DNA of 64,000 nucleotides from Granulicella sp. S156 (lineage in GTDB: Bacteria; Acidobacteriota; Terriglobia; Terriglobales; Acidobacteriaceae). The position numbers and the translations under genes are program-made. Below the pieces are notes generated by a model. That model was given only the letters and a program-made list of their open reading frames with translations, was not told the DNA's origin and made no database searches. The DNA is taken from NCBI RefSeq assembly GCF_009766105.1, contig NZ_LMUH01000013.1:62001-126000 (forward strand), in the 5' to 3' direction. This document shows positions 1-64,000 of the stretch, piece by piece; within the stretch, counting starts at the first letter, position 1, and each line of letters begins with the position of its first letter.

Positions 1-1383
1 CATGAAGAAGATCACGCTGACGTCCGCTCCAGTGACGGGACTGCCATTGGCACCTGTGAGTTTTACGCGGAAGGTATTGGACCCTTTGTGCGGTGAATTG
101 GGATCGGTGGTGAAGTCGATGTTCACCGCCGAAGCCTGCTGCGCTGTATTGCCTGTGCTCGATGGCGGTGGAGTGTAGGAGCCCGCAGCAGCCTGGAGCT
201 GGCTCTCTGAATCGAGCAGGAAGTTGGCCGAGGTGACAATCTGCTGATGCGCTTCCAACCCTTTGAGCACGACAACGTCATCTCCAACATGCGGACCGAG
301 AACCACATCCTTCGGCTCCAGACTTCCATTGCCATGGTCGATGAAGACGATCTGACGTATGCCTGTCTGAAAGACGGCGGACGAGGGTACGACAAGTTGC
401 CGCCCCATGGCTGATTTCAGATCCACATTCACAAACATGCCGGGCTTGAGCTTGATGCCGGGATTGCTGATCGCAAGCCGCACCTTTACGGTGCGGGTCG
501 TCATGTCTACCTGGGGAAGAATGTCTTCGATGCGTCCTGAAAAGGTTCGGTCAGGGTAAGCGTCTACCGTGATCGCGGCAGTATCTCCAGGCTTCAACCT
601 GCCAATATCGTTTTGAAATACCTGTGCGTTTACCCAGACGCGCGATAGATCGGCTACGGTGTACAAGCGTGTTGCCGGTTCGGCGTACATGTTGGGAAGC
701 GCATTCCGTTCCGTGATGTATCCCGACACGGGCGAGTTGATCGTCAGGTCCTGAAAGGCTTTGCCGGTCTCTTTCAGTTTGGCGATTTCGCTTGCGGGGA
801 TGTCCCATTGCTGCAACCGTTGTTCCGCCGCAGACGAAAGAGAAGTTGCTCCAGAAGCAACGCCATCAACGCTGCTGGAGCTCAGGGCTTTCTGGTTCTG
901 GCGGGCCAGCAGGTACTCCTGTTGGGTAGCGACGAGATCGGGGCTGTAGACGGTGAAGAGCGGCTCGCCTTTTCTCACATACTGATAGGTGGCATCGGCA
1001 AAGACCTTGCGGATGTATCCCGGGAAACGCACCTGCACATAGGAGAGAAGCCGCTCGTCGATATCGACGGTGCCGGTTGCACGGATGTCATCGCTGAGTT
1101 GTTTGTACTCGGCGGTGCCGGTCTTTACACCGATGCTTTGCATCTGTTCGGCACTGAGTTGCACGGGTGCCAGTGGGGCTTCCATCTTTTGCGAAGGCAT
1201 CGCCGCGCTGCTGTCCATGTGTGACGTTGTGGGCTGCGGCGATGGCCCGGATGCGATGGGTTGAACGCCGTCGGAGTAGGCGGCGGGTTGCTGAGGCTGA
1301 TGGGAGCGATAGGCAACGACGCCAATGACCACGGCGAGAATCAAGAGCCAGAAGAGAGAGGTGCGCAGGATGTACTTGTTCAT
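1..1383 (-). CDS. cusB: CusB/HlyD-type efflux RND periplasmic adaptor (3' end cut by window edge)
   Basis: Membrane-fusion adaptor that would link an inner-membrane RND pump to the TolC-like channel encoded just upstream, most likely exporting Cu(I)/Ag(I). The frame is open for 461 codons from the ATG at 1383 to the left edge, with no stop. Residues about 7-25 form a membrane anchor or uncleaved signal, followed by a Met/His/Pro-containing linker (MDSSAAMPSQKM). The text after that (DIRATGTVDIDERLLSYVQVRF) is typical of CusB adaptors. Near the edge the translation reads PVTGADVSVIFFM, which resembles the extra C-terminal domain of some CusB proteins. The start overlaps the stop of the channel gene by 4 bp (ATGA), so the two are probably translationally coupled. 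The pump gene (cusA) should lie beyond the left edge. Confidence 0.88.
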   Translation of the reverse strand, partial: MNKYILRTSLFWLLILAVVIGVVAYRSHQPQQPAAYSDGVQPIASGPSPQPTTSHMDSSAAMPSQKMEAPLAPVQLSAEQMQSIGVKTGTAEYKQLSDDIRATGTVDIDERLLSYVQVRFPGYIRKVFADATYQYVRKGEPLFTVYSPDLVATQQEYLLARQNQKALSSSSVDGVASGATSLSSAAEQRLQQWDIPASEIAKLKETGKAFQDLTINSPVSGYITERNALPNMYAEPATRLYTVADLSRVWVNAQVFQNDIGRLKPGDTAAITVDAYPDRTFSGRIEDILPQVDMTTRTVKVRLAISNPGIKLKPGMFVNVDLKSAMGRQLVVPSSAVFQTGIRQIVFIDHGNGSLEPKDVVLGPHVGDDVVVLKGLEAHQQIVTSANFLLDSESQLQAAAGSYTPPPSSTGNTAQQASAVNIDFTTDPNSPHKGSNTFRVKLTGANGSPVTGADVSVIFFM

Positions 1384-2639
1384 CGGAGTGTCGCTCCTGT
1401 CAGAGTTTCGAGGTGTGCTAAAGCTGTCTCGTGATCGAAGAGCGCTTGCTGGTAGTCATGCTCAAACGACAGCACGTCCAGCAGCGAAGAGAGAACGGGA
1501 GCGAACTGCTGCTTGTTCGATTGGTAGGCCGCTTCTTCCGAATGGAAGGCGGCGTTGGCCTGGGGAATCAAGCCTTCCTGGTACTCCTTCAGCAGGTCTT
1601 CTGTGCTGGTGACAGCGATGTACTCTTTCTGGACTTCGGCAAGTTGCTGCTGAGTTTGAGAGTCGAGTTCCTGCTTCGACTGACTCAGCCGTTCCGTTGC
1701 CTCTGCGATCTCGCCTTCGACTCGTTTACGCCGGGGCAGCCGCATGTTGAGGCTCAGCATGTAGTAGTCCCGATAGCCACTGCCGGTTTGCTCGAACGTA
1801 TAGCCGACGTTGAAATCCGGCTTGCCATCGCGCTTTGCGGACTTTAGTTGCGCATCCTGTTTTTGAACCGCGTTTGCATCCCTATGAACTGCGGGGTTGT
1901 GGCTCTGGACCAGCGCTTGCAGCTCCTCAGCGGTGTAGCGCAACGGTGAAGCGGCAAGCTGCTCCGGCAGGATGTCCTCGGAGTCTTGCGAACGATGCAA
2001 TAACTGCTTGAGGTCAGCCTGAAGCTGGCCCATCTCCTGATGGTGCATGGTGACTTCGCGCAGAATCTTGGTGTGCTCGATCTGAGCCTTGAGCACATCG
2101 GCCTGGCTTCCTTGTCCGACGCTGTAGCGAGAGAGGCCGTTTTGGATGAGCGGCTGCAGAACGGCATCATTCTGGTGCAGGATGGCAAGCGTCGCGTCGA
2201 GGTAGGCCAGTCGCAGATAGACGAGCTTTATCTGCTCTGCAATCGAGGAACGCAGAACATCTGCCTGCGCGTGTTGCGTATCGGCCTCCCGGTTTGCCAC
2301 CTCGCCTTTGAGGCGGAGTTTACCGGGGTAGGGAAGGTCCTGAGAGGCGCCCAGCCCGATGTAGGCGAAATCGCTGTTGCTGAACCCTGCAAAGGGTTTC
2401 GGGCTGCCTACGCTGAACTGCTGCACCGTGAACTGCGGGTCGGGCAGTGTGGTGACTTGTTGGGCAACGTGGGTCGCCGCTTTCCAGGAATGGTCTGCGG
2501 CGGAGATCTGGGTGTTGTTCGCCTCGGCTTCGGCGATCAATTGGGCAAGCGGTGTTGGCATGGCCGACATATCCTGCGCGGATGCGCGGAGGCTGGTTGC
2601 CAACACCCATGCGGCGGTCCAATACAAGGCCACCTTCAT
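1380..2639 (-). CDS. TolC family outer-membrane efflux channel (CusC-like)
   Basis: Outer-membrane channel component of a tripartite RND efflux system, 419 residues, a normal TolC-family length. It has a cleavable signal peptide (residues 1 to about 21, ending in ASAQ). The long helical segments typical of the family follow, for example LPYPGKLRLKGEVANREAD and the coiled-coil region rich in Gln/Glu around residues 300-350. It is the middle gene of a presumed operon: a Cys/Met-rich secreted protein lies 81 bp upstream and the adaptor overlaps its stop by 4 bp. Metal specificity is inferred from the CusB-like partner, not from this protein. Confidence 0.88.
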   Translation of the reverse strand: MKVALYWTAAWVLATSLRASAQDMSAMPTPLAQLIAEAEANNTQISAADHSWKAATHVAQQVTTLPDPQFTVQQFSVGSPKPFAGFSNSDFAYIGLGASQDLPYPGKLRLKGEVANREADTQHAQADVLRSSIAEQIKLVYLRLAYLDATLAILHQNDAVLQPLIQNGLSRYSVGQGSQADVLKAQIEHTKILREVTMHHQEMGQLQADLKQLLHRSQDSEDILPEQLAASPLRYTAEELQALVQSHNPAVHRDANAVQKQDAQLKSAKRDGKPDFNVGYTFEQTGSGYRDYYMLSLNMRLPRRKRVEGEIAEATERLSQSKQELDSQTQQQLAEVQKEYIAVTSTEDLLKEYQEGLIPQANAAFHSEEAAYQSNKQQFAPVLSSLLDVLSFEHDYQQALFDHETALAHLETLTGATLR

Positions 2640-2720
2640 AGGGAATTCTCCTGACTCGATAACAGTTCGGACGCGAGCGTGCGTGTACGCAGCTCGAACG
2701 AAGTGCGAGAGAGGAGATGT

Positions 2721-3092
2721 CTAGATTCTTAGGATGGAGATGGTTGCGGGCGGAGGCTTTGGTGGCGAGTAGTCGGGATGCTCAAGCCATTCGATGGTAA
2801 CGGAGGCAGGCTTTACCAGCTCTACGGCGGCCAGCCAGACGACGGGAAGCATGACGGAGTGGAACGTCACTGCCTTGGTGTCCAACGCGCTATCGCGGAC
2901 GCTCGGCAGAGTTTTCTGGCAGCAGCCATGAGATGCAGGCATCTCCATCTGTCCGCACTGGTCCTTCATGATGCGGCAGCAGTCACGCTCTTGCGCGCTC
3001 ATCTGGGCATCGGGAACCATGCAGGCCATGGCCGGAGCCAGGCATGACATCAGCAGCAGGAGCAGTACACCGAGTTGGCGAAGAGCGCGCAT
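2721..3092 (-). CDS. Small secreted Cys/Met-rich protein, probable metal-binding partner of the Cus-like operon
   Basis: A 123-residue protein with a signal peptide (hydrophobic residues 8-22, cut near ACM). A dense Cys/Met/His stretch follows at about residues 24-60 (CM, DCCRIM, DQCGQMEM, SHGCCQ), then one more hydrophobic segment near residues 78-90 and a Pro-rich C terminus. I do not recognise a named domain. The soft-metal ligand composition and the position as first gene before the channel and adaptor suggest periplasmic copper or silver binding, which is an inference. The ATG at 3092 follows AAAGG at close spacing. Confidence 0.7.
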   Translation of the reverse strand: MRALRQLGVLLLLLMSCLAPAMACMVPDAQMSAQERDCCRIMKDQCGQMEMPASHGCCQKTLPSVRDSALDTKAVTFHSVMLPVVWLAAVELVKPASVTIEWLEHPDYSPPKPPPATISILRI

Positions 3093-3371
3093 TGCCTTTA
3101 TTTAGATTACGTCTCTGGGAGGATCCGGGCAAATGGCTGCCTCAGTCCAATCCGCAGTTGTTCGCAGAGTCAGATCGAACAGGTAAATAATTTGTTGAGC
3201 CATGTACCGGAAGGGCAGAGTTTCAACACCGCCACAAATTCCGTATCGAAGGTACCTAGCTCGCTATTTGGTAGTGTTCGAATTTGCCACTCCAACTTCT
3301 CCAAGTGATCCCAAACCATGTAATACAGAAATTCATCGACTTTCCCTTTGCTCGGTGGGAGGATTAGGGGC

Positions 3372-4277
3372 ATGGAGACATGGTTCAAGAAAATTTGGGA
3401 ACACCGCGTCACGAGCTTGGCCTTTGTCATGGTTGGCTGCGGTATCGCCGTGTTCTTCATTCTTCATTCCCCTGTGCCCGGAGTAGCCGTTACGGTGCTT
3501 GCGGTAGTGGCGGCCATCATGAGCATCCGTCCGCTATCTTCATGGGAGAAGTTTATCTATATGGCACTCGTGTTCTTGCTTCTGTATGCGGAGATACACG
3601 CTATCACTGTTGACCGCAGGGAGCAGTTACGCCATCAGCTAGAAGCAGAGGCGGAGCAGAATTTGGGCTTCCAGGGTATACGACAACAGCAGAACCAAGA
3701 TTTCCAATCAACAGCCGCTGGGCTTTCCTCAGCTATCGAAGGTCTAAAAAAGGTTCTTTCAACAACCGATACCACACTCAATCAAACCGCTCCCCATGCT
3801 CTATTTGGAGCAACTCATAATGATTGGGGCAACGCTGTCATTCGGCCCGGCGCCAGCTTTTTATACAACGTCTCTTTTACCAACACAGGAAGCGAATTGG
3901 CTAAGAAAGCCCGTATCTATTCCAAGATGTACACGGGAAAGCCAGATGATATTGCTACACAGGAACAGCTATATTTTCAGTTTGAAAAAGATTGGACGAC
4001 CGGCTCTGTAAATACTAGCGTTGGCGAGGTACCTATCAACTCGGAGAAATTCGTTACTTTCCAGTCTGTGCTCCTCAGCGAATCGGAGATAACACAAATG
4101 CAAGCATCTACATTGACGATCTATACCTTCACAAGAATTGCATACTCTGATAGCGGCGGGAACTGGTACTCGGATACTTGTGATGGCTTACAGCTTCCAT
4201 TACAAGCGGCCGGATTACCAGCTCATCCTTGCGATGCAAAATACAACAACAAACGGTACAAACCTAATCGGCATTAG
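3372..4277 (+). CDS. Hypothetical membrane protein with coiled coil and extracytoplasmic domain
   Basis: About 301 residues. The ATG at 3372 is chosen because GGGAGGA lies 8 bp upstream; the upstream TTG at 3348 has no ribosome site. Three hydrophobic segments occupy the first 80 residues (SLAFVMVGCGIAVFFIL; VAVTVLAVVAAIM; FIYMALVFLLLYA). A charged coiled-coil stretch rich in Gln/Glu follows (REQLRHQLEAEAEQN, QQQNQDFQ), then a soluble domain of about 170 residues with beta-like patterning. It has no operon partner: the Cus-like genes diverge upstream and arginase converges downstream. Base composition is more AT-rich than its neighbours. No function can be assigned. Confidence 0.75.
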   Translation: METWFKKIWEHRVTSLAFVMVGCGIAVFFILHSPVPGVAVTVLAVVAAIMSIRPLSSWEKFIYMALVFLLLYAEIHAITVDRREQLRHQLEAEAEQNLGFQGIRQQQNQDFQSTAAGLSSAIEGLKKVLSTTDTTLNQTAPHALFGATHNDWGNAVIRPGASFLYNVSFTNTGSELAKKARIYSKMYTGKPDDIATQEQLYFQFEKDWTTGSVNTSVGEVPINSEKFVTFQSVLLSESEITQMQASTLTIYTFTRIAYSDSGGNWYSDTCDGLQLPLQAAGLPAHPCDAKYNNKRYKPNRH

Positions 4278-4380
4278 GCCGTTCGCATTGCAAACGCAGC
4301 GAAGGTTACAAATGCCTGTACCCAAAACGAATTGTTTGCACGGCTCGGCCTTCATTCTGATCTTGTGACGCTGACTGCAT

Positions 4381-5385
4381 TTACAAAATCTTCTTTCCAA
4401 AGGCAGAAGAGATTAGTTCAACGGCCAAATCGGCAGTGCGGTTGCGTTCGTCGAGGACGGGGTTGACTTCAACTACTTCGAGACTCAGCATGCCGCCGTG
4501 GTCGGCGATGATTTCCATGGCGAGGTGGGCTTCGCGGTAGGTAGCTCCGCCGCGCACGGGGGTGCCGACGCCGGGAGCGTTTTCGGGGTCGATCCAGTCC
4601 ATGTCGAGCGAGACCTGATAGCCTGCGGTCCCGCGTCCGGCAGCGCGCAAGGCGTCTTCCATGACTGCGCGCATGCCGCGTTCGTCGATGTCACGCATGG
4701 TGTAGACCTCGGTCAGGCCGACGCGCTTGATGTTCTCTTTTTCCGTGGCATCGATGTCGCGTACCCCGATGAGGACGGTGTTTTCCGGCAGGACCTTAGG
4801 CGAGAAGCCGCAGATGTCGGCGAGGGATTTCGGCTCAAGGCCGAGCAGCGCCGCGAGTGGCATGCCGTGAACGTTGCCACTGGGCGAGGTCTCAGGCGTG
4901 TTCAGGTCGGAGTGGGCGTCGATCCAGATCAGACCGATTTTTTGCTGCTGGCTGCGGTAGTACTCGGCCACGCCGGAGACGCTGCCTGCGGCAACAGAGT
5001 GGTCGCCGCCGAGGATAACGGGAGTCATGCCGCCTTCGAGTGTCTTGCTGACCTCTTGTGCCACCTTGGTGCAGGTTTCGGCGATCTCTTTGAGGTAGCG
5101 GGCGTTCTCTTCGCCACGGTGCTTGGTCTCCGCAATCGCCACAGTGATGTTGCCGCCATCGGTGACGTCGTGGCCGAGGGCTTCCAGGTGGGCTTCGAGA
5201 CCTGCTACACGGACGGCTGAGGGGCCCATGTCTACGCCGCGGCGGGATGCGCCGAGATCGAGGGGGACGCCAAGGATGCGGATTTTGCGCGGCGGGAGGG
5301 ATTGCACTCCGCTCTTGATGGGGCCAACGGAGGAGCCGGTTACGGCTGCTTTTTCGTGGGCCAGTACTTCGCTGATCTTCGACAT
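4381..5385 (-). CDS. rocF: Arginase
   Basis: Hydrolyses L-arginine to ornithine and urea (ureohydrolase family, two Mn ions). All metal ligands are visible: H129 in GGDHS, D156/H158/D160 in DAHSD, and D261/D263 in SLDMDWIDP, followed by the family signature APGVGTPVRGG. At 334 residues it has about 30 more N-terminal residues than typical bacterial arginases; the core begins near KIRILGVPLDLGASRRG. The start ATG at 5385 is preceded by CAGGAAGTTGC, so AGGAAG serves as ribosome site. It is monocistronic here; the facing gene on the other strand ends about 100 bp away. Confidence 0.93.
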   Translation of the reverse strand: MSKISEVLAHEKAAVTGSSVGPIKSGVQSLPPRKIRILGVPLDLGASRRGVDMGPSAVRVAGLEAHLEALGHDVTDGGNITVAIAETKHRGEENARYLKEIAETCTKVAQEVSKTLEGGMTPVILGGDHSVAAGSVSGVAEYYRSQQQKIGLIWIDAHSDLNTPETSPSGNVHGMPLAALLGLEPKSLADICGFSPKVLPENTVLIGVRDIDATEKENIKRVGLTEVYTMRDIDERGMRAVMEDALRAAGRGTAGYQVSLDMDWIDPENAPGVGTPVRGGATYREAHLAMEIIADHGGMLSLEVVEVNPVLDERNRTADLAVELISSAFGKKIL

Positions 5386-5670
5386 GCAACTTCCTGACTG
5401 CTTGTTTATGACAACGGCGGCTTGGGCTCCCCTAGAGCTAAGCGTGGAACGGAGCCATCATGCCGTAGATGGGGATATCACTTGGAGGTATCGAGTGGCA
5501 AGTTGCGTTTTCGATATCCGGACCAAGGCCTATCAATCTGCTTTTCGCGAATGGGTTTGATGGCCGCTCAATGGGGTGGATGTATGTGCATCAGCATCTG
5601 ATCGCTGTAACGTCCCACGCCGGAATGCATCCAACGAGATGTGTTTTAAGTTTCCCTGGAGAGAATTGCA

Positions 5671-6663
5671 ATGGAACAGAGAAGGCTCGGCCACGATGGA
5701 CCGCAGGTATCGGCGATTGGATTAGGGTGCATGAGCATCGGTATCGCCGATGTGTACACCAGCAGTGCACAGGACGATGACAAAGCGATTGAGTTGATAC
5801 ATCGTGCACTCGATCTGGGAGTCAATTTTCTCGATACAGCGAACGTCTATGGCGATTCAGAGATCAAAGTCGGCAAGGCCTTGCAGGGCCGGCGAGATAG
5901 TGTCGTCCTGGCAACAAAGTTTGGCCTGGTTATAAGTTCCGACATTCAGAACCGAGGCGTCGACGGAACCCCGGAGAACGCACATCGTGCCTGCGATGAA
6001 TCACTCCAGCGGCTTGGGGTGGAGCAGATCGATCTCTACTATCTGCATCGTGTCGATCCCCGCGTGCCGATTGAAGAGACGGTCGGCGCGATGGCCGAGC
6101 TAGTGCATGCCGGAAAGGTACGCCACCTTGGGCTCTCCGAAGCTTCTCCTGAGACAGTGCGCCGAGCCCACAAGGTTCATCCCATTGCAGCGGTTCAAAC
6201 GGAGTATTCGCTATTCAGCCGTGAGCCCGAAGACGGCCTGTTGCCTGTGTTGCGTGAGCTCGGGATCGCCCTGGTGGCCTATAGTCCCCTGGGTCGTGGA
6301 TTTCTTGGCGGACGGTTTCGCAGCGTCGACGACCTTGCGCCGAACGACTGGCGACGCAATAATCCGCGTTTTCAAGGAGAGCAGTTTGCCGCCAACATTG
6401 CCATCGCCGATCGCCTGCGTGAGTTCGCGGAAGAGAAACGCTGCACCCCCGCGCAGCTTGCGCTGGCATGGCTTCTCAATCGCTCTCATGACGTCATACC
6501 CATCCCTGGGACCAGCAGCATGGCTCGCCTGGAGGAGAACATTCACGCTGCTGATATTCGATTGACTGAGGAAGATATGCAACGGATCGAGCAAGCGCTG
6601 CCCGCAGGCTCGGTAGCAGGAGAGCGCTATGCACCAGCGATGATGAAGATACTCAATGGCTAG
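5671..6663 (+). CDS. Aldo/keto reductase
   Basis: NAD(P)H-dependent aldehyde/ketone reductase of the AKR superfamily, 330 residues. The full catalytic tetrad is present: D55 and Y60 (LDTANVYG), K83 (LATKFG) and H126 (YYLHRVDP). The C-terminal NADP-binding text [16 protein letters not shown] is also typical. It resembles the AKR11/AKR13-like bacterial enzymes; the natural substrate cannot be read from sequence. GGAGAG precedes the ATG by 7 bp. It lies 126 bp upstream of ackA on the same strand with a weak hairpin between, so cotranscription is uncertain. Confidence 0.9.
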
Positions 6664-6709
6664 CCTGCTTGTAGATATCCTTCGATCGCGAGTCGAACTC
6701 TAAACACCT

Positions 6710-6730
6710 ACCAGCTTCTGGCTGGTTTGA
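6710..6730 (+). terminator. Weak hairpin after the aldo/keto reductase
   Basis: A 6-bp stem ACCAGC / GCTGGT with a TTCTG loop followed by TTTGAT. It is short and lacks a real T-run, so it is at best a partial terminator before ackA. Confidence 0.25.
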
Positions 6731-6789
6731 TCGCCGATTGACGATGTGGGTGTAACGTCTGGTCAGGTGGATCTTCGTGGAGCGGTGGC

Positions 6790-7998
6790 ATGCGCATACT
6801 CGTCCTGAATAGCGGTTCTTCTTCGATCAAGTATTCGATGTTCGATACCGAGAGTCAGGCCGATCCGCGTTTGCTGTACGACGGGGAGTTGAGCGGAGCC
6901 GGTAGTCCGGAGGCCACGTTGGAGATTCAGGCGCCGGATGATCCGAGTCTGAGCCGCAAGCCGTCTGGAGTGAAGGCCGAGACGCTACAGGAGGCGATTC
7001 AGTTAGTCCTGGATACAGTCTCCGGGGACCATCTGCCTGCTGTCGATGCGGTCGGTTATCGCATCGTGCATCCGGGGTCTAAGCTCAAAGAACACCAGCG
7101 GATTACGACCGAGGTGCTACGCGATCTGGAGGAGGCGGTGGCCTTTGCGCCGCTGCACGATCCTGAGGTCATCGAGATGATTCGCGCAGGCATGATGCGG
7201 TTTCCGAAGGTCACTCACTACGCCTGCTTCGACACGGTGTTTCACCAGACGATGCCGGAGGAGGCGACGACCTATCCGGTGCCTGCAGCCTATCGCGATC
7301 AGGGCGTTCGCAGGTACGGGTTTCATGGGTTGAGCTGTGAGTCGATTGTGCGCCAGATGCGGGCTGCCGGTGGCGAGCTTCCGAAGCGCATGGTGATTGC
7401 GCATCTGGGCAGCGGATGCAGTGTGACGGCGCTGCTGGAGGGCCGCTCCGTGGACACGACGATGGGGCTGACCCCGACGGGCGGAGTGGTGATGGGAACG
7501 CGGCCTGGAGACCTCGATCCTGGTCTGGTGCTGTATCTGCTTCGTCAGCAAAAGGGAGACAGTGCGCAGGCGACATCGGCGGTAGAGACGATGTTCAATC
7601 ATGCTTCCGGGATGGTTGCGCTGAGTGGTATGGCGAATGATGTAAAGGCGGTGCGGAAGGCGGCGGAGGACGGCAATGCGCAGGCGGCTCTGGCGCTGAA
7701 GATCTTTACGCGCAGCGTAACCAAGGCTATTGGCGGGTTCTGCTGGCTGCTGGGCGGCCTGGATGCGATTGTGTTTGCGGGCGGCATCGGAGAGCACGAT
7801 GCGGTTACACGTAAAGAGGTCCTTGAAGGGCTGCAACCTTTGGGGATCGCAATGAATTTTGAGTTAAACGACCAGAAACAGAATGGTCTGCGCCGAATTA
7901 GTGCATCTGACTCCAAGACAGAGGTTTTTGTTGTACCCGCTCAGGAAGATCTCATGATCGCCGTGCATCTGGATCGCATGGCTCGATCAAACAAGTAA
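6790..7998 (+). CDS. ackA: Acetate kinase
   Basis: Interconverts acetyl phosphate + ADP and acetate + ATP. It has the expected length (402 residues) and both family signatures: the N-terminal LNSGSSSIKY with the ligand Asn7, and the mid-protein TTMGLTPTGGVVMGTRPGDLDPG. The substrate region CFDTVFHQTMPEEATTYPVP, the RYGFHGLS motif and the C-terminal FAGGIGEHD nucleotide motif are intact. The phosphoketolase gene starts 38 bp downstream on the same strand, so the pair is very probably an operon in which AckA harvests ATP from the acetyl phosphate made by phosphoketolase. Confidence 0.97.
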   Translation: MRILVLNSGSSSIKYSMFDTESQADPRLLYDGELSGAGSPEATLEIQAPDDPSLSRKPSGVKAETLQEAIQLVLDTVSGDHLPAVDAVGYRIVHPGSKLKEHQRITTEVLRDLEEAVAFAPLHDPEVIEMIRAGMMRFPKVTHYACFDTVFHQTMPEEATTYPVPAAYRDQGVRRYGFHGLSCESIVRQMRAAGGELPKRMVIAHLGSGCSVTALLEGRSVDTTMGLTPTGGVVMGTRPGDLDPGLVLYLLRQQKGDSAQATSAVETMFNHASGMVALSGMANDVKAVRKAAEDGNAQAALALKIFTRSVTKAIGGFCWLLGGLDAIVFAGGIGEHDAVTRKEVLEGLQPLGIAMNFELNDQKQNGLRRISASDSKTEVFVVPAQEDLMIAVHLDRMARSNK

Positions 7999-8036
7999 TT
8001 CAGGTGACGTAACCCCGTTCTTGCACGAGGGTATCC

Positions 8037-10463
8037 ATGACCAGTACTTTCTCCCCGTCCTCTTCCACCAATCATTCTCAAACTGCGGACGCCCCTCTGA
8101 GTGCCGACGAGCTGCGCCGGATGGATGCCTATTGGCGTGCCTGCAACTATCTCTGTGCGGGCATGCTGTACCTCCGCCACAATCCGCTGCTGCGCGAGCC
8201 GCTGAAGCCCGAGCACATCAAGAGCCGGCTGCTGGGGCACTGGGGTTCCGACCCCGGGCAGACGTTCACCTGGGTGCACCTGAACCGGCTGATCAAGAAG
8301 TACGACCTTGATCTGATCTACATCTCTGGCCCTGGTCATGGAGCGCCTGCGACGCTTTCGAACAGCTATCTCGAAGGCGTGTACTCTGAGGTCTATCCGG
8401 CGATGAGCGAAGACATCGTCGGCATGCAGAAGTTCTTCAAGCAGTTCTCATTTCCGGGCGGCATCGGAAGCCACTGCACGCCGGAGACACCGGGTTCGAT
8501 CCACGAGGGCGGCGAGCTGGGGTATAGCCTCTCGCATGGATTCGGCGCGGCCTTCGACAATCCCGATCTGATCGTGACGGTGGTTGTGGGCGATGGTGAA
8601 TCGGAGACGGGGCCGCTCGCGACATCGTGGCACTCGAACAAGTTTTTGAACCCGGTTCGCGATGGCGCAGTGCTGCCGATCTTGCATCTCAACGGCTACA
8701 AGATTGCCAACCCGACGATCCTGGCGAGGATCTCGCGTGAGGAGTTGGACAGCCTCTTCCGTGGTTATGGATGGACGCCGCATGTCGTCGAAGGCGACGA
8801 TCCGGCGTTGATGCATCAGCTGATGGCCGGTGTACTGGAGCAGTGTGTGCTCGAGATTCGCGCGATTCAGCAGAAGGCACGCAGCGCTGGTGCAGTGCCG
8901 GAGCGGCCGCGTTGGCCGATGATCATCCTGCGCACGCCGAAGGGCTGGACGTGTCCGAAGGAGATTGATGGGCACAAGCTGGAAGGCTCGTGGAGAGCTC
9001 ACCAGATGCCGATTCTCGATCCGGTCACCAACCCTAAGCATTTGAAGCTGGTGGAGTCGTGGCTGCGCAGCTACAAGCCGGAGGAGTTGTTCGACGAGAA
9101 CGGCACGCTGCTCGCCGAGTTCAAGGAGACTGCTCCGGTGGGGCAGCGACGTATCAGCGGCAATCCGCATGCGAATGGCGGCGAGTTGCGCAAGCCGCTC
9201 GAACTGCCAGACTTCCGCGAGTATGCGATAAAGATCGAAAAGCCTGGGCAGGTTGAGGTCTCGTCGACCGATACGCTGGGACATTTTCTGCGCGATGTGA
9301 TGCGCCAGAATATGACGAGTTTCCGAGTCTTCGGGCCGGACGAGACCGCCTCCAACAAACTCGACGCGATCTACGAAGCGAGCGGCAAGACGTGGATGGC
9401 GGAGATGAAGCCCGAGGACGCCGACGGTGGCTTCCTCTCGACCGACGGGCGTGTGATGGAGATGCTCAGCGAGCACACCCTCGAGGGCTGGTTCGAGGGC
9501 TATGTGCTCACGGGACGGCACGGCTTCTTTTCCAGCTATGAGGCGTTCGTTCACATCATCGACTCGATGTTCAACCAGCATGCGAAGTGGCTGGAGAAGA
9601 GCAAGCTGGAGCTGCGGTGGCGCGCTCCGATCTCGTCCATCAACCTGCTGATTACTTCACTGGTATGGCGGCAGGACCACAACGGGTTCACGCACCAGGA
9701 CCCGGGCTTCCTCGATCTGGTCACGAATAAGAGTCCGGAGATTACGCGCATCTATCTGCCGCCCGATGCGAACTGCCTTTTGAGTGTGGCGGACCACTGT
9801 CTGCGCAGTGTCGACTATGTGAATGTCATCGTCGCCGACAAGGCGCCGCACCTGCAGTATCTGGACATGGATGCTGCGGTGAACCATTGCACGAAGGGCA
9901 TCGGCATATGGGATTTCGCCAGTAACGATGCGGGTCAGGAGCCGGATGTCGTGATGGCATGCGCGGGCGATATTCCTACGGCGGAGTCTCTGGCGGCTGT
10001 GGCGATTCTTAGAGAGCGCTGCCCGGAGATAAAGATTCGCTTCGTCAACGTGGTCGATCTGTTTCGCCTGATGCCGGAAGAAGAACATCCTCATGGTCTG
10101 TCGGAGCGTGAGTTCGACAGTTTGTTTACGAAGGACAAGCCGGTCATCTTCAACTTCCATGCCTACGCTTCGCTGATCCATAAGTTCACGTACCGCAGGA
10201 ACAACCACGACAACTTCCACGTGCGCGGATACAAGGAGAAGGGCAACATCAACACGCCGCTGGAGTTGGCAATTCTGAACCAGGTGGACCGCTTCGATCT
10301 GGCGATCGATGTCATCGACCGCGTGCCGTCGCTGCAGGTGAGCGCAGCGCATGTGAAGGAGTGGCTGAAGGATCAGATCATCGACAGCGTGAACTATGCG
10401 CATGAGAACGGCATTGATAGCCCGGAGATACGTGAGTGGAAGTGGCCAGGAGAAGGCGACTAA
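8037..10463 (+). CDS. xfp: Phosphoketolase (xylulose-5-P / fructose-6-P type)
   Basis: Thiamine-diphosphate enzyme that cleaves xylulose 5-phosphate (and often fructose 6-phosphate) with inorganic phosphate, giving acetyl phosphate plus glyceraldehyde 3-phosphate (or erythrose 4-phosphate). Its 808 residues match the XFP family. Visible landmarks are [11 protein letters not shown] and SGPGHGAPA near residues 70-100, the ThDP/Mg motif [20 protein letters not shown], and the Pyr-domain text [14 protein letters not shown] and [16 protein letters not shown] Ser/Thr-rich tail of about 20 residues precedes the conserved part. The C-terminal gene end is followed by a strong terminator. Whether it prefers Xu5P or F6P cannot be decided by eye. 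Confidence 0.96.
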
Positions 10464-10485
10464 ATCTTCCATCTCTATAGCGTTC

Positions 10486-10511
10486 CGTTATGTCGCTTAT
10501 CCGACATAACG
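10486..10511. repeat. Perfect 10-bp inverted repeat after xfp
   Basis: CGTTATGTCG and its exact complement CGACATAACG, separated by CTTATC, lie 22 bp after the xfp stop and directly before the terminator hairpin. It could add to termination, protect the 3' end of the mRNA, or be a protein-binding palindrome. Confidence 0.5.
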
Positions 10512-10514
10512 ATA

Positions 10515-10546
10515 AAAGGCCGCCCCTGTGTGGGCGGCCTTTATTA
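10515..10546 (+). terminator. Rho-independent terminator of ackA-xfp
   Basis: An 11-bp perfect stem AAAGGCCGCCC / GGGCGGCCTTT with a 6-nt loop, followed by ATTATT. It is placed 51 bp after the xfp stop. Confidence 0.85.
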
Positions 10547-10687
10547 TTGATTTGGAACGAGTTGTAACTTGCGCTGCAGACTGTGAAGCTGCGACTATGT
10601 CTCCGATGCTCCGACAGAATGTTTGCTCGCGGGTACGGGGGCACGCACAAGCTGCGACCGAAATAGCCTCTGAGGAGAACCAAAGTT

Positions 10688-11314
10688 ATGGCGAAGCGCC
10701 GCGTCCTACTGGTCGATGATGAAGTCTCAATTTTGCTCACTATAAAGGCTGTGCTGGAGATCAGCGGCTTCGAGGTGGACACTGCCGCCAGCGCGCTGGA
10801 AGGAAAGCTGAAGCTCAAACGGCACGAATACCATATGGTCATCACCGACATGCGCATGGAGCACGATGCTTCCGGACGTGAGGTGATTCTGGCCGCGCGC
10901 TCCGCGCCGTATCACCCCGCCGTGGCGCTGCTGACCGCGCTCCCTTTCAGCGACGAAGACTGGCAGGATATGGGCGCGGACAAGTTGCTTGTAAAGCCGA
11001 TGCAGACAGCGAGCTTGATTCGGCAGCTGGAGCAACTGTTGGAGAAACATACCGCCAATCTGGCGAGATCTTCGAAGGCACTGGCGGCGGTCGCGAAGCC
11101 TAAATTGCCGAAGAAGGTGGCTCCCGCAAAGAAAGCAGCGGTAACGAAGAAGACCGTGAAAAAATCCGCGGCGAAGAAGTTGCCGGTGAAGAAAGCCGTG
11201 GCGAAGAAGGCCGTAGCGAAAAAAGCTGCGGTGAAGAAGGTGGTTGCGAAGAAGGCTGTGGCAAAGAAGGTAGTTGCCAAGAAGACCGCTGTGAAGAAGA
11301 AGGCCAAGCGGTAG
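10688..11314 (+). CDS. Response regulator receiver domain with a histone-H1-like Lys/Ala tail
   Basis: 208 residues in two parts. Residues 1 to about 120 are a CheY-like receiver: acidic pair D10/D11, phosphoacceptor D54 (ITDMRM), the conserved Thr (ALLTA) and Lys (VKPMQ). From about residue 138 to the end the chain is almost only Lys, Ala, Val and Pro in PAKKAA / VKKAVAKK repeats, like eukaryotic H1 tails and bacterial histone-like proteins. No other output domain is present. The tail is expected to bind DNA or another polyanion non-specifically; coupling to phosphorylation is an inference. No kinase is adjacent. AGGAG lies upstream of the ATG at 10688. The tail is encoded by near-repetitive AAG/GCG/GTG codons. 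Confidence 0.85.
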   Translation: MAKRRVLLVDDEVSILLTIKAVLEISGFEVDTAASALEGKLKLKRHEYHMVITDMRMEHDASGREVILAARSAPYHPAVALLTALPFSDEDWQDMGADKLLVKPMQTASLIRQLEQLLEKHTANLARSSKALAAVAKPKLPKKVAPAKKAAVTKKTVKKSAAKKLPVKKAVAKKAVAKKAAVKKVVAKKAVAKKVVAKKTAVKKKAKR

Positions 11315-11346
11315 TGAAGCAAATCCCTGCCGTTTCGTGCCACCCA

Positions 11347-11490
11347 TAAACTGTCATTTCGATTGAGTGGAGAGATTTCTGTATTTGGCTTGTAGCGGCG
11401 ATGGTGCTGACGCAGGCATCGCAGAATACAGGGGTCTCTCCACTCCGCATGACGATAAAACCATCATGCTCCGGTCGAGATGACAGTTTA
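11347..11490. repeat. Family A palindromic intergenic repeat, copy 1
   Basis: Ends are an exact inverted repeat TAAACTGTCAT / ATGACAGTTTA, with inner arms GAGTGGAGAGA.. and ..TCTCTCCACTC. It shares the block of CATGACGATAAAACCATCATGC followed by CGGTCGAGATGACAG with the copies near 36.7 and 48.3 kb. It lies between two convergent genes (response regulator and dehydrogenase) and could form a long hairpin on either transcript. Confidence 0.8.
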
Positions 11491-11499
11491 ATGTGACGC

Positions 11500-12441
11500 T
11501 TACGAAAGCAAGGGATACTTGACCCCGGTCAGTTCCTCGCTCACCTGCCACAGCTTCTTTCCGACCGCCTCATCGAGCGCCTGTGGGCGCGCTTGCACGA
11601 CCTTCGGATAGCCCTTGAATTCCATGAAGCCATCCGGGCCGATATATTCGCCTCCCTTGGCTTCCGGGGCAGTTGCGGCATAGAGCGTCGGCAGCGCGCC
11701 CATCACGTCATCCTGCATGATGAGCGGCGCGACCACCTTCAGCACGCGAACCTTTAGATCCTTGCTGCCCATCCCAGGGCCATTGTCGACGATGCTGGTC
11801 TTCGAGATGCCTGGATGCACCGGGATGCTGGCCAGCCTGCTGCCGGCGGCCCTGGCCCGGCGGTCGAGCTCGCGTGCGAACAGGATATTCGCCAGCTTCG
11901 AGTTGTTATAGGTGTCCCAGGGCACGTAGCTGCGCTCGCTCTGGAGGTTATCGAACTCGATCTTGCCGGTGCGGTGCGCCAGCGAGGCCACGGTGACGAC
12001 ACGTGGAGCGGGAGCGCCGCGAAACTGCGGTAGCAGCAGGCCGGTGAGCGCGAAGTGGCCAAGGTGGTTGGTGCCAAACTGCCGCTCGAAGCCGTCGGCT
12101 GTGAGTTCGCGCGTGGGCAGAGCCATCACGCCGGCGTTGTTGATTAGCAGGTCGAGCACACGCCCGCTGGCTATAAATCTCCGGGAAAAGTCGTGAATGG
12201 AGGTGAGCGACGCGATGTCCAGCTCCGCCACCTCGGCGCTGGCCCCAGGGGCCTCTCGGAGCAACCGCTCCAGGGCAGCCTGGCCCTTGGTAAGGCTGCG
12301 GACGCCCAGCAGCACGTGTGCCCCGTGGCGCGCGAGCTCCAGCGCAGCCTGGTAGCCGATGCCGCTGTTTGCGCCTGTGATGAGGACTGTTTTGCCTGTT
12401 TGGGAGGGGATTTGCCCTGCAACCCACTTTGTTGACGCCAT
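11500..12441 (-). CDS. Short-chain dehydrogenase/reductase
   Basis: NAD(P)-dependent oxidoreductase of the classical SDR superfamily, about 313 residues from the ATG at 12441. This start is preferred over a TTG at 12471 because GGAG lies 9 bp upstream. Visible motifs are the cofactor loop TGANSGIG (residues 22-29), the NNAGVMA motif, and the active-site YNNSK (Tyr-Lys). The sequence style (PWDTYNNSKLANILFARELDRR) is that of the retinol-dehydrogenase/WWOX-like branch often annotated as oxidoreductase. The substrate is unknown. Its stop codon abuts the right flank of a family A repeat. Confidence 0.9.
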   Translation of the reverse strand: MASTKWVAGQIPSQTGKTVLITGANSGIGYQAALELARHGAHVLLGVRSLTKGQAALERLLREAPGASAEVAELDIASLTSIHDFSRRFIASGRVLDLLINNAGVMALPTRELTADGFERQFGTNHLGHFALTGLLLPQFRGAPAPRVVTVASLAHRTGKIEFDNLQSERSYVPWDTYNNSKLANILFARELDRRARAAGSRLASIPVHPGISKTSIVDNGPGMGSKDLKVRVLKVVAPLIMQDDVMGALPTLYAATAPEAKGGEYIGPDGFMEFKGYPKVVQARPQALDEAVGKKLWQVSEELTGVKYPLLS

Positions 12442-12742
12442 TTTTCGCTTCTCCGTGCGGTTGGCCATCAACAGGTAGATTGTGCCGGTCCGCGCTCTCT
12501 CATGTCCGATCCTACCAACAGGAGTGGGGGTTGTATGACTGGCGAGGGGGCAGGACAGATAACTTCTTCAACAGCACAAAAATGAAAAAAATATGCAATA
12601 TCAATTGCCCTGACAGGAAGCCCCTCTGGTAAACCTGCACCTTCTCCCTTTACAATCGAACGGCAAGGCACCATTCTCAGTTTTGGAACTTTTGCCTCCT
12701 GAGTAGGCCTGCGGCGATATTGTTTGAAGGGGAAAGGTTCTC
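12442..12742. other. Divergent intergenic region, no gene seen
   Basis: About 300 bp between the divergent dehydrogenase and TPR-protein genes. An A-rich patch (near 12580) and the leader of the TPR gene lie here. I see no convincing open frame and no clear -35/-10 pair, though promoters for both genes should be in it. Confidence 0.5.
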
Positions 12743-13564
12743 ATGAAGCTTAGCGCACGAATTTCTGTTAGCGCCGCGATGTTGGTAGTGCTGGCGAGCA
12801 CCGTTGGATGCACCAAACTGCGCGCACGCGACAGGCTCGTGAAAGGTGTGCAGGAATTTAAGGCAGGGCATTACGAACAGGCTGTCGACAAGTTCCAGGA
12901 ATCCATCGATCTCGATCCGAACTACGCCGCCGCGCGGCTGTACCTCGCAACCGCCTACAGTTATCAGGTGGTGCCGAACCTGGATACCCCAGACAACCTG
13001 AAGATTGCCCAGAAGGCCATGGATGGCTTCAACGCTGTCCTTGACAAGGATCCGAACGATCTCGGTGCGCTCCGCCAGATCGCTTCGATCGAGCGCAACA
13101 TCAAGCAGTACGATAAGGCCAAGGCTATCGAGCTGAAGATCATAGCGCTCGATCCGTCGGATTCCGAGGCGAACTACACGGTTGCGTGGATCGACTGGAA
13201 CAAGGCTTACAAGAATGCGACGACGATTCTCGCTGCTGCCGGCATGCAGGACGATGGCGAAGGCAATGTGAAGAAGTCTAAGGATGTTTGCGCCAAGATC
13301 GTTGCAGCGAACACAGATCTTGTGGCTGAGGGTATCCAATACCTGCAAAAGGCCATTGATATCAACCCCAACTACGACGACGCTATGTCGTACATGAACC
13401 TCACCTATCGCCGCAAGGCCGATCTGGAGTGCGGCAATGATGCCGCTCGCAAGGACGACCTCGCCAAGGCAGACGAGTGGGTGCAGAAGGCTACCGGCGC
13501 TCGCAAGGCCAACGAAGCGGCCAAAGAGAAGAAGCTGGGCGGCGGCGTCGATATGTCGAAGTAA
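12743..13564 (+). CDS. TPR-repeat lipoprotein
   Basis: 273-residue probable outer-envelope lipoprotein. The signal peptide ends in a lipobox with Cys23 (STVGC). At least three tetratricopeptide-like helical pairs follow (GVQEFKAGHYEQAVDKFQESIDLDPNY; AMDGFNAVLDKDPNDLGA; GIQYLQKAIDINPNYDDAM). The C terminus is Lys/Ala/Gly-rich and charged. TPR lipoproteins usually act as assembly or scaffolding factors; the partner is not evident. GGGGAAAGG lies upstream of the ATG. It is a single transcription unit closed by a strong terminator. Confidence 0.88.
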   Translation: MKLSARISVSAAMLVVLASTVGCTKLRARDRLVKGVQEFKAGHYEQAVDKFQESIDLDPNYAAARLYLATAYSYQVVPNLDTPDNLKIAQKAMDGFNAVLDKDPNDLGALRQIASIERNIKQYDKAKAIELKIIALDPSDSEANYTVAWIDWNKAYKNATTILAAAGMQDDGEGNVKKSKDVCAKIVAANTDLVAEGIQYLQKAIDINPNYDDAMSYMNLTYRRKADLECGNDAARKDDLAKADEWVQKATGARKANEAAKEKKLGGGVDMSK

Positions 13565-13582
13565 GCTGCGCTTTATGGATAC

Positions 13583-13617
13583 CAACAAGGCCTCCCGCAG
13601 GGGAGGCCTTGTTGTTT
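13583..13617. terminator. Bidirectional terminator between TPR gene and exbD-like gene
   Basis: A 14-bp perfect stem CAACAAGGCCTCCC / GGGAGGCCTTGTTG with a 4-nt loop, then GTTTCTG. It sits between convergent genes and can serve both. Confidence 0.8.
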
Positions 13618-13625
13618 CTGCGAGG

Positions 13626-14045
13626 TCAGAGCTTCGTCAGTGGGCCGAGAGCTATCTGTCCTGCTCCAGCCGCTCTTGCTTCGGCGACGACCGCCGCTAC
13701 CTGCTGATAGCTGAGTGCGCGATCGGCTTCGACGAACAGTGTATGGTCCTGCCGCGTCGCAAAGAGCTGCTGCAGGGCAGGACGTAGGCCTGCGAAGCCC
13801 ATGTCCTGCTGCTCGATCCGGTATGCTGGGCCGCTATTGGGGGCGCCTGCCACAATCCGCACGACGAGCGGCGATGGTGACGCCACAGGAGCCGCGTGCC
13901 CTTGTGGGATGGAGCTGTCGAGCCCACGAGGCACCGTGGGGACAAGAACCATGAAGATGATGAGCAGGACGAGCAACACATCGATCAGCGGGGTTACGTT
14001 GATCTCTGCGGACGGAGTGGAGGAAGAGCCTGTCGCGAATGCCAT
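13626..14045 (-). CDS. ExbD/TolR family biopolymer transport protein
   Basis: 139-residue inner-membrane protein. The ATG at 14045 is chosen because GAGG lies 8 bp upstream; an upstream GTG at 14054 has no such site. A single N-terminal transmembrane helix contains the proton-path aspartate D22 in INVTPLIDVLLVLL, followed by a periplasmic domain. ExbD normally works with ExbB (and TonB) to energise outer-membrane receptors, but no exbB or tonB is adjacent, so this is a stand-alone copy. It could energise the two TonB-dependent receptors in this window, though that is speculative. Confidence 0.85.
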   Translation of the reverse strand: MAFATGSSSTPSAEINVTPLIDVLLVLLIIFMVLVPTVPRGLDSSIPQGHAAPVASPSPLVVRIVAGAPNSGPAYRIEQQDMGFAGLRPALQQLFATRQDHTLFVEADRALSYQQVAAVVAEARAAGAGQIALGPLTKL

Positions 14046-14176
14046 GAGGAGCACCTCGAGGGTAAGTCGTGAGCGAGCGCTCGGACCTGCGGGGAGGGTG
14101 TCAGCTGGCGAGAGCCGGAGCCGGATTCGGCTGCTGTTGGTTTAGACACCGGTACGGGGTGAATTGAGCCGAGCCA

Positions 14177-15544
14177 TTAAGCCGTCGGCAGTTCTTTCGG
14201 CTCCATCCACAGCTTGCCGGCGACGATCAGAACCGCAAGCATTGCCGTGCAGATGGCGAAGACACTCCGCACGCTGGTGAGGTTGGCCAGGATGCCGCTC
14301 AGGACCAACCCTGCGATCTGGGCGCTGAAGATGAATGACATGACCGTCGAGCCGACACGGCCCAGCATCGCTTGAGGCGTCTCCTGCTGGATCATCGTCT
14401 GCGAAGGGATGACGATGCCGCCTACGGAGAAGCCGACAAGGAAGCAGCCGAGGATCGTGAGGACGACATCGATTGCGATGGCGTGGCTTCCAAGCTGGAA
14501 GACGACGTGCGGCGCTATCGCCATCAGCAGCGTGCCGCCCGCGATGCCGCTCAGTCCGGAGTAGACAAGAGTCGTGTTCTTCACCTTCTTGGCAAAGGCG
14601 TTGAGGAGAGAGATGCCAACCAGCAGGCCGAGGCCGATCATGGCGCTCGCGATGCCGAAGATATTGGTCGAGGCGCGCAGCGTATCGCGCACAAAGATAG
14701 CGATCAGAGGGCCAAAGCAGCCCATCACAAACATGCCGGAGGCGAGTGCGACGATCACAAAGAGCAGAGCCGCATGATGAAAGATGAAGCTCGCGCCCTC
14801 CTTCATGTCTTCGAGGATGCGGGCGATGCCGGTCTTTTCTTCGGTAGCTGAGGGCTCCTGGCCTGCGGCTGCCACTACCTCACTCTTTGGCGGAAGAATA
14901 AGCGCGAGGGAAGCGATGAGCGTGCCGGAGGCGATGAAGCTGATGGAGTCAATGATGAAACAAGTCTGCTCATGAAAGCGCGAGACGATAAAGGTGGCGA
15001 CAGGGCCGCCGACGATGCGCATGACGTACATGACCTGCTGCATCAGCGAATTGGCCGAACGCAGGCCGTGTCGCGGGACCGCGCTGCGAATGGCTATGCC
15101 CTGCGCAGGCTGGAAGAAACTCGAAAAGACGCTGATTGCTGCAAGGACGGCATAAAAACCATAGACGTTGTGAACCAGCAGTAACAGAAGGCAGAGGCCC
15201 GCGCGGATGAAGTCGCTTGAAACCAGCGTTGGCTTCACGGGCCAGCGATCTACGAACACGCCGCTGAGAACGCCCAGCACGGCAATCGGCAAAAGATAAG
15301 CGATCTGGACGCCTGTCACCTGTTGCGCGCTCGCATGCAGCTTGAACGTCATGACGGTGATGACCGCAAACAGGGCGAGGAAGTCGCCGAAGACCGAGAC
15401 GATCTGCGCGTACCAGAGTCGCCGCATCGTCGCGACGCGCAGCACCTCACCCATGCTCATGGGGTCAGGAGCCGCAGGTGCGGGCTGGGACGGAGCTTCG
15501 GTCTCGAGCTCCTGATAATCGGCGACGGTGCTTTCGTTGCTCAT
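14177..15544 (-). CDS. MFS transporter (12-TM, exporter-like)
   Basis: 455 residues with about 12 hydrophobic segments spread over the protein, for example IVSVFGDFLALFAVITVMTF and PLIAIFVRDTLR. A charged cytoplasmic stretch lies in the middle (PPKSEVVAAAGQEPSATEEKTG), as in major facilitator proteins. The acidic N-terminal tail of about 40 residues is unusual. It resembles the MFS_3/enterobactin-exporter-like group, but substrate cannot be assigned. It starts at the ATG at 15544; the region upstream is a long intergenic stretch with a repeat. Confidence 0.85.
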   Translation of the reverse strand: MSNESTVADYQELETEAPSQPAPAAPDPMSMGEVLRVATMRRLWYAQIVSVFGDFLALFAVITVMTFKLHASAQQVTGVQIAYLLPIAVLGVLSGVFVDRWPVKPTLVSSDFIRAGLCLLLLLVHNVYGFYAVLAAISVFSSFFQPAQGIAIRSAVPRHGLRSANSLMQQVMYVMRIVGGPVATFIVSRFHEQTCFIIDSISFIASGTLIASLALILPPKSEVVAAAGQEPSATEEKTGIARILEDMKEGASFIFHHAALLFVIVALASGMFVMGCFGPLIAIFVRDTLRASTNIFGIASAMIGLGLLVGISLLNAFAKKVKNTTLVYSGLSGIAGGTLLMAIAPHVVFQLGSHAIAIDVVLTILGCFLVGFSVGGIVIPSQTMIQQETPQAMLGRVGSTVMSFIFSAQIAGLVLSGILANLTSVRSVFAICTAMLAVLIVAGKLWMEPKELPTA

Positions 15545-16127
15545 AAGTTCTGGTACGGCCCTTCAGAGGCCAATAGGATTCACGTTGAATTTATTGGATG
15601 GTTCAAAAGCATCGGCAGACGCTTTTAATGGCATTCGCCCTTTCCCTAAATGGGTTAACGTTTGGCGTGGCCAAATATTGTCTAACGCTGCGTTTTTATG
15701 TTTATAGCGATGTTTTGCTCATTAAAGATCGCCCCAAAAATCTGTCATCTCGACCGAAGGCGGCGTTTTTTGCCGCCGTAGTAGAGAGACCCCTTGATGC
15801 AGAGCGTGATGCAAATGTTTGTGGCGCGCTTTGCGTCTAGAGCCCCCTGTATTTTGCCCGGAGCCGCATTGCCGCTTCGAGCAAAATACAGGGGTCTGTG
15901 GGTGTTGTGCAGACTTGCCGCAAAGCATTAGCGGGTGCAGCTTGCAAAGGGAGCTGAATTAGGAGACGATATCTTCATTGCCGAAAATAGAGTCGCGGGA
16001 TGGTATCTCCCGCAATCATCCCTCGGATGATCTCTTCACAGCCACGGCGCAACCTGACCAATGTCGGGAATGCGCATAACGTGGCTGTTTCGCGTTTATG
16101 GTGCATCCCGACAAGAAGGATGTACGC
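15545..16127. other. Long intergenic region between divergent MFS genes
   Basis: Contains an imperfect hairpin AAAAGC..GCTTTT (15605-15626), an AT-rich stretch near 15650-15740 and a truncated family A repeat (15741-15900). Open frames here overlap the MFS genes in antisense or lack ribosome sites, so I call no gene. Promoters of both flanking genes must lie here. Confidence 0.5.
15741..15900. repeat. Family A palindromic repeat, copy 2 (right end missing)
   Basis: The left end CTGTCATCTCGACCG and the inner GGCGGC..GCCGCC hairpin match the copies near 36.7 and 48.2 kb. It shares a module of about 40 bp beginning GCAGAGCGTGATGCAAATG with the 48.2 kb copy, then has its own inverted arms around CTGTATTTTG / CAAAATACAG. 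The usual right end TCGAGATGACAG is absent. Confidence 0.75.
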
Positions 16128-17660
16128 ATGGCAATCACGAAACAGCGAATTCTCTCTAATACCCTTCCATACTCCAATAAATGGCTCGTGCTGGTCGTCG
16201 TCTCGACCGCTCTTTTTCTCATCAGCATTGATATGACAGTGCTGTACACCGCTTTGCCGCGACTGACCCACGATCTTGCCGCCAGCAGTAGCCAAAAACT
16301 CTGGATCGTCGATGCGTTTCCGCTTGTGATGGCGGGTCTGCTCCCGACTATGGGTATGCTTGGCGACCGGATTGGGCATCGCCGAATATTTCTTTGGGGG
16401 CTTATTGCTTTCGCTTCTGCCTCCCTGCTCGCGGCTTATGCCCCCTCTGCGAACGTCCTGATTGCAGCACGTGCCTTTCTCGCTGTTGGCGCATCCATGA
16501 TGATGCCAGCGACGCTTTCTCTCTTGCGCCTGACGTTCACAACCGACAAAGAACGCGGCCAAGCGATTGGCATCTGGGCTGCTGTCTTTTCAGGCGGTGT
16601 TGCGATCGGTCCATTGATAGGTGGAGCTTTACTCAGCCATTTTTGGTGGGGGTCTGTCTTCCTGATTAACGTGCCCGTGGTGGTAATAGCACTTATCTCT
16701 ACTCCATTCATCGTGCCCGCTGGAAAAGGGAACCCAGAGCGGCAACTCGACCTCCTGAACGCACTACTAGCCATGGTCGCAATGGTTAGCCTGGTCTATG
16801 CGCTGATGGAGGCCGCAAGACCAGAAGCAGGATTGCTTGAGGCCACTTTCGCGGGTGTTATCGGCATGACGTTTATGGTCATTTTCGTGAGGCGGCAAAA
16901 CCGTTCCGCAGGCCCGATGATTGACTTCTCGCTATTCGGTAACGGACGCTTCACAGCCGGTGTATTTACTGCGATGATCGCAACCCTGGCTGGTACGGGC
17001 GTGCAACTTGCGCTCACGCAGCGGTTACAGCTTGTAATCGGTGACTCGCCGCTTCATGCGGCTCTCTTCATGCTGCCAATCTCGATCTCGGCCTTTGTCG
17101 CAGGTTCCCTCAATGGGTTCGTGCTTCACAAAGTGGGCATCGGTCGGGCACTCTGGACAAGTCTCATCATGGCTGCGACCGGCCTCATCGGCTACGCAGT
17201 CTTCCGTAACAGCAGCGCTGTCGAGCAAGTCGCAAGCTTAGTCATCTTCGGGTTCGGCGTAGGTGTGGGCTCGGCGATGGCCTCAACCGCCATCATGATC
17301 AACGCGCCAGAAGATAAGGCCGGCATGGCCGCCTCCATCGAAAGCGTCGCCTACGAACTTGGTGGTGTGCTTGGAGTCACCATCCTCGGTAGCATTCTGT
17401 CTTTTACCTATACGAAGGCTCTCATACTGCCGCAGGGAATACCAACCCCAGCGCTCGCTAGGGACAGCCTTGATCAAGCACTGCTGCTCGCCGAACACAT
17501 GTCTGGCGGCGCAGCGGCGAAATTGATCACTCAGGCTAAAACGGCCTTCGACTTCGCCTTCATAGCTGTTTTGGTGGCTGGCACCGCAATCACGCTACTC
17601 ATGGCGGCAGTAATCGCCAAGATTATCTACCGGGCGAAAGCTCTGAGCCTCCCTGGGTGA
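16128..17660 (+). CDS. MFS transporter, DHA2 family (14-TM drug exporter type)
   Basis: About 510 residues with 14 predicted membrane helices. The first contains the DHA2 signature LFLISIDMTVLYTALPRLTHDL, followed by motif A-like GMLGDRIGHRR and motif C-like GVAIGPLIGG. It resembles the SmvA/QacA group that exports quaternary ammonium compounds and dyes by proton antiport; the actual substrate is inferred only from the family. The start at 16128 is chosen over 16098 because AAGGA lies 7 bp upstream and the shorter N terminus matches the family. No regulator gene is adjacent. A hairpin between convergent genes closes it. Confidence 0.88.
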   Translation: MAITKQRILSNTLPYSNKWLVLVVVSTALFLISIDMTVLYTALPRLTHDLAASSSQKLWIVDAFPLVMAGLLPTMGMLGDRIGHRRIFLWGLIAFASASLLAAYAPSANVLIAARAFLAVGASMMMPATLSLLRLTFTTDKERGQAIGIWAAVFSGGVAIGPLIGGALLSHFWWGSVFLINVPVVVIALISTPFIVPAGKGNPERQLDLLNALLAMVAMVSLVYALMEAARPEAGLLEATFAGVIGMTFMVIFVRRQNRSAGPMIDFSLFGNGRFTAGVFTAMIATLAGTGVQLALTQRLQLVIGDSPLHAALFMLPISISAFVAGSLNGFVLHKVGIGRALWTSLIMAATGLIGYAVFRNSSAVEQVASLVIFGFGVGVGSAMASTAIMINAPEDKAGMAASIESVAYELGGVLGVTILGSILSFTYTKALILPQGIPTPALARDSLDQALLLAEHMSGGAAAKLITQAKTAFDFAFIAVLVAGTAITLLMAAVIAKIIYRAKALSLPG

Positions 17661-17775
17661 CCCAATCCATAGATTTGCGAAGCGAGAACCTGTCGGCTTT
17701 TCGTCAGTAATCCGTGCGGAGCAGGTGCTGGCCAGCGAGTTTCGTCGCACCCTCGTCTCTCAGTCCTGAGCAGAA

Positions 17776-17817
17776 TCGAATGAACGCATGACGTGAAGCC
17801 GTCATGCGTTCATTCGA
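17776..17817. terminator. Strong hairpin between convergent MFS and pyrR genes
   Basis: An 18-bp perfect stem (17776-17793 with 17800-17817, beginning TCGAATGAACGC) with loop TGAAGC. There is no long T-run, but its place between two convergent genes suggests termination in both directions. Confidence 0.6.
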
Positions 17818-17885
17818 GATGACAATCTTGTGCGGTGTTTATAAAAGGCATCTGCGGATTGGCAATCCGCTGCCCTTGCTTATGC

Positions 17886-18509
17886 TTACTTGCCGTCCTC
17901 GATGAGCTCGACCAGGACAACCTGCTCGTCGTTGTCGATCTCGCGCAGCTTGACTTCGATGATCTCGCGTCGCGAGGTAGGCACGGTACGGCCGATGAAC
18001 TTGGCTTCGATCGGCAGTTCGCGGTGCCCGCGGTCGATCAGTACCAGCAACTGCACGCTCTTGGGGCGGCCGTGGTCGAACAGCGCGTCCATGGCTGCGC
18101 GGATGGTGCGGCCGGTGTAGAGCACATCGTCCATCAGGATGATGTCGCGACCCGTAACGTCGAAGCCCAGATCGCTTTTTTCTACGACGGGACGAATATC
18201 GCGCGTCGTGAGGTCGTCGCGATAGAAGCTGATGTCGAGCACGCCGGTATCGACGGGTTGTTTCTCAATCGTTGCGATCAGCGCGCCGATGCGCTGCGCC
18301 AGCGGCACGCCGCGGCGCTTGATGCCGACCAGGCCCAGGTTGTTGCTGCCGTGATTGCGTTCCACGATCTCGTGCGCCAGCCGTACCAGCGTGCGCTCGA
18401 TCTCGGAGCCGGACATGAGGCGGCCTTTTTCACGCAGGCGCGGCGACCGCGTGGAGGGGGTGGATTCGCTCGTTTCAGTGGCCGGAGAGGATGTCTGGTT
18501 GTCGCTCAT
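17886..18509 (-). CDS. pyrR: PyrR-like pyrimidine operon attenuator / uracil phosphoribosyltransferase
   Basis: 207-residue phosphoribosyltransferase. Its PRPP loop ILMDDVLYTGRTIRAA (about residues 124-139) and the texts LVGIKRRGVPLAQRI and LDISFYRDDL are characteristic of PyrR, which binds pyr mRNA leaders in response to UMP and can make UMP from uracil. A Ser/Thr-rich N-terminal extension of about 25 residues precedes the core. No pyrB, pyrC or other pyr gene is next to it: a zinc-ribbon gene lies upstream and a convergent transporter downstream. It may act in trans or only as an enzyme. Confidence 0.88.
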   Translation of the reverse strand: MSDNQTSSPATETSESTPSTRSPRLREKGRLMSGSEIERTLVRLAHEIVERNHGSNNLGLVGIKRRGVPLAQRIGALIATIEKQPVDTGVLDISFYRDDLTTRDIRPVVEKSDLGFDVTGRDIILMDDVLYTGRTIRAAMDALFDHGRPKSVQLLVLIDRGHRELPIEAKFIGRTVPTSRREIIEVKLREIDNDEQVVLVELIEDGK

Positions 18510-18536
18510 GATTGCTGTTGATGATAGCAGCGGAGG

Positions 18537-18660
18537 TAGAGCAGTTTCACGTTAAGTGCCATCTGACAGAATCTGAAGGGTTGTTTTTCTGAGGGGGAAC
18601 TCCGCAGGCAGCCTTCGCCCTGGAAGTATCCAGGGTGAAGACGCTGTAGCGGTCGCGCTA
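18537..18660. repeat. Possible decayed copy of the stop-codon-associated family B repeat
   Basis: Begins TAGAGCAGTTTCAC, a close match to the family B end, and ends in GCGCTA, where CTA is the complement of the stop codon of the zinc-ribbon gene. Its length (124 bp) is similar to intact copies, but the interior is poorly matched, so membership is uncertain. Confidence 0.4.
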
Positions 18661-19359
18661 GCTGAGGCTTTTGGTCTGCCGCGACCGCACAAACCCTGCG
18701 AACGCGCCGCCGGCGGTGGACAGCACCAGAAGCATCGCGACAACCGCTGCCAGGCTCATCAGAATGAATCCCGCGCGAAACTCGGGAACGGTGAGGATGA
18801 GATCGAAAAAGCCCGCGGAGGCTTGTCCGGATTGCTCAATGGCCCTCGCTTTAGCCTCCAGCATGATGGAGTTCACATTCGCTTCGAATTCGGCCATTCT
18901 ATGGAGGCCATAGCGCAGGATAAGCATCTGTGTGGTGGTGATGACAGCCATGCCCAAAGAGGTGAGTATTCCGCAGATCAGGCCGATGCGCGCCCCCAGC
19001 CCGCCTGTGATGCGCGTCTGGCGGTGCCGTGAGGCATAGATGGCCAGCACTACAGAGGGTGCCAGCCACGCCAGGAGCTCGAACGGCGGCAGAACGATCG
19101 AAATCGCGGATATCGCTCCAGCGACCATCATGGCGATAACGATGATGGCCTTCCAGTTCGCTGCCGAGGGATCGGTGATTGGGGGTGCGCTGGCAGTCTG
19201 CTCGCTGGCAGTGGCGTTCTGTATCTGCTGTTCGGCCTGCTCCAGCAACTCCTCGGAGAGGGTTACCTGCGGCGCTCCGCAGTTCCAGCAAAAGAAAAGG
19301 GAACCCTCGTCCTCGGTGTGGAGGAGAGACTGGCAGCGGTGGCAATGGCGTTGGATCAC
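18658..19359 (-). CDS. Zinc-ribbon membrane protein
   Basis: About 234 residues from a GTG at 19359. The open frame runs upstream to 19488, but those 43 residues (Arg/Lys/Leu-rich) are encoded by a palindromic repeat, so the first plausible in-frame start after the repeat is preferred. The N terminus carries a zinc ribbon with two Cys pairs (CHRC and CWNC), then an acidic linker and four hydrophobic segments (IIVIAMMVAGAISAIS; LLAWLAPSVVLAIY; IGLICGILTSLGMAVI; GFILMSLAAVVAMLLVL). I recognise no named family. It may share a transcript with the lipoprotein gene upstream; the repeat fills the gap between them. Confidence 0.7.
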   Translation of the reverse strand: MIQRHCHRCQSLLHTEDEGSLFFCWNCGAPQVTLSEELLEQAEQQIQNATASEQTASAPPITDPSAANWKAIIVIAMMVAGAISAISIVLPPFELLAWLAPSVVLAIYASRHRQTRITGGLGARIGLICGILTSLGMAVITTTQMLILRYGLHRMAEFEANVNSIMLEAKARAIEQSGQASAGFFDLILTVPEFRAGFILMSLAAVVAMLLVLSTAGGAFAGFVRSRQTKSLS

Positions 19360-19410
19360 CTCTCGAAGGCTACCCGAGACCCGCGCTGGGAGCAAACCGA
19401 GTGGCCGCTT

Positions 19411-19523
19411 GAGCGGTTTTACAGGTTGTGTAAGCCGACGCAAAAGGCGTTTGCGTGGTTTTCTCCACAGGAAAACCACACTGCACATTTTTTGCCGGTC
19501 GCAGTAGCTGTGAAACCGCTCTA
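19411..19523. repeat. Family B stop-codon-associated palindromic repeat, copy 1
   Basis: The ends GAGCGGTTT.. and ..AAACCGCTC are complementary, with central inverted arms GTGGTTTTCTCC / GGAAAACCAC. The right-hand CTA (19521-19523) is, on the minus strand, the TAG stop of the lipoprotein gene. The left flank is TT rather than TA. It matches the copies at 47.4 and 59.2 kb in order and spacing of blocks. Confidence 0.85.
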
Positions 19524-20135
19524 TTCGCTGTCGCTGTCTTTGCTGTCGTGACTGCCCAGGCCTGTGGGCAGGTCAAGAGCGACCATGCCAATCTTCGTGC
19601 CGCCATCCTTCGCTTCGATGCCTACGATGTGCTGGTGCTGCTCGGAGCCGGTGCGCAGCTCCAGGCCGGAGTTAGAGTCGTCCTCGTGGATGTGATTGCC
19701 ATGTTTCGAATCGCAGGTTAGCCCCTGGGAGGTTCGTGTGGGTTGACCGACCGGGTTGTTATCCCTGCACGCGATCACATCGCCATAGCGGGCAAGGTCC
19801 TTGCGGTAGAAGGCCTCCACTTTGCTCTGGGGATCGCTGGTCTGGTAGCTCGCTGCCTTGACGCCGAGGTGGAAGCTGCCAAAATTCATGTTGATATCGG
19901 CGGAGCCCCCGTCCGATTTCTCGCTGTTGCTTTTAATCAGCGCTGCGCCGGGGTAGGTGGTGATGCCGATAGTGGCGCTATTGCCCTTGTTGTCGGTCTT
20001 AACCTGCATGGAGCCGAAGGGAGTGCCAATATCAACGTTGTCGTTCTTGCCGTCTTTGTGGGTTGTAACATGGCAGCCGGCGAGCAGCAGTGCAGCCAGC
20101 GAAGCGGGGACAGCGAGCGAGCGGATAAAGTTCAT
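19521..20135 (-). CDS. Hypothetical lipoprotein
   Basis: 204 residues with a signal peptide and lipobox ending LLLAGC (Cys21). It is then hydrophilic: an N-terminal part with repeated Gly/Asn/Asp, a middle block with the short motif DPQSKVEAFYRKDLARYGDVIAC, and a Ser/Asp-rich C terminus (SHDSKDSDSE). The middle resembles conserved text in acidobacterial proteins annotated only as hypothetical. The TAG stop codon is provided by the end of a family B repeat, so the original C terminus may have differed slightly. Function unknown. Confidence 0.8.
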   Translation of the reverse strand: MNFIRSLAVPASLAALLLAGCHVTTHKDGKNDNVDIGTPFGSMQVKTDNKGNSATIGITTYPGAALIKSNSEKSDGGSADINMNFGSFHLGVKAASYQTSDPQSKVEAFYRKDLARYGDVIACRDNNPVGQPTRTSQGLTCDSKHGNHIHEDDSNSGLELRTGSEQHQHIVGIEAKDGGTKIGMVALDLPTGLGSHDSKDSDSE

Positions 20136-20273
20136 AGGGATCGACCTCGGACAGCGAAAGTTCGTGCATCTTCAAGCATCGGTCAGGAGACGTGACTCTA
20201 CGCAGATAGGATACGCGCGTTGCGGCCCGGCGGTTCCATCATTCGCACAAAGAGACAAAGAGAATGATGGCCA

Positions 20274-22046
20274 TTATGGCGTGCCAGCTTTCTCCTGCGG
20301 TATAAAGTGCTCTTCTACGGCCTTTTTCATCAGACCGGGCGGGAGCAGTCCCTGCGCGAGGATGAAGTCGTGGAAACGCAGAGCGCTGAACTTCGGACCA
20401 AGAGCGGTTTCCGTCTCCTTGCGCAGCTCAAGCAGCCGTGTGAAGCCGTAAAAGTAGCTGTTCGCCTGTCCCGGAGATCGGAAGGTATAGCGCTCGACCT
20501 CCTGATTCGCAAAGGGAACCGAGAAGCAGACGTCCTGCGTGAGCACCTTCATGGCGTCCGCAGGCTGAATCTTGCCGGCCTGTAGCTCGGGATCCAGAAA
20601 CGCGCGTGCGGCGCGCAGCAGCCGGAACTGCAGGCTGATGAGCTGGCCCTCTTTCGGCATGTAAGGCAGCGTGATGTACTCCGAGTAAAGACCCCAGCCT
20701 TCGGCGTTGGTCGAGTTGAACGCAAACAGCGCACGAGCCAGCGACACACCGTGCTCCACCATCGAGTCGAACTGCAGTTCATGTCCTGGACGCGCTTCGT
20801 GCGCGATCAGCGTCCAGGAGGCCGCGTCGAAGGTATAGTCGTCGACCTTCGCGGCCTGCGCTTCGCCTGGTCCCGCGGGCATGTTGAGAGGCAGTACAAA
20901 TACACCGCGCTGCCCGGTGTTGTGCAGGAACGGAGGCGGCACCATATGCGGTGCCGGCGAGTCCGCGCTCTCGGCCGCCGTTCCCAGGCGAATGATCGCT
21001 GGACGATCCGGAAGTGTTACGAGCTTGTCGGTGACGATGATCTTCTCGATCTCGTGCAGACGTTTTTCGTAGAACGGCAGGATCGCGTCTCCGGTGAGCT
21101 GCTGTTTTTTGAGCTCGCGAATTACGTCGCGGTAGTCGCTCGACGCAAAGCCGTGCTCTTTGGCGATCTCCGTCGCTAGCGGCTGCATCTGTGCCTGATA
21201 GTCGAGAAATGCCTTGTGAGCCATCTCCGCGATCTGCGCGGGTGGAATGTCGATGCCATAGCCCTCGAACGCGAGGGCATACTCTTCGGGTAGCAGGCGG
21301 AAGTCGGTGCGCGCCTTCGGCAGAATGTTCGCGCGGACCCAGGCGTCGTAGTCCGTGAGTTGCGTCTTCAGAGCAGCGTAGGCTGGTTCCCATCCAGTCA
21401 GGTGGTACTTCTGAAACAGCGCTGCGATGCCCTCCACAATGGCCGCGTTGCGGGAGAGCTGCGTCTCCACCTCGGACTTCGAAGGATAGATCATGTCCGG
21501 CTTAGCCATCTGCTGCTTCATGCGCTCAATGAGCTGCAGCGTAACGGGCCTATAGCCTGGCGCCTGCCCCGCATATTTCTTCAAGCGCGTCACGGCGGAC
21601 TCACGCCGAGACTGCGGCATCTGATCGTCAAGTAGCGTCTGCAGGCCATTGAAGAAAAGGCTGGTGGCATTGATGAAGGGGACACGGCGTTTTCTGCCGA
21701 AGTCCTGCTCGCGAAAACCGAGGCGCTCATTGTTGATGATGATTTGCAGGTCTTCAGCGACGTTCTGGTCCTTCTCGGTCTTGAGCGCAATCTCCAGCTT
21801 GTCGACAGCGGCTTCTTCTTCCTTGCGCTGCGCGTCTTCGGCAGCCTTCGAGACATCGCCGATCTCGGTGTCGTACTTCGCCAGGCCCTCCGAGGAAGCT
21901 TCTTCCGGCGAGTACTTGATCTGAATGTCGAGAACCTGCTGGGTGAAGGCATTGGAGCGGGCGATCCAGGCGGGCTGCGGAGCGGGTACCTGCCCGAAGG
22001 CCGGGGCGACGAGGAGAAGGAGTGCGGTGAGGCGGAGTGAGCGCAA
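20274..22046 (-). CDS. Secreted DUF885 protein (putative zinc peptidase)
   Basis: About 590 residues. The DUF885 family is distantly related to M32-like metallopeptidases. The metal-binding motif HEARPGHE is intact near residue 415, followed by the family text NAEGWGLYSEYI; an Arg-rich C-terminal region (YTFRSPGQANSYFYGF) also fits. The TTG at 22046 is chosen as start because GGAG lies 8 bp upstream and it gives a clean signal peptide (LRSLRLTALLLLVAPAFGQ). An in-frame upstream ATG at 22109 would put 21 unrelated residues before it. A Glu/Lys-rich coiled segment follows the signal. Likely substrates are peptides, but this is inferred. Confidence 0.87.
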   Translation of the reverse strand: MRSLRLTALLLLVAPAFGQVPAPQPAWIARSNAFTQQVLDIQIKYSPEEASSEGLAKYDTEIGDVSKAAEDAQRKEEEAAVDKLEIALKTEKDQNVAEDLQIIINNERLGFREQDFGRKRRVPFINATSLFFNGLQTLLDDQMPQSRRESAVTRLKKYAGQAPGYRPVTLQLIERMKQQMAKPDMIYPSKSEVETQLSRNAAIVEGIAALFQKYHLTGWEPAYAALKTQLTDYDAWVRANILPKARTDFRLLPEEYALAFEGYGIDIPPAQIAEMAHKAFLDYQAQMQPLATEIAKEHGFASSDYRDVIRELKKQQLTGDAILPFYEKRLHEIEKIIVTDKLVTLPDRPAIIRLGTAAESADSPAPHMVPPPFLHNTGQRGVFVLPLNMPAGPGEAQAAKVDDYTFDAASWTLIAHEARPGHELQFDSMVEHGVSLARALFAFNSTNAEGWGLYSEYITLPYMPKEGQLISLQFRLLRAARAFLDPELQAGKIQPADAMKVLTQDVCFSVPFANQEVERYTFRSPGQANSYFYGFTRLLELRKETETALGPKFSALRFHDFILAQGLLPPGLMKKAVEEHFIPQEKAGTP

Positions 22047-22254
22047 GGAAGTGTCTCCAGTGGGTGTTTTCTTTACGAAGTAGAAGTATAGGGTTGGCAT
22101 CGGGTGCAATCGACATATTTCTGCTGGCGGATGCCTGAGTCACTCCTTGCAGATTTTGTTGTCGGTGCACATGCCTTGTTGCTGGCCGATCGTCTTATGC
22201 CCCTGGATGCTGCACGATACAGTCGTGATTTCCCAGAGCTTTTGCTTTTTCCTA

Positions 22255-22283
22255 TTGACGTCTAGCGAAATCCTAAATATATA
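22255..22283 (+). promoter_or_regulatory. Predicted sigma-70 promoter for the thioredoxin-like gene
   Basis: TTGACG, a 17-bp spacer, then TATATA, 62 bp before the ATG at 22346. The match to the consensus and the spacing are good, and the surrounding bases are AT-rich. Confidence 0.6.
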
Positions 22284-22345
22284 GGAGATGCGGTCTCTGG
22301 CTGTGGCAGAGACTCGGTAGACTTTTTTCCTCTACGAGGTTCACC

Positions 22346-23725
22346 ATGTACCGGCTACCGGTCCTGTTGCTTCTGTTTTGCCCTTGCCTGGCGTTCGCTC
22401 AGACAGCGAGCCAGCCCGAGCCGCAGAGCGCGCCCCAAGTTTCTCCGCAAGCTGCTTACGACCAGGCCGTCCGGCCCCTTGATATCACGCGCCGCGCTGC
22501 GCAGAACTGGTCTGAGATTGAACTCGACGCACTTGCCGTAGCGACAGATCAGGCCAAGGCCAGCTGCTCCGCGCGTAACCCCGGCCAGTACACGGGCGAA
22601 GACCTCCTCGCCTACGCTCACCTCTGTGCTTTTGCCCGGCGATGGCAACCCGTTCTGATTGCTGCCAAGAAATATCTCGATGCTCAGCGCGAGGCGCCGC
22701 CTGAGACAAAGCTCACTGGCTTTCCTAATCTCTCCGAAGCCTTCGACTACGAGATCCAGGCCAACATCCAACTCAAGAGCTACGTAGATGCTCTGCTGAA
22801 TGCGCGGACGATGCTCGAGACGGTTCCCTACGACGTCTACGCCTCCGAAGCGACCGACAGCACCATTCGATACAGTCAACTGATCGACGCCAGCGACACA
22901 TTTGAGCTGCTCGCCCAACGCCAACCTATTCTGCTCTCGCTGCTCAAAGCAAATGCTGCATCCAATCCGGCTGCGACGTCCAGCCCTAACCCACCCCTCC
23001 CGATTCACATCCTCTATGCCGAAGCTATCGCGCTTCCGGCCATGCAGCAGTTCATGAATCAGCCCAAATCGGCGGCTACCTCTTTCGCTGCACTCGAAGC
23101 CGCGTTACCTGCCAACCTCTCTTCGGAAGACGTAGATCTGATTGCTGAATCTCGCCGTCAGTATCTGCTCCTTGGCTCACCGCTGCCCGGGATTCATGCA
23201 TCCGCTTCGCTGCTCGATCACTCGTTTGCAGCACCCCAGGACCTCGACACGAACTTCGGAGCGGCCACGGTCTTCGTGCTCTTCCAGGACTGGTGCGCCC
23301 AGTGCATTACCTCGGCTCTCCACTTTGGGACCGCTGCTACGAACCTCAAACAGCAGAACAGTGCTGTGCGTCTTTACGGGCTGCTGGCCCAGGCCGATCC
23401 CAAGCCGCCAGCTCCGAAAGCCCCGCCGAAACCCGCTATCAAGCCCACACTCTCAGGTGATTCCAAGACGCTTCACCAGGACATACAACTGGCGATTAAA
23501 CCTACCGCTGCCGCGCTTCTGGTCGGCACCCCGACGCTCCTTGTGCCCGTTGAAACCATCAACACCTTCGTTGCCACGGATTTTCCCCTCGTCGTTGTCA
23601 CCGATCACAACGGCATCGTCCGTTTCATTCAACCCGCCGATGAGAATGCAATTATTCCCGGCGGACTCATCGAGCAGGTTGTTGCTCACGTACTTCAGCG
23701 CTGGCCACCCTCCGCGCCAAAGTAG
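22346..23725 (+). CDS. Secreted protein with C-terminal thioredoxin-like domain
   Basis: 459 residues. The signal peptide (residues 1 to about 19, ending AFAQ) is followed by a Pro/Gln linker, then a helical region (about 40-270) with TPR-like character (LCAFARRWQPVLIAAKKYLDAQ; IQLKSYVDALLNARTML). The C-terminal third is thioredoxin-like: FVLFQDWCAQC with Cys317 and Cys320, a Pro/Lys-rich insertion, then the cis-Pro-type region TPTLLVP and VVVTDHNGIVRFIQP. It is probably an extracytoplasmic thiol-disulfide oxidoreductase. The insertion between CxxC and the rest of the fold is unusual. It is transcribed alone from a strong-looking promoter. Confidence 0.82.
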   Translation: MYRLPVLLLLFCPCLAFAQTASQPEPQSAPQVSPQAAYDQAVRPLDITRRAAQNWSEIELDALAVATDQAKASCSARNPGQYTGEDLLAYAHLCAFARRWQPVLIAAKKYLDAQREAPPETKLTGFPNLSEAFDYEIQANIQLKSYVDALLNARTMLETVPYDVYASEATDSTIRYSQLIDASDTFELLAQRQPILLSLLKANAASNPAATSSPNPPLPIHILYAEAIALPAMQQFMNQPKSAATSFAALEAALPANLSSEDVDLIAESRRQYLLLGSPLPGIHASASLLDHSFAAPQDLDTNFGAATVFVLFQDWCAQCITSALHFGTAATNLKQQNSAVRLYGLLAQADPKPPAPKAPPKPAIKPTLSGDSKTLHQDIQLAIKPTAAALLVGTPTLLVPVETINTFVATDFPLVVVTDHNGIVRFIQPADENAIIPGGLIEQVVAHVLQRWPPSAPK

Positions 23726-23837
23726 AGTCATCGGTTGCCCTGGATTCTGGCAACGTAACGAGGGTGTTATGAAGCTCATTGCCGGCCGTTCGTTCTGCTC
23801 TATTGACTCAAGAGCGAAGGGGTGTCCACAGAGGGGC

Positions 23838-24488
23838 TCATTTCAAGCCCGCCTGCAAGAGGTCAAAGGCACGACTAGTCGCCCGTATAGCTTCTGGGTA
23901 ACGGTCTGCGGCAGACTGACCGTTCAAAATACATTCGTGGTTCATGAGGGCGAGTTCATGCAGGACCATGATGATCTGCACGGCTGCGAGTCGCGCAGTG
24001 AGGGGATCTGAACCATTCCCTTGAAGCTCTTTGGCGAGGGCGTCTATGCCCCGCGAGGTATAGCGCATCACTCTTGCTTGCAGACTCTCAGTGCTTAGAA
24101 CCAACCGGAAAAAAGCGCTGATCTCCGGATCGTCGTTTAGGCCGGTGTATGGATCGCGGCGTTGCAACGCGCTTAGCTGGAATTCGCGCAATGCCTTCAA
24201 GGGCGACTGACCGGTTCGCCGTGCCCGGACTGTCCTGGCAGCTTCATCCTCATGGTCGGCGAATCGCTGTAGGACAAGGTCTTCTTTCGCCGGGAAGTAC
24301 GAGAATAAGGTTCGCCTGGAGACCCCGGCCGTATGAGCAATTTCAGTGATGGAAACCTGGTCGAATCCTGATTCAAGGAACATGCGAATTGCCGTAGCTC
24401 CGATCGTTTCGCGGAGGCGCAGCTTCTTGCGCTCCCGCAATCCATCGGTTCCGTCACCAGGCACGACCTTTGGAACCAAATTTTCCAT
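23838..24488 (-). CDS. TetR family transcriptional regulator
   Basis: 216 residues from the ATG at 24488 (GAGGGG 7 bp upstream; a TTG at 24503 is less likely). The N-terminal helix-turn-helix is clear: ATAIRMFLESGFDQVSITEIAHTAGVSRRTLFSYFPAKEDLV. The remaining helical part is the ligand-binding and dimer domain. It is divergent from an FAD monooxygenase with 92 bp between the starts, and that gap carries palindromes of the expected type, so it very likely represses both genes and is released by the monooxygenase substrate or a related molecule. Confidence 0.92.
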   Translation of the reverse strand: MENLVPKVVPGDGTDGLRERKKLRLRETIGATAIRMFLESGFDQVSITEIAHTAGVSRRTLFSYFPAKEDLVLQRFADHEDEAARTVRARRTGQSPLKALREFQLSALQRRDPYTGLNDDPEISAFFRLVLSTESLQARVMRYTSRGIDALAKELQGNGSDPLTARLAAVQIIMVLHELALMNHECILNGQSAADRYPEAIRATSRAFDLLQAGLK

Positions 24489-24504
24489 TGCCCAGCCCCT
24501 CAAA

Positions 24505-24565
24505 AGTAGACTTAGTGTACTATTAATCTATAAGTAGACTAAGTCTACTATTTGAATAAGTCTAC
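24505..24565. promoter_or_regulatory. Two palindromic TetR-type operators plus a half-site
   Basis: Operator 2 (24533-24549) is AGTAGACT-A-AGTCTACT, a perfect 8-bp inverted repeat around one base. Operator 1 (24505-24521) is AGTAGACT-T-AGTGTACT with one mismatch. A half-site AAGTCTAC lies at 24558-24565. The centres of the two palindromes are 28 bp apart. They fill the gap between the divergent TetR and monooxygenase genes, so binding would cover both promoters. Confidence 0.8.
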
Positions 24566-24580
24566 GAGGAGTATGAAGTC

Positions 24581-26029
24581 ATGGAAACCGATGTCATCGT
24601 TGTTGGGGCCGGCCCCGCCGGCTTGATGCTGGCAAATGAGCTCATGCTGGCTGGAATATCGACAGTAGTTCTGGAAAAGCGGCGCACGCCGAGCACACAG
24701 TATCGGGCGGATGGCCTGCAACCGCGCACTGCTGAGGTGCTTGATCTGCGTGGCCTGCTCGATCCAATCATGGACCGCGCTCTTCCTCGTGGTGACATCG
24801 GTGGGCACTTCGCTGGGCTCCCAGTCGAACTGGACTGCAAGCCATGGGGAACACGTCACCCGTACCCGGTCGCGATACCGCAGCATCGGCTCGAGGCTTA
24901 CTTAGAACAGCGGCTCGTTGACGGCGGAGTACCAGTGCTTCGCGGACATGAGGTGTCGACGGTTGAGCAGGATTCTCAGGGCGTCACAGCCGGCGACATT
25001 CGCGGAAGATATCTCGTCGCATGTGACGGTGGCCATAGTACGATCCGTAAACTGCTGGGCGTGTCCTTTCCCGGTACATCGGGCACAATGGCTGCCGTTG
25101 CCGCGGACATCACTCTCGCATCCCGGTCCGCCGAGGTTTCCACGAAGTCAGAACATTTCAGTCAGTACATAAAGTCCGCTAACGGGTTCTTCAGCGTGCT
25201 GCGTCCTGTCGAGGGCGAGCTCTACAGGATTTTATTCGGCAAGCTCTCTGGGGAGAGTCCAGCGCGCGACGTGCCTGTTTCTGCCGATGAAGTTCGAGAG
25301 GCGTTGCTGGCGGTCTATGGACCTGAGACGGAGTTGGGAGAGCTCCGCGAGGCGTCCCGATTTAGCGACGCCACCCGCCAGGTTGAGCACTACCGCGCAG
25401 GCCGAGTGTTTTTCGCTGGAGATGCCGCGCACATTCATTTGCCAATCGGAGGTCAAGGCGTAAACCTTGGCATTCAAGACGCAGTCAATCTCGGCTGGAA
25501 ACTTGCCGCGACAATACGCGGGTGGGCACCGGATGATTTGCTGGACAGCTATCACACGGAACGTCATCCCGTGGCCGCACGTGTCCTGAAAAACACACGC
25601 GCACAAGGTGTCATCACCAATCCAGATCAGGACGTGAACGTCGCTGCGGTGCGGGAGATCTTCATTGAGCTTCTCCGGTTGCCCGAGGCCAACCGCTTCA
25701 TCTCTGGCATGATCTCTGGACTCGATCTTGAGTATCCCGGAGTAGGCCCACGCCTGATCGACTTCGACGTGACCATTCAGGATGGTCCAACTCGAGTAAG
25801 CCGTCTGATGCACTCTGGCCGGGGATTGCTGCTGTCACTCGATGAGACACCAAGATCGACTGGCGGCTGGGCCGACAGGGTCGATCATGTTGTCGCCAAA
25901 ACCAAGGAGGACCTCGCCGCTGTTCTAGTTCGACCTGATGGCTATATCGTTTGGTCCGCCAATGAAGGGCCATCGCTTGAAGCCGCATTAACTCGGTGGT
26001 TCGGACGCCCGAAGGACATACACAGCTGA
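24581..26029 (+). CDS. FAD-dependent monooxygenase (aromatic hydroxylase / rifampicin-monooxygenase-like)
   Basis: 482-residue class A flavoprotein hydroxylase. It has the N-terminal Rossmann GAGPAG (residues 9-14), the DG motif YLVACDGGHSTIRKLLG, and the GD motif VFFAGDAAHIHLPIGGQGVNLGIQDAVNLGWKL. The N-terminal text QYRADGLQPRTAEVLD and the overall length fit the group containing Rox, PgaE and MhpA-like enzymes, which hydroxylate phenolic or polyketide substrates using NAD(P)H and O2. A C-terminal thioredoxin-like tail is shortened or diverged. AGGAG precedes the ATG. Regulation by the divergent TetR is very likely; a xenobiotic or antibiotic substrate is an inference. Confidence 0.9.
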   Translation: METDVIVVGAGPAGLMLANELMLAGISTVVLEKRRTPSTQYRADGLQPRTAEVLDLRGLLDPIMDRALPRGDIGGHFAGLPVELDCKPWGTRHPYPVAIPQHRLEAYLEQRLVDGGVPVLRGHEVSTVEQDSQGVTAGDIRGRYLVACDGGHSTIRKLLGVSFPGTSGTMAAVAADITLASRSAEVSTKSEHFSQYIKSANGFFSVLRPVEGELYRILFGKLSGESPARDVPVSADEVREALLAVYGPETELGELREASRFSDATRQVEHYRAGRVFFAGDAAHIHLPIGGQGVNLGIQDAVNLGWKLAATIRGWAPDDLLDSYHTERHPVAARVLKNTRAQGVITNPDQDVNVAAVREIFIELLRLPEANRFISGMISGLDLEYPGVGPRLIDFDVTIQDGPTRVSRLMHSGRGLLLSLDETPRSTGGWADRVDHVVAKTKEDLAAVLVRPDGYIVWSANEGPSLEAALTRWFGRPKDIHS

Positions 26030-26103
26030 TCTCTTCTCTCTATCAGGAATCGCCGTCGATTCCGACCAATTGACTCACCCCTCCGTTAGTCCTACGCTTA
26101 ATC

Positions 26104-26652
26104 ATGCTCATCACTCCCGCACAACTCGCCGAAGAACCACTGAAGCTGGACGAAAGTCTTGCTGCCGGCGCGATCGAATATGCCCCGGACGTCCGTCAGA
26201 TCGGGCCGTTGAAGCTCCATGGCCAGGCCGAACTGATCGTTGAGCATCGCGGCCCCAAGGAATTTGTGGAAGATATCCGCCTGCGCGCGCACTTTGGCGG
26301 CATGTTTCAACTGCTCTGCGCACGCTGCCTGGACCCGGTCGAACAGTACCTGAGTGGCGATTTCGACCTCATTTTCAGGCCGGGTGGGGTGGATAATGAG
26401 CCCGGCGAACACGCAATTACTGAAGATGAGACCGAAATCGGGTATTATGAAGACAGCGGCCTGCTGCTGGAGGACGCCGTGCGTGAGCAGGTGCTTTTAG
26501 CCCTGCCCGGACGGACGCTCTGCCGGGAGGACTGCAAAGGCCTCTGCCCGCAGTGCGGCGCCAATCGCAATACCGCTCCATGCGGCTGCGAGGAACGGCC
26601 GGCCGATTCCCGCTGGCACGCTCTTGCAGGGATCGCCGATCCGAAAGCCTGA
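26104..26652 (+). CDS. DUF177 (YceD-like) protein
   Basis: 182 residues; the YceD/DUF177 family is linked to 23S rRNA and L32 accumulation and is nearly always encoded just before rpmF, as here. Visible features are the first CxxC (LLCARCLDPVEQYL), an acidic loop, and the C-terminal Cys-rich part CKGLCPQCGANRNTAPCGC. The start at 26104 matches the family N terminus (LITPAQLAEEPLKLDE). It forms a cluster with rpmF and plsX. Confidence 0.88.
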   Translation: MLITPAQLAEEPLKLDESLAAGAIEYAPDVRQIGPLKLHGQAELIVEHRGPKEFVEDIRLRAHFGGMFQLLCARCLDPVEQYLSGDFDLIFRPGGVDNEPGEHAITEDETEIGYYEDSGLLLEDAVREQVLLALPGRTLCREDCKGLCPQCGANRNTAPCGCEERPADSRWHALAGIADPKA

Positions 26653-26735
26653 GCCCGCAACGTGTTTGAATACAAGACTTCGGCCACTAGAAGACGCCAA
26701 CGCGCTTCGCGGCCAACGATGTTGAGAGGAATACC

Positions 26736-26921
26736 ATGCCTAACCCGAAACGGCGCCACTCCAAGCAGCGCACCGCCAAGCGCCGCAGCCACGACTTCCT
26801 GACCCCCACCGGTGTTTCCGAGTGCCCCAACTGCCACGAGCGCAAGCTGCCTCATCGCGCTTGCAAGAAGTGCGGTGAGTACAAGGGACGCGCCGTGGTG
26901 GCCGTCAAGACAGCCGAGTAA
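26736..26921 (+). CDS. rpmF: 50S ribosomal protein L32
   Basis: 61 residues, full length. The N terminus MPNPKRRHSKQRTAKRRSHD is the family hallmark, followed by the zinc-binding pairs CPNC and CKKC, so this is the Zn-containing (C+) form. GAGAGG precedes the ATG. It lies between the YceD-like gene and plsX, the conserved bacterial order. Confidence 0.98.
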   Translation: MPNPKRRHSKQRTAKRRSHDFLTPTGVSECPNCHERKLPHRACKKCGEYKGRAVVAVKTAE

Positions 26922-26961
26922 CTCCACAAATTTGAAGAAAGTGTCGTAACCCACGCGCGCC

Positions 26962-27978
26962 ATGCCGATCGACATCGTTCTCGATGCCATGGGATCCGAC
27001 AAGGCCCCCGAGCCTGAGATTCGCGGGGCCATTCTGGCTTGCCGCCATTTTGACGTTCGCGTTCACTTGGCTGGGCCGGAAGACTTGTTGCGTCCAAAAC
27101 TGCGTGAGGCTCTCAAGGTCTACGCTAAACGCGAGCGTGTGCCCGTCTTTATCGCCCAGGCCAGCGAGTGGATCAGCATGGACGACAAGGCCGCTCAAGC
27201 GGTCCGTTCCAAGCGTGACTCCTCCATGCGCGTGGGTCTGAAGATGGTGCGCGAAGGCCGCGCTGCGGGCTTTGTCACAGCCGGCAATACCGGCGCAGCT
27301 ATGGCTACGGCGAAGATGGTGCTGGGCTCGCTTTCAGGCGTCGACCGGCCCGCGCTCGCGACGATTATGCCGACGACGACCGGGCGGCCCTCTCTGCTGC
27401 TGGATGCCGGCGCCAACGTCGACTCCGATCCTGAAAATCTTGTGCAGTTCGCCGTGATGGGGCACATGTATGCAAAAAATGTGCTGCACGTCGCGAGCCC
27501 GCGTATAGGCCTGCTTTCCATCGGAGAAGAGGACGGCAAGGGGAATACGCTGACGCGCGATACGCTGCCCCTGCTGCGCGAGCTGAAGGGCATCAACTTT
27601 ATCGGCAATGTCGAAGGTCGCGATCTCTTCAACGGACACGCCGATGTGGTGGTCTGCGATGGGTTTGTAGGCAACGTCGCACTGAAGACCTGTGAGGGCA
27701 CGGCGAAGCTGCTGAGCGTCTCGCTGAGGGACAGTCTCAAGTCGACGGTGACGTCGCAGGTGGGTGCACTGCTCTCGCGCAAGGCCATCGCGGACTTCAA
27801 GAAACGGCTGGACTACTCAGAGTACGGGGGAGCGATACTGCTAGGCGTGCGTGGCGTCTGCATCGTCGGGCACGGTTCGTCGAACGAGCGCGCGATTATG
27901 AACGGCATTCGCGTCGCTGCAGAGTTCGCACAGGCCGAAGTGAATACGGGAATCGAAGCCGCGCTCGCCGCACGCTAG
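26962..27978 (+). CDS. plsX: Phosphate acyltransferase PlsX
   Basis: Makes acyl phosphate from acyl-ACP for phospholipid synthesis. At 338 residues it is of family length. The N terminus IDIVLDAMGSDKAPEPEIRGA, the text MVREGRAAGFVTAGNTGAAMA, and DGFVGNVALKTCEGTAKLL are typical. It follows rpmF by 40 bp. The usual downstream fabH/fabD genes are absent; a DUF5076 gene follows instead. Confidence 0.96.
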   Translation: MPIDIVLDAMGSDKAPEPEIRGAILACRHFDVRVHLAGPEDLLRPKLREALKVYAKRERVPVFIAQASEWISMDDKAAQAVRSKRDSSMRVGLKMVREGRAAGFVTAGNTGAAMATAKMVLGSLSGVDRPALATIMPTTTGRPSLLLDAGANVDSDPENLVQFAVMGHMYAKNVLHVASPRIGLLSIGEEDGKGNTLTRDTLPLLRELKGINFIGNVEGRDLFNGHADVVVCDGFVGNVALKTCEGTAKLLSVSLRDSLKSTVTSQVGALLSRKAIADFKKRLDYSEYGGAILLGVRGVCIVGHGSSNERAIMNGIRVAAEFAQAEVNTGIEAALAAR

Positions 27979-28047
27979 GGCCCGGTAGGATTATTCGATT
28001 GGCGGCCCTACGCGCCTCAGCTGTGGGTAGAGAATCGGGAGGATTGT

Positions 28048-28347
28048 ATGTCTGGCAACAAGTATCTGGATCCGCCGCCGGCAGCGGTACGGGACAAAGC
28101 GTCGTTTGAGCTATTGCGCGTGTGGGTGGCCGAGCAGGGGCAGCACGTTAGCCTGCGCCCCGGCACGTGGGATGATCCGTTCGCCTGGGGTATAGTCCTC
28201 GCGGACCTTGCGCGTCACATCGTCAATGCGGAGTCGATACACCGCAAGAACTTCGATGAGGACGCATTTCTCGAACGCATGCTCGAAGGGTTCCGTGCCG
28301 AAATCGAGTCGCCGACAGATGATCCTGAAGGCGAGATCATGCAATAG
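28048..28347 (+). CDS. DUF5076 domain protein
   Basis: A 99-residue cytoplasmic protein. The middle text LRVWVAEQGQHVSLRPGTWDDPFAWGIVLADLARH matches the DUF5076 family as I know it; the role is unknown. GGGAGGA lies before the ATG at good spacing. The TAG stop is formed by the first three bases of a family B repeat copy. It may be cotranscribed with plsX (69 bp gap). Confidence 0.8.
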   Translation: MSGNKYLDPPPAAVRDKASFELLRVWVAEQGQHVSLRPGTWDDPFAWGIVLADLARHIVNAESIHRKNFDEDAFLERMLEGFRAEIESPTDDPEGEIMQ

Positions 28348-28453
28348 AGCGGTTTCACCGCTGCTGTAGTCTTGCCGAGCTCTTGCTTTGTGGTTTCATC
28401 GAAACCCACGCGAACGTCTTTCGCTCCGGCCCCATCTACGCTGAAATCGCTTA
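28345..28453. repeat. Family B stop-codon-associated repeat, copy 4 (diverged, reverse orientation)
   Basis: The left end TAGAGCGGTTTCAC is the stop codon (TAG) of the DUF5076 gene plus the family end. The interior GTGGTTT..AAACCCACGCGAACG and the block GTCTTTCGCTCCGG match the reverse complement of the 47.4 kb copy. The right end GAAATCGCTTA supplies the TAA stop of the convergent small gene. Confidence 0.75.
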
Positions 28454-28714
28454 CATCACCCGCGCGGCGAGTTCCAAGGCTGCCTGGATATGTTCCGCCC
28501 TGCTGCCGCAGACTTCAATCTTTGAGGCTGCATTGCGGGCTTCGTGCGTTGAACATCCGTAGCCGCGCCCGGTAAGAAAGTTTGCCACAATCTCTGCAGC
28601 CTGGAAGGAATCTACGCCTGATCGTAACAACTCGTTGCGAAGCACCGTGAGATCGTTGGTGTTGAATTTTTCAATGCCATAGGCAATGTCCTGCCGATTA
28701 TCCTTTTCTTTCAC
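28451..28714 (-). CDS. Hypothetical protein
   Basis: About 88 residues from the GTG at 28714, chosen because GAGG lies 8 bp upstream; the frame stays open to 28747 with alternative TTG/GTG starts. It is a soluble, mostly helical-looking protein (NDLTVLRNELLRSGVDSFQAAEIVANFL; AEHIQAALELAARVM). I do not recognise the family. Its TAA stop coincides with the end of a family B repeat, a pattern shared by undoubted genes in this window, which supports it being real. Confidence 0.5.
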   Translation of the reverse strand: MKEKDNRQDIAYGIEKFNTNDLTVLRNELLRSGVDSFQAAEIVANFLTGRGYGCSTHEARNAASKIEVCGSRAEHIQAALELAARVM

Positions 28715-28830
28715 TAAGTGCACCTCGTCGTATGGTATCGACACCAATATCAGCGCGTAGTTGTCCGCGTATGGTGCTCGTCGTTAGTTAGATGGTTTAT
28801 TGGGTGGTGGATTTATACCTTTAGAGGTAA

Positions 28831-29058
28831 CTAGACGAAATTGGGGTTGCTCCGCCGAAGCGCTTCCTGGAAAGAAATTTCGTACATTTTGTAAAAAAGG
28901 TTGTTTTGCAAAAATAGTTGTCTTACAGCCGGCGCGATAGGATCGCGATACGATAGAGATAGAGCGGTATCAATGTCACTAGAGCTCTGAAAATGCTGGA
29001 GAATGCCATTTTTCTTGAAAAATGGCGTCAAGCCCGGTAGCACCGAGTAAACCCACAT
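28831..29058 (-). CDS. Doubtful small ORF
   Basis: 75 codons from an ATG at 29058. The product is basic and aromatic (SLSYRDPIAPAVRQLFLQNNLFYKMYEISFQEALRR) with no recognised domain. There is no convincing ribosome site, and the 5' end lies inside a 13-bp inverted repeat. It could be a remnant in an AT-rich patch rather than a functional gene. Confidence 0.25.
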   Translation of the reverse strand: MWVYSVLPGLTPFFKKNGILQHFQSSSDIDTALSLSYRDPIAPAVRQLFLQNNLFYKMYEISFQEALRRSNPNFV

Positions 29059-29067
29059 TGATACCGC
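28964..29067. repeat. 13-bp inverted repeat enclosing a hairpin, upstream of folD
   Basis: GCGGTATCAATGT (28964-28976) and its exact complement ACATTGATACCGC (29055-29067) enclose 78 bp. Inside, GCCATTTTT-CTTG-AAAAATGGC can form a 9-bp hairpin. It may be a small mobile repeat or a regulatory structure before folD. Confidence 0.6.
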
Positions 29068-29091
29068 CCAATGCCCGATTTGGATGTGAAG

Positions 29092-30015
29092 ATGCGTGTT
29101 TTGGATGGTATTGCGATAGCTGGCGAGATCAAAGCCGAGGTCGCACGTGAGGTAGCTGCAGCTCGTGAGGCGGGATATACGCCCGGGCTTGCGGTAGTGT
29201 TGGTGGGCGATGTGGCGGCGTCACAGATCTATGTTCGCAGCAAGGTAAAGACTTGCGGCGAACTGGGGATCTACTCCGAGATGCACACCCCTCCGGAGAG
29301 CATTACGACGGAAGAGTTGCTCGCTCTGATCGGCTCGCTGAATGCGCGGGACGAGATCGACGGCATCCTCGTGCAGTTGCCGCTGCCGAAACATGTCGAT
29401 ACGGAGCGCCTGCTGGAAGCGGTCGTGCCGGAGAAGGACGTCGACGGCTTTCACCCCATCAATGCTGGACGGTTGTTGAGTGGAGCGCCGACCGAGCAGG
29501 TGCTTGCACCCTGTACGCCTGCGGGCATCATGGAAGTCCTTCGCCGCAGCGATATTCCCGTTGCTGGACAGCGCGCCGTCGTGCTCGGACGCTCGAATAT
29601 TGTAGGCAAGCCCATCGCCGCGATGCTGATCAATGCTTCGGCGACGGTGACGGTCTGCCACTCGCGCACGAAGGGGCTCGCGGAGATCGCGCGTGAGGCC
29701 GATATCCTTGTTGCCGCCATTGGACGGCCCGGATATGTGACGCCGGAGATGGTGAAGCCTGGTGCGACGCTGATCGATGTCGGCATCAACCGCCTGACAG
29801 AGGCCGCTGAGGTTGAGAAGTTCTTCCCTAATAATGCAGCGCGACGTGAGGGTTTTCTGAAGCGCGGGTCAACCGTCATCGGAGACATCGACCCTGCGGC
29901 GTTTGAACTCTCCGGAGCCTATACGCCTGTCCCCGGCGGTGTTGGTGCGCTGACCATTGCGATGCTGATGTCGAACACCGTGAAGGCCGCGCGCATGCGG
30001 CGAAACAGGAACTAG
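29092..30015 (+). CDS. folD: Bifunctional methylenetetrahydrofolate dehydrogenase / cyclohydrolase
   Basis: Converts 5,10-methylene-THF to 10-formyl-THF (NADP-linked). Both signatures are present: EMHTPPESITTEELLALIGSLN / DGILVQLPLPKHV around residues 60-95, and PVPGGVGALTIAMLMSNT at the C terminus. The catalytic Lys region is YVRSKVKTCGELGI. The ATG at 29092 (MRVLDG) is preferred because GGA lies 7 bp upstream; an in-frame ATG at 29071 lies just after an inverted repeat and lacks a site. coaE follows after 4 bp, so the two are one operon. Confidence 0.95.
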   Translation: MRVLDGIAIAGEIKAEVAREVAAAREAGYTPGLAVVLVGDVAASQIYVRSKVKTCGELGIYSEMHTPPESITTEELLALIGSLNARDEIDGILVQLPLPKHVDTERLLEAVVPEKDVDGFHPINAGRLLSGAPTEQVLAPCTPAGIMEVLRRSDIPVAGQRAVVLGRSNIVGKPIAAMLINASATVTVCHSRTKGLAEIAREADILVAAIGRPGYVTPEMVKPGATLIDVGINRLTEAAEVEKFFPNNAARREGFLKRGSTVIGDIDPAAFELSGAYTPVPGGVGALTIAMLMSNTVKAARMRRNRN

Positions 30016-30019
30016 CGCG

Positions 30020-30691
30020 ATGTTGCGCGTCGGTCTTACAGGCGATCTCGGCAGTGGTAAATCGACCGTCGCACGCATGTTCGCCGAGCGCGGTGCCGTG
30101 CTGCTTTCGTCCGACGAGATGGGGCGCGCGATGATGCAGCCAGGGCAGCCTGTCTACGCCGCCATCGTCGAGCGCTTTGGAAGGGAAGTCATCGCAGGCG
30201 ATGGTTCGCTTGACCGCGGGGCACTGGCGCGGATGGCCTTTAGCGACGGGCGTGTCGAGGAACTGAACGCGATCGTGCATCCGGCGGTGATTGCGGAACA
30301 GGCGCGCCAGATTAAGAAGCTCGCCCGCAAACATCCGGACGCTATCGTCATCGTCGAGTCTGCTCTGCTATTTACGACGAAGCACGGCGATTCCGGCCAG
30401 TCTGGTCAGCCTTGGCACGATCGCTTCGACCGGATTGTGCTGGTCACCGCGCCGGAGGAGCAGAAGATCGCGCGGTTTGTAGAGCGGGCTGCCGCAGGCC
30501 GCTTGCTCGACCCTGAAGAGCGGGCAACGCTCGAAGCCGATGCGCGTGCGCGCCTCGCGATGCAGACGGCGAATGATGCGCATGCGGCGGAGTGCCTTGT
30601 GATTCGGAACGATGGGGATCTCGTAGCGTTGTTGCAGCGAGTTAGCGCCGTTTGGCGAGAGTTGTGTCAGGTGGCTCAATTTGAACCCTAA
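30020..30691 (+). CDS. coaE: Dephospho-CoA kinase
   Basis: Final step of coenzyme A synthesis: ATP-dependent phosphorylation of dephospho-CoA. The P-loop GLTGDLGSGKST is at residues 5-16, followed by SSDEMGRAMM (family SDxxxR-like region) and NAIVHPAVI. At 223 residues it is slightly longer than usual, with an insert of Gly/Asp/Ser around HGDSGQSGQPWHDRFD. Starts 4 bp after folD. Confidence 0.93.
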   Translation: MLRVGLTGDLGSGKSTVARMFAERGAVLLSSDEMGRAMMQPGQPVYAAIVERFGREVIAGDGSLDRGALARMAFSDGRVEELNAIVHPAVIAEQARQIKKLARKHPDAIVIVESALLFTTKHGDSGQSGQPWHDRFDRIVLVTAPEEQKIARFVERAAAGRLLDPEERATLEADARARLAMQTANDAHAAECLVIRNDGDLVALLQRVSAVWRELCQVAQFEP

Positions 30692-30759
30692 TGCTGTCTC
30701 ACGACCCCTGAAACGCTAAAATTCTAGGAGCACGCTCGTTACAGGGTGTTGCCAAGGTC

Positions 30760-31980
30760 ATGCTGATGAAATTGCGTCCTATTCTGCTCGTGCTTTTGAT
30801 TGTCTGTGGCTTCTACTACCTCACCACCCGCATGATGCCTGTAGGGGCGCTCGCTGGCTTGCTGCATCACGCACTGCCGCCCGACGTCGCCGCTCCCCCC
30901 TCGCTCAGCGGGCCGGTGGGCAGTCTTTCTCTGACCGAAGCCTCTGCGGCTCCGGCCTTCGACACTGAGGAGCAGCAGAACATCGCTGTGTACAAGCGTG
31001 CACTGCCTTCGGTGGTCAACATCACCAGCACAGCGGTTGCCTTCAACTTCTTCTACGGTCCGGTTCCGCAGCAGGGGCAGGGTTCCGGTTTCATCCTCAA
31101 TAAGGATGGCCTCATCCTGACCAATAACCACGTCATCGACAACGCCCAGCGAGTCGAAGTGACGCTCTGGAATACGCACCACTACAAAGCGGAGGTGAAG
31201 AGCATAGACAAGGCTCACGACCTCGCCCTCATCAAGATCGACAACGCGCCCGACCTCGTCCCGGCCACACTGGCTGGTTCGCAGGGGCTTGTGGTGGGTC
31301 AGCGGGTCTATGCCATCGGCAATCCCTTTGGTCTCTCGGGAACGATGACGCGCGGCATCATCTCGGCCATTCGCTCTATACGTGGAGAGGAGGGCAACCC
31401 CATCGAGGATGCCATCCAGACCGACGCCGCCGTCAACCCTGGCAACTCCGGTGGTCCGCTGCTGAACTCACGAGGCGAGGTCATCGGGATTACGACGCTC
31501 ATCGCGTCAAACCCCAATGGTGGCGCGGACCAGTCAGCGGGCATCGGCTTTGCCATTCCTATCGACACGGCCAAGGCGGCGCTGGACGACTTTGCGAAGT
31601 ACGGCCACGTTCGCCGGCCGTCGCTCGATATCATCACGTTGCCTATCGGCCCAGACATTGCCGAGCAGATCGGTCTACCCGCGGACTATGGCATCTTGAT
31701 CGAGAGCGTAACGCACGGCGGCGCTGCGGAACGTGCCGGTCTGCACGGTGGCACACAGAAGGCCTGGAAGGGCAACACGCCGGTGATGCTCGGCGGCGAT
31801 CTGATCGTCGGTGCCGACGGCCAGAAGATTACGACACCCCAGGATCTGTCGACTGTACTCAATTCGCATCATGCTGGCGATACGATTTCGATCGTTATCT
31901 TCCGTGGCCGCCAGCAGATGAATGTGAAGGTCACGCTTTCCGATGCAGCTGACAAGCCGGCAGGTGGCCAGCAAACATAG
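30760..31980 (+). CDS. HtrA/Deg-family serine protease, membrane-anchored, single PDZ
   Basis: 406 residues. The N terminus is one membrane helix (LRPILLVLLIVCGFYYL), so the enzyme is probably periplasmic and tethered, DegS-like. The catalytic triad is H124 (LTNNHVID), D154 (DLALIKID) and S230 (GNSGGPLL). One PDZ domain follows (about 290-390: LPADYGILIESVTHGGAAERAGLHGG). It would act in envelope protein quality control or regulated proteolysis. It follows coaE by 68 bp and ends at a strong terminator. Confidence 0.93.
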   Translation: MLMKLRPILLVLLIVCGFYYLTTRMMPVGALAGLLHHALPPDVAAPPSLSGPVGSLSLTEASAAPAFDTEEQQNIAVYKRALPSVVNITSTAVAFNFFYGPVPQQGQGSGFILNKDGLILTNNHVIDNAQRVEVTLWNTHHYKAEVKSIDKAHDLALIKIDNAPDLVPATLAGSQGLVVGQRVYAIGNPFGLSGTMTRGIISAIRSIRGEEGNPIEDAIQTDAAVNPGNSGGPLLNSRGEVIGITTLIASNPNGGADQSAGIGFAIPIDTAKAALDDFAKYGHVRRPSLDIITLPIGPDIAEQIGLPADYGILIESVTHGGAAERAGLHGGTQKAWKGNTPVMLGGDLIVGADGQKITTPQDLSTVLNSHHAGDTISIVIFRGRQQMNVKVTLSDAADKPAGGQQT

Positions 31981-32313
31981 ATGACCGCATAGTCCCAATT
32001 TGAAGGGCCACCGTTCGCCTGACAGCCTAAGCGTCAGACGAGCGGTGGCCCTTTAGTCATTGAGCTGGGCTGCGTACGAGATTGCCCTTCCACAAGTAAA
32101 ACTGACCGCCACGAGGCGGCTGTTTGGGCTGTTATGCGGATCCGCGCATTATTTTCTTGAATTTGCGCCGCAAGCCGCTCAGACTGTTTTATATTCCTGT
32201 CATCCGTTCTTCATAATCTGAGCCAGAGAATACCTGCAACCTAGTTACAGAGATGCAGAAGTTACCTCATTTCCCGCAAAATTCATAGATTTGCTAACCA
32301 AGAAGGGATACAG
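31981..32313. other. Intergenic region upstream of the first TonB-dependent receptor
   Basis: Holds the htrA terminator (32003-32054) and the leader of the receptor gene. AAGAAGGG lies 6 bp before the ATG at 32314. I see TTTTATATTCC near 32190 but no well-spaced -35, so no promoter is called. Confidence 0.5.
32003..32054 (+). terminator. Terminator of htrA
   Basis: Stem AAGGGCCACCG / CGGTGGCCCTT, extended inward by imperfect pairing (TCGCCTGAC / GTCAGACGA), ending in TTTAG. It starts 22 bp after the stop. Confidence 0.75.
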
Positions 32314-35300
32314 ATGAGAAGTTATTTTTGGAGGCAGTTCAGAGGTTTTTGTTGCTTGATGGTTATAGCGGCGTTTTCGTGCCTGACCACAGCGAACGCG
32401 CAGCAGACACTGGGTTCGATCAACGGAACGGTCCTCGATCCCTCAGGCGCCGCAGTTTCCGGTTCAACGATCACCGTCACCGACGCCGAAATTCATTTCA
32501 CGCGAACCGTAAACGCCCAGTCCAATGGTTTTTTCCAGATCTTCAATCTTCCCGTTGGAACCTACAAAATCCAGGCCACGCATGATGGTTTCGACACCAC
32601 TGAGATATCCGGTATCTCCGTGCAGGAAGCGGGCGCAACCACTCTCAATGTCACCTTGAAGGTGGGGCAGGCAACGACGTCGGTCGAAGTTACTGCCAAC
32701 ACTCTGCTGAACGCCACCGACTCTACTAACGGCTATACGCTGGACAAGGAGCAGATCGCGCTTACGCCGCTGGCTACGGGGAGTTTTACGCAACTTGCTG
32801 TGCTCTCGCCGGGCGTCAACTCTGAGTTGCTTAGTGGCCTGGACTCTAACGCAGGACTGGGCAATCAGCCCATCTGGGCCAACGGACAGCGTGATACTTC
32901 CAACACCTTCCAGGTGAATGGTGTCGATACGACAAACCTCTTTAACGGCAAGAGTTCCAGCGGATCGACCTCGCAGCGGTACAACTTCAATATCGGTGCT
33001 GGCAGTACGTCCGCTTCCTCTTCGGCTGGCAGCGCTACGGTTGGCGGCGCGAATCCGGTCGGGACCTCTGTGTACGGCTCCAACGGTAACAGTCTGCCCT
33101 CTCCTGTTCCCGAGACTATCCAGGAGATGCGCGTTAACACTTCGATGTACGACGCCCAACAGGGCGCAACCAGTGGTGCGCAGATCGATGTCAACACTCT
33201 GAGCGGTACCAATAGCTTCCATGGGCAGGTCTATGGGACCTTTGCCAATAACTCTCTAAATGCCAGCCCGTTCTTCTTCAATCAGCAGTATTTGCTTGGT
33301 CAAAGTGGCGTTGGTGCATTTCCCGAGTCCCTGGAAAATCCAGCGCTGCATCGCTGGACCAGTGGGGCAACATTGGGCGGTCCTTTGAAGAAGGACAAGC
33401 TGTTCTTCTTCCTTGGCTATCACCACCTCTATGCCTCGGATCAGTCCACCGGTCTATCTCAGATGACCGTTCCTTACGGACTTACGGATGATCGCTCGAC
33501 TTCAGGCATCATCAATGCGCTTACCAGTTGGAACGCCGGGAAGCCGGTTAGTGGCCTGGGTACCACTACACCATTCAACAATATTGCGATGGCATTGCTA
33601 CAGGCCAAGCTGCCCAACGGCCAGTACCTGATTCCATCAAACCAGATACCAAACCAGACTGCTTTTGTGTCTGGCGTTCCTAACGTAACTCTGCTGGGTA
33701 CCTCGGTCATGACCTCCAACCAGGCGGTAGCCGATTTGGATTATGACGTGAGCAAGATCGATCGGCTTTCGTTCAAGTACTACTATCAGACCGATCCCGT
33801 TACAAAGCCATACGGCTTCTCTCAAACCGGTGGATTTCCCACAAGCCAGGACAATGGATCTCAGGTTGGCGCGCTCGATAACACCATTACCATCGGTTCA
33901 CATTTGAACTGGGAGCAGCGCTTGGGCTATGCGCGCATGTACTCGTACAGCTACTACCAGCAAACGCTCGCAGCCGACCCGACTCTTGGTCCGAACTTTG
34001 GAATTGGGAGCGGAGCCGCTACCCAGGTGGGGCAATATACGCCTAGCCTATTGCCCGGTCTGCTACTCAGTGAGTTCGCCACTAACTCGACCGTGTCTCC
34101 GTCCCTCAAAGTTGGTCCTGACAGCGCTTTTGTCAATACGGGGTTCTATCAAAATCGTCTGAATCCCTCGACCAACGTGATCTATTCCATAGGTAGCCAC
34201 ACGATTTTTGCCGGTGGAGGCTATAGCTATACGCAGTTAAACATCGAGAACAATCGTACCGGCCTTCCGTTGATTGCGACCAAGAACTTTGAGACCTTTC
34301 TCCAAGGCACACCAAAGAGTTCAACCGATATCAATAGCATCTCGGGCGGGCACAATAACGCACACCGCTACTACCGTTCCAACGAATTGAATGGCTATGT
34401 TCAGGACAAGTGGCAGGCGCTGCCGACCCTGACCATCACTGCCGGCGTTCGTTACGACTACCACGGTGGCCTGACAGAAAAGTACGGCAACATGTTCAAC
34501 TTCGATCCCAACGCCTATGACGTCTCCGGAACTACGGAAACAGGGTTTACGGTGAATAATAGTGGCTTCGTCATAGCCGGCAACAACAAAGCGGGCTTTG
34601 GGACCCCCGGCACAAGTGATTCGACTTTGACGGGCCGCCAGTGGGGCGTTTCGCCTCGTGTCGCTTTTGCCTGGTCGCCAAAGAAAGACAACAACAAGGT
34701 GGTCTTTAACGGCGGCGCGGGTATCTACTATGACCGCGGAGAACTTTACAGCTATCTGTCGCAACCGGCGGGCGGCGCTGCTTCAGGTCCTTTTGGTGTC
34801 ACTGAGTCCGCTCCGCTCGTAAACGATATTACCGGCAACGGAACGAGCCTTTCCGATCCGCTGGGCAGCAACGGTACGGTCGCTCCCGCTGAAAATCCGG
34901 GTGCCATCACTGCTGAATTGCAGAGCACGCTTAATGGCATGACGGGCAATAGTGCTAAATTTGGCCCGAACTGCGGAGGCCGGGATAGTCAGGAAGGCTA
35001 TCAAGACTGTCCGGATACCCTGTACTTCGGTGCTTACGACAAGAACAACGTGCTGCCCTACACCATCAATTACACACTTAAGATGCAGTGGCAGCCGAGA
35101 AATGATCTCGCGATTAGCATTGGTTATGTCGGCAACCGCGGTCGCCATGCTGTCATCCCGATTCCCTTTAACGAACCACAGATTGCCACCCCGACCAATC
35201 CAGCAATGGTGCTGGGTAAGAACCCCCATCCTAACGGAGAGCAGTACAGCTACGGCTTCGAGGTCCTGAACCAGAACAAGTTTCTTGGTTACGACTACGC

Positions 35301-36489
35301 ACCTATCGCCAACGAGCCGTGGAATACGGAGAGCGGTGGCAACACCGACTTCCGTGCGCCGTACGTTGGCTACAACCCCAATGCTGCGCTCTTCAAGACA
35401 GTTGGCGTGTCTGCCTATGATGGTCTCCAGACACACATCGAAAAGCGGCTTTCTCACAACTACCAGGTCGGAGCTAACTACACCTGGAGCCACACTCTCG
35501 ACGAGCAGAGCGACATCGGTCTTTTCTTTACGGGTGACGATCCCAGCCATCTGCGCAACTCGTGGGGTTCCTCCGACTACGACCGTACGCACGTTATCAG
35601 TATCAACTTCCTGGCTCAGCTTCCTAATATGGCCAAGGCACACTCGGCGCTATCTTATGTAGTGAACGACTGGGTCATGACTGGAATCGGCGTTATACAG
35701 AGTGGGGAGCCGTACTCGCTCTATGAGTTCTACGGCGCGGTTGGCAGCATCAACTACGGCGACTATCCCTTGTTGATGAATCCTGTGCTTCCGATCAAGA
35801 ACCCATCCAACGTGAAAGCCGCTCTTACTGGCAATAAGGGTTCCTTCCGTGGAGTGGGTGGTAACTACATCCCGACCATCGATCCCAGCCAGATCGCAAT
35901 CAACTATCTCCAGCCGGGTCAGAAGGGTATTCCTGTATCGACCGGCACCGATCCCCAGGATATCTATGAGACGGACTTTGCTCCTGGGAATCAGCGCAAT
36001 ATCTTCCGCCAGTCCTATCAGAAACGTGCCGATATTTCGTTCCGCAAGAGCTTCAAGGTATCGGACAGGGTCGCCATTCAGTATGCCTTCAACGTCTTCA
36101 ACATCTTCAACACAACCAGCCTCGATGTGCCGCAGAACCAGACGCAGATCCGTCAGAGTTCCGCATGCTCCGCTTCGGCAATCGTAACGGCCAACAACCC
36201 TGATAACCAGTACAACTGTTCGAGTACCTACAACTACTACGTCAACTATGGCCAAATTGTGACTAGCAACGGTGTAGGCGATCAGCAGTCCGCACTGGCA
36301 AACCTGGATCAGAAGCCCATTATCAACGGCACTGGTAAGGGGATTACTGTTCCCTTGAACCTGACGAATGGTCAAGGCACCTGTACGACTGCTGGAGGAT
36401 GCCCCAATAACGGCGCAAGCTTCGGTTCGGTCACAGGCACTATCGGTGGCTCACGTGCTATCACTATGGGCCTTCACATCACGTACTAA
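32314..36489 (+). CDS. TonB-dependent receptor with N-terminal carboxypeptidase-regulatory domain (Oar-like)
   Basis: 1391-residue outer-membrane protein. A signal peptide ends near TTANAQQ. A carboxypeptidase-regulatory-like beta domain follows (residues 32 to about 115: GSINGTVLDPSGAAVSGSTITV..). A plug domain comes next (GSFTQLAVLSPGVNSELL; NGQRDTSNTFQVNGVD), then a long beta-barrel ending in an aromatic-rich C terminus (SRAITMGLHITY). Such giant receptors are expanded in Acidobacteriota and are thought to take up large oligosaccharides or peptides; the ligand here is unknown. No SusD-like partner is next to it. It faces a second receptor of the same type across a repeat-filled gap. Confidence 0.92.
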   Translation: MRSYFWRQFRGFCCLMVIAAFSCLTTANAQQTLGSINGTVLDPSGAAVSGSTITVTDAEIHFTRTVNAQSNGFFQIFNLPVGTYKIQATHDGFDTTEISGISVQEAGATTLNVTLKVGQATTSVEVTANTLLNATDSTNGYTLDKEQIALTPLATGSFTQLAVLSPGVNSELLSGLDSNAGLGNQPIWANGQRDTSNTFQVNGVDTTNLFNGKSSSGSTSQRYNFNIGAGSTSASSSAGSATVGGANPVGTSVYGSNGNSLPSPVPETIQEMRVNTSMYDAQQGATSGAQIDVNTLSGTNSFHGQVYGTFANNSLNASPFFFNQQYLLGQSGVGAFPESLENPALHRWTSGATLGGPLKKDKLFFFLGYHHLYASDQSTGLSQMTVPYGLTDDRSTSGIINALTSWNAGKPVSGLGTTTPFNNIAMALLQAKLPNGQYLIPSNQIPNQTAFVSGVPNVTLLGTSVMTSNQAVADLDYDVSKIDRLSFKYYYQTDPVTKPYGFSQTGGFPTSQDNGSQVGALDNTITIGSHLNWEQRLGYARMYSYSYYQQTLAADPTLGPNFGIGSGAATQVGQYTPSLLPGLLLSEFATNSTVSPSLKVGPDSAFVNTGFYQNRLNPSTNVIYSIGSHTIFAGGGYSYTQLNIENNRTGLPLIATKNFETFLQGTPKSSTDINSISGGHNNAHRYYRSNELNGYVQDKWQALPTLTITAGVRYDYHGGLTEKYGNMFNFDPNAYDVSGTTETGFTVNNSGFVIAGNNKAGFGTPGTSDSTLTGRQWGVSPRVAFAWSPKKDNNKVVFNGGAGIYYDRGELYSYLSQPAGGAASGPFGVTESAPLVNDITGNGTSLSDPLGSNGTVAPAENPGAITAELQSTLNGMTGNSAKFGPNCGGRDSQEGYQDCPDTLYFGAYDKNNVLPYTINYTLKMQWQPRNDLAISIGYVGNRGRHAVIPIPFNEPQIATPTNPAMVLGKNPHPNGEQYSYGFEVLNQNKFLGYDYAPIANEPWNTESGGNTDFRAPYVGYNPNAALFKTVGVSAYDGLQTHIEKRLSHNYQVGANYTWSHTLDEQSDIGLFFTGDDPSHLRNSWGSSDYDRTHVISINFLAQLPNMAKAHSALSYVVNDWVMTGIGVIQSGEPYSLYEFYGAVGSINYGDYPLLMNPVLPIKNPSNVKAALTGNKGSFRGVGGNYIPTIDPSQIAINYLQPGQKGIPVSTGTDPQDIYETDFAPGNQRNIFRQSYQKRADISFRKSFKVSDRVAIQYAFNVFNIFNTTSLDVPQNQTQIRQSSACSASAIVTANNPDNQYNCSSTYNYYVNYGQIVTSNGVGDQQSALANLDQKPIINGTGKGITVPLNLTNGQGTCTTAGGCPNNGASFGSVTGTIGGSRAITMGLHITY

Positions 36490-36506
36490 TTCAACTAGTC
36501 CGCAGT

Positions 36507-36548
36507 AAGAAGGGCACGGCTTCATGGGAAGCCGTGCCCTTCTTGTTT
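36507..36548 (+). terminator. Terminator of the first TonB-dependent receptor gene
   Basis: A 17-bp perfect stem (36507-36523 with 36528-36544, beginning AAGAAGGGCACGG) with loop ATGG, then GTTTG. Confidence 0.85.
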
Positions 36549-36578
36549 GATAGGCTAGGCATCGTTGCCGCCGCACAC

Positions 36579-36828
36579 TAGAGCATTTTCACCGATAGTG
36601 TGACGTGGTATTTTTCTACCCTTCGCACACCTTGTCATCTCGACCAGAGGCGGCGCTTTTTGCCGTCGTAGCGGAGAGACCTGCAATTTCTCCTGCGGCA
36701 CTATTGCCTGCGTGGGCAACCTGCAGGTCTCTCCACTGCGCATGACGATAAAACCATCATGCTCCGGTCGAGATGACAGTTCTGAGGTAATTCATCCCTC
36801 GCATCACACCATCGGTGCAAACACTCTA
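36579..36828. repeat. Composite repeat: family-B-like outer ends around a family A element
   Basis: The outer ends TAGAGCATTTTCACCGAT (36579) and ATCGGTGCAAACACTCTA (ending 36828) are imperfect inverted repeats with TA at each extreme. Inside, 36633-36778 is a full family A copy with ends TGTCATCTCGACC / GGTCGAGATGACA and arms GGAGAGACCTGCA / TGCAGGTCTCTCC. It fills the gap between two convergent receptor genes. Confidence 0.8.
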
Positions 36829-36844
36829 GTGCTAAGAGAAGGCC

Positions 36845-36878
36845 GAAAACAAAACGGCCCGGATTGCTCCGGGCCGTT
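36845..36878 (-). terminator. Terminator of the second TonB-dependent receptor gene
   Basis: Stem AACGGCCCGGA / TCCGGGCCGTT with a 4-nt loop. Read on the minus strand it is followed by TTGTTTTCGG, 22 bp after the stop. Confidence 0.8.
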
Positions 36879-36899
36879 CGTTAGTAATACGTTTGAGAG

Positions 36900-39800
36900 T
36901 TAGAAGTACAACTTGCCGAGCAACTGTATCTGACGCTCGCCGTACAGCACGTTCGATGTAGTGAGTGGTGTGCCGAACGCTGCGAACGGCGTGAAGCAGC
37001 CGATAGCGGTGTTGGATGTTGCCACGGTTGAGGTAGTTGGGCAGCTCCCGCTGCCGTTTACCGACTGGGTATACGTTGCGTAGCTGTTGTTGACCGACAG
37101 GATGTTGCGGTGATTGACGAGGTTGAACGCTTCAGCCGCTATCTCAAACCGAAGTCCCCGGTAAGGGATTGGGAACTCACGCGAGACGCGCGCGTCCAGG
37201 TTGTGGAGGCCAGGTCCCTTGAAGGAGTTTCTTCCGGCGATTTGATCGGGTACGCGAGTCGCAGTGCCCGAAGTGAAGACTGCGTTGGTGACGCCGCCAT
37301 CTGTGAGTTTGCGTGTGGGGTCGGTAGCGTATACGCCGCTGGTCAGGCCAGTTACCGTGCCGCTCACGAAGCCGGTGACGGGCAGACCGGTCTGCGCGGT
37401 GTAGGTTCCCGAAAGCTCCCAGCCATTGGCAGCGAATGCCGCATAGCGGTTAGCGATGGGCAGGTGCGTTTTGCCGAGCAGCGTTCCGACGAAGCGACCC
37501 CGCATATCGAGGTCCGAGCGCGCATATTCGGCGGCGCGTCCCTGGTGCGGTCCAAGTGCAAACGGAATCAGCGGAGCGTCGGTGCCGTTGAAGGTGCCGT
37601 TGGTGCCCGATGCCTGACCGTCATCCATGCTGTGTGCCCAGGTGTAGTTCGCCAGCACTTCTACGCCGTTGCTCAGGGGCTTGCGCACCGAAGCGACGAA
37701 GGAGTGGTACCAGCTATTGACGTCCGAGAATCCGGTCGCTACAGTCCCGGTGCTGCCGTACAGCTTATTGGTATACACCGGCACGCTGAAGGAACTCACT
37801 GCGCCCGAAGCGTTGGTGTACTTGTAAGTCAGGTCGTTGCGAACCGACGAAGGATCGACGTTGGTATCGACGTAGACCGGCAGGTGCAGACCACGGTTGC
37901 CGACGTAAGAAACCGTCAGTGTCGTCTTCAGTGGAAGGACCTGTTCTACTGCCAGATCAATCGACTGCGATTGTGCATTCTGGAAGCTGGGATCCATGCC
38001 GCGGATGGTGATGGTTCCAGCAGGAATAGAGGATAGTCCTGTCGGCGTGATGGCGGCACCGGTCACCTCATTGATCGGCGCAGGTCCAGGTGGCGGATAG
38101 ATAGGTACGCCACCGACCGGAGCGTAGGAGACATACGACCCCGGATTGTCATAGCAGCGGTTCGCACCCGCTGCCGGCGTGCAGATTGTGCCATTCGCAA
38201 GCTTCGCGCCGGAAGCGGCGTACGGTACCGGCGAGCCGACAGAGTTGATGGGGCCATACTGCTTCTGATAGACGCCATTTTCACGACGCAGTGTGTAGTA
38301 GGCCGAGTTGGAGGTCTGACCGTAGAAGATGCCATAGCCGCCACGAACTACTGTGCCGGGATAGGGGTTCCATGAGAAGCCGATACGCGGCTGGAACATC
38401 TTGAGATCAGGGTTGATCTGCGAAGTCGCATTGAAGGCGACGGGATTCGTGGTGTTGGGACGATCCGGACCCGGCACAAGCTGCGCGTCATAACGCAGGC
38501 CCACGCTGAGCAGGAAGTTGGATGTCGCCTTCCAGGAATCTTCGATGAAGCCATCGATGTTCTGGTTCCAGAAGTCATCTGCGCCTATGCCGGTCAGCTG
38601 ATCGACAGTCTGGCTAAATGAGTTATAGTGACGAACCGCGCTGGCGGAACCAGCAGTGCCAACGGTCGGATTGACGCTAAAAACGTCTTGCACCCAGTTG
38701 GCGAAGTTGAGTTCGGGCAGTGAGTTCGAGTAAGAAAAGCTGCCATCGCCGCCGAAGAGATTGGCGATCTGCTCATGGACGAGGTTCAGGTCGAAGCCGG
38801 CTTTGATGCTATGGTGGCCGACTGTAAGCGAGTAGATGTCGGTAATCTGCCAGCGATGCTCGTCCGGGAAGGCTCCACGGGGAAGAGCGGAGGTCTCACC
38901 GTAGGCGATCAGGTTGCTCAGGCTGTTAGCTGGGCCGCCCGAGTTCGTTCCGGCAGTCTCCAGGTCGCGTGCCCACTGGAAGTGGACTACGTTTGCCGCG
39001 TGGTTCGAAATCGCAGTCTCCGCGTTCGCGACGAAGAAGCGTTCGTGATAGCTGTTGGGACCGTTCTGCGAGATGCCACCGTTAGAGACAGTGGTGGAGG
39101 AGTTGTACCCGTTCGGCTGCTTGAAGTCCTCAAACAGGAAGCTGGCCGAAAGATGAGTCTTGCTGTTGAGCTGATAGTCGAGGCGGGGGAAGTAGACATC
39201 CTGTGTGACGTCGCGGCCAAAGGCTCCGAGCTGTGTCTGCAGATAGTTCACAGCAGCAGAGCACTGTGTGGCCGAGACGTTGGGTATTGTGGTCGGATAG
39301 ATGGCGGTTCCATCGACGACAGGGGTAGTGCTGCCATTGCAAAGATTCACAAGGTTAGCGACGCTGGTCGTTCCTGTGTTGTAGGTCGAGGTGTACGCAA
39401 TCGGGTTCACCTTGCGGTAGCCGTCATAGGTGAAGTGGAAGAACAGCCTGTCCTTCATGATCGGGCCGCCGACGGAGACGCCGAACTGGTGTTGCACCTT
39501 CACCGGCTGCGTGTAGATCTTGTTGAACTTGTTGACGGCGTCGAGAGCATTGAGTCCTGGTGTGCGGTAGTACTCATAGGCATCGCCGTGGAACTGATTG
39601 CCGCCAGACTTGGTGATGGCATTGATGATGCCGCCGGCTGCGCCGCCGAGCTCGGCCGAGTAGCCGGTCGAAGAGGACTCGAATTCCTGAATGGCATCTA
39701 CGGGGTAGACGTACGGTGCTCCAACGGAACGGCCGCGCGCTTCTGAGAAGAATTGCTGGTTGTTATTGGCGCCGTCGACGATATTGGTGTTGTACAGGCC

Positions 39801-40352
39801 GGAGATGCCGCGATAGGAGATGAGGCCTGTGTTGCCGTCGGGGACGACGTTGGGCGTCAAAAGCACGAAGCTGTCAAAACGGCGGCTGGCGACTGGGAGG
39901 TTGGCGACGAGCTGCTGGTCGACCACCTGCGATCCTTCCACTTTTTCAGTATCCAGGAGCGGTGCGTCGGTGGTGACGATAACCTCCGTGGAGACGCTGG
40001 CGTTTGGCAGGGCCGCATCCACCGTAGTTGTGGCGCCGACCGTAACATCGATGTTTTTGCGATCGATCTTGCCGAAGCTACCCCCACCGGCGACCACTTC
40101 ATACTTGCCCGGCTGCAGGAAGCCCGCAGCATAGTGGCCTTCCGAATCGGTCGTCAGGGTACGGGACGCTCCTGTTCCGGTGTTGTTAATGGTGACTGTG
40201 GCTCCCGGTACGAGCGCGCCCGAGGCATCACGGACGGTGCCCGAGATGCTGCCGAGAGCGGCGTTCTGAGCCATGGACGGCAGCGCCGTACATAGAGCCA
40301 ACAAGGTCACGGCTGCTACAGCGCGGAGGGAATTCGCAAAGGTTGCTTGCAT
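36900..40352 (-). CDS. TonB-dependent receptor with N-terminal carboxypeptidase-regulatory domain (Oar-like)
   Basis: About 1150 residues from the ATG at 40352; a GTG at 40361 is too close to AGGAG. The signal peptide ends LPSMAQN. The carboxypeptidase-regulatory domain (GSISGTVRDASGALVPGATVTI; EGHYAAGFLQPGKYEVV) is followed by a plug (VVDQQLVANLPVASRRFDSFVLLTPNVVPDG; GISGLYNTNIVDGANNNQQFF) and a barrel ending IQLLGKLYF. It differs in length and detail from the convergent receptor, so the pair is not a recent duplication. Ligand unknown. Confidence 0.92.
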   Translation of the reverse strand: MQATFANSLRAVAAVTLLALCTALPSMAQNAALGSISGTVRDASGALVPGATVTINNTGTGASRTLTTDSEGHYAAGFLQPGKYEVVAGGGSFGKIDRKNIDVTVGATTTVDAALPNASVSTEVIVTTDAPLLDTEKVEGSQVVDQQLVANLPVASRRFDSFVLLTPNVVPDGNTGLISYRGISGLYNTNIVDGANNNQQFFSEARGRSVGAPYVYPVDAIQEFESSSTGYSAELGGAAGGIINAITKSGGNQFHGDAYEYYRTPGLNALDAVNKFNKIYTQPVKVQHQFGVSVGGPIMKDRLFFHFTYDGYRKVNPIAYTSTYNTGTTSVANLVNLCNGSTTPVVDGTAIYPTTIPNVSATQCSAAVNYLQTQLGAFGRDVTQDVYFPRLDYQLNSKTHLSASFLFEDFKQPNGYNSSTTVSNGGISQNGPNSYHERFFVANAETAISNHAANVVHFQWARDLETAGTNSGGPANSLSNLIAYGETSALPRGAFPDEHRWQITDIYSLTVGHHSIKAGFDLNLVHEQIANLFGGDGSFSYSNSLPELNFANWVQDVFSVNPTVGTAGSASAVRHYNSFSQTVDQLTGIGADDFWNQNIDGFIEDSWKATSNFLLSVGLRYDAQLVPGPDRPNTTNPVAFNATSQINPDLKMFQPRIGFSWNPYPGTVVRGGYGIFYGQTSNSAYYTLRRENGVYQKQYGPINSVGSPVPYAASGAKLANGTICTPAAGANRCYDNPGSYVSYAPVGGVPIYPPPGPAPINEVTGAAITPTGLSSIPAGTITIRGMDPSFQNAQSQSIDLAVEQVLPLKTTLTVSYVGNRGLHLPVYVDTNVDPSSVRNDLTYKYTNASGAVSSFSVPVYTNKLYGSTGTVATGFSDVNSWYHSFVASVRKPLSNGVEVLANYTWAHSMDDGQASGTNGTFNGTDAPLIPFALGPHQGRAAEYARSDLDMRGRFVGTLLGKTHLPIANRYAAFAANGWELSGTYTAQTGLPVTGFVSGTVTGLTSGVYATDPTRKLTDGGVTNAVFTSGTATRVPDQIAGRNSFKGPGLHNLDARVSREFPIPYRGLRFEIAAEAFNLVNHRNILSVNNSYATYTQSVNGSGSCPTTSTVATSNTAIGCFTPFAAFGTPLTTSNVLYGERQIQLLGKLYF

Positions 40353-40699
40353 GCGAGGCACTAGCTCCTGAAATGAGGTACGGGCAGAATCTCTCTGCCG
40401 GACGATAGATTTCAGCGTTTACTGCGGCCTCTGCTCTTCATTACGGAATTACGGACCGGTTCAATCTACGCTGCATTCTGAATAAGTGAATAGATCCAGA
40501 CTCATCCAATGAAGAGTGATATGTCAAGATAAGGCGTGATTTGTATTAGACGGAGATTCGGCGAGAAAGAACTCAAAAATCGGAATCCATCATCGATCTT
40601 CCGCTAATTTCGCTCAAGAAATAGAAAATAAAAAGCTTACGCCTCAACGAAGGGCTGTGGGATGGGCAAGCTTGCTGTGAATAGAGAGTTAAATTTCGC
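40353..40699. other. Intergenic region upstream of the second receptor
   Basis: About 350 bp, AT-richer than the genes. On the minus strand a perfect -35 hexamer TTGACA occurs at 40528-40523, but no good -10 is found at 16-18 bp. A 90-codon frame here overlaps the DUF2237 gene and is not credible. Confidence 0.4.
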
Positions 40700-41107
40700 C
40701 TAGTGCAGAGTCTCGGGGATGACCGCGAACTGCAGCAGGATCTCGAAGGGCACGATCTCCAGCGTGTCTTCATGCGTAGCTTCGAGGACAACCGGGCAGG
40801 CGGCTCCGGCTTGCTGTACTTGCAGCCATCGAGCTGCGCAGACACACCAGCGGTCCCCAGGCTTGAGTCCCGGAAAACCGTACTGTGGCATCGGCGTCGA
40901 AAGATCGTTGCCTAGCTGTGCCGAGACAGCCAGAAACTTCTCCGTGACGATGCAGCACACCGTGTGCACACCAAGATCGTCCGGTCCTGTGTTGCAGCAG
41001 TTATCGCGATAGAAACCGGTCACCGGAGCCAGAGGATCGAGGCCGCAGGCTTCCAGGGGCTGGCCGAGCACATTCTTCTTGGACGAGAGTTGGTAGCTTT
41101 GTGCCAT
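40700..41107 (-). CDS. DUF2237 family protein
   Basis: 135-residue cytoplasmic protein. Family hallmarks are clear: NVLGQPLEACGLDPL, TGFYRDNCCNTGPDDLGVHTVCCIVTEKFL, and GFPGLKPGDRWCVCAARW. Conserved Cys residues could bind metal or be redox active; function is not established. It lies 24 bp downstream of the hybrid kinase gene on the same strand and may be cotranscribed. Confidence 0.9.
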   Translation of the reverse strand: MAQSYQLSSKKNVLGQPLEACGLDPLAPVTGFYRDNCCNTGPDDLGVHTVCCIVTEKFLAVSAQLGNDLSTPMPQYGFPGLKPGDRWCVCAARWLQVQQAGAACPVVLEATHEDTLEIVPFEILLQFAVIPETLH

Positions 41108-41131
41108 GGCATGATTCTACCTCTGTGGCGC

Positions 41132-42670
41132 TCAACCCTCTCGCGTTGCCGCTATTTTTGAAGACGCGTTGACCGGCAGCCGGATGCGGATGGTTGTGCC
41201 ACGTCTGCCCGTGGTGCAGGAGCGCAACCGCAGCGTTCCGCCCTGTTCTTCTACGATGCCTCGCGTCACCCACAGCCCCAGCCCGGTTCCGCGTTCGCCC
41301 TTGGTGGTAAAGAACGGCTCGAAGATCGCCTGCAGATTCACTGGGTCGATGCCATGGCCGTTATCGGCGACAGTTACCACCGCGAAGCCTCCTGTCAGAC
41401 GCGCGCGCACCTGAATCTTGCCGCTGCTGCCCTCCATCGCCTCCAGCGCGTTGCCGACGAGATTCGCAAACACCTGCCGCAGCGCCGGATCGTAGTGTGC
41501 CGAGTTGATGTCGCCGGAATAACGCGTGGTGATCTCGACGCTGTGCTGCTTGGCACGAGTCTGAAAGAGCTGGACAACCTCCTCGAGCATCGTGCACAGA
41601 TCGATGGTGCGTCCCGGCAGTTTGCGATAGAAGCTCAAGGTGGAGCGCGTAATGTGCCCTACGCGTTCGATCTCGCGAGCCGCGATCTCAACCAACTCGC
41701 GTGATTGTGTGGGCAGGTCTTCATGCGTCTGTAGCAGGTAGAAGAGGTTGGTCAGCGCTTCCAGCGGATTGTTGATCTCGTGCGCAAGCGTGTTGGCCAT
41801 GCGTCCAGCCGCAGCCAATCGCTCGGAGTTGATGAGCCTGGTCATCAGCTCTGTGGTCTCGCGTTCCGCAGCCTTGCGTGCGGAGATATCTTCCACCACC
41901 CACAGTACGGTGGGCTGCGGATGGCCATCCGGCTTGAGCAGCGAGGCGGTCAGTTGTGCGGGAAAGGTCGATCCGTCATAGCGCATCAGTGTGCGCTCCA
42001 CGCGATAGCCGCTTCTGCGGCCGGCGATCAGCTCGGCATGGATGGAGCGGTCCAGTTCGCGCTCGGAGGAGAGAAGGAAGTCCCGCAACTGCAGTGCGAG
42101 CAGTTTTTCGATGGGCTCACCCAGCATCCCTGCCAGCCGTTGATTGACCAGTAGAAAGCGCCCCTCGATCGAGGTGTGGGCCATGCCGACCGCAGCCTGG
42201 TTGAAGGTTGCGGAGAAGCGCTGTTGTGCCAGCCGCAGTTCGGCCTCTGTGCGCAAACGCTCCTGGCGCAGGCCGGCGTCTGCCAGCTCGCGCTCGATCG
42301 CCGGAAGCAGGCGTTCGAGGTGGCCTTTCAAAACATAGTCGTGCGCTCCGGCGCGCATCGCATTCACGGCTGAGACTTCGTCGATCGTGCCCGAGACGAT
42401 GATGAAAGGCAGATCGATGCCGCTCTTCTGAATCAGCTTCAGGGCATCGCGCGCGCCAAAGGCCGGCAGCGTGTAGTCGGCGATCACGAGATCCCAGCGG
42501 TCGGGCTCCTCAAGAGCAGCTTTTAGCTCGGATGCCGTCTCGATGCGGCGCGCGTCAACCTTGTATCCCGCGCGCGAAAGATGGCGCTGGAGCAACAGTG
42601 CGTCCTCTTCGTAGTCCTCGATAATGAGGACCCGCAGTGGCGCTTCGGGGTTTATTGCGACGGTGGGCAT
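41132..42670 (-). CDS. Hybrid sensor histidine kinase: receiver - PAS - HisKA - HATPase
   Basis: 512 residues with domain order receiver (about 12-130, phosphoacceptor D65 in LVIADYTLPA), PAS (about 145-270, AELRLAQQRFSATFNQAAVGMAHTS..VLWVVEDISARK), then the H-box LAHEINNPLEAL and ATPase motifs (NLVGNALEAMEG; VADNGHGI; FFTTKGERGTGLGLWVTRGIVE). An N-terminal receiver suggests it is controlled by phosphotransfer from another kinase, most simply the CHASE3-type kinase two genes upstream. No membrane segment: cytoplasmic. Its start overlaps the end of the Rcp1-like gene by 19 bp, implying coupled translation. Confidence 0.9.
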   Translation of the reverse strand: MPTVAINPEAPLRVLIIEDYEEDALLLQRHLSRAGYKVDARRIETASELKAALEEPDRWDLVIADYTLPAFGARDALKLIQKSGIDLPFIIVSGTIDEVSAVNAMRAGAHDYVLKGHLERLLPAIERELADAGLRQERLRTEAELRLAQQRFSATFNQAAVGMAHTSIEGRFLLVNQRLAGMLGEPIEKLLALQLRDFLLSSERELDRSIHAELIAGRRSGYRVERTLMRYDGSTFPAQLTASLLKPDGHPQPTVLWVVEDISARKAAERETTELMTRLINSERLAAAGRMANTLAHEINNPLEALTNLFYLLQTHEDLPTQSRELVEIAAREIERVGHITRSTLSFYRKLPGRTIDLCTMLEEVVQLFQTRAKQHSVEITTRYSGDINSAHYDPALRQVFANLVGNALEAMEGSSGKIQVRARLTGGFAVVTVADNGHGIDPVNLQAIFEPFFTTKGERGTGLGLWVTRGIVEEQGGTLRLRSCTTGRRGTTIRIRLPVNASSKIAATREG

Positions 42671-43065
42671 TGATTGAGCAACAACCAGTACATGCCGAGC
42701 TGCTTGGTGGCTTCGGCAAAATCGGTGAAGTTTACGGGCTTCCGGATATAGCTATTCACGCCCAGGCGATAGCTGGCGACGATGTCGCGCTCTTCGTCCG
42801 ACGAGGTCAGCACGACTACCGGCAGAATGGCTGTTTTGTCGGAGGCGCGAATGACCCGCAGAACCTCGAGGCCGTCTACCTTAGGCAGCTTCAGGTCGAG
42901 CAGAATGAGCTGAGGTACCGCGTTTCCGTTGGTGATACCGTTGAGATACTCGATGGCTTCTGTACCATCGCGGGCAACCCGAATCTCATTGGCCACATTG
43001 GCTTTACGAAGCGCTCGCAAAGCCAGCGCTTCGTGATCCGGATCGTCTTCTACCAGGAGAATCAT
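42652..43065 (-). CDS. Rcp1-like single-domain response regulator
   Basis: About 137 residues; a receiver domain with no output. Acidic residues E6/D7/D8, phosphoacceptor D57 (LILLDLKLP), Thr/Ser of VVLTSSDEERD and Lys of IRKPVNF are present. The family (Rcp1) usually pairs with phytochrome-type kinases. The ATG at 43065 starts the domain exactly; a TTG two codons earlier (43071), 7 bp after AAGGA, may be the true start. It sits between two kinase genes and probably relays phosphate between them. Confidence 0.88.
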   Translation of the reverse strand: MILLVEDDPDHEALALRALRKANVANEIRVARDGTEAIEYLNGITNGNAVPQLILLDLKLPKVDGLEVLRVIRASDKTAILPVVVLTSSDEERDIVASYRLGVNSYIRKPVNFTDFAEATKQLGMYWLLLNQCPPSQ

Positions 43066-43117
43066 AGGCAACCGTGAATCCTTCCTACAACAAGTTGTGC
43101 CACAGAGAGCCAGGCCA

Positions 43118-44539
43118 TTATGCGGCGAGGGTGAAGAAAAATGTTGCGCCGTTGCCAAGTTCGCTTTCGGCCCAGATGGAACCCTGATGGCGGCGGATAA
43201 TGCGCGAGACAGTCGCCAAACCTATTCCCGAACCCTTGAAGTCACGGTCCCCGTGCAAGCGTTGGAAGGCAGTGAATAGACGGTCGACGTATTGCATGTC
43301 GAAGCCCGCACCATTGTCTCGAATGAAGTATACGGTGCGGCCCTCTCGCACGTCACTGCCGAATTCGATGCGCCCCTCCGGTGTCCGCGAGGTGAACTTC
43401 CAGGCGTTGCCGATCAGGTTTTCCAGCGCAATCCGCACCAGCCTCGGATCGGCCTGTGCCAGCACTCCGGGTTGGGCGACGAAGACGATCGCCCGATCAT
43501 GATCGGAGGCGGTAAGCTCGTCGAACACCAGCTTCGCGAGCTGCGAGATATCCACGCGCTCGCGATGAACCTCAGAACGGGTCACGCGTGAGAGCTGCAA
43601 CAGGGAATCGATCAGCATGCCCATGCGCTGCACACCGTTGCGTATGCGCGCAATGTAGTCGAGACCCTCGTCGTTCAGCTTGTCGGAGAAGTCCTCCATC
43701 AGCGCGAGCGAGAACCCGTCAATGGTCCGCAGCGGCGCGCGCAGATCGTGCGAGACCGAGTAGCTGAACGCCTCAAGCTCCTGATTCGATTCCGCCAGCT
43801 CCTGCGTCCTCTCCTCCACTCGTCCTTCGAGTTCGGTGTTCACTCTCGTCAGCTCATTGTTGAGCGCCTCGATTGAAGCCGCATCCTCGGCGATCTGAAG
43901 GTGACTGCGGTGGGCGCGAACCAGCTGTTCAAAGGCAGCGGCAATCAGAAGGATATCGAGCAGCGAGACGGCAATGAAGCTGATCCATACTTCTTTGCTG
44001 GCATTCTTTGTCTCACGGGTGCGTTCGATGAGCAAGCGATGCTCTTCGGCTTCAATCTGGCTGATGGCATACGCGACGCTCTGACCACCACCGGGATAGT
44101 CGGTCAGCAGTGGTTCCAGGAGGTTTGGTTCTATCGGGCCTGCTGATGAATTGCCGGAGCGTAGCGCGTTGGCGGAGTCGAGCGTGCCCATCTTCGCCGC
44201 TACCCGCGTGCGCAGGTACGCGATCCGCTGCTGCTGCGATTCGCTGTCGGCTGTGAGCCGCTGGACCTCGTCGATCTCTGCGTATACGCCCTGCGATGAG
44301 GCATGGTATTGCTTCTCGAAGGCAGGCGAACCTGTGAGGATGTAGCCGCGCACGGCGCTATCTGCCGTACGCATGTTCAGAGCCAGGCTTTCGGTGTGCG
44401 AAAGAACGTCCAGCGTCTGCGACAGCCAGCCCTGCGTCGTAAACAGCTTGCTCAGCGAGCGCCAGGCCATCCACGTATTCAGAAGTACAACAAGGATCGC
44501 GCCCGCCATCAACAGGCGATAGATGTCGCTCTTCTTCAT
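43118..44539 (-). CDS. Membrane sensor histidine kinase with CHASE3-type sensor
   Basis: 473 residues from the ATG at 44539; the frame is open to 44575 but the shorter start is used because MKKSDIYRLLMAGAILVVLL begins the first membrane helix. A periplasmic CHASE3-like region (SLALNMRTADSAVRGYILTGSPAFEKQY) lies between two helices (second: WISFIAVSLLDILLIAAAF). A coiled linker (NNELTRVNTELEGRVEERTQELAESNQELEAF) leads to the H-box SYSVSHDLRAPLRTIDGF and the ATPase (NLIGNAWKFTSRTPEG; FIRDNGAGFDM; FKGSGIGLATVSRII). This kinase core is of the bacteriophytochrome type, consistent with the Rcp1-like partner downstream. Confidence 0.9.
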   Translation of the reverse strand: MKKSDIYRLLMAGAILVVLLNTWMAWRSLSKLFTTQGWLSQTLDVLSHTESLALNMRTADSAVRGYILTGSPAFEKQYHASSQGVYAEIDEVQRLTADSESQQQRIAYLRTRVAAKMGTLDSANALRSGNSSAGPIEPNLLEPLLTDYPGGGQSVAYAISQIEAEEHRLLIERTRETKNASKEVWISFIAVSLLDILLIAAAFEQLVRAHRSHLQIAEDAASIEALNNELTRVNTELEGRVEERTQELAESNQELEAFSYSVSHDLRAPLRTIDGFSLALMEDFSDKLNDEGLDYIARIRNGVQRMGMLIDSLLQLSRVTRSEVHRERVDISQLAKLVFDELTASDHDRAIVFVAQPGVLAQADPRLVRIALENLIGNAWKFTSRTPEGRIEFGSDVREGRTVYFIRDNGAGFDMQYVDRLFTAFQRLHGDRDFKGSGIGLATVSRIIRRHQGSIWAESELGNGATFFFTLAA

Positions 44540-44593
44540 ACAGTTCCAAGCTATCAGACTGCAGAAACACGGCAAGAGTTGTGTCGGCTATCG

Positions 44594-44625
44594 GTCAGTT
44601 CCCGGTGTCGATACCGGGAACTGAC
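44594..44625. terminator. Hairpin downstream of the ABC-F gene
   Basis: A 13-bp perfect stem GTCAGTTCCCGGT / ACCGGGAACTGAC with a 6-nt loop. There is no T-run on either side, so it may stabilise RNA or work as a Rho-assisted end. Confidence 0.45.
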
Positions 44626-44631
44626 AAACTG

Positions 44632-44680
44632 CTACTTCGAGGCCATCGCCAGCTGCGGCTGGTACTCCTGTTGCTTGCGC
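44632..44680 (-). pseudogene. Duplicated remnant of the ABC-F C-terminal coding end
   Basis: Just beyond the ABC-F stop, the same strand reads KQQEYQPQLAMASK followed by a stop. This mirrors the real C terminus EEYQQQLAMSTK-stop. It appears to be a tandem duplication of the last 14 or so codons, now outside the gene and diverged. Confidence 0.6.
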
Positions 44681-44690
44681 GTTTGCACGG

Positions 44691-46328
44691 TTATTTGGTG
44701 CTCATCGCCAACTGCTGTTGGTACTCCTCGTAAGGCCCCTTGTGGTCCGTGATGCGGAAGTCGGTGGGGCCGCCCTCGAAGTGCCAGATACGCGTGCCTG
44801 CCTCTTCGATCAGGTCCTGATCGTGAGTGACCAGAAATACCGTGCCTTCGTACTTCTGGATCGCCTGGTTGAGCGCGTTGATGCTCTCCAGATCAAGATG
44901 GTTCGTGGGCTCGTCGAGTACCAGCACGTTGGGCTTCTGCAGCATGATCTTGCAGAAGAGCAGTCGCGCAGCCTCGCCGCCGGAGAGGGCATCGGTCTTC
45001 TTCAGGCCTTCTTCGCCACGGAATAACATCTGTCCGAGGATGCCGCGGATGTCTTCCTTGGTGGCCTTGGGGTCGTACTGGTGCAGCCAGTCGCTGGCCG
45101 TCATGCCGAGCTGGATGGAGCCCTTGTGGTCCTGTGCGAAGTAGCCGATCTGTACCTCGTGGCCCCACTTCACAACACCCGAATCGATCGAAACATCCTT
45201 CTCTTCAACGCCAGGACCGTTGGCCAGCAGAGCTTTTAGCAGCGTAGTCTTGCCCTGGCCATTGCGGCCGATGAGGACTACCTTGTCGCCACGCGTAACC
45301 GATGCGGTGAAGTTATTGATGACATGCTCGGTCTTGCCGTCGGGCTGCGTGTAGGCCTTGTTGACCTGCTCGAACTCGAGGACGTTCTTGCCGGAGGGGC
45401 GCTCCATCTTGAAGCTGATGAAGGGGCGCGCAATATTGGAGCGAGCCAATTCGCTTGTAGCGAGCCGCTCGACTTCCTTCTTACGCGAGTTCACCTGCGA
45501 AGAGCGCGTACCTGCCGAGAAGCGGGCGATGAAGTCGTTAAGTTGCGCGATCTTCTTCTCGCGCTGTTCGTTCTGGCTCTCGATGCGGGTACGGACGCTG
45601 GTCTTCTGCAGCACCATATCGTCGTAGCCGCCGTTGTAGGTAATGATCGTCTCGTAGTCGATGTCGGCGATGTGCGTGCAGACGTTGTTGAGGAAGTGCC
45701 GGTCATGCGAGATGGTGATGACCGTGCCGTTGTAGCGGTTGAGAAACTCTTCAAGCCAGTGAATGGACTCGAGATCGAGATAGTTCGTAGGCTCGTCGAG
45801 CAGCAGCGCCTGGGGATTGCCGAACAGTGCCTGCGCCAACAGCACGCGCACCTTCTGGCCGCCCTGCAGCTCGCTCATCTTGCGCTCGTGCAGCTCGTCG
45901 GGGATATCGAGTCCCTGAAGCAGAACCGCGGCGTTTACCTCGGCCTCATACCCATCCTCATCGCCGACGATGCCTTCGAGCTCGCCCAGCCGGGAGCCGT
46001 CTTCGTCCGTCATCTCGGGCTTGTTGTAGATGATTTCGCGCTCCTCCATGGCCGCCCACAGGGACTTATTGCCCATGATGACGGTGTCGACAACGCGATA
46101 GGCATCGAACTCGTACTGGTCCTGTTTGAGGACGCCAATTTTCTTGGGGCGGACGACGGTACCCTTTTGGGCTTCGATCTCGCCGGTCAGCACCTTCATA
46201 AAGGTGGATTTGCCGGCGCCGTTGGGCCCGGTCAGGCCGTAGCGACGGCCAGTGGTGAACGTCACGGAGACGTCCTCGAAGAGCAGCTTTGCGCCGTAGC
46301 GCATGGTTACATTAGAGACGGAGATCAT
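44691..46328 (-). CDS. ABC-F family ATPase (YbiT-like)
   Basis: 545 residues with two ATP-binding cassettes and no membrane domain. The Walker A motifs are GPNGAGKS and GRNGQGKT, the signatures LQGGQKVR and LSGGEAAR, and the Walker B motifs LLLDEPTNYLDLES and LVLDEPTNHLDLES. The charged linker between cassettes is present (RTRIESQNEQREKKIAQLNDFI). ABC-F proteins bind the ribosomal E site and affect translation or protect from antibiotics; the closest type by eye is YbiT. An ATG at 46328 is used, although a TTG precedes it. A partial duplication of its tail lies immediately downstream. Confidence 0.93.
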   Translation of the reverse strand: MISVSNVTMRYGAKLLFEDVSVTFTTGRRYGLTGPNGAGKSTFMKVLTGEIEAQKGTVVRPKKIGVLKQDQYEFDAYRVVDTVIMGNKSLWAAMEEREIIYNKPEMTDEDGSRLGELEGIVGDEDGYEAEVNAAVLLQGLDIPDELHERKMSELQGGQKVRVLLAQALFGNPQALLLDEPTNYLDLESIHWLEEFLNRYNGTVITISHDRHFLNNVCTHIADIDYETIITYNGGYDDMVLQKTSVRTRIESQNEQREKKIAQLNDFIARFSAGTRSSQVNSRKKEVERLATSELARSNIARPFISFKMERPSGKNVLEFEQVNKAYTQPDGKTEHVINNFTASVTRGDKVVLIGRNGQGKTTLLKALLANGPGVEEKDVSIDSGVVKWGHEVQIGYFAQDHKGSIQLGMTASDWLHQYDPKATKEDIRGILGQMLFRGEEGLKKTDALSGGEAARLLFCKIMLQKPNVLVLDEPTNHLDLESINALNQAIQKYEGTVFLVTHDQDLIEEAGTRIWHFEGGPTDFRITDHKGPYEEYQQQLAMSTK

Positions 46329-46384
46329 CAACTATATTTTCTCACGACGCACCTGCGATAGGCTTGCGGTGCGTATGAGCCGTC

Positions 46385-46720
46385 TTAATGCGGCTGGAAC
46401 GACCCCACCGGGCAATTCTCACGCTCGATGGGGCCGCCCGGGCGATCGATGTGGAAGCTGTAGGCACAGTTGATGTTGGAGCTGCCGCTGGCTGCCGGAT
46501 ACACATATAGCGTGTGGTTGCCGGAGTTGTAGATCGTCAATGAATCCTTGATGTTAGAGCCGCTGAACTGGAACTCAAGGCCGCTGTCTGTTCCGCGCGC
46601 GGCCGAGTCGGACGTTGAGGGCTGGGCATGGACACTGGAGTTCGCTCCATGGGCCCACCATCCGAGGGTAGCGGCGAAGGTCAGCAGGGCAAGGTCGCGA
46701 ACGAGTGGTTTGGCTTGCAT
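46385..46720 (-). CDS. Small secreted hypothetical protein
   Basis: About 111 residues from the ATG at 46720, chosen because AGGAG lies 7 bp upstream (the frame extends to 46792). An N-terminal hydrophobic stretch (ALLTFAATLGWWAHGANSSVHAQ) looks like a signal peptide. The mature part is small, Ser/Asn/Gly-rich with two Cys (INCAYSFH and RENCPVG) that could form a disulfide. No family recognised. It lies 57 bp upstream of the ABC-F gene on the same strand. Confidence 0.65.
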   Translation of the reverse strand: MQAKPLVRDLALLTFAATLGWWAHGANSSVHAQPSTSDSAARGTDSGLEFQFSGSNIKDSLTIYNSGNHTLYVYPAASGSSNINCAYSFHIDRPGGPIERENCPVGSFQPH

Positions 46721-46861
46721 GGTCATACTCCTGTGCATCAGGGATGACTGTAGGACGAAGCCTGAACTGGATGGTCTCGCCGAGTAAGGCATTTAGTTGC
46801 CGGGCAAGAAAGAAAGTACCAGAATCGCGGTTTGACTCTGGTATCCTTCGCTGCAACCATC

Positions 46862-47392
46862 ATGTCCATCACACCTCCAAACTTCGATCAAGCGGAGTAC
46901 ATCGATACCCCCGTTCTGCCGCCGGCGGAGTTCGACTCCGCACTCTTTCTGCGTTCGCTTGCGTTTGGTGTCGCCGGGGCCATCCTGGGAGCCGTCATCT
47001 ATGCGGCGTTTATCGGCATCACGCATATTGAGATCGGCTATCTCGCCGTTGGCGTGGCTTACCTCGTCGCAAAGGCTATGACGATGGGTTCCAGTGGACG
47101 GGGAGGACGCCCCTATCAGATTGCAGCGTTAGTGATGACCTGCGGTGCGGTGGCCTTTGGCAATGCGCTGTTGCTGTGGTGGGGTGTGCGTAAGGATGGC
47201 GTGAATATTCCAATATCTGCGCACAACATCGTTGCGCTTGGGAAGTACGGCTTTTTAAAACCGTTCCTCGAATTCCATGATTCTCCTGGGGGAGCGATCC
47301 TGGGACTGTTCATTCTTTTTATCGGCCTGCGCGCAGCCTGGCGCATGACGTCTGGTGAACCCGGAGCTGTCCGGCATCCCTTCGCTCGCTAG
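46862..47392 (+). CDS. Small membrane protein, paralogue of the next gene
   Basis: About 176 residues from the ATG at 46862 (MSITPPNFDQAEYIDTP). Three to four hydrophobic segments (FGVAGAILGAVIYAAFIGI; GYLAVGVAYLVAKAM; IAALVMTCGAVAFGNALLLWW; AILGLFILFIGLRAAW). The text VAYLVAKAMTMGSSGRGGRPYQIAALV aligns with VGYAIGKAMRIGSHGFGGRRYQVMAAL in the downstream gene, and both end in HPF-x-x, so they are related. Function unknown. The TAG stop is the first three bases of a family B repeat. Confidence 0.75.
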   Translation: MSITPPNFDQAEYIDTPVLPPAEFDSALFLRSLAFGVAGAILGAVIYAAFIGITHIEIGYLAVGVAYLVAKAMTMGSSGRGGRPYQIAALVMTCGAVAFGNALLLWWGVRKDGVNIPISAHNIVALGKYGFLKPFLEFHDSPGGAILGLFILFIGLRAAWRMTSGEPGAVRHPFAR

Positions 47393-47505
47393 AGCGATTT
47401 CACAGTAGGTGCAAGCCGGAGCGAAAGACGGTTGCGTGGTTTTCTCCCAAGGAAAACCACATTGCACAATCTTTGCTGGATTTCAGTAACTGTGAAATCG
47501 CTCTA
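47390..47505. repeat. Family B stop-codon-associated palindromic repeat, copy 2
   Basis: A 14-bp perfect terminal inverted repeat, TAGAGCGATTTCAC / GTGAAATCGCTCTA, with TA at both extremes and an inner hairpin GTGGTTTTCTCCC / GGAAAACCAC. The first TAG is the stop codon of the upstream gene. It separates two related membrane-protein genes. Confidence 0.9.
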
Positions 47506-47515
47506 ATATTGTTTA

Positions 47516-48118
47516 ATGCCGCTCGACTCACTCAACTTCCATCGCGCCGAGTACGGCAGCGCTACGACCCTGGAAAACTGCGAGTTCTGCATGCGCGGGC
47601 TGGACAGTGGGTACTTCAACGTGGACAAGTATCGCGTTTGCAGTCCCTGCGCCGTGCGCGTAGGGGACATACAGGCCGCGAACACTCGTGCTGTGTTTCT
47701 GCGCTCGATCGCCACCGGGAGCCTTGCCGCCGCCATGTCCGGCCTGGTGTATTTTTCGCTCTTTCGGCTAACCGGCGGTTGGATGGTCTTCGCCGCAATT
47801 GGCGTCGGCTACGCCATCGGCAAGGCTATGAGGATCGGTTCTCACGGTTTTGGAGGCCGCCGCTATCAGGTGATGGCTGCGTTGTTGACCTATATCGCCG
47901 TCATTCTGGCTTCTACCCTTGCGGTCATGAGATCACCCGATGTACCGTTCTGGGCCTATCCGGTGCTCTTGTTTGCGCCGTTCATCCAGATGTTTGTTGG
48001 ACACTTCAGCCTCGCAGCGCTGCAACTGCTCTTCGCCTGCGTTGGAATGCGTTGGGCGTGGGGGCTTATGGCCGGTAAGTCCTTGAAGATCACAGGCCCA
48101 CACCCGTTTGGCGATTGA
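47516..48118 (+). CDS. Zinc-ribbon plus membrane protein, paralogue of the previous gene
   Basis: 200 residues. The N-terminal part has a two-pair Cys motif (CEFCMRG.. and VCSPC about 20 residues later), likely a zinc ribbon that the upstream paralogue lacks. Hydrophobic helices follow (SIATGSLAAAMSGLVYFSLF; MVFAAIGVGYAIGKAM; MAALLTYIAVILASTLAV; PVLLFAPFIQMFVGHF). The conserved block GKAMRIGSHGFGGRRYQ is shared with the upstream gene. The start ATG at 47516 has no strong ribosome site and lies 10 bp after a repeat. Function unknown. Confidence 0.75.
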   Translation: MPLDSLNFHRAEYGSATTLENCEFCMRGLDSGYFNVDKYRVCSPCAVRVGDIQAANTRAVFLRSIATGSLAAAMSGLVYFSLFRLTGGWMVFAAIGVGYAIGKAMRIGSHGFGGRRYQVMAALLTYIAVILASTLAVMRSPDVPFWAYPVLLFAPFIQMFVGHFSLAALQLLFACVGMRWAWGLMAGKSLKITGPHPFGD

Positions 48119-48125
48119 TCTGCGT

Positions 48126-48423
48126 TAAAGCATTTTCCTGAGTAGTTGTGATGTGCCTCTTTCAATCCCACCCCTACCGTGTCATCTCGACCGGAGGCGG
48201 CGCTTTTGCCGCCGTAGCGGAGAGACCTGCAGGTTGCAGAGCGCGATGCAAATGTTTGTGGCGCGCTTTGCGTCAAGACCTGCAGGTTGTTTGCACCAGC
48301 ACTATCGCCTGCGCGGACAATCTGCAGGTCTCTCCACTTCGCATGACGATAAAACCATCATGCTACGGTCGAGATGACAGTTCTGTGGTGGTTCTTCCCT
48401 GCATCAGCACGACTCAGCTCTTA
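48126..48423. repeat. Composite repeat around a family A element, ending on the FecR-gene stop codon
   Basis: Outer arms are TAAAGCATTTTCCTGAGTAG on the left and ..GACTCAGCTCTTA on the right, imperfectly complementary. The final TTA (48421-48423) is the stop codon of the FecR-domain gene on the minus strand. Inside, 48180-48379 is a family A copy with ends TGTCATCTCGACC / GGTCGAGATGACA. It carries the extra module beginning GCAGAGCGCGATGCAAATG that is shared with the 15.8 kb copy. Confidence 0.75.
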
Positions 48424-50475
48424 CTTCTTACCACCGCCACTTGGCGGCGACGGACGGCTGGGTGGCGGTGGCGCGGGGCGCGGAGCCGGTTGGGGATGTG
48501 GAACCGACTCACGCTGCTGGGGTTCTCCAGCCGGACGATTCTCGCGCACGTTTTCCATCTGCCGAGGGCCCAGCGGACGTCCCGGGTCGGTGCTCTCGAT
48601 GGCTTGTCGCTGCTGCTCGAAGTTCGCATTCGGCGACGGTGGCACAGCGCGATTGACCAGAGGACGCTGCTCGGGTGGTGCCGGCCGCTGCTCCTCGAGG
48701 TCCGGGGTACTGCGGCTAACCGTCGGACGCACTTCAGACGGATTCTCCTGCGGTGTCACCGGCTGGCGAGTGGAGGGCGGCATCTGCTCGATGCGACGCT
48801 CAGGATTGGGCTGATTGACTTCTCCCGTGGAGGGCGGAACCGGTTGATTGCCTATGGGTGCCACGTACTGCTCCCCGGACTGGCGTACGGGTAATCCGCC
48901 CGGCTGTGTGATGGGCCGTACGCTCGTCGGCGGTGCCGGACGGGAGACTGGCCTTGTGATGGTCACAGGTTGATTGCGATCTCCCTCAAGAGTCCGGGTC
49001 TCATCGGTTCGCGTCTCCAGCACAGGCCGCTGGATCTGCCGTGGCACAGCCCGTGCTGGCGTGGAGCTGACAATCTCCCGTGTCGGCGTCACCATCGGAT
49101 GCGGCAGCACCGTCGCCTGCGCCAGTTGCTGGGCAGGGAGATGCAGTGCCGCACGGGACACAGACCGTCCTGCGGCAAACTCATTTTGCGGCACGGCTAC
49201 CGTCGCCACCTGACGGTTCACATACACGCGATTGACGACCGTGTTGTTGACGTAGACGTTCGTCGTGCGCTGGTTGTAGATGTTCCGCACCTCGACGGTA
49301 TTGCGGTTGTAGATGTTGGTCACATTGACGCGATTCGTATAGAGCGCGCTGGAGTGATACCACGGCACATACGGCTCACGCGGGCCCAGGGGGAACCATG
49401 CGGCCACACCCGTGCCGCCGACTGCGAACCGCGCCCCGCCGACGAACACTACCAGCGCCGGTGAGTAGATGGGACGCACGACCCGTGGTCCCGGTACCCA
49501 TCCCCAGCGGTTGCCGAAGCGGCCCCAGCGGCCATAGTGGAAGGGCGCGAAGCCCCACGGCTCCTGCTCCACCCAGGTCCATCCCCACGGAGCGATCCAG
49601 GCCCAATGGCCGTAGCAGTAGGGCTGCCAGTCTGCGGCAACGCCACTCGGATACCACACGGGGCCATCGTCGGAAGAGGAGTTGTCCCAACTGCCATAGT
49701 TGCTGAGATCGTCGGCGCCGATGGTCTCCGAGTTTACGTAGTTGCCTTCACCGGACTCAGCGCTCTGGTACGTGTTGTCCCGGCTGGCGGAGAAGTTGTC
49801 GAGGGCATCGGGCCTGGCAGGCTGTACATCCTGCGCGGTCACCGGATTGGATCCGGCAAGCTGCGCCGATTCGCCCGGCTGCAACACCTGCTGGAATCCC
49901 TGGGCGTTCACCTGCGCCTGCCCGGAGAGCAGCGTCACGACGGTGGTATCGCTGTTGGGATAGACATCGACGCGAACATCGCCGGGGGCGAGCACGGTCA
50001 CGGCGGCGTTGGGGGTGTCGAGTTCCAGCGTCGTGCCTGGGTTGAGCGCGAACGTGCGTACGTGCACGCTACCCTGTGCCAGACCGAACTGCTGCAACTG
50101 GTCGGTCATCGCGGTGACCGTGAAGTCGGTCAGTGCGCCCAACCGTACGGCAACCTGGCCGGTTTCAAGCTCGGCCTGGGCGCCGTTGTCGGTGTAGAGG
50201 CGGTCGCCGGTTGTCAGCGGATAGTTGAGGTTCGCGGGGCTGAAATCGTTGACGCTCGCAGGCTGCAGCGAGACGTTCCCGTTAAGCACGCTCAGCCGCG
50301 CCACCACGGATGGCGGATCCTGCTGCGACGCGTTGGGATCGTCTGGTGGTGCCGAATCCTCCTCTTGGGCCCGAACAGCAACGGGAGCCAGCAGAAGCGC
50401 AAAGGTGAGTGCGGCAAGCGGCCATGCACGGCCGGATAAACGGAAGTTACTGCGAGAACTTTGTTGCCTTACCAT
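48421..50475 (-). CDS. FecR-domain / DUF6600-type secreted protein with Pro-rich tail
   Basis: 684 residues from the ATG at 50475 (GAGG 7 bp upstream). A signal peptide ends VAVRAQE. A FecR-like domain follows (about 60-205: VARLSVLNGNVSLQPASVNDFSPANL; GDRLYTDNGAQAELETG; VTVLAPGDVRVDVYP). The next region is very rich in Trp/Tyr/Gly (YCYGHWAWIAPWGWTWVEQEPWGFAPFHYGRW), typical of DUF6600 proteins. Asn/Val repeats come next (NIYNRNTVEVRNIYNQRTTNVYVNNT), then about 200 residues of Pro/Gln/Arg low complexity. It is probably cell-surface or periplasmic; no sigma factor or receptor adjoins it, so classic FecR signalling is unlikely. Confidence 0.85.
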   Translation of the reverse strand: MVRQQSSRSNFRLSGRAWPLAALTFALLLAPVAVRAQEEDSAPPDDPNASQQDPPSVVARLSVLNGNVSLQPASVNDFSPANLNYPLTTGDRLYTDNGAQAELETGQVAVRLGALTDFTVTAMTDQLQQFGLAQGSVHVRTFALNPGTTLELDTPNAAVTVLAPGDVRVDVYPNSDTTVVTLLSGQAQVNAQGFQQVLQPGESAQLAGSNPVTAQDVQPARPDALDNFSASRDNTYQSAESGEGNYVNSETIGADDLSNYGSWDNSSSDDGPVWYPSGVAADWQPYCYGHWAWIAPWGWTWVEQEPWGFAPFHYGRWGRFGNRWGWVPGPRVVRPIYSPALVVFVGGARFAVGGTGVAAWFPLGPREPYVPWYHSSALYTNRVNVTNIYNRNTVEVRNIYNQRTTNVYVNNTVVNRVYVNRQVATVAVPQNEFAAGRSVSRAALHLPAQQLAQATVLPHPMVTPTREIVSSTPARAVPRQIQRPVLETRTDETRTLEGDRNQPVTITRPVSRPAPPTSVRPITQPGGLPVRQSGEQYVAPIGNQPVPPSTGEVNQPNPERRIEQMPPSTRQPVTPQENPSEVRPTVSRSTPDLEEQRPAPPEQRPLVNRAVPPSPNANFEQQRQAIESTDPGRPLGPRQMENVRENRPAGEPQQRESVPHPQPAPRPAPPPPSRPSPPSGGGKK

Positions 50476-50603
50476 CACTTCACCTCGGGCACGATCGATC
50501 AGCGCTCACGAGTGTAAACCCTGTGTCGGAAGAAAAGGTTTGGTTTTGTCCCTACTTTTTCTTTTCTTCGTCATCTTGTGGCAAGAAGGCAACGTCCAAT
50601 ACG

Positions 50604-50807
50604 TGTCATTCAACGGGAGTGGAGAAACCCCTGTATTTCGCGGAAGTCCGTACTGCCGGAAAAGCCAAAGGGAACACTTCGTACTACATTGCCAGAATTG
50701 TGTGACGTCCAACTGCAAAAGTGTGTCCTTGCATCAGGCGAGCGTGTCCTCGAGGGCATCGCACAATACAGGGGTTTCTCCACTCCCGTTGGTCGGTCGA
50801 AATGACA
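50604..50807. repeat. Family A palindromic repeat, copy 5
   Basis: Ends TGTCATTC.. and ..GAAATGACA. Inside lie perfect 26-bp inverted arms (50612-50637 and 50765-50790, starting AACGGGAGTGGAG), which can fold into one long hairpin with a loop of about 127 nt. It lies between the FecR-gene promoter side and the thiE-like gene. Confidence 0.8.
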
Positions 50808-50842
50808 GGCTTTGGTGCGGGTTCATAGGTACGACTGCAGTA

Positions 50843-51463
50843 CTAGTCAAACAGCCGAATTCCCGCCACACCCGCAGCTCCCGCCTCAACACACGCCGCA
50901 GCATTCTCCTCGGTCACTCCACCCAGCGCCAACACAGGAGTTTCCCCGGCACTCGTGCAGGCACGCCGCAACATGTCCAGCCCCACGCCCGCAGTGACAA
51001 CACGGCCGTCCACGAGCTTCTCAAACACTGGGCCAAACAGAATCAGGTCCGTGCCCAGGGAGCAGGCTCGCTCCACCTCGACGAGGCTGTGGCACGACGT
51101 ACTCACGATTGGCTCACGCCTCGTCGTTTGAGCATAGAGTTGCCGCACCAGAGCGGGTGTCAGGCCCTCGCGCTGGGAGGTCAGGTGAACGCCGTCCGCT
51201 TTGGCCGCAATCGCCACGTCCGTACGGCCATTGATCAGCAGTTTCGTGTGGCCACCCTGCTCCTGAAAGATAGCCAGCATCGCCTCGGCCAGTGCCAGGA
51301 GTTCACCGGCTTCTAGTGTCTTCTCGCGAAGCTGTACGAAGTCAATCTTTTGGCTGGCCCATCGTCGCGCATGTGCAATCAGCTCGGTGCGCCAGGTCGT
51401 TTCATCTCTGAAACGTGAGCTGTCGGTGATGGCATAGCGGATCACTCGCCCCAGTCTATTCAT
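50843..51463 (-). CDS. Thiamine phosphate synthase-like protein (ThiE/TenI family)
   Basis: 206 residues, TIM-barrel ThiE/TenI superfamily. Recognisable parts are YAITDSSRFRDE, VQLREKTLEAGELLALA, LLINGRTDVAIAAKADGVHLTSQ, STSCHSLVEVERA, FGPVFEK and LALGGVTEENAAACVEAGAAGVAGIRLF. ThiE couples the pyrimidine and thiazole moieties of thiamine; TenI proteins are similar but can be thiazole tautomerases. The ThiE-type loop and the Gly-rich phosphate site are present, but GVAGIRLF with no other thi gene nearby leaves the choice open. Confidence 0.8.
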   Translation of the reverse strand: MNRLGRVIRYAITDSSRFRDETTWRTELIAHARRWASQKIDFVQLREKTLEAGELLALAEAMLAIFQEQGGHTKLLINGRTDVAIAAKADGVHLTSQREGLTPALVRQLYAQTTRREPIVSTSCHSLVEVERACSLGTDLILFGPVFEKLVDGRVVTAGVGLDMLRRACTSAGETPVLALGGVTEENAAACVEAGAAGVAGIRLFD

Positions 51464-51562
51464 AAATCATTTCCGCTCGAAGGCATATGATAGACACCGG
51501 TGGCAATACTTCGCGCGTAGTTGAGCGCCTGCATATTATTTCTGGAGATCTTCAAGAAGCCT

Positions 51563-52957
51563 ATGGGCACTGTTTACGACCTTATCGTCATTGGCTCCGG
51601 CCCAGCTGGGCAGCGTGCCGCCATTTACGGCGCCAAGCTGGGTAAAAAGATCGCTCTCGTTGAGATGCGGGAAGTCGTCGGAGGGGCCTGTATCAACACT
51701 GGCACCATCCCTTCGAAGACCATGCGAGAGGCGGTCCTCCACCTCTCCGGCTACAACTACAAGTCGATTTACGGCATGAACTACCGGGTGAAGGAGCGCA
51801 TCACGATGGCGGACCTCGCCTTCCGTGTGCAGCACGTCATCAAGACCGAGATCGATGTGACCGAAGCGCAGCTCTCGCGCAACAACATCGAGATGCTGGT
51901 CGGTGTCGCCAGCTTCGAAGACGCCACGCACGTCAAGGTAACCAACACCAAGGGCGCGTCGATCTACGAGGCGAAGAACATCCTCATCGCCACCGGGACC
52001 AAGCCCGCTACCTCTGAAAAAGTCCCCATCAACGGGACCACCATCATCAACTCCGATCTGGTGCTCAACCTCACCACCCTGCCCAAGACGATGATCATCG
52101 TGGGCGGCGGCGTTATCGGCGTCGAGTATTGTTGTATGTTTGCCGCACTTGGAGTTCGCGTTACGCTTATCGAACGCCGTCCGCGCCTGCTCGAGTTCGC
52201 CGACCAGGAGATCATCGAAGCCCTCAGCTATCACCTTCGCGACGCCCGCGTGACCATGCGGCTCAATGAAGAAGTGGAGTCGGTGGAAGAGATGGCTGAC
52301 GGCACGGTAGTGGCCAACCTCGAATCGAAGAAGAAGGTGCAGGCGGACGCGCTGTTGTATGCAGTCGGTCGCCAGGGCAACGTCGACGAGCTGAATCTGC
52401 AGGCGGTCGGTGTGGACTCCGATAGTCGCGGCCGCATCCCGGTCGACAAGGACTTCCGCACCAAACAGCCGACGGTCTTCGCGGTGGGCGACGTGATCGG
52501 CTTCCCCTCGCTGGCGTCGGTAAGCATGGAGCAGGGCCGCATTGCCGCCGCCCGCGCCTTCGGCGACGAGAGCATCGTCTCCAACCCGAGCTTTTACCCC
52601 TACGGCATCTACACCATCCCCGAGATCAGCTTCATCGGCAAGACCGAAGAGCAGCTTACCGAGGAAGATGTGCCCTACGAGGTCGGTGTGGCCTACTACC
52701 GCGAGATCGCCCGCGGCCAGATCCGCGGAGACACGACTGGGCGGCTGAAGATCATCTTCCATCGCGAAAACCACTCGCTTCTGGGGGTCCACATCATCGG
52801 TGAAGGTGCCAGCGAACTGCTGCACATCGGGCAGGCTGTCATGGCGCTCGGGGGCAAGTTGGACTACTTTGTCGAGACCGTCTTCAACTATCCGACGCTG
52901 GCCGAATGCTACAAGGTGGCGGCCTTCAATGGCCTCAATCGCGTCGCGAACGTCTGA
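51563..52957 (+). CDS. sthA: Soluble pyridine nucleotide transhydrogenase (SthA-like)
   Basis: 464 residues from the ATG at 51563 (MGTVYDLIVIGSGPAGQ); the frame extends to a TTG at 51521. A flavoprotein related to dihydrolipoamide dehydrogenase: FAD motif GSGPAGQ (11-17), NAD(P) motif IIVGGGVIGVEY, and the C-terminal FAD text VFAVGDVIGFPSLAS. At the usual redox disulfide it reads GGACINTGTIPSK: Cys43 is kept but the second Cys is Thr48. That is the pattern of SthA rather than lipoamide dehydrogenase. It balances NADPH with NAD+ in the cytoplasm. Confidence 0.93.
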   Translation: MGTVYDLIVIGSGPAGQRAAIYGAKLGKKIALVEMREVVGGACINTGTIPSKTMREAVLHLSGYNYKSIYGMNYRVKERITMADLAFRVQHVIKTEIDVTEAQLSRNNIEMLVGVASFEDATHVKVTNTKGASIYEAKNILIATGTKPATSEKVPINGTTIINSDLVLNLTTLPKTMIIVGGGVIGVEYCCMFAALGVRVTLIERRPRLLEFADQEIIEALSYHLRDARVTMRLNEEVESVEEMADGTVVANLESKKKVQADALLYAVGRQGNVDELNLQAVGVDSDSRGRIPVDKDFRTKQPTVFAVGDVIGFPSLASVSMEQGRIAAARAFGDESIVSNPSFYPYGIYTIPEISFIGKTEEQLTEEDVPYEVGVAYYREIARGQIRGDTTGRLKIIFHRENHSLLGVHIIGEGASELLHIGQAVMALGGKLDYFVETVFNYPTLAECYKVAAFNGLNRVANV

Positions 52958-53050
52958 CGAGTTTGACGGACGAACCTTTGTCCAGCTACTGTCTGAGCAC
53001 TTCAGACTTTGACCGTCGAGAAGTGGATCACTCAGTGAAAGGCAAGAAAG

Positions 53051-53995
53051 ATGGCGAAATCCCAGGATGATTCATTGCAGACCGTAGGCGTTGTCCTCGC
53101 CGAGCGCGTATATGCGGGTCTGATCGTCGGCCACAAGCTCAGCGGAGAACTCCACAACTACCCTGTGGGCAAAGCGCCGGCCGATGCCGATGACGACGAC
53201 TCCCTGGTTGAGATGCCTACAGACTCCGTCATTACGGCAATCTGCCTCGTGGTTGCTGAAGCGGCCAAGGGCAACGAAAAGACAATCGCCGCCGTTGGAA
53301 TCGCCCTGCCCGGACTCGTCCGCAACGGTGTCGTCGAAGAAGCGCCGAACCTTCCACAGCTCAAGGGCGCACGCATTCAGGAACGGGTTTCGACCGGGCT
53401 TGCTGCACTCGGCATCTCAGCATCGGTCTGCATCTTGAACGACGCCGATGCTATGGCCGCAGGTCTGGCCTCGCAGCACGATAAGCTCGACCACTTTATT
53501 CGCGTCTGGACGCTGGGTACTGGCATTGGCTACGGGTTGTATCCGTTCAGTGAGAGCGTCGGGGAGGGCGGGCACTCGATCGTTACCCTCGACGCCAAGG
53601 AAAATTACTGTGGTTGCGGGGGCCGGGGGCATCTGGAAGGCATCATGGGCCATCGCTCCATGCGGCTTCGGTTCCTCGATATGGAGCCCGAAGAGGTCTT
53701 TGAAGCGGCGAACCGCCGCGAAAAGCCCGATCCGCGCTGCCTCGAGTTCAAGCATCTGTGGCACAAGGCTCTGGCTGCGGCGACGGCCACCTCGATCCAC
53801 TTCAGGGGCCCGGGAAGGTTCTTCATCACCGGCTACAACATTCGCTTTCTCGACCTGAACATGCTCAAAGACTATCTGCACCAGATGGTGAAGATGAGTC
53901 CTCTGCAGGGTTACATGCTGGAGGTCGTCGAAGACAACCAGATGACCCGTGTCATTGGAGCAGCGGTGGCTGCCGAACAGGCTGTCGGACGATAG
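53051..53995 (+). CDS. ROK family protein (sugar kinase-like)
   Basis: 314 residues of the ROK (repressor/ORF/kinase) family without a DNA-binding N terminus, so probably a sugar kinase. Present are VGIALPGLVRNGVVEEAPNLP, the catalytic-Asp region CILNDADAMAAG, TLGTGIGYGLY, and the zinc signature EGGHSIVTLDAKENYCGCGGRGHLEGIMG. The N-terminal ATP-binding DxGGT motif is changed (VGVVLAERVYAGLIV), a notable departure that may weaken or change kinase activity. It follows sthA by 93 bp. Confidence 0.85.
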   Translation: MAKSQDDSLQTVGVVLAERVYAGLIVGHKLSGELHNYPVGKAPADADDDDSLVEMPTDSVITAICLVVAEAAKGNEKTIAAVGIALPGLVRNGVVEEAPNLPQLKGARIQERVSTGLAALGISASVCILNDADAMAAGLASQHDKLDHFIRVWTLGTGIGYGLYPFSESVGEGGHSIVTLDAKENYCGCGGRGHLEGIMGHRSMRLRFLDMEPEEVFEAANRREKPDPRCLEFKHLWHKALAAATATSIHFRGPGRFFITGYNIRFLDLNMLKDYLHQMVKMSPLQGYMLEVVEDNQMTRVIGAAVAAEQAVGR

Positions 53996-54000
53996 GTCGC

Positions 54001-54019
54001 TGTACCGCACAGTGGTACA
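54001..54019. promoter_or_regulatory. Palindromic candidate operator for higBA
   Basis: TGTACC-N7-GGTACA, an inverted repeat with extra inner pairing, centred 19 bp before the higB ATG. Its right arm runs into TACACT, a -10-like hexamer. This fits autorepression by the HigA antitoxin. Confidence 0.5.
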
Positions 54020-54028
54020 CTGATTTCG

Positions 54029-54319
54029 ATGATCGAAAGTTGGCGGGACGAGTGGCTTCGTGACTTCTTTCTGCAGGATGTCTATGCGAAAAAGCTGCCA
54101 CCCGACCTTCGGGATCGAGTTTTTCGCAAACTACAGATGATCGACGATGCGACCTGTGACGCTGATCTTCGTATTCCGTCGAGCAATCATTTTGAGCGAT
54201 TGAGCGGTTCGCTCGAGGGGTGGCACTCCATTCGCGTAAACACACGATGGCGGTTGATTTTTCGATGGAATGGTAGTGAAGCACGCGATATCTATCTAGA
54301 CGATCATTCCTATAGATAA
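54029..54319 (+). CDS. higB: RelE/HigB-family toxin
   Basis: 96 residues. The family (ribosome-dependent mRNA interferase) is recognised from FFLQDVYAKKLPPDLRDRVFRKLQMIDDAT, SNHFERLSGSLEGWHSIRVNTRWRLIFRW and the C-terminal DIYLDDHSYR, typical of HigB from higBA loci. The toxin gene precedes the antitoxin gene, the usual higBA order. It starts at the ATG at 54029 with no strong ribosome site, suggesting weak toxin translation. Confidence 0.92.
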   Translation: MIESWRDEWLRDFFLQDVYAKKLPPDLRDRVFRKLQMIDDATCDADLRIPSSNHFERLSGSLEGWHSIRVNTRWRLIFRWNGSEARDIYLDDHSYR

Positions 54320-54334
54320 AGACGTGGAGAAGCG

Positions 54335-54661
54335 ATGTTATTGACGAAGAGGAAGCCGGTATCTGTGGGGACACTGCTTGTAGAGGAGTTCCTCGAACCG
54401 CTGGGTCTTACCCAGACCGAGTTGGCCGAGCGTTCAGGCTTGCCACGAAAGCATGTGAATGAACTCTGCCGCGACCGCCGAGCAATTACGGCCGATACGG
54501 CACTTATCCTGGCGAAGGTCTTTGGCAACTCTGCGGACTTCTGGCTGAATACGCAGCGACGTATCGACCTTTGGGAGGCCCTGAATACACCCAGAAGGGC
54601 GGAACGAATCGCGCGGGCTCTTCCTCTTCACGCCAAAGGACATCACGAAAAAGCGGCTTGA
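54335..54661 (+). CDS. higA: HigA-family antitoxin with XRE helix-turn-helix
   Basis: 108 residues. Family features are the start PVSVGTLLVEEFLEPLGLTQTELAERSGLPRKHVNELCRDRRAIT (helix-turn-helix) and NSADFWLNTQRRIDLWEAL. It binds and neutralises HigB and represses the operon. GGAG lies 6 bp before the ATG; it begins 15 bp after higB, so it is cotranscribed. The end abuts the convergent mutM stop with 1 bp between. Confidence 0.93.
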   Translation: MLLTKRKPVSVGTLLVEEFLEPLGLTQTELAERSGLPRKHVNELCRDRRAITADTALILAKVFGNSADFWLNTQRRIDLWEALNTPRRAERIARALPLHAKGHHEKAA

Positions 54662-54662
54662 T

Positions 54663-55523
54663 TTATTGCTGGCAGTGCGGGCAATACATCGTCGTGCGTC
54701 CACCCACCACAATCTTCTTCAGCCCCGTCCCGCAGTCTGTGCAGTCCTCGCCTGCACGTCCATAGACCTTGTGCTCGAGTTGAAAGAACCCGCGCACGCC
54801 ATCTGCGTCGACGTAATCCGATACCGACGATCCGCCCAGCTCGATTGCATGCGCCAGCACCTTTTGAAGGGCCTCGTGCAGGCGTCCAAGCTCCGCGCGT
54901 GTTAGTTTCCCCGCCTGTTTTCGCGGCCGGATACCCGCTCGGAACAGGCTTTCATCTGCATAGATATTCCCAACCCCATGCAGGATCGACTGGTTCAGCA
55001 GCGCAGCTTTGATCGCCAGCTTGCGGCCCTTGAACAGCCCACCGAACGCCTCTGCGCTGACAGTCGTCGGCTCGACGCCCGGCCCCGTATAGCCTTCCGC
55101 CGTAGTCACTACCGAAAGCCGCCCGAACCGCCGCGGATCGACAAACCGAACCTCGCGCCCATCCGCGAGCGATAGCACCGCATGCGTATGCGGCGGTAGC
55201 GGAACTTCCGCCTGCGACACCAGCAGCCGCCCGGTCATTCCAAGATGGACGAGAAATTGTGCAGGACGGTCTTTGTCGTTGCTCTTGTTTTTCTTTCTGT
55301 CATTCCCGGAGGGAATCTGCTTCTGCTTCAGATCCATCACAATCGACTTGCCCACCCGTCGCACGCGCTCGATACGCGCGTTGGTCAGCGTCTCGACGAT
55401 CTCAGTTTCGGGAGACTTGAACGTCTGCGGCTTTCCGCTCGTCCAGACGCGCACGATCCGCTGTCCACGCACACGCGCATCCACACCATTGGCAACGGTT
55501 TCGACCTCGGGTAGTTCTGGCAT
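54663..55523 (-). CDS. mutM: Formamidopyrimidine-DNA glycosylase with an in-frame repeat insertion
   Basis: Excises oxidised purines such as 8-oxoG and cleaves the resulting abasic site. The N terminus MPELPEVETV supplies the catalytic Pro and Glu, and Lys59 (RVGKSIV) is the conserved beta-turn Lys. A helix-two-turns-helix (LNQSILHGVGNIYADESLFRAGIRP) and C-terminal zinc finger with CTDC and CPHC pairs are intact. Between MDL (residue 65) and FLVHLGMTGRL lie about 20 extra hydrophilic residues (KQKQIPSGNDRKKNKSNDKD), encoded by a short genomic repeat. The protein is otherwise normal, so the insertion is probably tolerated in a surface loop. Length 286 against about 270 typical. Confidence 0.95.
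   Translation of the reverse strand: MPELPEVETVANGVDARVRGQRIVRVWTSGKPQTFKSPETEIVETLTNARIERVRRVGKSIVMDLKQKQIPSGNDRKKNKSNDKDRPAQFLVHLGMTGRLLVSQAEVPLPPHTHAVLSLADGREVRFVDPRRFGRLSVVTTAEGYTGPGVEPTTVSAEAFGGLFKGRKLAIKAALLNQSILHGVGNIYADESLFRAGIRPRKQAGKLTRAELGRLHEALQKVLAHAIELGGSSVSDYVDADGVRGFFQLEHKVYGRAGEDCTDCGTGLKKIVVGGRTTMYCPHCQQ
55284..55327. repeat. Family C short repeat inside mutM
   Basis: Contains TTGTTTTTCT, then GTCATTCCC-GG-AGGGAATCTGCTT, with a small palindrome ATTCCC..GGGAAT. The same string occurs in the intergenic region after rpsA (63.88 kb). Here it is in frame with mutM and adds a Lys/Asn/Asp-rich loop. Confidence 0.7.
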
Positions 55524-55621
55524 ACCTCCAGAGTAAAGCGGCAGCGGACTTCCCGCGATAAACTAGCGTGGGCTGAGTACAACCACGATCTGCCCGAAGA
55601 GCGACGGAGATCTCAACCCCG

Positions 55622-57160
55622 ATGGGTCCATTTCAGCGAATCCTCAAAAATCTGGGTGCGATGTTCGCTGGCAAGCTCATCTCCATCATTCAACAGGTCA
55701 TAGTCCCCCCTATATTCATTTATCTCTACGGCCTCGCTGCGTATGGCGAGTGGCTCGTCCTCTCCGGATCGGTCACTGCACTGGGGATGCTCAACTTCGG
55801 CGTCCAGACCTACATGAACCAGGACCTCGCCGTTCGGTTTCAGCGAGGCGAGACCCAGGGATACCATATTCGCCAGTCCACCGCGCTGCGGCTTCTCCTC
55901 GGCGTCGTCGCTGCGGCGGCGGTTCTGCTGCTTATCTTTTTCGTCATTCCTTTCGACGTGAGGCTTAAGCTCCACATCTCGCGCTCTGCCGCGCAGTGGA
56001 CGCTCTATCTCCTCGCCCTTCAAGTGTTGTTCATGATTCTGTTCGGATATCTGAGCGGCATCTTCATGGGGGTGGCTCTTGCCCATCGCGGAGCCCACTG
56101 GAACAATGCACAAGCTTTAGCCAGTTCGGGAGGCCTGCTCGCAGGTGTGCTGTTCCATGCTCCCTTTCCGGCGCTTGCCGGAATACAGCTCGCGTGTCTC
56201 CTGATCTGTTCCATGGGAGTGCTCATCGATCTCCGTCGCACCGCCCCCCAGGTCTTTCCCAGCCTTCGTTACTGGGACGGTCCTGCGGTCAGAGACATCC
56301 TGAAGGGTAGCGGTTACTTCGGCCTCATCGAGATGAGCACATTTCTCACCTACTCGGCACCGTCGCTGCTATTGAACCTCTTTGTCGGTCCCGAAGCCGT
56401 CGCTGCTTTTGGTCTCATGCGGACGATCTTCTCCATGTGCCGGCAGGTGCTGGCGATGTTCACTCAGTCCATGGGGCCGGAGATCACCAACCTCGTCGGG
56501 CGCCGTGACTGGCCTGCTCTCTCACAACTCTACGACTACTCTGAACGGCTGGTTTTTTTTCTTATCTCGCTGATAAACCTCAGCGTCCTTATGCTTTCGC
56601 CGGTCATCATTACGCTCTGGGTGCATAAGAAGGCTGTCGCGGGCGCACCGCACCACAACGTCAGTGATCTCTTCTCGCTATACCCCTATGTCTTGTCCTC
56701 GGCGCTCTCTATCGTGATCAGCCTCAAGGAGCACAAGTTTCAGTTTCAGTTCTCCACCAACACCCATATTGAGCTGGCGAAGATTATGTTCCTGAGCTAT
56801 CTCGCCATGGATATCGTCTCCGTGGGTACTATCCGTTACGGCGGCGTCACCGGCTTCCTGTGGACCTGGCTGGCCATCGAGACCCTGCAGGTCGTGCGCC
56901 TCGTCGGGCTGAATCAAAAGCTCTTCGCGCACATACAGAAGATCGACACGGTCTACATCACTAGGCTGGCCGTCCTCAGCCTCGCAGGGCTATTCGCTAC
57001 TTTTGCGGTTCTACGGCATTCTGCAACACTGCCACTGATCACCCAGGCACTTATCTCCGTCCTCGCTGCCTTGGTCATTGGGGGGATCTCCTGGCAGGTC
57101 TTCCGCGTCAGGGAGGTCTTCTCCAGCATGATGGGACGTTTCACCAAGCGCTTCGCCTGA
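55622..57160 (+). CDS. Polysaccharide-flippase-like membrane protein (MOP/Wzx type)
   Basis: 512 residues with about 12-14 hydrophobic helices (MFAGKLISIIQQVIVPPIFIYLYG; LLLGVVAAAAVLLLIFFVIPF; LYLLALQVLFMILFGYLSGIFMGVAL; and others). The N-terminal GLAAYGEWLVLSGSVTALGMLNFGVQTYMNQDLA matches polysaccharide biosynthesis (Wzx/O-antigen flippase-like) proteins of the MOP superfamily. It would move a lipid-linked sugar across the inner membrane. No glycosyltransferase genes surround it, so the context does not confirm the pathway. The start ATG at 55622 follows GGAGATCTCAACCCC. Confidence 0.83.
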   Translation: MGPFQRILKNLGAMFAGKLISIIQQVIVPPIFIYLYGLAAYGEWLVLSGSVTALGMLNFGVQTYMNQDLAVRFQRGETQGYHIRQSTALRLLLGVVAAAAVLLLIFFVIPFDVRLKLHISRSAAQWTLYLLALQVLFMILFGYLSGIFMGVALAHRGAHWNNAQALASSGGLLAGVLFHAPFPALAGIQLACLLICSMGVLIDLRRTAPQVFPSLRYWDGPAVRDILKGSGYFGLIEMSTFLTYSAPSLLLNLFVGPEAVAAFGLMRTIFSMCRQVLAMFTQSMGPEITNLVGRRDWPALSQLYDYSERLVFFLISLINLSVLMLSPVIITLWVHKKAVAGAPHHNVSDLFSLYPYVLSSALSIVISLKEHKFQFQFSTNTHIELAKIMFLSYLAMDIVSVGTIRYGGVTGFLWTWLAIETLQVVRLVGLNQKLFAHIQKIDTVYITRLAVLSLAGLFATFAVLRHSATLPLITQALISVLAALVIGGISWQVFRVREVFSSMMGRFTKRFA

Positions 57161-57186
57161 AGTTAGGCAGTCGCTAAGATGGGAAG

Positions 57187-57705
57187 ATGCAAACGAACGC
57201 CGTAGCTGAAAACTTTCTCGCCTTCGCCGTCAAACGCATGCGGCTCTCGGAATTGGACATCGATCGATGTCTTGATAAGCTCTCGCCCGAGCAGATATGG
57301 CACCGTGGCGGGGACTACGAGAACTCCATCGCCAATCTGTTGCTGCACCTCGAAGGCAATATGCGCCAGTGGATACTACACGGCGTCGACGGCCAGCCCG
57401 ATGTAAGGCAGCGGGACGACGAGTTCTCGCTACAGCCCACGGCTGCGGTAGCCGAAGTCCGCGCGCGGTTCGCGGCAACGCTCGCAGAGGTCCGCACGGT
57501 GATCGACGCGCTCCGCCATGATTCCCCGGAACGGCTGCTTACGGTCATCGACCCGCAGCCTGGCGGCACTTTGCGCAACCCGACCATCCTGGAGGCGATC
57601 TTTCAGGTCGTCGGGCACATCCAGTTGCACACCGGTCAGATCATCCTGCTGACCAAGCAGCTTTTAGCCAGCGATCTCGATCTTTCCATGCCGCGCAAGC
57701 GGTAA
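57187..57705 (+). CDS. DinB/DUF1572 superfamily protein
   Basis: 172 residues, four-helix DinB-like fold with a putative metal site: His in LLLHLEGNMRQW and two His in VGHIQLHTGQI. The text LSPEQIWHRGGDYENSIANLLLHL is typical of DUF1572 proteins. These may be thiol-dependent metalloenzymes; no reaction is known here. It starts 26 bp after the flippase gene and probably shares its transcript. Confidence 0.88.
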   Translation: MQTNAVAENFLAFAVKRMRLSELDIDRCLDKLSPEQIWHRGGDYENSIANLLLHLEGNMRQWILHGVDGQPDVRQRDDEFSLQPTAAVAEVRARFAATLAEVRTVIDALRHDSPERLLTVIDPQPGGTLRNPTILEAIFQVVGHIQLHTGQIILLTKQLLASDLDLSMPRKR

Positions 57706-57828
57706 GGCTTGCCCACTTAGCCGGCAACTCGCCGCTGCCAGGCCTCACGGGTATAAAATGACTCATGGGCGTGAGCTGAACCCCGCGCGCGCACTTCCCC
57801 TCAGCAGTACACCCGGAGCAACCACCCC

Positions 57829-59154
57829 GTGAGCCAGTCCCAGAGCAAGAGCCGCCGTCCGTCCGCCGTCATTCTAGGAGCCCAGTGGGGCGATGAAGGT
57901 AAGGGCAAGATCGTTGATGTTCTCAGCGAGAAGTTCGATATCGTCGCCCGCTACGCCGGAGGCCATAATGCCGGCCATACCGTCATCATCCACGGCAAGA
58001 AGTTCGTCCTGCAGCTCATTCCCTGCGGCGTGCTGCGTCCGGGCTGCAAGGGCGTCATCGGGAACGGTGTCGTGCTCGACCCGCAAGCCTTCCTCAACGA
58101 GGTCAAGAAGCTTCGCGAGGCCGGTCTTCCTGTCGACGGCCAGCTCTTCGTCTCGAACCGCGCCCAGGTCATTCTGCCGTACCACCGCATGATCGAACTC
58201 GCGGCGGAGACTGCTCCCGGCCGCCAGACCATCGGCACCACGCGCCGCGGCATCGGCCCGGCCTACGAGGACAAGATCCACCGTAACGGCCTGAGGGTCG
58301 TCGATCTTCTGAATACGTCGCTACTGCGCACACACATCAACAACGCCTGCCACGAGAAAAACACCATCGCGCACGCTCTTTTCGGCACCGAGCCGCTCGA
58401 CCCCCGGCAGATGTACGAGGAGTATGCCCGCCTGGCGGAACAGATAGCGCCCTTCGTCACCGACACCGCCTATCTGCTTAACAACGCCATCGAGCACGGG
58501 CAGAATGTGATGTTTGAAGGCGCGCAGGGTGCGCTGCTCGACATCGACCACGGAACCTACCCCTTCGTCACCAGCTCGTCCTCTACCGCCGGCGGCGCCG
58601 TCACCGGAACCGGCGTCGGCCCAACGAAGATTGGCACAGTCATTGGCGTCACGAAAGCCTACGTCACGCGCGTCGGCGAGGGCCCGTTCCCAACCGAGAT
58701 CTCCGATGCTTCCGGCGAACTGCTGCGTGCCCGTGGTCAGGAGTATGGCGCTGTCACCGGCCGTCCCCGTCGCTGCGGCTGGCTGGATCTCCCCTTGCTC
58801 CGCTACTCCAACATGATCAATTCGACGGAGTGGCTTGTCGTTACCAAGATGGACGTCATGGACGAGTGCCCTGAGATTCCCGTCTGCACGGGCTACAAGA
58901 TCGACGGCAAGGTCACCGACATCATCCCGGCAGATGTTCGCGGTTTCAAGAAGATCGAGCCTATCTACACCACGCTGAAGGGCTGGATGGCTCCGACCGA
59001 AGGCATCACCGAGTACGACAAGCTGCCGAAGCTGGCGCAGGAATACCTGGAGTTCGTCGAGCGCGAGAGCGGCGCGAAGATTGGCATGATCTCCACCGGC
59101 CCCGATCGCGTACAGACCATGACGCAGCCTGGTTTCGACGAAGCGCTCGGCTAG
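57829..59154 (+). CDS. purA: Adenylosuccinate synthetase
   Basis: First committed step from IMP to AMP, using GTP and aspartate. The family signature GAQWGDEGKGKIVDVL is at residues 17-32, followed by GGHNAGHT, GTTRRGIGPAYEDK, and GRPRRCGWLDLPLLRYS. At 441 residues it has normal length. It starts with a GTG at 57829 (MSQSQSKSRRPSAV). The TAG stop is the first three bases of a family B repeat, so the C-terminal end is fixed by the repeat. Confidence 0.97.
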   Translation: MSQSQSKSRRPSAVILGAQWGDEGKGKIVDVLSEKFDIVARYAGGHNAGHTVIIHGKKFVLQLIPCGVLRPGCKGVIGNGVVLDPQAFLNEVKKLREAGLPVDGQLFVSNRAQVILPYHRMIELAAETAPGRQTIGTTRRGIGPAYEDKIHRNGLRVVDLLNTSLLRTHINNACHEKNTIAHALFGTEPLDPRQMYEEYARLAEQIAPFVTDTAYLLNNAIEHGQNVMFEGAQGALLDIDHGTYPFVTSSSSTAGGAVTGTGVGPTKIGTVIGVTKAYVTRVGEGPFPTEISDASGELLRARGQEYGAVTGRPRRCGWLDLPLLRYSNMINSTEWLVVTKMDVMDECPEIPVCTGYKIDGKVTDIIPADVRGFKKIEPIYTTLKGWMAPTEGITEYDKLPKLAQEYLEFVERESGAKIGMISTGPDRVQTMTQPGFDEALG

Positions 59155-59266
59155 AGCGGGTTCATAGTGGGTGTAAGCGGAGCGGAAGGCGTTTGCGTGG
59201 TTTTCTCCCAAGGAAAACCACACTGCACAATCTTTGCTGGATCACAGTAACTGTGAAACCGCTCTA
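59152..59266. repeat. Family B stop-codon-associated palindromic repeat, copy 3
   Basis: Ends TAGAGCGGGTTCATAG and CTGTGAAACCGCTCTA (one or two mismatches), TA at both extremes, with an inner hairpin GTGGTTTTCTCCC / GGAAAACCAC. The first TAG is the stop codon of purA. Confidence 0.9.
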
Positions 59267-59280
59267 ACGTTCTCAGAAAA

Positions 59281-59324
59281 CAGTTCTCAGTTGTCAGGCT
59301 CCACGAACTGACAACTGAGAACTG
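59281..59324. terminator. 17-bp perfect inverted repeat downstream of purA
   Basis: 59281-59297 (starting CAGTTCTCAG) pairs exactly with 59308-59324 around a 10-nt loop. It lies just after the family B repeat and before the next gene. It lacks a T-run but is a strong hairpin likely to end or protect the purA transcript. Confidence 0.5.
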
Positions 59325-59355
59325 GCAATGTTGGAAGGCCAATTGGGAGTACAAG

Positions 59356-59643
59356 ATGATCAGCTTTACCGTTCGTATGCGTTTTTTGCCAGAAGACCAC
59401 GACTATATCGAGAACGTTCTGCGCGAAATTACGCGCGAATCGCGTCTCGAGCCGGGCTGTGTCAGCTATGTTCCTCATTTTGTTGATGGGGATGCCAATA
59501 CGGTTGTTATCTACGAGCAGTACCGCGACGAGGCCGCAGTAGAGCACCATCGTGCGACGCCGCACTTTGCGCAGTTCGCCATCGGGGGGCTGTATCAGAA
59601 GATGCTCGAACGCCAGGTCGAGACCCTGACCTTTATCGCCTGA
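59356..59643 (+). CDS. Antibiotic biosynthesis monooxygenase-type (ABM) protein
   Basis: 95-residue ferredoxin-like ABM domain: RFLPEDHDYIENVLREITRESRLEPGCVSYVPHFVDGDANTVVIYEQYRDEAAVEHHRATPHF. Members include YgiN-like quinol monooxygenases, so the cellular role could be quinone or small-molecule oxidation; the family is broad. No neighbouring pathway helps decide. Confidence 0.88.
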   Translation: MISFTVRMRFLPEDHDYIENVLREITRESRLEPGCVSYVPHFVDGDANTVVIYEQYRDEAAVEHHRATPHFAQFAIGGLYQKMLERQVETLTFIA

Positions 59644-59813
59644 CGGTACCTGACACGGCCTCTTTTTGTCTGCAGTAACAATCTTCATCAAACGGCTCCC
59701 ACGCTACCCCCACTGCACACGTCCAACCTCTCATGAGGCTTTCGCGCACCGTCACCTTTGACTCCTGCCTGATCTCCGGTCTACTATCCGGTACGTCCAT
59801 GCGTCGCCAAGTC

Positions 59814-60329
59814 ATGCGCAAACGATCTGTTGCACTCTTCCTGCTTCTCGCGGCAGTGATGCCGTTGCAACTGGCAGCTGCGCCCCAACACAAGCACGTA
59901 ACCCGTGAACAGATCATCGAGTTGGAGCAACAGTGGCGTGTGGCTGAGCTGAATGCCAATATCCCGGCCATGGATAAGCTGCTCTCCGATGACTATTTGG
60001 GCATTCTCGGAACTGGTGAGGTGGTCACCAAGGCCCAGCAACTCGACCATATGCGCTCGCGTGAGATGGTAATCACTTCGCTCGATATCTCCGATATCAA
60101 GGTCAAGCTGATCGGCCAGATCGCCATCGTCAACTCTTTGGCCCAGCTCGAAGGATCGATTAATGGCCATTCTATGAACGGCAGCTTCCGCTACACGCGT
60201 GTCTATCAGCGGCTGCCCGGTGGAACATGGAAGATTACGAGTTTTGAAGCGACACGCATTGTCTCGGGGAAGAGATTTGCGGAGATGCCTGCTGCCACGG
60301 ACAAAGGCGACTCGCCCGGCCCGAAGTAA
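59814..60329 (+). CDS. Secreted NTF2-like (DUF4440) protein
   Basis: About 171 residues from the ATG at 59814 (MRKRSVALFLLLAAVMPLQLAAAP), which starts a clean signal peptide; in-frame ATGs at 59733 and 59799 are possible. The mature part is a SnoaL/NTF2-like domain: QIIELEQQWRVAELNANIPAMDKLLSDDYLGILGTGEVVTKAQQLDHM and YTRVYQRLPGGTWKITSFEATRI. Such domains bind small ligands; function unknown. Confidence 0.82.
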   Translation: MRKRSVALFLLLAAVMPLQLAAAPQHKHVTREQIIELEQQWRVAELNANIPAMDKLLSDDYLGILGTGEVVTKAQQLDHMRSREMVITSLDISDIKVKLIGQIAIVNSLAQLEGSINGHSMNGSFRYTRVYQRLPGGTWKITSFEATRIVSGKRFAEMPAATDKGDSPGPK

Positions 60330-60392
60330 TCCTGCTTTCGGCACAAAACAAAAGGAACCCAAAGGCCCCTTTTTCACCGCCGCTTCAACTAT

Positions 60393-60752
60393 TTATGCAA
60401 CTTGCGACTGGCTCGCTGCCGGTACAACTCGCTGAACGGGCTTTGGCTCTGTGCGTGGAAGGACGTTCAATCCTGTCAGCCGACGGGTCAGAGACCTTGT
60501 TCCCCCGGTGATATGCGCATCTTCAGGCTCATTCAGAACAACGCCGGTTGTCTCAACGAGTCCGCGATGCAGACGCGCGCTGATTTCAGTAATGCGCGTC
60601 TGTGCTCCAACCAGATCATCCTGATCCTGCGGCTGGGACATCTCCATCGTTCTGGACCAGGGAGTTCCACCATGACCATTGCGCCGAAACGCAGAGGTAA
60701 AGCGGCTCCACGGAATCTCAATGTTTTTCAAGCTGGAAAGCGACCGTCTCAT
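60393..60752 (-). CDS. Hypothetical protein
   Basis: 119 residues, with GAGGGG 8 bp before the ATG at 60752; an internal ATG at about residue 36 (MEMSQPQDQDD) is another possible start. It is soluble, Gln/Arg/Thr-rich, without a recognised domain (AQTRITEISARLHRGLVETTGVVLNEPEDAHITGGTRSL). The complementary-strand frame looks less protein-like, which is why this strand is preferred. It lies downstream of the HIT gene on the same strand. Confidence 0.45.
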   Translation of the reverse strand: MRRSLSSLKNIEIPWSRFTSAFRRNGHGGTPWSRTMEMSQPQDQDDLVGAQTRITEISARLHRGLVETTGVVLNEPEDAHITGGTRSLTRRLTGLNVLPRTEPKPVQRVVPAASQSQVA

Positions 60753-60838
60753 TAGTACGACCCCTCAGGCAGAAGTAACACCTGCTCGTGAGATGACGGT
60801 TACAGAAAGCGGGTTGTATAAAGAATCTGCTCGTCGAA

Positions 60839-61417
60839 TCACTCTGCAGGTTCGGTGGCTAGCGCTTCGCGCAGCCGCCGATAGCTCTCCGTAAGCATCT
60901 CCGGAAGAATTCGCGTTTCCCCGAGGACGCTCATGAAGTTGTTGTCGCCCGACCAGCGAGGAACGGCATGAAGGTGCAGGTGTTCAGCCACGCCCGCTCC
61001 AGCTGACTCGCCCAGATTCAGCCCCAGGTTCAATCCATCGGGTCGATACACCTTGCGCAGAAGCCGCTCGGCCTGCCGCGTCAGCGTCATGAGTTCGGCT
61101 GCCGTCTCGTCTGGCAGAGCCGCCAGGCTCGCCTCATGCTGATAGGGAAGCACCATGAGATGCCCGGAGTTGTAAGGAAAGGCGTTAAGTACCAGGAAGC
61201 AGGTGCGTCCGCGCTCAAGAATGTAGACTGCGGCGTCGGCCTCATCCTGGGGCATGCCATGGGCGACGCCGTATTCTACGGCCGCGAGCATATTGCAGAA
61301 GACGCAGTGCGTCTCGCCCGGCCATGCCGCCAGGGCTGCCGGAACGCCGTTTTTGGGCGTTCCTTTATCTTTGCCGGTGACGTAGGCGTAGCGCCACGGC
61401 GTCCAGAGCCTTTCCAT
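60839..61417 (-). CDS. HIT family nucleotide hydrolase
   Basis: 192 residues from the ATG at 61417 (MERLWTPWRYAYVTG), the start used by homologues of this HIT branch; the frame is open 50 codons further upstream without a convincing start. The His triad AEHLHLHAVPR is complete, with upstream CVFCNML and FPYNSGHLMVLPYQH. Enzymes of this type hydrolyse dinucleoside polyphosphates or AMP conjugates, as in Ap4A phosphorylases/hydrolases. The substrate is not certain. Confidence 0.9.
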   Translation of the reverse strand: MERLWTPWRYAYVTGKDKGTPKNGVPAALAAWPGETHCVFCNMLAAVEYGVAHGMPQDEADAAVYILERGRTCFLVLNAFPYNSGHLMVLPYQHEASLAALPDETAAELMTLTRQAERLLRKVYRPDGLNLGLNLGESAGAGVAEHLHLHAVPRWSGDNNFMSVLGETRILPEMLTESYRRLREALATEPAE

Positions 61418-61844
61418 CTCCAGAGTATAGGCGACCGGAGCTGGGTGTTGGAGCCTCCTGGCGCCTCTTAGGAAAGGCGTAATTTCAGTTTCAGTCGAAA
61501 GCTGAAATTGTTGCCCCTCTGAGACGATGGTGATCCTGAAACTCTTCCCTGTACTCCACTCGTCCATTCACGAGAACTTCATCTGGGCGAAGGCCAAACG
61601 TCTTACGATTGTCCGATCATCGTTATCATTCATTGACCCCACCTTGTGCGACTGCTACACTTCCAATTGAGCTACTGTGTGCGGGAACCAGTCACGGCGG
61701 CTTCTGAAAATGCTTTACCTCACTCCATCCGACATCATCGACTAGGAATACGTCCCCAGTAGACGGCGACTCGCCGCCTCTGACGACTATCCAGCCGCGA
61801 AGCCGGACAAGTGAATCACTGGATCCCGGAGCACACGCATTCCC
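61418..61844. other. Divergent intergenic region with long rpsA leader
   Basis: Holds a sigma-70-like promoter (61633-61661) and then about 175 bp of untranslated leader before rpsA. The leader is GC-rich with short inverted repeats (for example GGCGACTCGCCGCC near 61767). No open frame is credible. Confidence 0.5.
61633..61661 (+). promoter_or_regulatory. Predicted sigma-70 promoter of rpsA
   Basis: TTGACC, a 17-bp spacer and TACACT, giving a predicted leader of roughly 175 nt before the ATG at 61845. Confidence 0.55.
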
Positions 61845-63818
61845 ATGTCCGACCACAATCCTTCGAACCCCGAGAGTACAGCCCTGAACACCACATTGGA
61901 ACCCACCGCGCCCGAGACGTCGGCCGAGCAGTTGACGGCCACAACCAACCATACCCCCAACCCTGAAGTCCAGCATCAAGAGGCTGCCGCTGAGGTCGAA
62001 CAGACCGAGCAGACCGTACCCGAGACGACAGCCGTTGCTGTCGCTGCACCTGCGGAGACGGACGAGCCCGAGTACGATGCTGAGGACTTTGCCCGCGCGC
62101 TCGAGAGCTTCGACCGCGAACAGGCAGCCGAAAAAGACGCTGCCCAGTCCCTGACTGCCGAGGAAGCCGTTGTTACCGGTACCATCGTCAAGATCACGGA
62201 CAAGCATGCAGTTGTCGATATCGGACTCAAGTCCGAGGGGCTTATTCCCCTGGACCAGGTGCTGGACCATACCGGAACGCCGAAGTTCAACGTCGGTGAT
62301 CAGGTTGAGGTTGTCGTCGAGCGCGAAGAGCAGGAAGGCGGCTATCTCGTCAGCTACGAGAAGGCCCTCCGGCACAAGGTCTGGGACAAGCTCGAAGAAG
62401 CCGCAAACACCAAGACTCCCGTTAAGGGTATGGTGCTTGCCCGCGTCAAGGGTGGTCTGACGGTCGATATCGGCATCAAGGCATTCCTGCCCGGTTCGCA
62501 GGTTGAGGTGCGCCCCGTGCGCAACCTCGACGGCTACATCGGCACCGAGATCGAAGTCCGCGTTATCAAGCTCAACAAGAAGCGCGGCAACGTCGTCATC
62601 TCCCGCAAGGAACTGCTCGAGGAAGACCAGAACGCCAAGAAGGCTGTCACTCTTTCGACTCTCGAAGAGGGCTCGGTCTTCACCGGCGTGGTCAAGAACC
62701 TCACCGACTACGGCGCATTCGTCGATATGGGCGGCCTTGATGGCCTGCTGCACATCACCGATATGAGCTGGGGCCGGCTCACCCATCCCCGCGACCTCGT
62801 CAACGTAGGCGACGAGATCCAGGTCAAGGTCCTCAAGTTCGACAAGGATAAGCAGCGCGTCTCGCTTGGCTTCAAGCAGCTCACGCCTGATCCATGGCTC
62901 GACGCTACCGAGCGCTACCCGATCGGTGCGCAGGTTCGCGGTCGTGTTCTCTCGGTCACCGACTACGGCGCGTTCGTTGAGCTGGAGCAGGGAATCGAAG
63001 GCCTGGTCCATGTCTCGGAGATGACCTGGTCGAAGCGGATGAAGCACCCCTCGAAGATGGTCAAGCCCGGCGACGTGGTCGACACCATCATCCTGAGTGT
63101 GAACCCGAATGACCGCCGCATCTCGCTCGGCATGAAGCAACTCCAGGACAATCCCTGGGAAGCTCTCGAGGACAAGTACCCAATCGGTGCTGTCATCGAA
63201 GGCCGCGTCCGCAACCTGACCGACTTTGGCGCCTTCATCGAGATCGAAGACGGTATCGATGGCCTGGTTCACGTCTCGAATCTGAGCTGGACCAAGCGCA
63301 TCAAGCACCCCTCCGAGGTTCTGAAGAAGGGTGAGAAGGTCAAGGCGATCGTTCTGGGTGTTGAGCCCGAGAACCGCCGCCTGTCGCTCGGCGTCAAGCA
63401 GCTTCAGCCGGACGTCTGGGACACCTTCTTCGCGCAGCACCGCGTTGGCGACGTCATCAAGGGCAAGACTCTGCGCACGGCGCAGTTCGGAGCCTTTGTT
63501 GAGATCGCTGAAGGAGTTGAGGGCCTCTGCCACATCTCCGAAGCGGTGGACGAGCACGGCAAGCAGATCAACCTGGAAGTCGGCGACGAGCACGAGTTCA
63601 AGATCGTCAAGATGAACCAGGAAGAGAAGAAGGTCGGCCTCTCGATCAAGGCAGTTGGCGAAGAAGCCAGCCGCGCCGAGGTGGAGAGCTACAAGGAGTC
63701 GAACAAGGGCAAGGGTGGCAAGGGCAGCAGCCAGAGCAGCAGCTCAGGCTCGTCGTCCTCCACAACCCTCGGCGACCTCCTCAAGTGGAAGCAGTCCGAG
63801 AACGAAGACAACAACTAG
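61845..63818 (+). CDS. rpsA: 30S ribosomal protein S1
   Basis: 657 residues with six S1 RNA-binding repeats, from about residue 105 to 620, recognised by texts such as GTIVKITDKHAVVDIGLKSEG, GSVFTGVVKNLTDYGAFVDMGGLDGLLHITDMSW and VRNLTDFGAFIEIEDGIDGLVHVSNLSW. It has an unusual acidic N-terminal extension of about 100 residues (Glu/Ala/Thr-rich) and a Gly/Ser-rich C-terminal tail (residues about 625-657). S1 helps mRNA bind the ribosome. Upstream of the ATG there is only GGAG 14 bp away, so Shine-Dalgarno pairing is weak, as is known for other rpsA mRNAs. Confidence 0.97.
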   Translation: MSDHNPSNPESTALNTTLEPTAPETSAEQLTATTNHTPNPEVQHQEAAAEVEQTEQTVPETTAVAVAAPAETDEPEYDAEDFARALESFDREQAAEKDAAQSLTAEEAVVTGTIVKITDKHAVVDIGLKSEGLIPLDQVLDHTGTPKFNVGDQVEVVVEREEQEGGYLVSYEKALRHKVWDKLEEAANTKTPVKGMVLARVKGGLTVDIGIKAFLPGSQVEVRPVRNLDGYIGTEIEVRVIKLNKKRGNVVISRKELLEEDQNAKKAVTLSTLEEGSVFTGVVKNLTDYGAFVDMGGLDGLLHITDMSWGRLTHPRDLVNVGDEIQVKVLKFDKDKQRVSLGFKQLTPDPWLDATERYPIGAQVRGRVLSVTDYGAFVELEQGIEGLVHVSEMTWSKRMKHPSKMVKPGDVVDTIILSVNPNDRRISLGMKQLQDNPWEALEDKYPIGAVIEGRVRNLTDFGAFIEIEDGIDGLVHVSNLSWTKRIKHPSEVLKKGEKVKAIVLGVEPENRRLSLGVKQLQPDVWDTFFAQHRVGDVIKGKTLRTAQFGAFVEIAEGVEGLCHISEAVDEHGKQINLEVGDEHEFKIVKMNQEEKKVGLSIKAVGEEASRAEVESYKESNKGKGGKGSSQSSSSGSSSSTTLGDLLKWKQSENEDNN

Positions 63819-63831
63819 CTCATACCATCGA

Positions 63832-63884
63832 GCCACAAGAAAGGTCGCCCAACGGGGCGGCCTTTCTCGTGGCTTTTGTTTTTC
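63832..63884 (+). terminator. Terminator of rpsA
   Basis: A 19-bp stem with one mismatch and one G-T pair (63832-63850 with 63855-63873, inner part AAAGGTCGCCC / GGGCGGCCTTT), loop AACG, followed by TTTTGTTTTTC. Confidence 0.9.
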
Positions 63885-63916
63885 TGGTTGTCATTCCCTT
63901 AGGGAATCTGCTGTTG
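63874..63916. repeat. Family C short repeat after rpsA
   Basis: TTTTGTTTTTCTGGTTGTCATTCCC and then AGGGAATCTGCTG, matching the copy inside mutM (55.3 kb) in the same block order. Part of its T-rich start serves as the terminator tail. Confidence 0.65.
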
Positions 63917-63946
63917 GTTGGTGGGGCTGCTATTCTTCCCCCAGCC

Positions 63947-64000
63947 ATGCGCCTCTTTCTCGCCGCCACTCTCCTCTTCGCCTCCGCCGCTCAAGCCCAG
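63947..64000 (+). CDS. Start of a secreted protein (3' end cut by window edge)
   Basis: Eighteen codons from an ATG at 63947 read as a typical signal peptide (MRLFLAATLLFASAAQAQ). The gene continues beyond the right edge, so the product cannot be named. Confidence 0.5.
   Translation, partial: MRLFLAATLLFASAAQAQ

Follow-up and report, generated by a model that had tools for sequence, protein, structure and literature searches.

Repeated elements whose ends supply the stop codons of neighbouring genes are already known, as the descriptions of pneumococcal BOX elements and GTAG REPs make clear (PMC3049150, PMC3733652). For Streptococcus pneumoniae, the account of Croucher and others includes 36 annotated genes with the stop codon inside a BOX element, and describes truncation of these genes as not strongly evidenced (PMC3049150). 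Di Nocera and others report that the terminal TAG of GTAG REPs often supplies a stop codon, that these repeats lie mostly between convergent and unidirectional genes, that their stems vary within families, and that TIR-flanked Y1 transposases have been described from Acidobacteria (PMC3733652). Here we describe a family of hairpin elements recognised in a window of 64,000 nucleotides (the whole stretch of DNA analysed, C4:62001-126000) of the 6.44-Mb genome of a member of the Acidobacteriaceae, hereafter the host or G000, and followed into two relatives, G002, which is a single contig, and G022. Scattered reports of stop-supplying repeats thereby become a counted excess in three genomes, backed by empty sites. 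We consider it probable that the elements are non-autonomous, MITE-like hairpins moved in trans, whose TA-duplicating insertion leaves stop codons intact. A literature search of limited scope returned no account of this hairpin family or of a stop-codon excess corrected for sequence context.

Covariance model searches placed six copies in the window, 109–116 bp in length, with ends of the form TAGAGC...GCTCTA and a central hairpin (Table 1). Four of the six had one end that coincided exactly with a gene's stop codon, as judged by our own three-periodic Markov gene caller, which was used in place of standard annotation and had itself replaced a weaker codon-usage scorer. The four genes are a membrane gene of 176 aa without a Pfam match, purA (PF00709), a minus-strand gene for which a Pfam search was likewise without match, and a DUF5076 gene (PF16826). 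The sequence-only reading of this DNA had proposed the same limits for copies 1 and 2 and for the reversed, diverged copy 4, all of which the model recovered. It had also named the minus-strand gene a lipoprotein, for which Pfam offered no match. Its third copy was also found, but with a left limit two bases outside the proposed 19411, where the element begins with TT; a possible decayed copy said to span 18537-18660 and to end on a stop codon was found as copy 6, which ends at 18648, short of the nearest stop. Stop codons at the element's extremes were confirmed for the four genes above, but not for a small convergent gene (28451-28747) that had been given a share in copy 4, and which was not called as coding and had no Pfam match. 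Copy 5 had been overlooked in the sequence-only reading. On the plus strand, its end gives the A of the ATG of a folD-like gene (29071-30015), and the real start of this gene may lie downstream of the ATG that touches the element. For five window copies, the energies of the RNA folds predicted for the two strands lay between -33.5 and -53.6 kcal/mol. The window also contains a different, longer dispersed repeat of the TGTCATCTCGACC...GGCGGCG type (11405-11506, 15723-15857, 36613-36799 and 48160-48400), pieces of which were placed by BLAST at many positions in G002 and G022, and a two-copy repeat around TGTCATTCCC...GGGAATCTGC (55264-55328 and 63855-63919).

Table 1. Element copies in the window and the stop codons made by their ends
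Feature	Position	Strand	Remarks
Element copy 1	47390..47505	+	TA at both ends; covariance model; site empty in relative G002
TAG stop of gene 46862-47392	47390..47392	+	Made by the element's left end
Element copy 2	59152..59266	+	TA at both ends; covariance model
TAG stop of purA 57829-59154	59152..59154	+	Made by the element's left end
Element copy 3	19409..19523	+	Left end TT, right end TA; covariance model
TAG stop of minus-strand gene 19521-20135	19521..19523	-	Made by the element's right end
Element copy 4, diverged	28345..28453	-	Covariance model
TAG stop of DUF5076 gene 28048-28347	28345..28347	+	Made by the reversed element's right end
Element copy 5	28960..29071	-	E 1.1e-9; stop codon at neither end
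Element copy 6, decayed	18537..18648	-	E 1.2e-6; closest stop 12 nt beyond modelled end

A BLAST search of the host genome with the copy at 47390 gave 22 matches, one of which was the other strand of the query copy. The first covariance model was built from 16 copies and used to search both the window and the host genome; its matches, together with one short form from a tip-pattern search, make up the 78 host places that are counted below, including five weak ones (E 0.03-0.46 with this model, and absent at E 0.01 with its successor). A second model, built from 56 copies, gave eight additional host places that lie outside the 78, and among these the copy at 28960 in the window was inspected. 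The host total is at least about 86 candidate places, a few of them weak, with the best 150 candidates scored per search, so that further host copies may have been overlooked. Element matches occurred in 22 of 41 genomes: the host, 18 of the 24 further genomes searched in its genus, and three of one sister-family genus. The sets analysed from the relatives are the best 29 of 64 matches in G002 and the best 25 of 72 in G022, where matches may count both strands, and five copies that represent the same insertion in two genomes were removed from pooled counts. Most copies are 105-118 bp long, and they are dispersed across many contigs. Five identical 116-bp copies (L216-L220) stand at five places in G022, two of them exactly on a stop codon. 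The closest named purA matches in GTDB contigs came from MAGs that carry the labels Edaphobacter (86% identity) and Granulicella (85%), and neither the purA-scan loci run through the model (12 of 80) nor the orthologue loci (19 of 40) gave an element match at E 0.01.

The outer 17 bases of the two ends pair with each other (93.1% of cells paired), forming terminal inverted repeats, and a central 8-bp hairpin lies near the middle of the element. At about 115 bp, the element is too short to contain a transposase gene. Outer stems differ by subfamily (for example GAGCRRTTTCACAGT, GAGCAGTTCCCGTAT, GAGCAGAATCCCTAT and GAGCATTTTCCCTAT), as do inner stems (for example GTGGTTTTC, GCTGTTTTTC, GTCGTTTTTC and GGCACTTTTC), and pairing is kept across subfamilies despite these changes, in 94.5% of cells over both stems. 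The covariation score was 0.489, against a mean of 0.172 for shuffled alignments and at most 0.117 for slid versions. Two very short forms, L135:2001-2035 (35 bp) and L145:2001-2050 (50 bp), retain little beyond the two ends, and are possible deletion derivatives. Copies common to G002 and G022 (L146/L147 and L199/L226) have clustered differences in the inner hairpin, and the changes in L199 lead to a longer perfect palindrome, as hairpin template switching would give. Hairpin-templated mutation could produce such paired stem changes, and the covariation therefore need not imply an RNA function. An Rfam scan of five copy-bearing loci at E up to 1 found no match over the element, and two weak matches elsewhere in the loci.

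The target was derived from 42 non-stop copies with both TA intact, which carried G at position -2 in 74%, C at -1 in 69%, then TA, and then a purine in 89%. The preferred target is close to SGC-TA-R and asymmetric relative to the element, with most insertions in one orientation (CTAA in 10 against TTAG in 2 of the 42). Comparison with empty sites identified TA as the target-site duplication. Most copies have G, and some A, directly after the TA; a TAG or TAA stop is thereby restored, and the protein keeps its C-terminus. Over the three genomes, the left TA was altered at 36 of 96 unprotected ends, compared to 16 of 109 for the right TA (P 2e-4), and this excess of changes, together with the asymmetry of the target, hints at a strand-aware process.

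Empty sites contained a single TA within a TAA or TAG stop, which was duplicated on insertion, with the G of the element restoring TAG; a comparison of this kind had been proposed as a check on the original reading, and it came out as anticipated. At the purA locus, G002 is empty and reads GGC-TAA-ACAG, and G022 reads GGC-TA[element]TA-AACAG. The window carries a different subfamily from that of G022 at the identical TA of the purA stop codon, which implies that this stop codon received two separate insertions, unless one element replaced the other. Likewise, the G002 orthologue of gene 46862-47392 has no element and the same terminal codon, followed by TAA. Orthologues were sought for 34 coding ends and compared at 24 loci (42 comparisons), 10 of the 34 ends having none fetched; L183, where the orthologue is also filled, and L226, where the tail is unaligned, were left out, which leaves 22 informative loci. 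The terminal codon was identical in the orthologue at 19 of these 22 and at both purA and 46862-47392, or 21 of 24 informative loci altogether. The hits compared at L216 and L218 were weak (74% and 70% identity) and possibly paralogues. The genes at L007, L055 and L072 end one or two codons off their orthologues, and at two of the 19 matching loci a second orthologue stops three codons further on (L075 in G002, L208 in G000). Both orthologues of gene 19521-20135, in G002 and G022, stop two codons sooner. The TA duplication can be followed base for base at L208, L209, L210, L228, L074 and L100, with one TA point-changed at L100. Read in the direction of the gene, an A or G follows the far TA in 23 of the 25 stop copies of the host and at 27 of the 28 stop ends of the two relatives, which indicates that, barring later mutation, the element interrupted a TAA or a TAG. 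In 7 of the 25 host copies, the far TA has itself been altered or displaced.

An exact stop codon was found at one end in 25 of the 78 host places (15 left, 10 right) and in 26 of 54 copies from G002 and G022 (18 left ends, 10 right ends), where L196 and L227 are one shared insertion that serves two convergent genes. Pooled over the three genomes with shared insertions removed, 48 of 127 copies (38%) stand on a stop codon. The share rises to 41 of 82 among copies with both TA intact, a set that favours stop copies because selection protects one end there; it is 7 of 40 among host copies with a changed tip, which may reflect age or this same selective protection of one end at stop copies. Weighting non-coding TA sites by the target matrix gave an expected stop share of 14.2% (bootstrap 11-18%), under a null that masks occupied stop codons and so lowers the expectation. 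Repeated without masking, the null gave 16% for the window with elements removed, and 22% for the loci taken for synteny and orthologue comparison, many of them selected around gene ends. Even with 25% expected, 48 of 127 gives P 0.001. Among the 111 of 127 copies with a called gene on both sides, the stop share was 18/26 between convergent genes, against 25% expected, and 28/71 between tandem genes, against 13%. Under a similar filter and a simpler context weight, 49 of 115 copies fell on the stop itself (position 0; 13.2% expected), 10 at 1-15 nt past it (3.8% expected) and 11 at 16-50 nt (9.7% expected), and farther classes were under expectation. The excess peaks on the stop codon itself and may reach a few bases further, and the surplus at 1-15 nt downstream makes a general bias towards gene 3' ends possible. 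Flank GC content was considered as a possible confounder of the excess at stops and set aside, non-stop CTAR copies being similar to background CTAR sites. Across the three genomes, the element occupies stop codons in excess of its sequence context, the enrichment for which the sequence-only reading had proposed to look.

The TA duplication, inverted ends, dispersal and the five identical G022 copies point to a non-autonomous mobile element, and we infer that the elements move by transposition and own no transposase. A MITE-like family with TA-type ends and an inner hairpin had been proposed from the window; the short, dispersed copies, their inverted repeats and the TA duplication bear this out. 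In the mechanism that we favour, mobile hairpins of about 115 bp would be mobilised in trans and would insert, mostly in one orientation, into an asymmetric SGC-TA-R-like target whose TA is duplicated. The element proper would begin with G, or sometimes A, and would convert a TAA or TAG stop to TAG (or TAA) in frame with the protein unchanged. Such regeneration of the stop had likewise been proposed, and it agrees with the single TA at empty sites and with the first base of the copies.

Why stop codons are occupied so often can be explained in more than one way. The original proposal of a safe-harbour niche falls short as a full cause, because the excess persists between convergent genes. In its pure form, insertion would follow target sequence alone and selection would purge most other non-coding insertions, which we regard as a serious possibility, if somewhat short of an even chance. 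It is in keeping with the finding that no called gene is interrupted by a tabulated copy, except for one overlap (L076), which means that selection against, or avoidance of, coding DNA is strong, and with a slight depletion of divergent intergenic regions (10/71 and 4/44 copies vs 19% expected). However, moving the share from 14% to 50% would require the loss of more than 80% of the other intergenic insertions, and convergent genes, which have no promoter to spoil between them, still show their excess. We infer that an insertion bias towards stop codons or gene 3' ends is marginally the better bet, with better survival slightly under evens; the lean to insertion is slight, and arises because survival requires that most other insertions were lost, yet the convergent excess holds. 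A stronger version, that the machinery prefers genuine stops beyond the local bases and also reads the folded shape, with subfamilies converging on the same stops as at purA, is rather doubtful. Y1-type (HUH) single-strand mobility, akin to that of REPs and TIR-flanked Y1 transposases and recognising the folded hairpin instead of the stem sequence, seems unlikely to us. Stems that vary in sequence and remain paired, a target that is asymmetric relative to the element, a left TA that is intact less often than the right (60/96 vs 93/109, P 2e-4), and the report of TIR-flanked Y1 transposases in Acidobacteria (PMC3733652) would all fit such mobility. It is opposed by the distribution of the genes, since G025 has 31 element matches and no Y1 match, and Y1 genes occur in G007 and G024, where the element has no match. 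Furthermore, 30 Y1 loci scanned had no element copy within about 1.5 kb, and the inverted repeats at 17 Y1 loci differ from those of the element, one of them sharing no more than the opening hexamer TAGAGC. The best 29 G002 copies showed no strand bias between replication halves (15 vs 14, counted by hand with the origin assumed at base 1), and the preference for a purine after the TA would be unexpected.

A conserved RNA element of gene 3' ends, such as an mRNA stabiliser or a terminator-like hairpin held by positive selection after its spread, would account for the strong covariation in both stems, the very stable predicted folds and the position at gene 3' ends, but we judge it improbable. 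The stop codon stands at the left or the right end of the element (15 and 10 in the host, 18 and 10 in the relatives), so that either strand is transcribed, although the fold is nearly symmetrical and this indifference to strand is therefore a weak argument. Also against it, 14 of the 111 copies flanked by a called gene on each side fall between divergent genes, most orthologous sites are empty, the Rfam scan matched nothing over the element at the five loci, and the paired stem changes can also be explained by hairpin-templated mutation (L146/L147, L199/L226). That the coincidence with stop codons is an artefact, in which the element landed within the 3' portion of genes that its TAG then truncated, we consider hardly credible. 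A terminal TAG would halt one reading frame in three anywhere, and the orthologues at L072 are indeed two codons longer, but orthologues share the terminal codon at 21 of the 24 informative loci, and a TAA or TAG is completed by the far flank in 23 of the 25 host cases and 27 of the 28 in the relatives. The preferred reading of TA-duplicating, non-autonomous hairpins thus agrees with the original inference, which is supported overall, except for the small convergent gene, the stop codon of the decayed copy, the safe harbour as a full cause, and the Correia-like kinship, which gained no backing because the searches described below met with no transposase bearing these ends.

Searches for a mobilising transposase covered several families. 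The IS630 domain DDE_3 had no match in G000, where a copy may have been lost or left unassembled, or in G002, which is one contig, and gave one 73-aa fragment in G022. DUF4096 transposases (IS427-type) were absent from G000 and G002, and two were present in G022, where one IS427-type element (L232:1419-2257) has 21-nt ends that begin CTAGGGCGTGTCATC, unlike those of the hairpin element. Y1 transposases are common, and their presence does not track the element over 34 genomes. The Y1 genes at L236, L238 and L249 bear flanking inverted repeats of their own, for example AGAGCGCTGTAAGCGCGATCTAT in G000. None of the three families is supported as the mobiliser. A tip-pattern search of G002 gave 59 hits, and the seven loci inspected contained ordinary genes and no mobile element enclosing a transposase; some adjoin further short copies of the element. 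The transposase gene with the same ends that the sequence-only reading had suggested looking for was found neither among the IS630, IS427-type and Y1 families nor at the loci inspected from the G002 tip search, and no autonomous parent with matching ends was seen in the DDE_3 and DUF4096 searches of three genomes or at the seven G002 loci.

These results describe a simple route by which a mobile element can occupy gene ends and leave proteins unaltered. Stems that change and yet remain paired make it possible to test shape-reading transposition against hairpin-templated mutation, and it can also be tested whether a hairpin that contains a stop codon alters termination or message stability.

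Several described elements resemble the family in part. Correia elements have a TA target, and IS427-type insertion sequences of the IS5 family duplicate TA within a CTAR-like target. The latter differ in that DUF4096 is absent from G000 and G002, and in the ends of the G022 example noted above. Correia elements of Neisseria are, like ours, small inverted-repeat elements without a transposase gene (PMC2229807), but lengths, internal hairpin and host (Neisseria vs Acidobacteriaceae) differ, and the likeness is one of description only. BOX of Streptococcus pneumoniae is similarly small, interspersed and structured, and can hold the stop codons of genes; as described, however, it is modular (boxA, B and C) and can exceed 500 bp (PMC3049150), a comparison made by description only, whereas the present element is one symmetrical unit of about 115 bp with several stem subfamilies and TA-duplicating empty sites in stop codons. 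GTAG REPs, served by RAYT or TIRYT transposases, share with it the palindromic form, the terminal TAG that acts as a stop, and the variable stems, but are described as 20-40 bp long with a GTAG tag (PMC3733652), compared to about 115 bp here. In our family TAG is mostly preceded by C, a base that belongs to the target, insertion duplicates TA, and the occurrence of Y1 genes does not follow that of the element, so that the family has neither the GTAG tag with a 20-40 bp palindrome nor the associated RAYT of a REP or REPIN. RUP of pneumococcus (107 bp) and the enterobacterial RU-1 (127 bp) and RU-2 are alike in size, terminal inverted repeats, TA targets and stable stem-loops (PMC2229807, PMC2759123). 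They differ from the present element in sequence and host, and RUP has been linked to an IS630 element (PMC2229807, PMC2759123), whereas DDE_3 is absent from the element hosts G000 and G002. What the family shows, namely short dispersed copies without a transposase gene, terminal inverted repeats and a target-site duplication, is what characterises a MITE.
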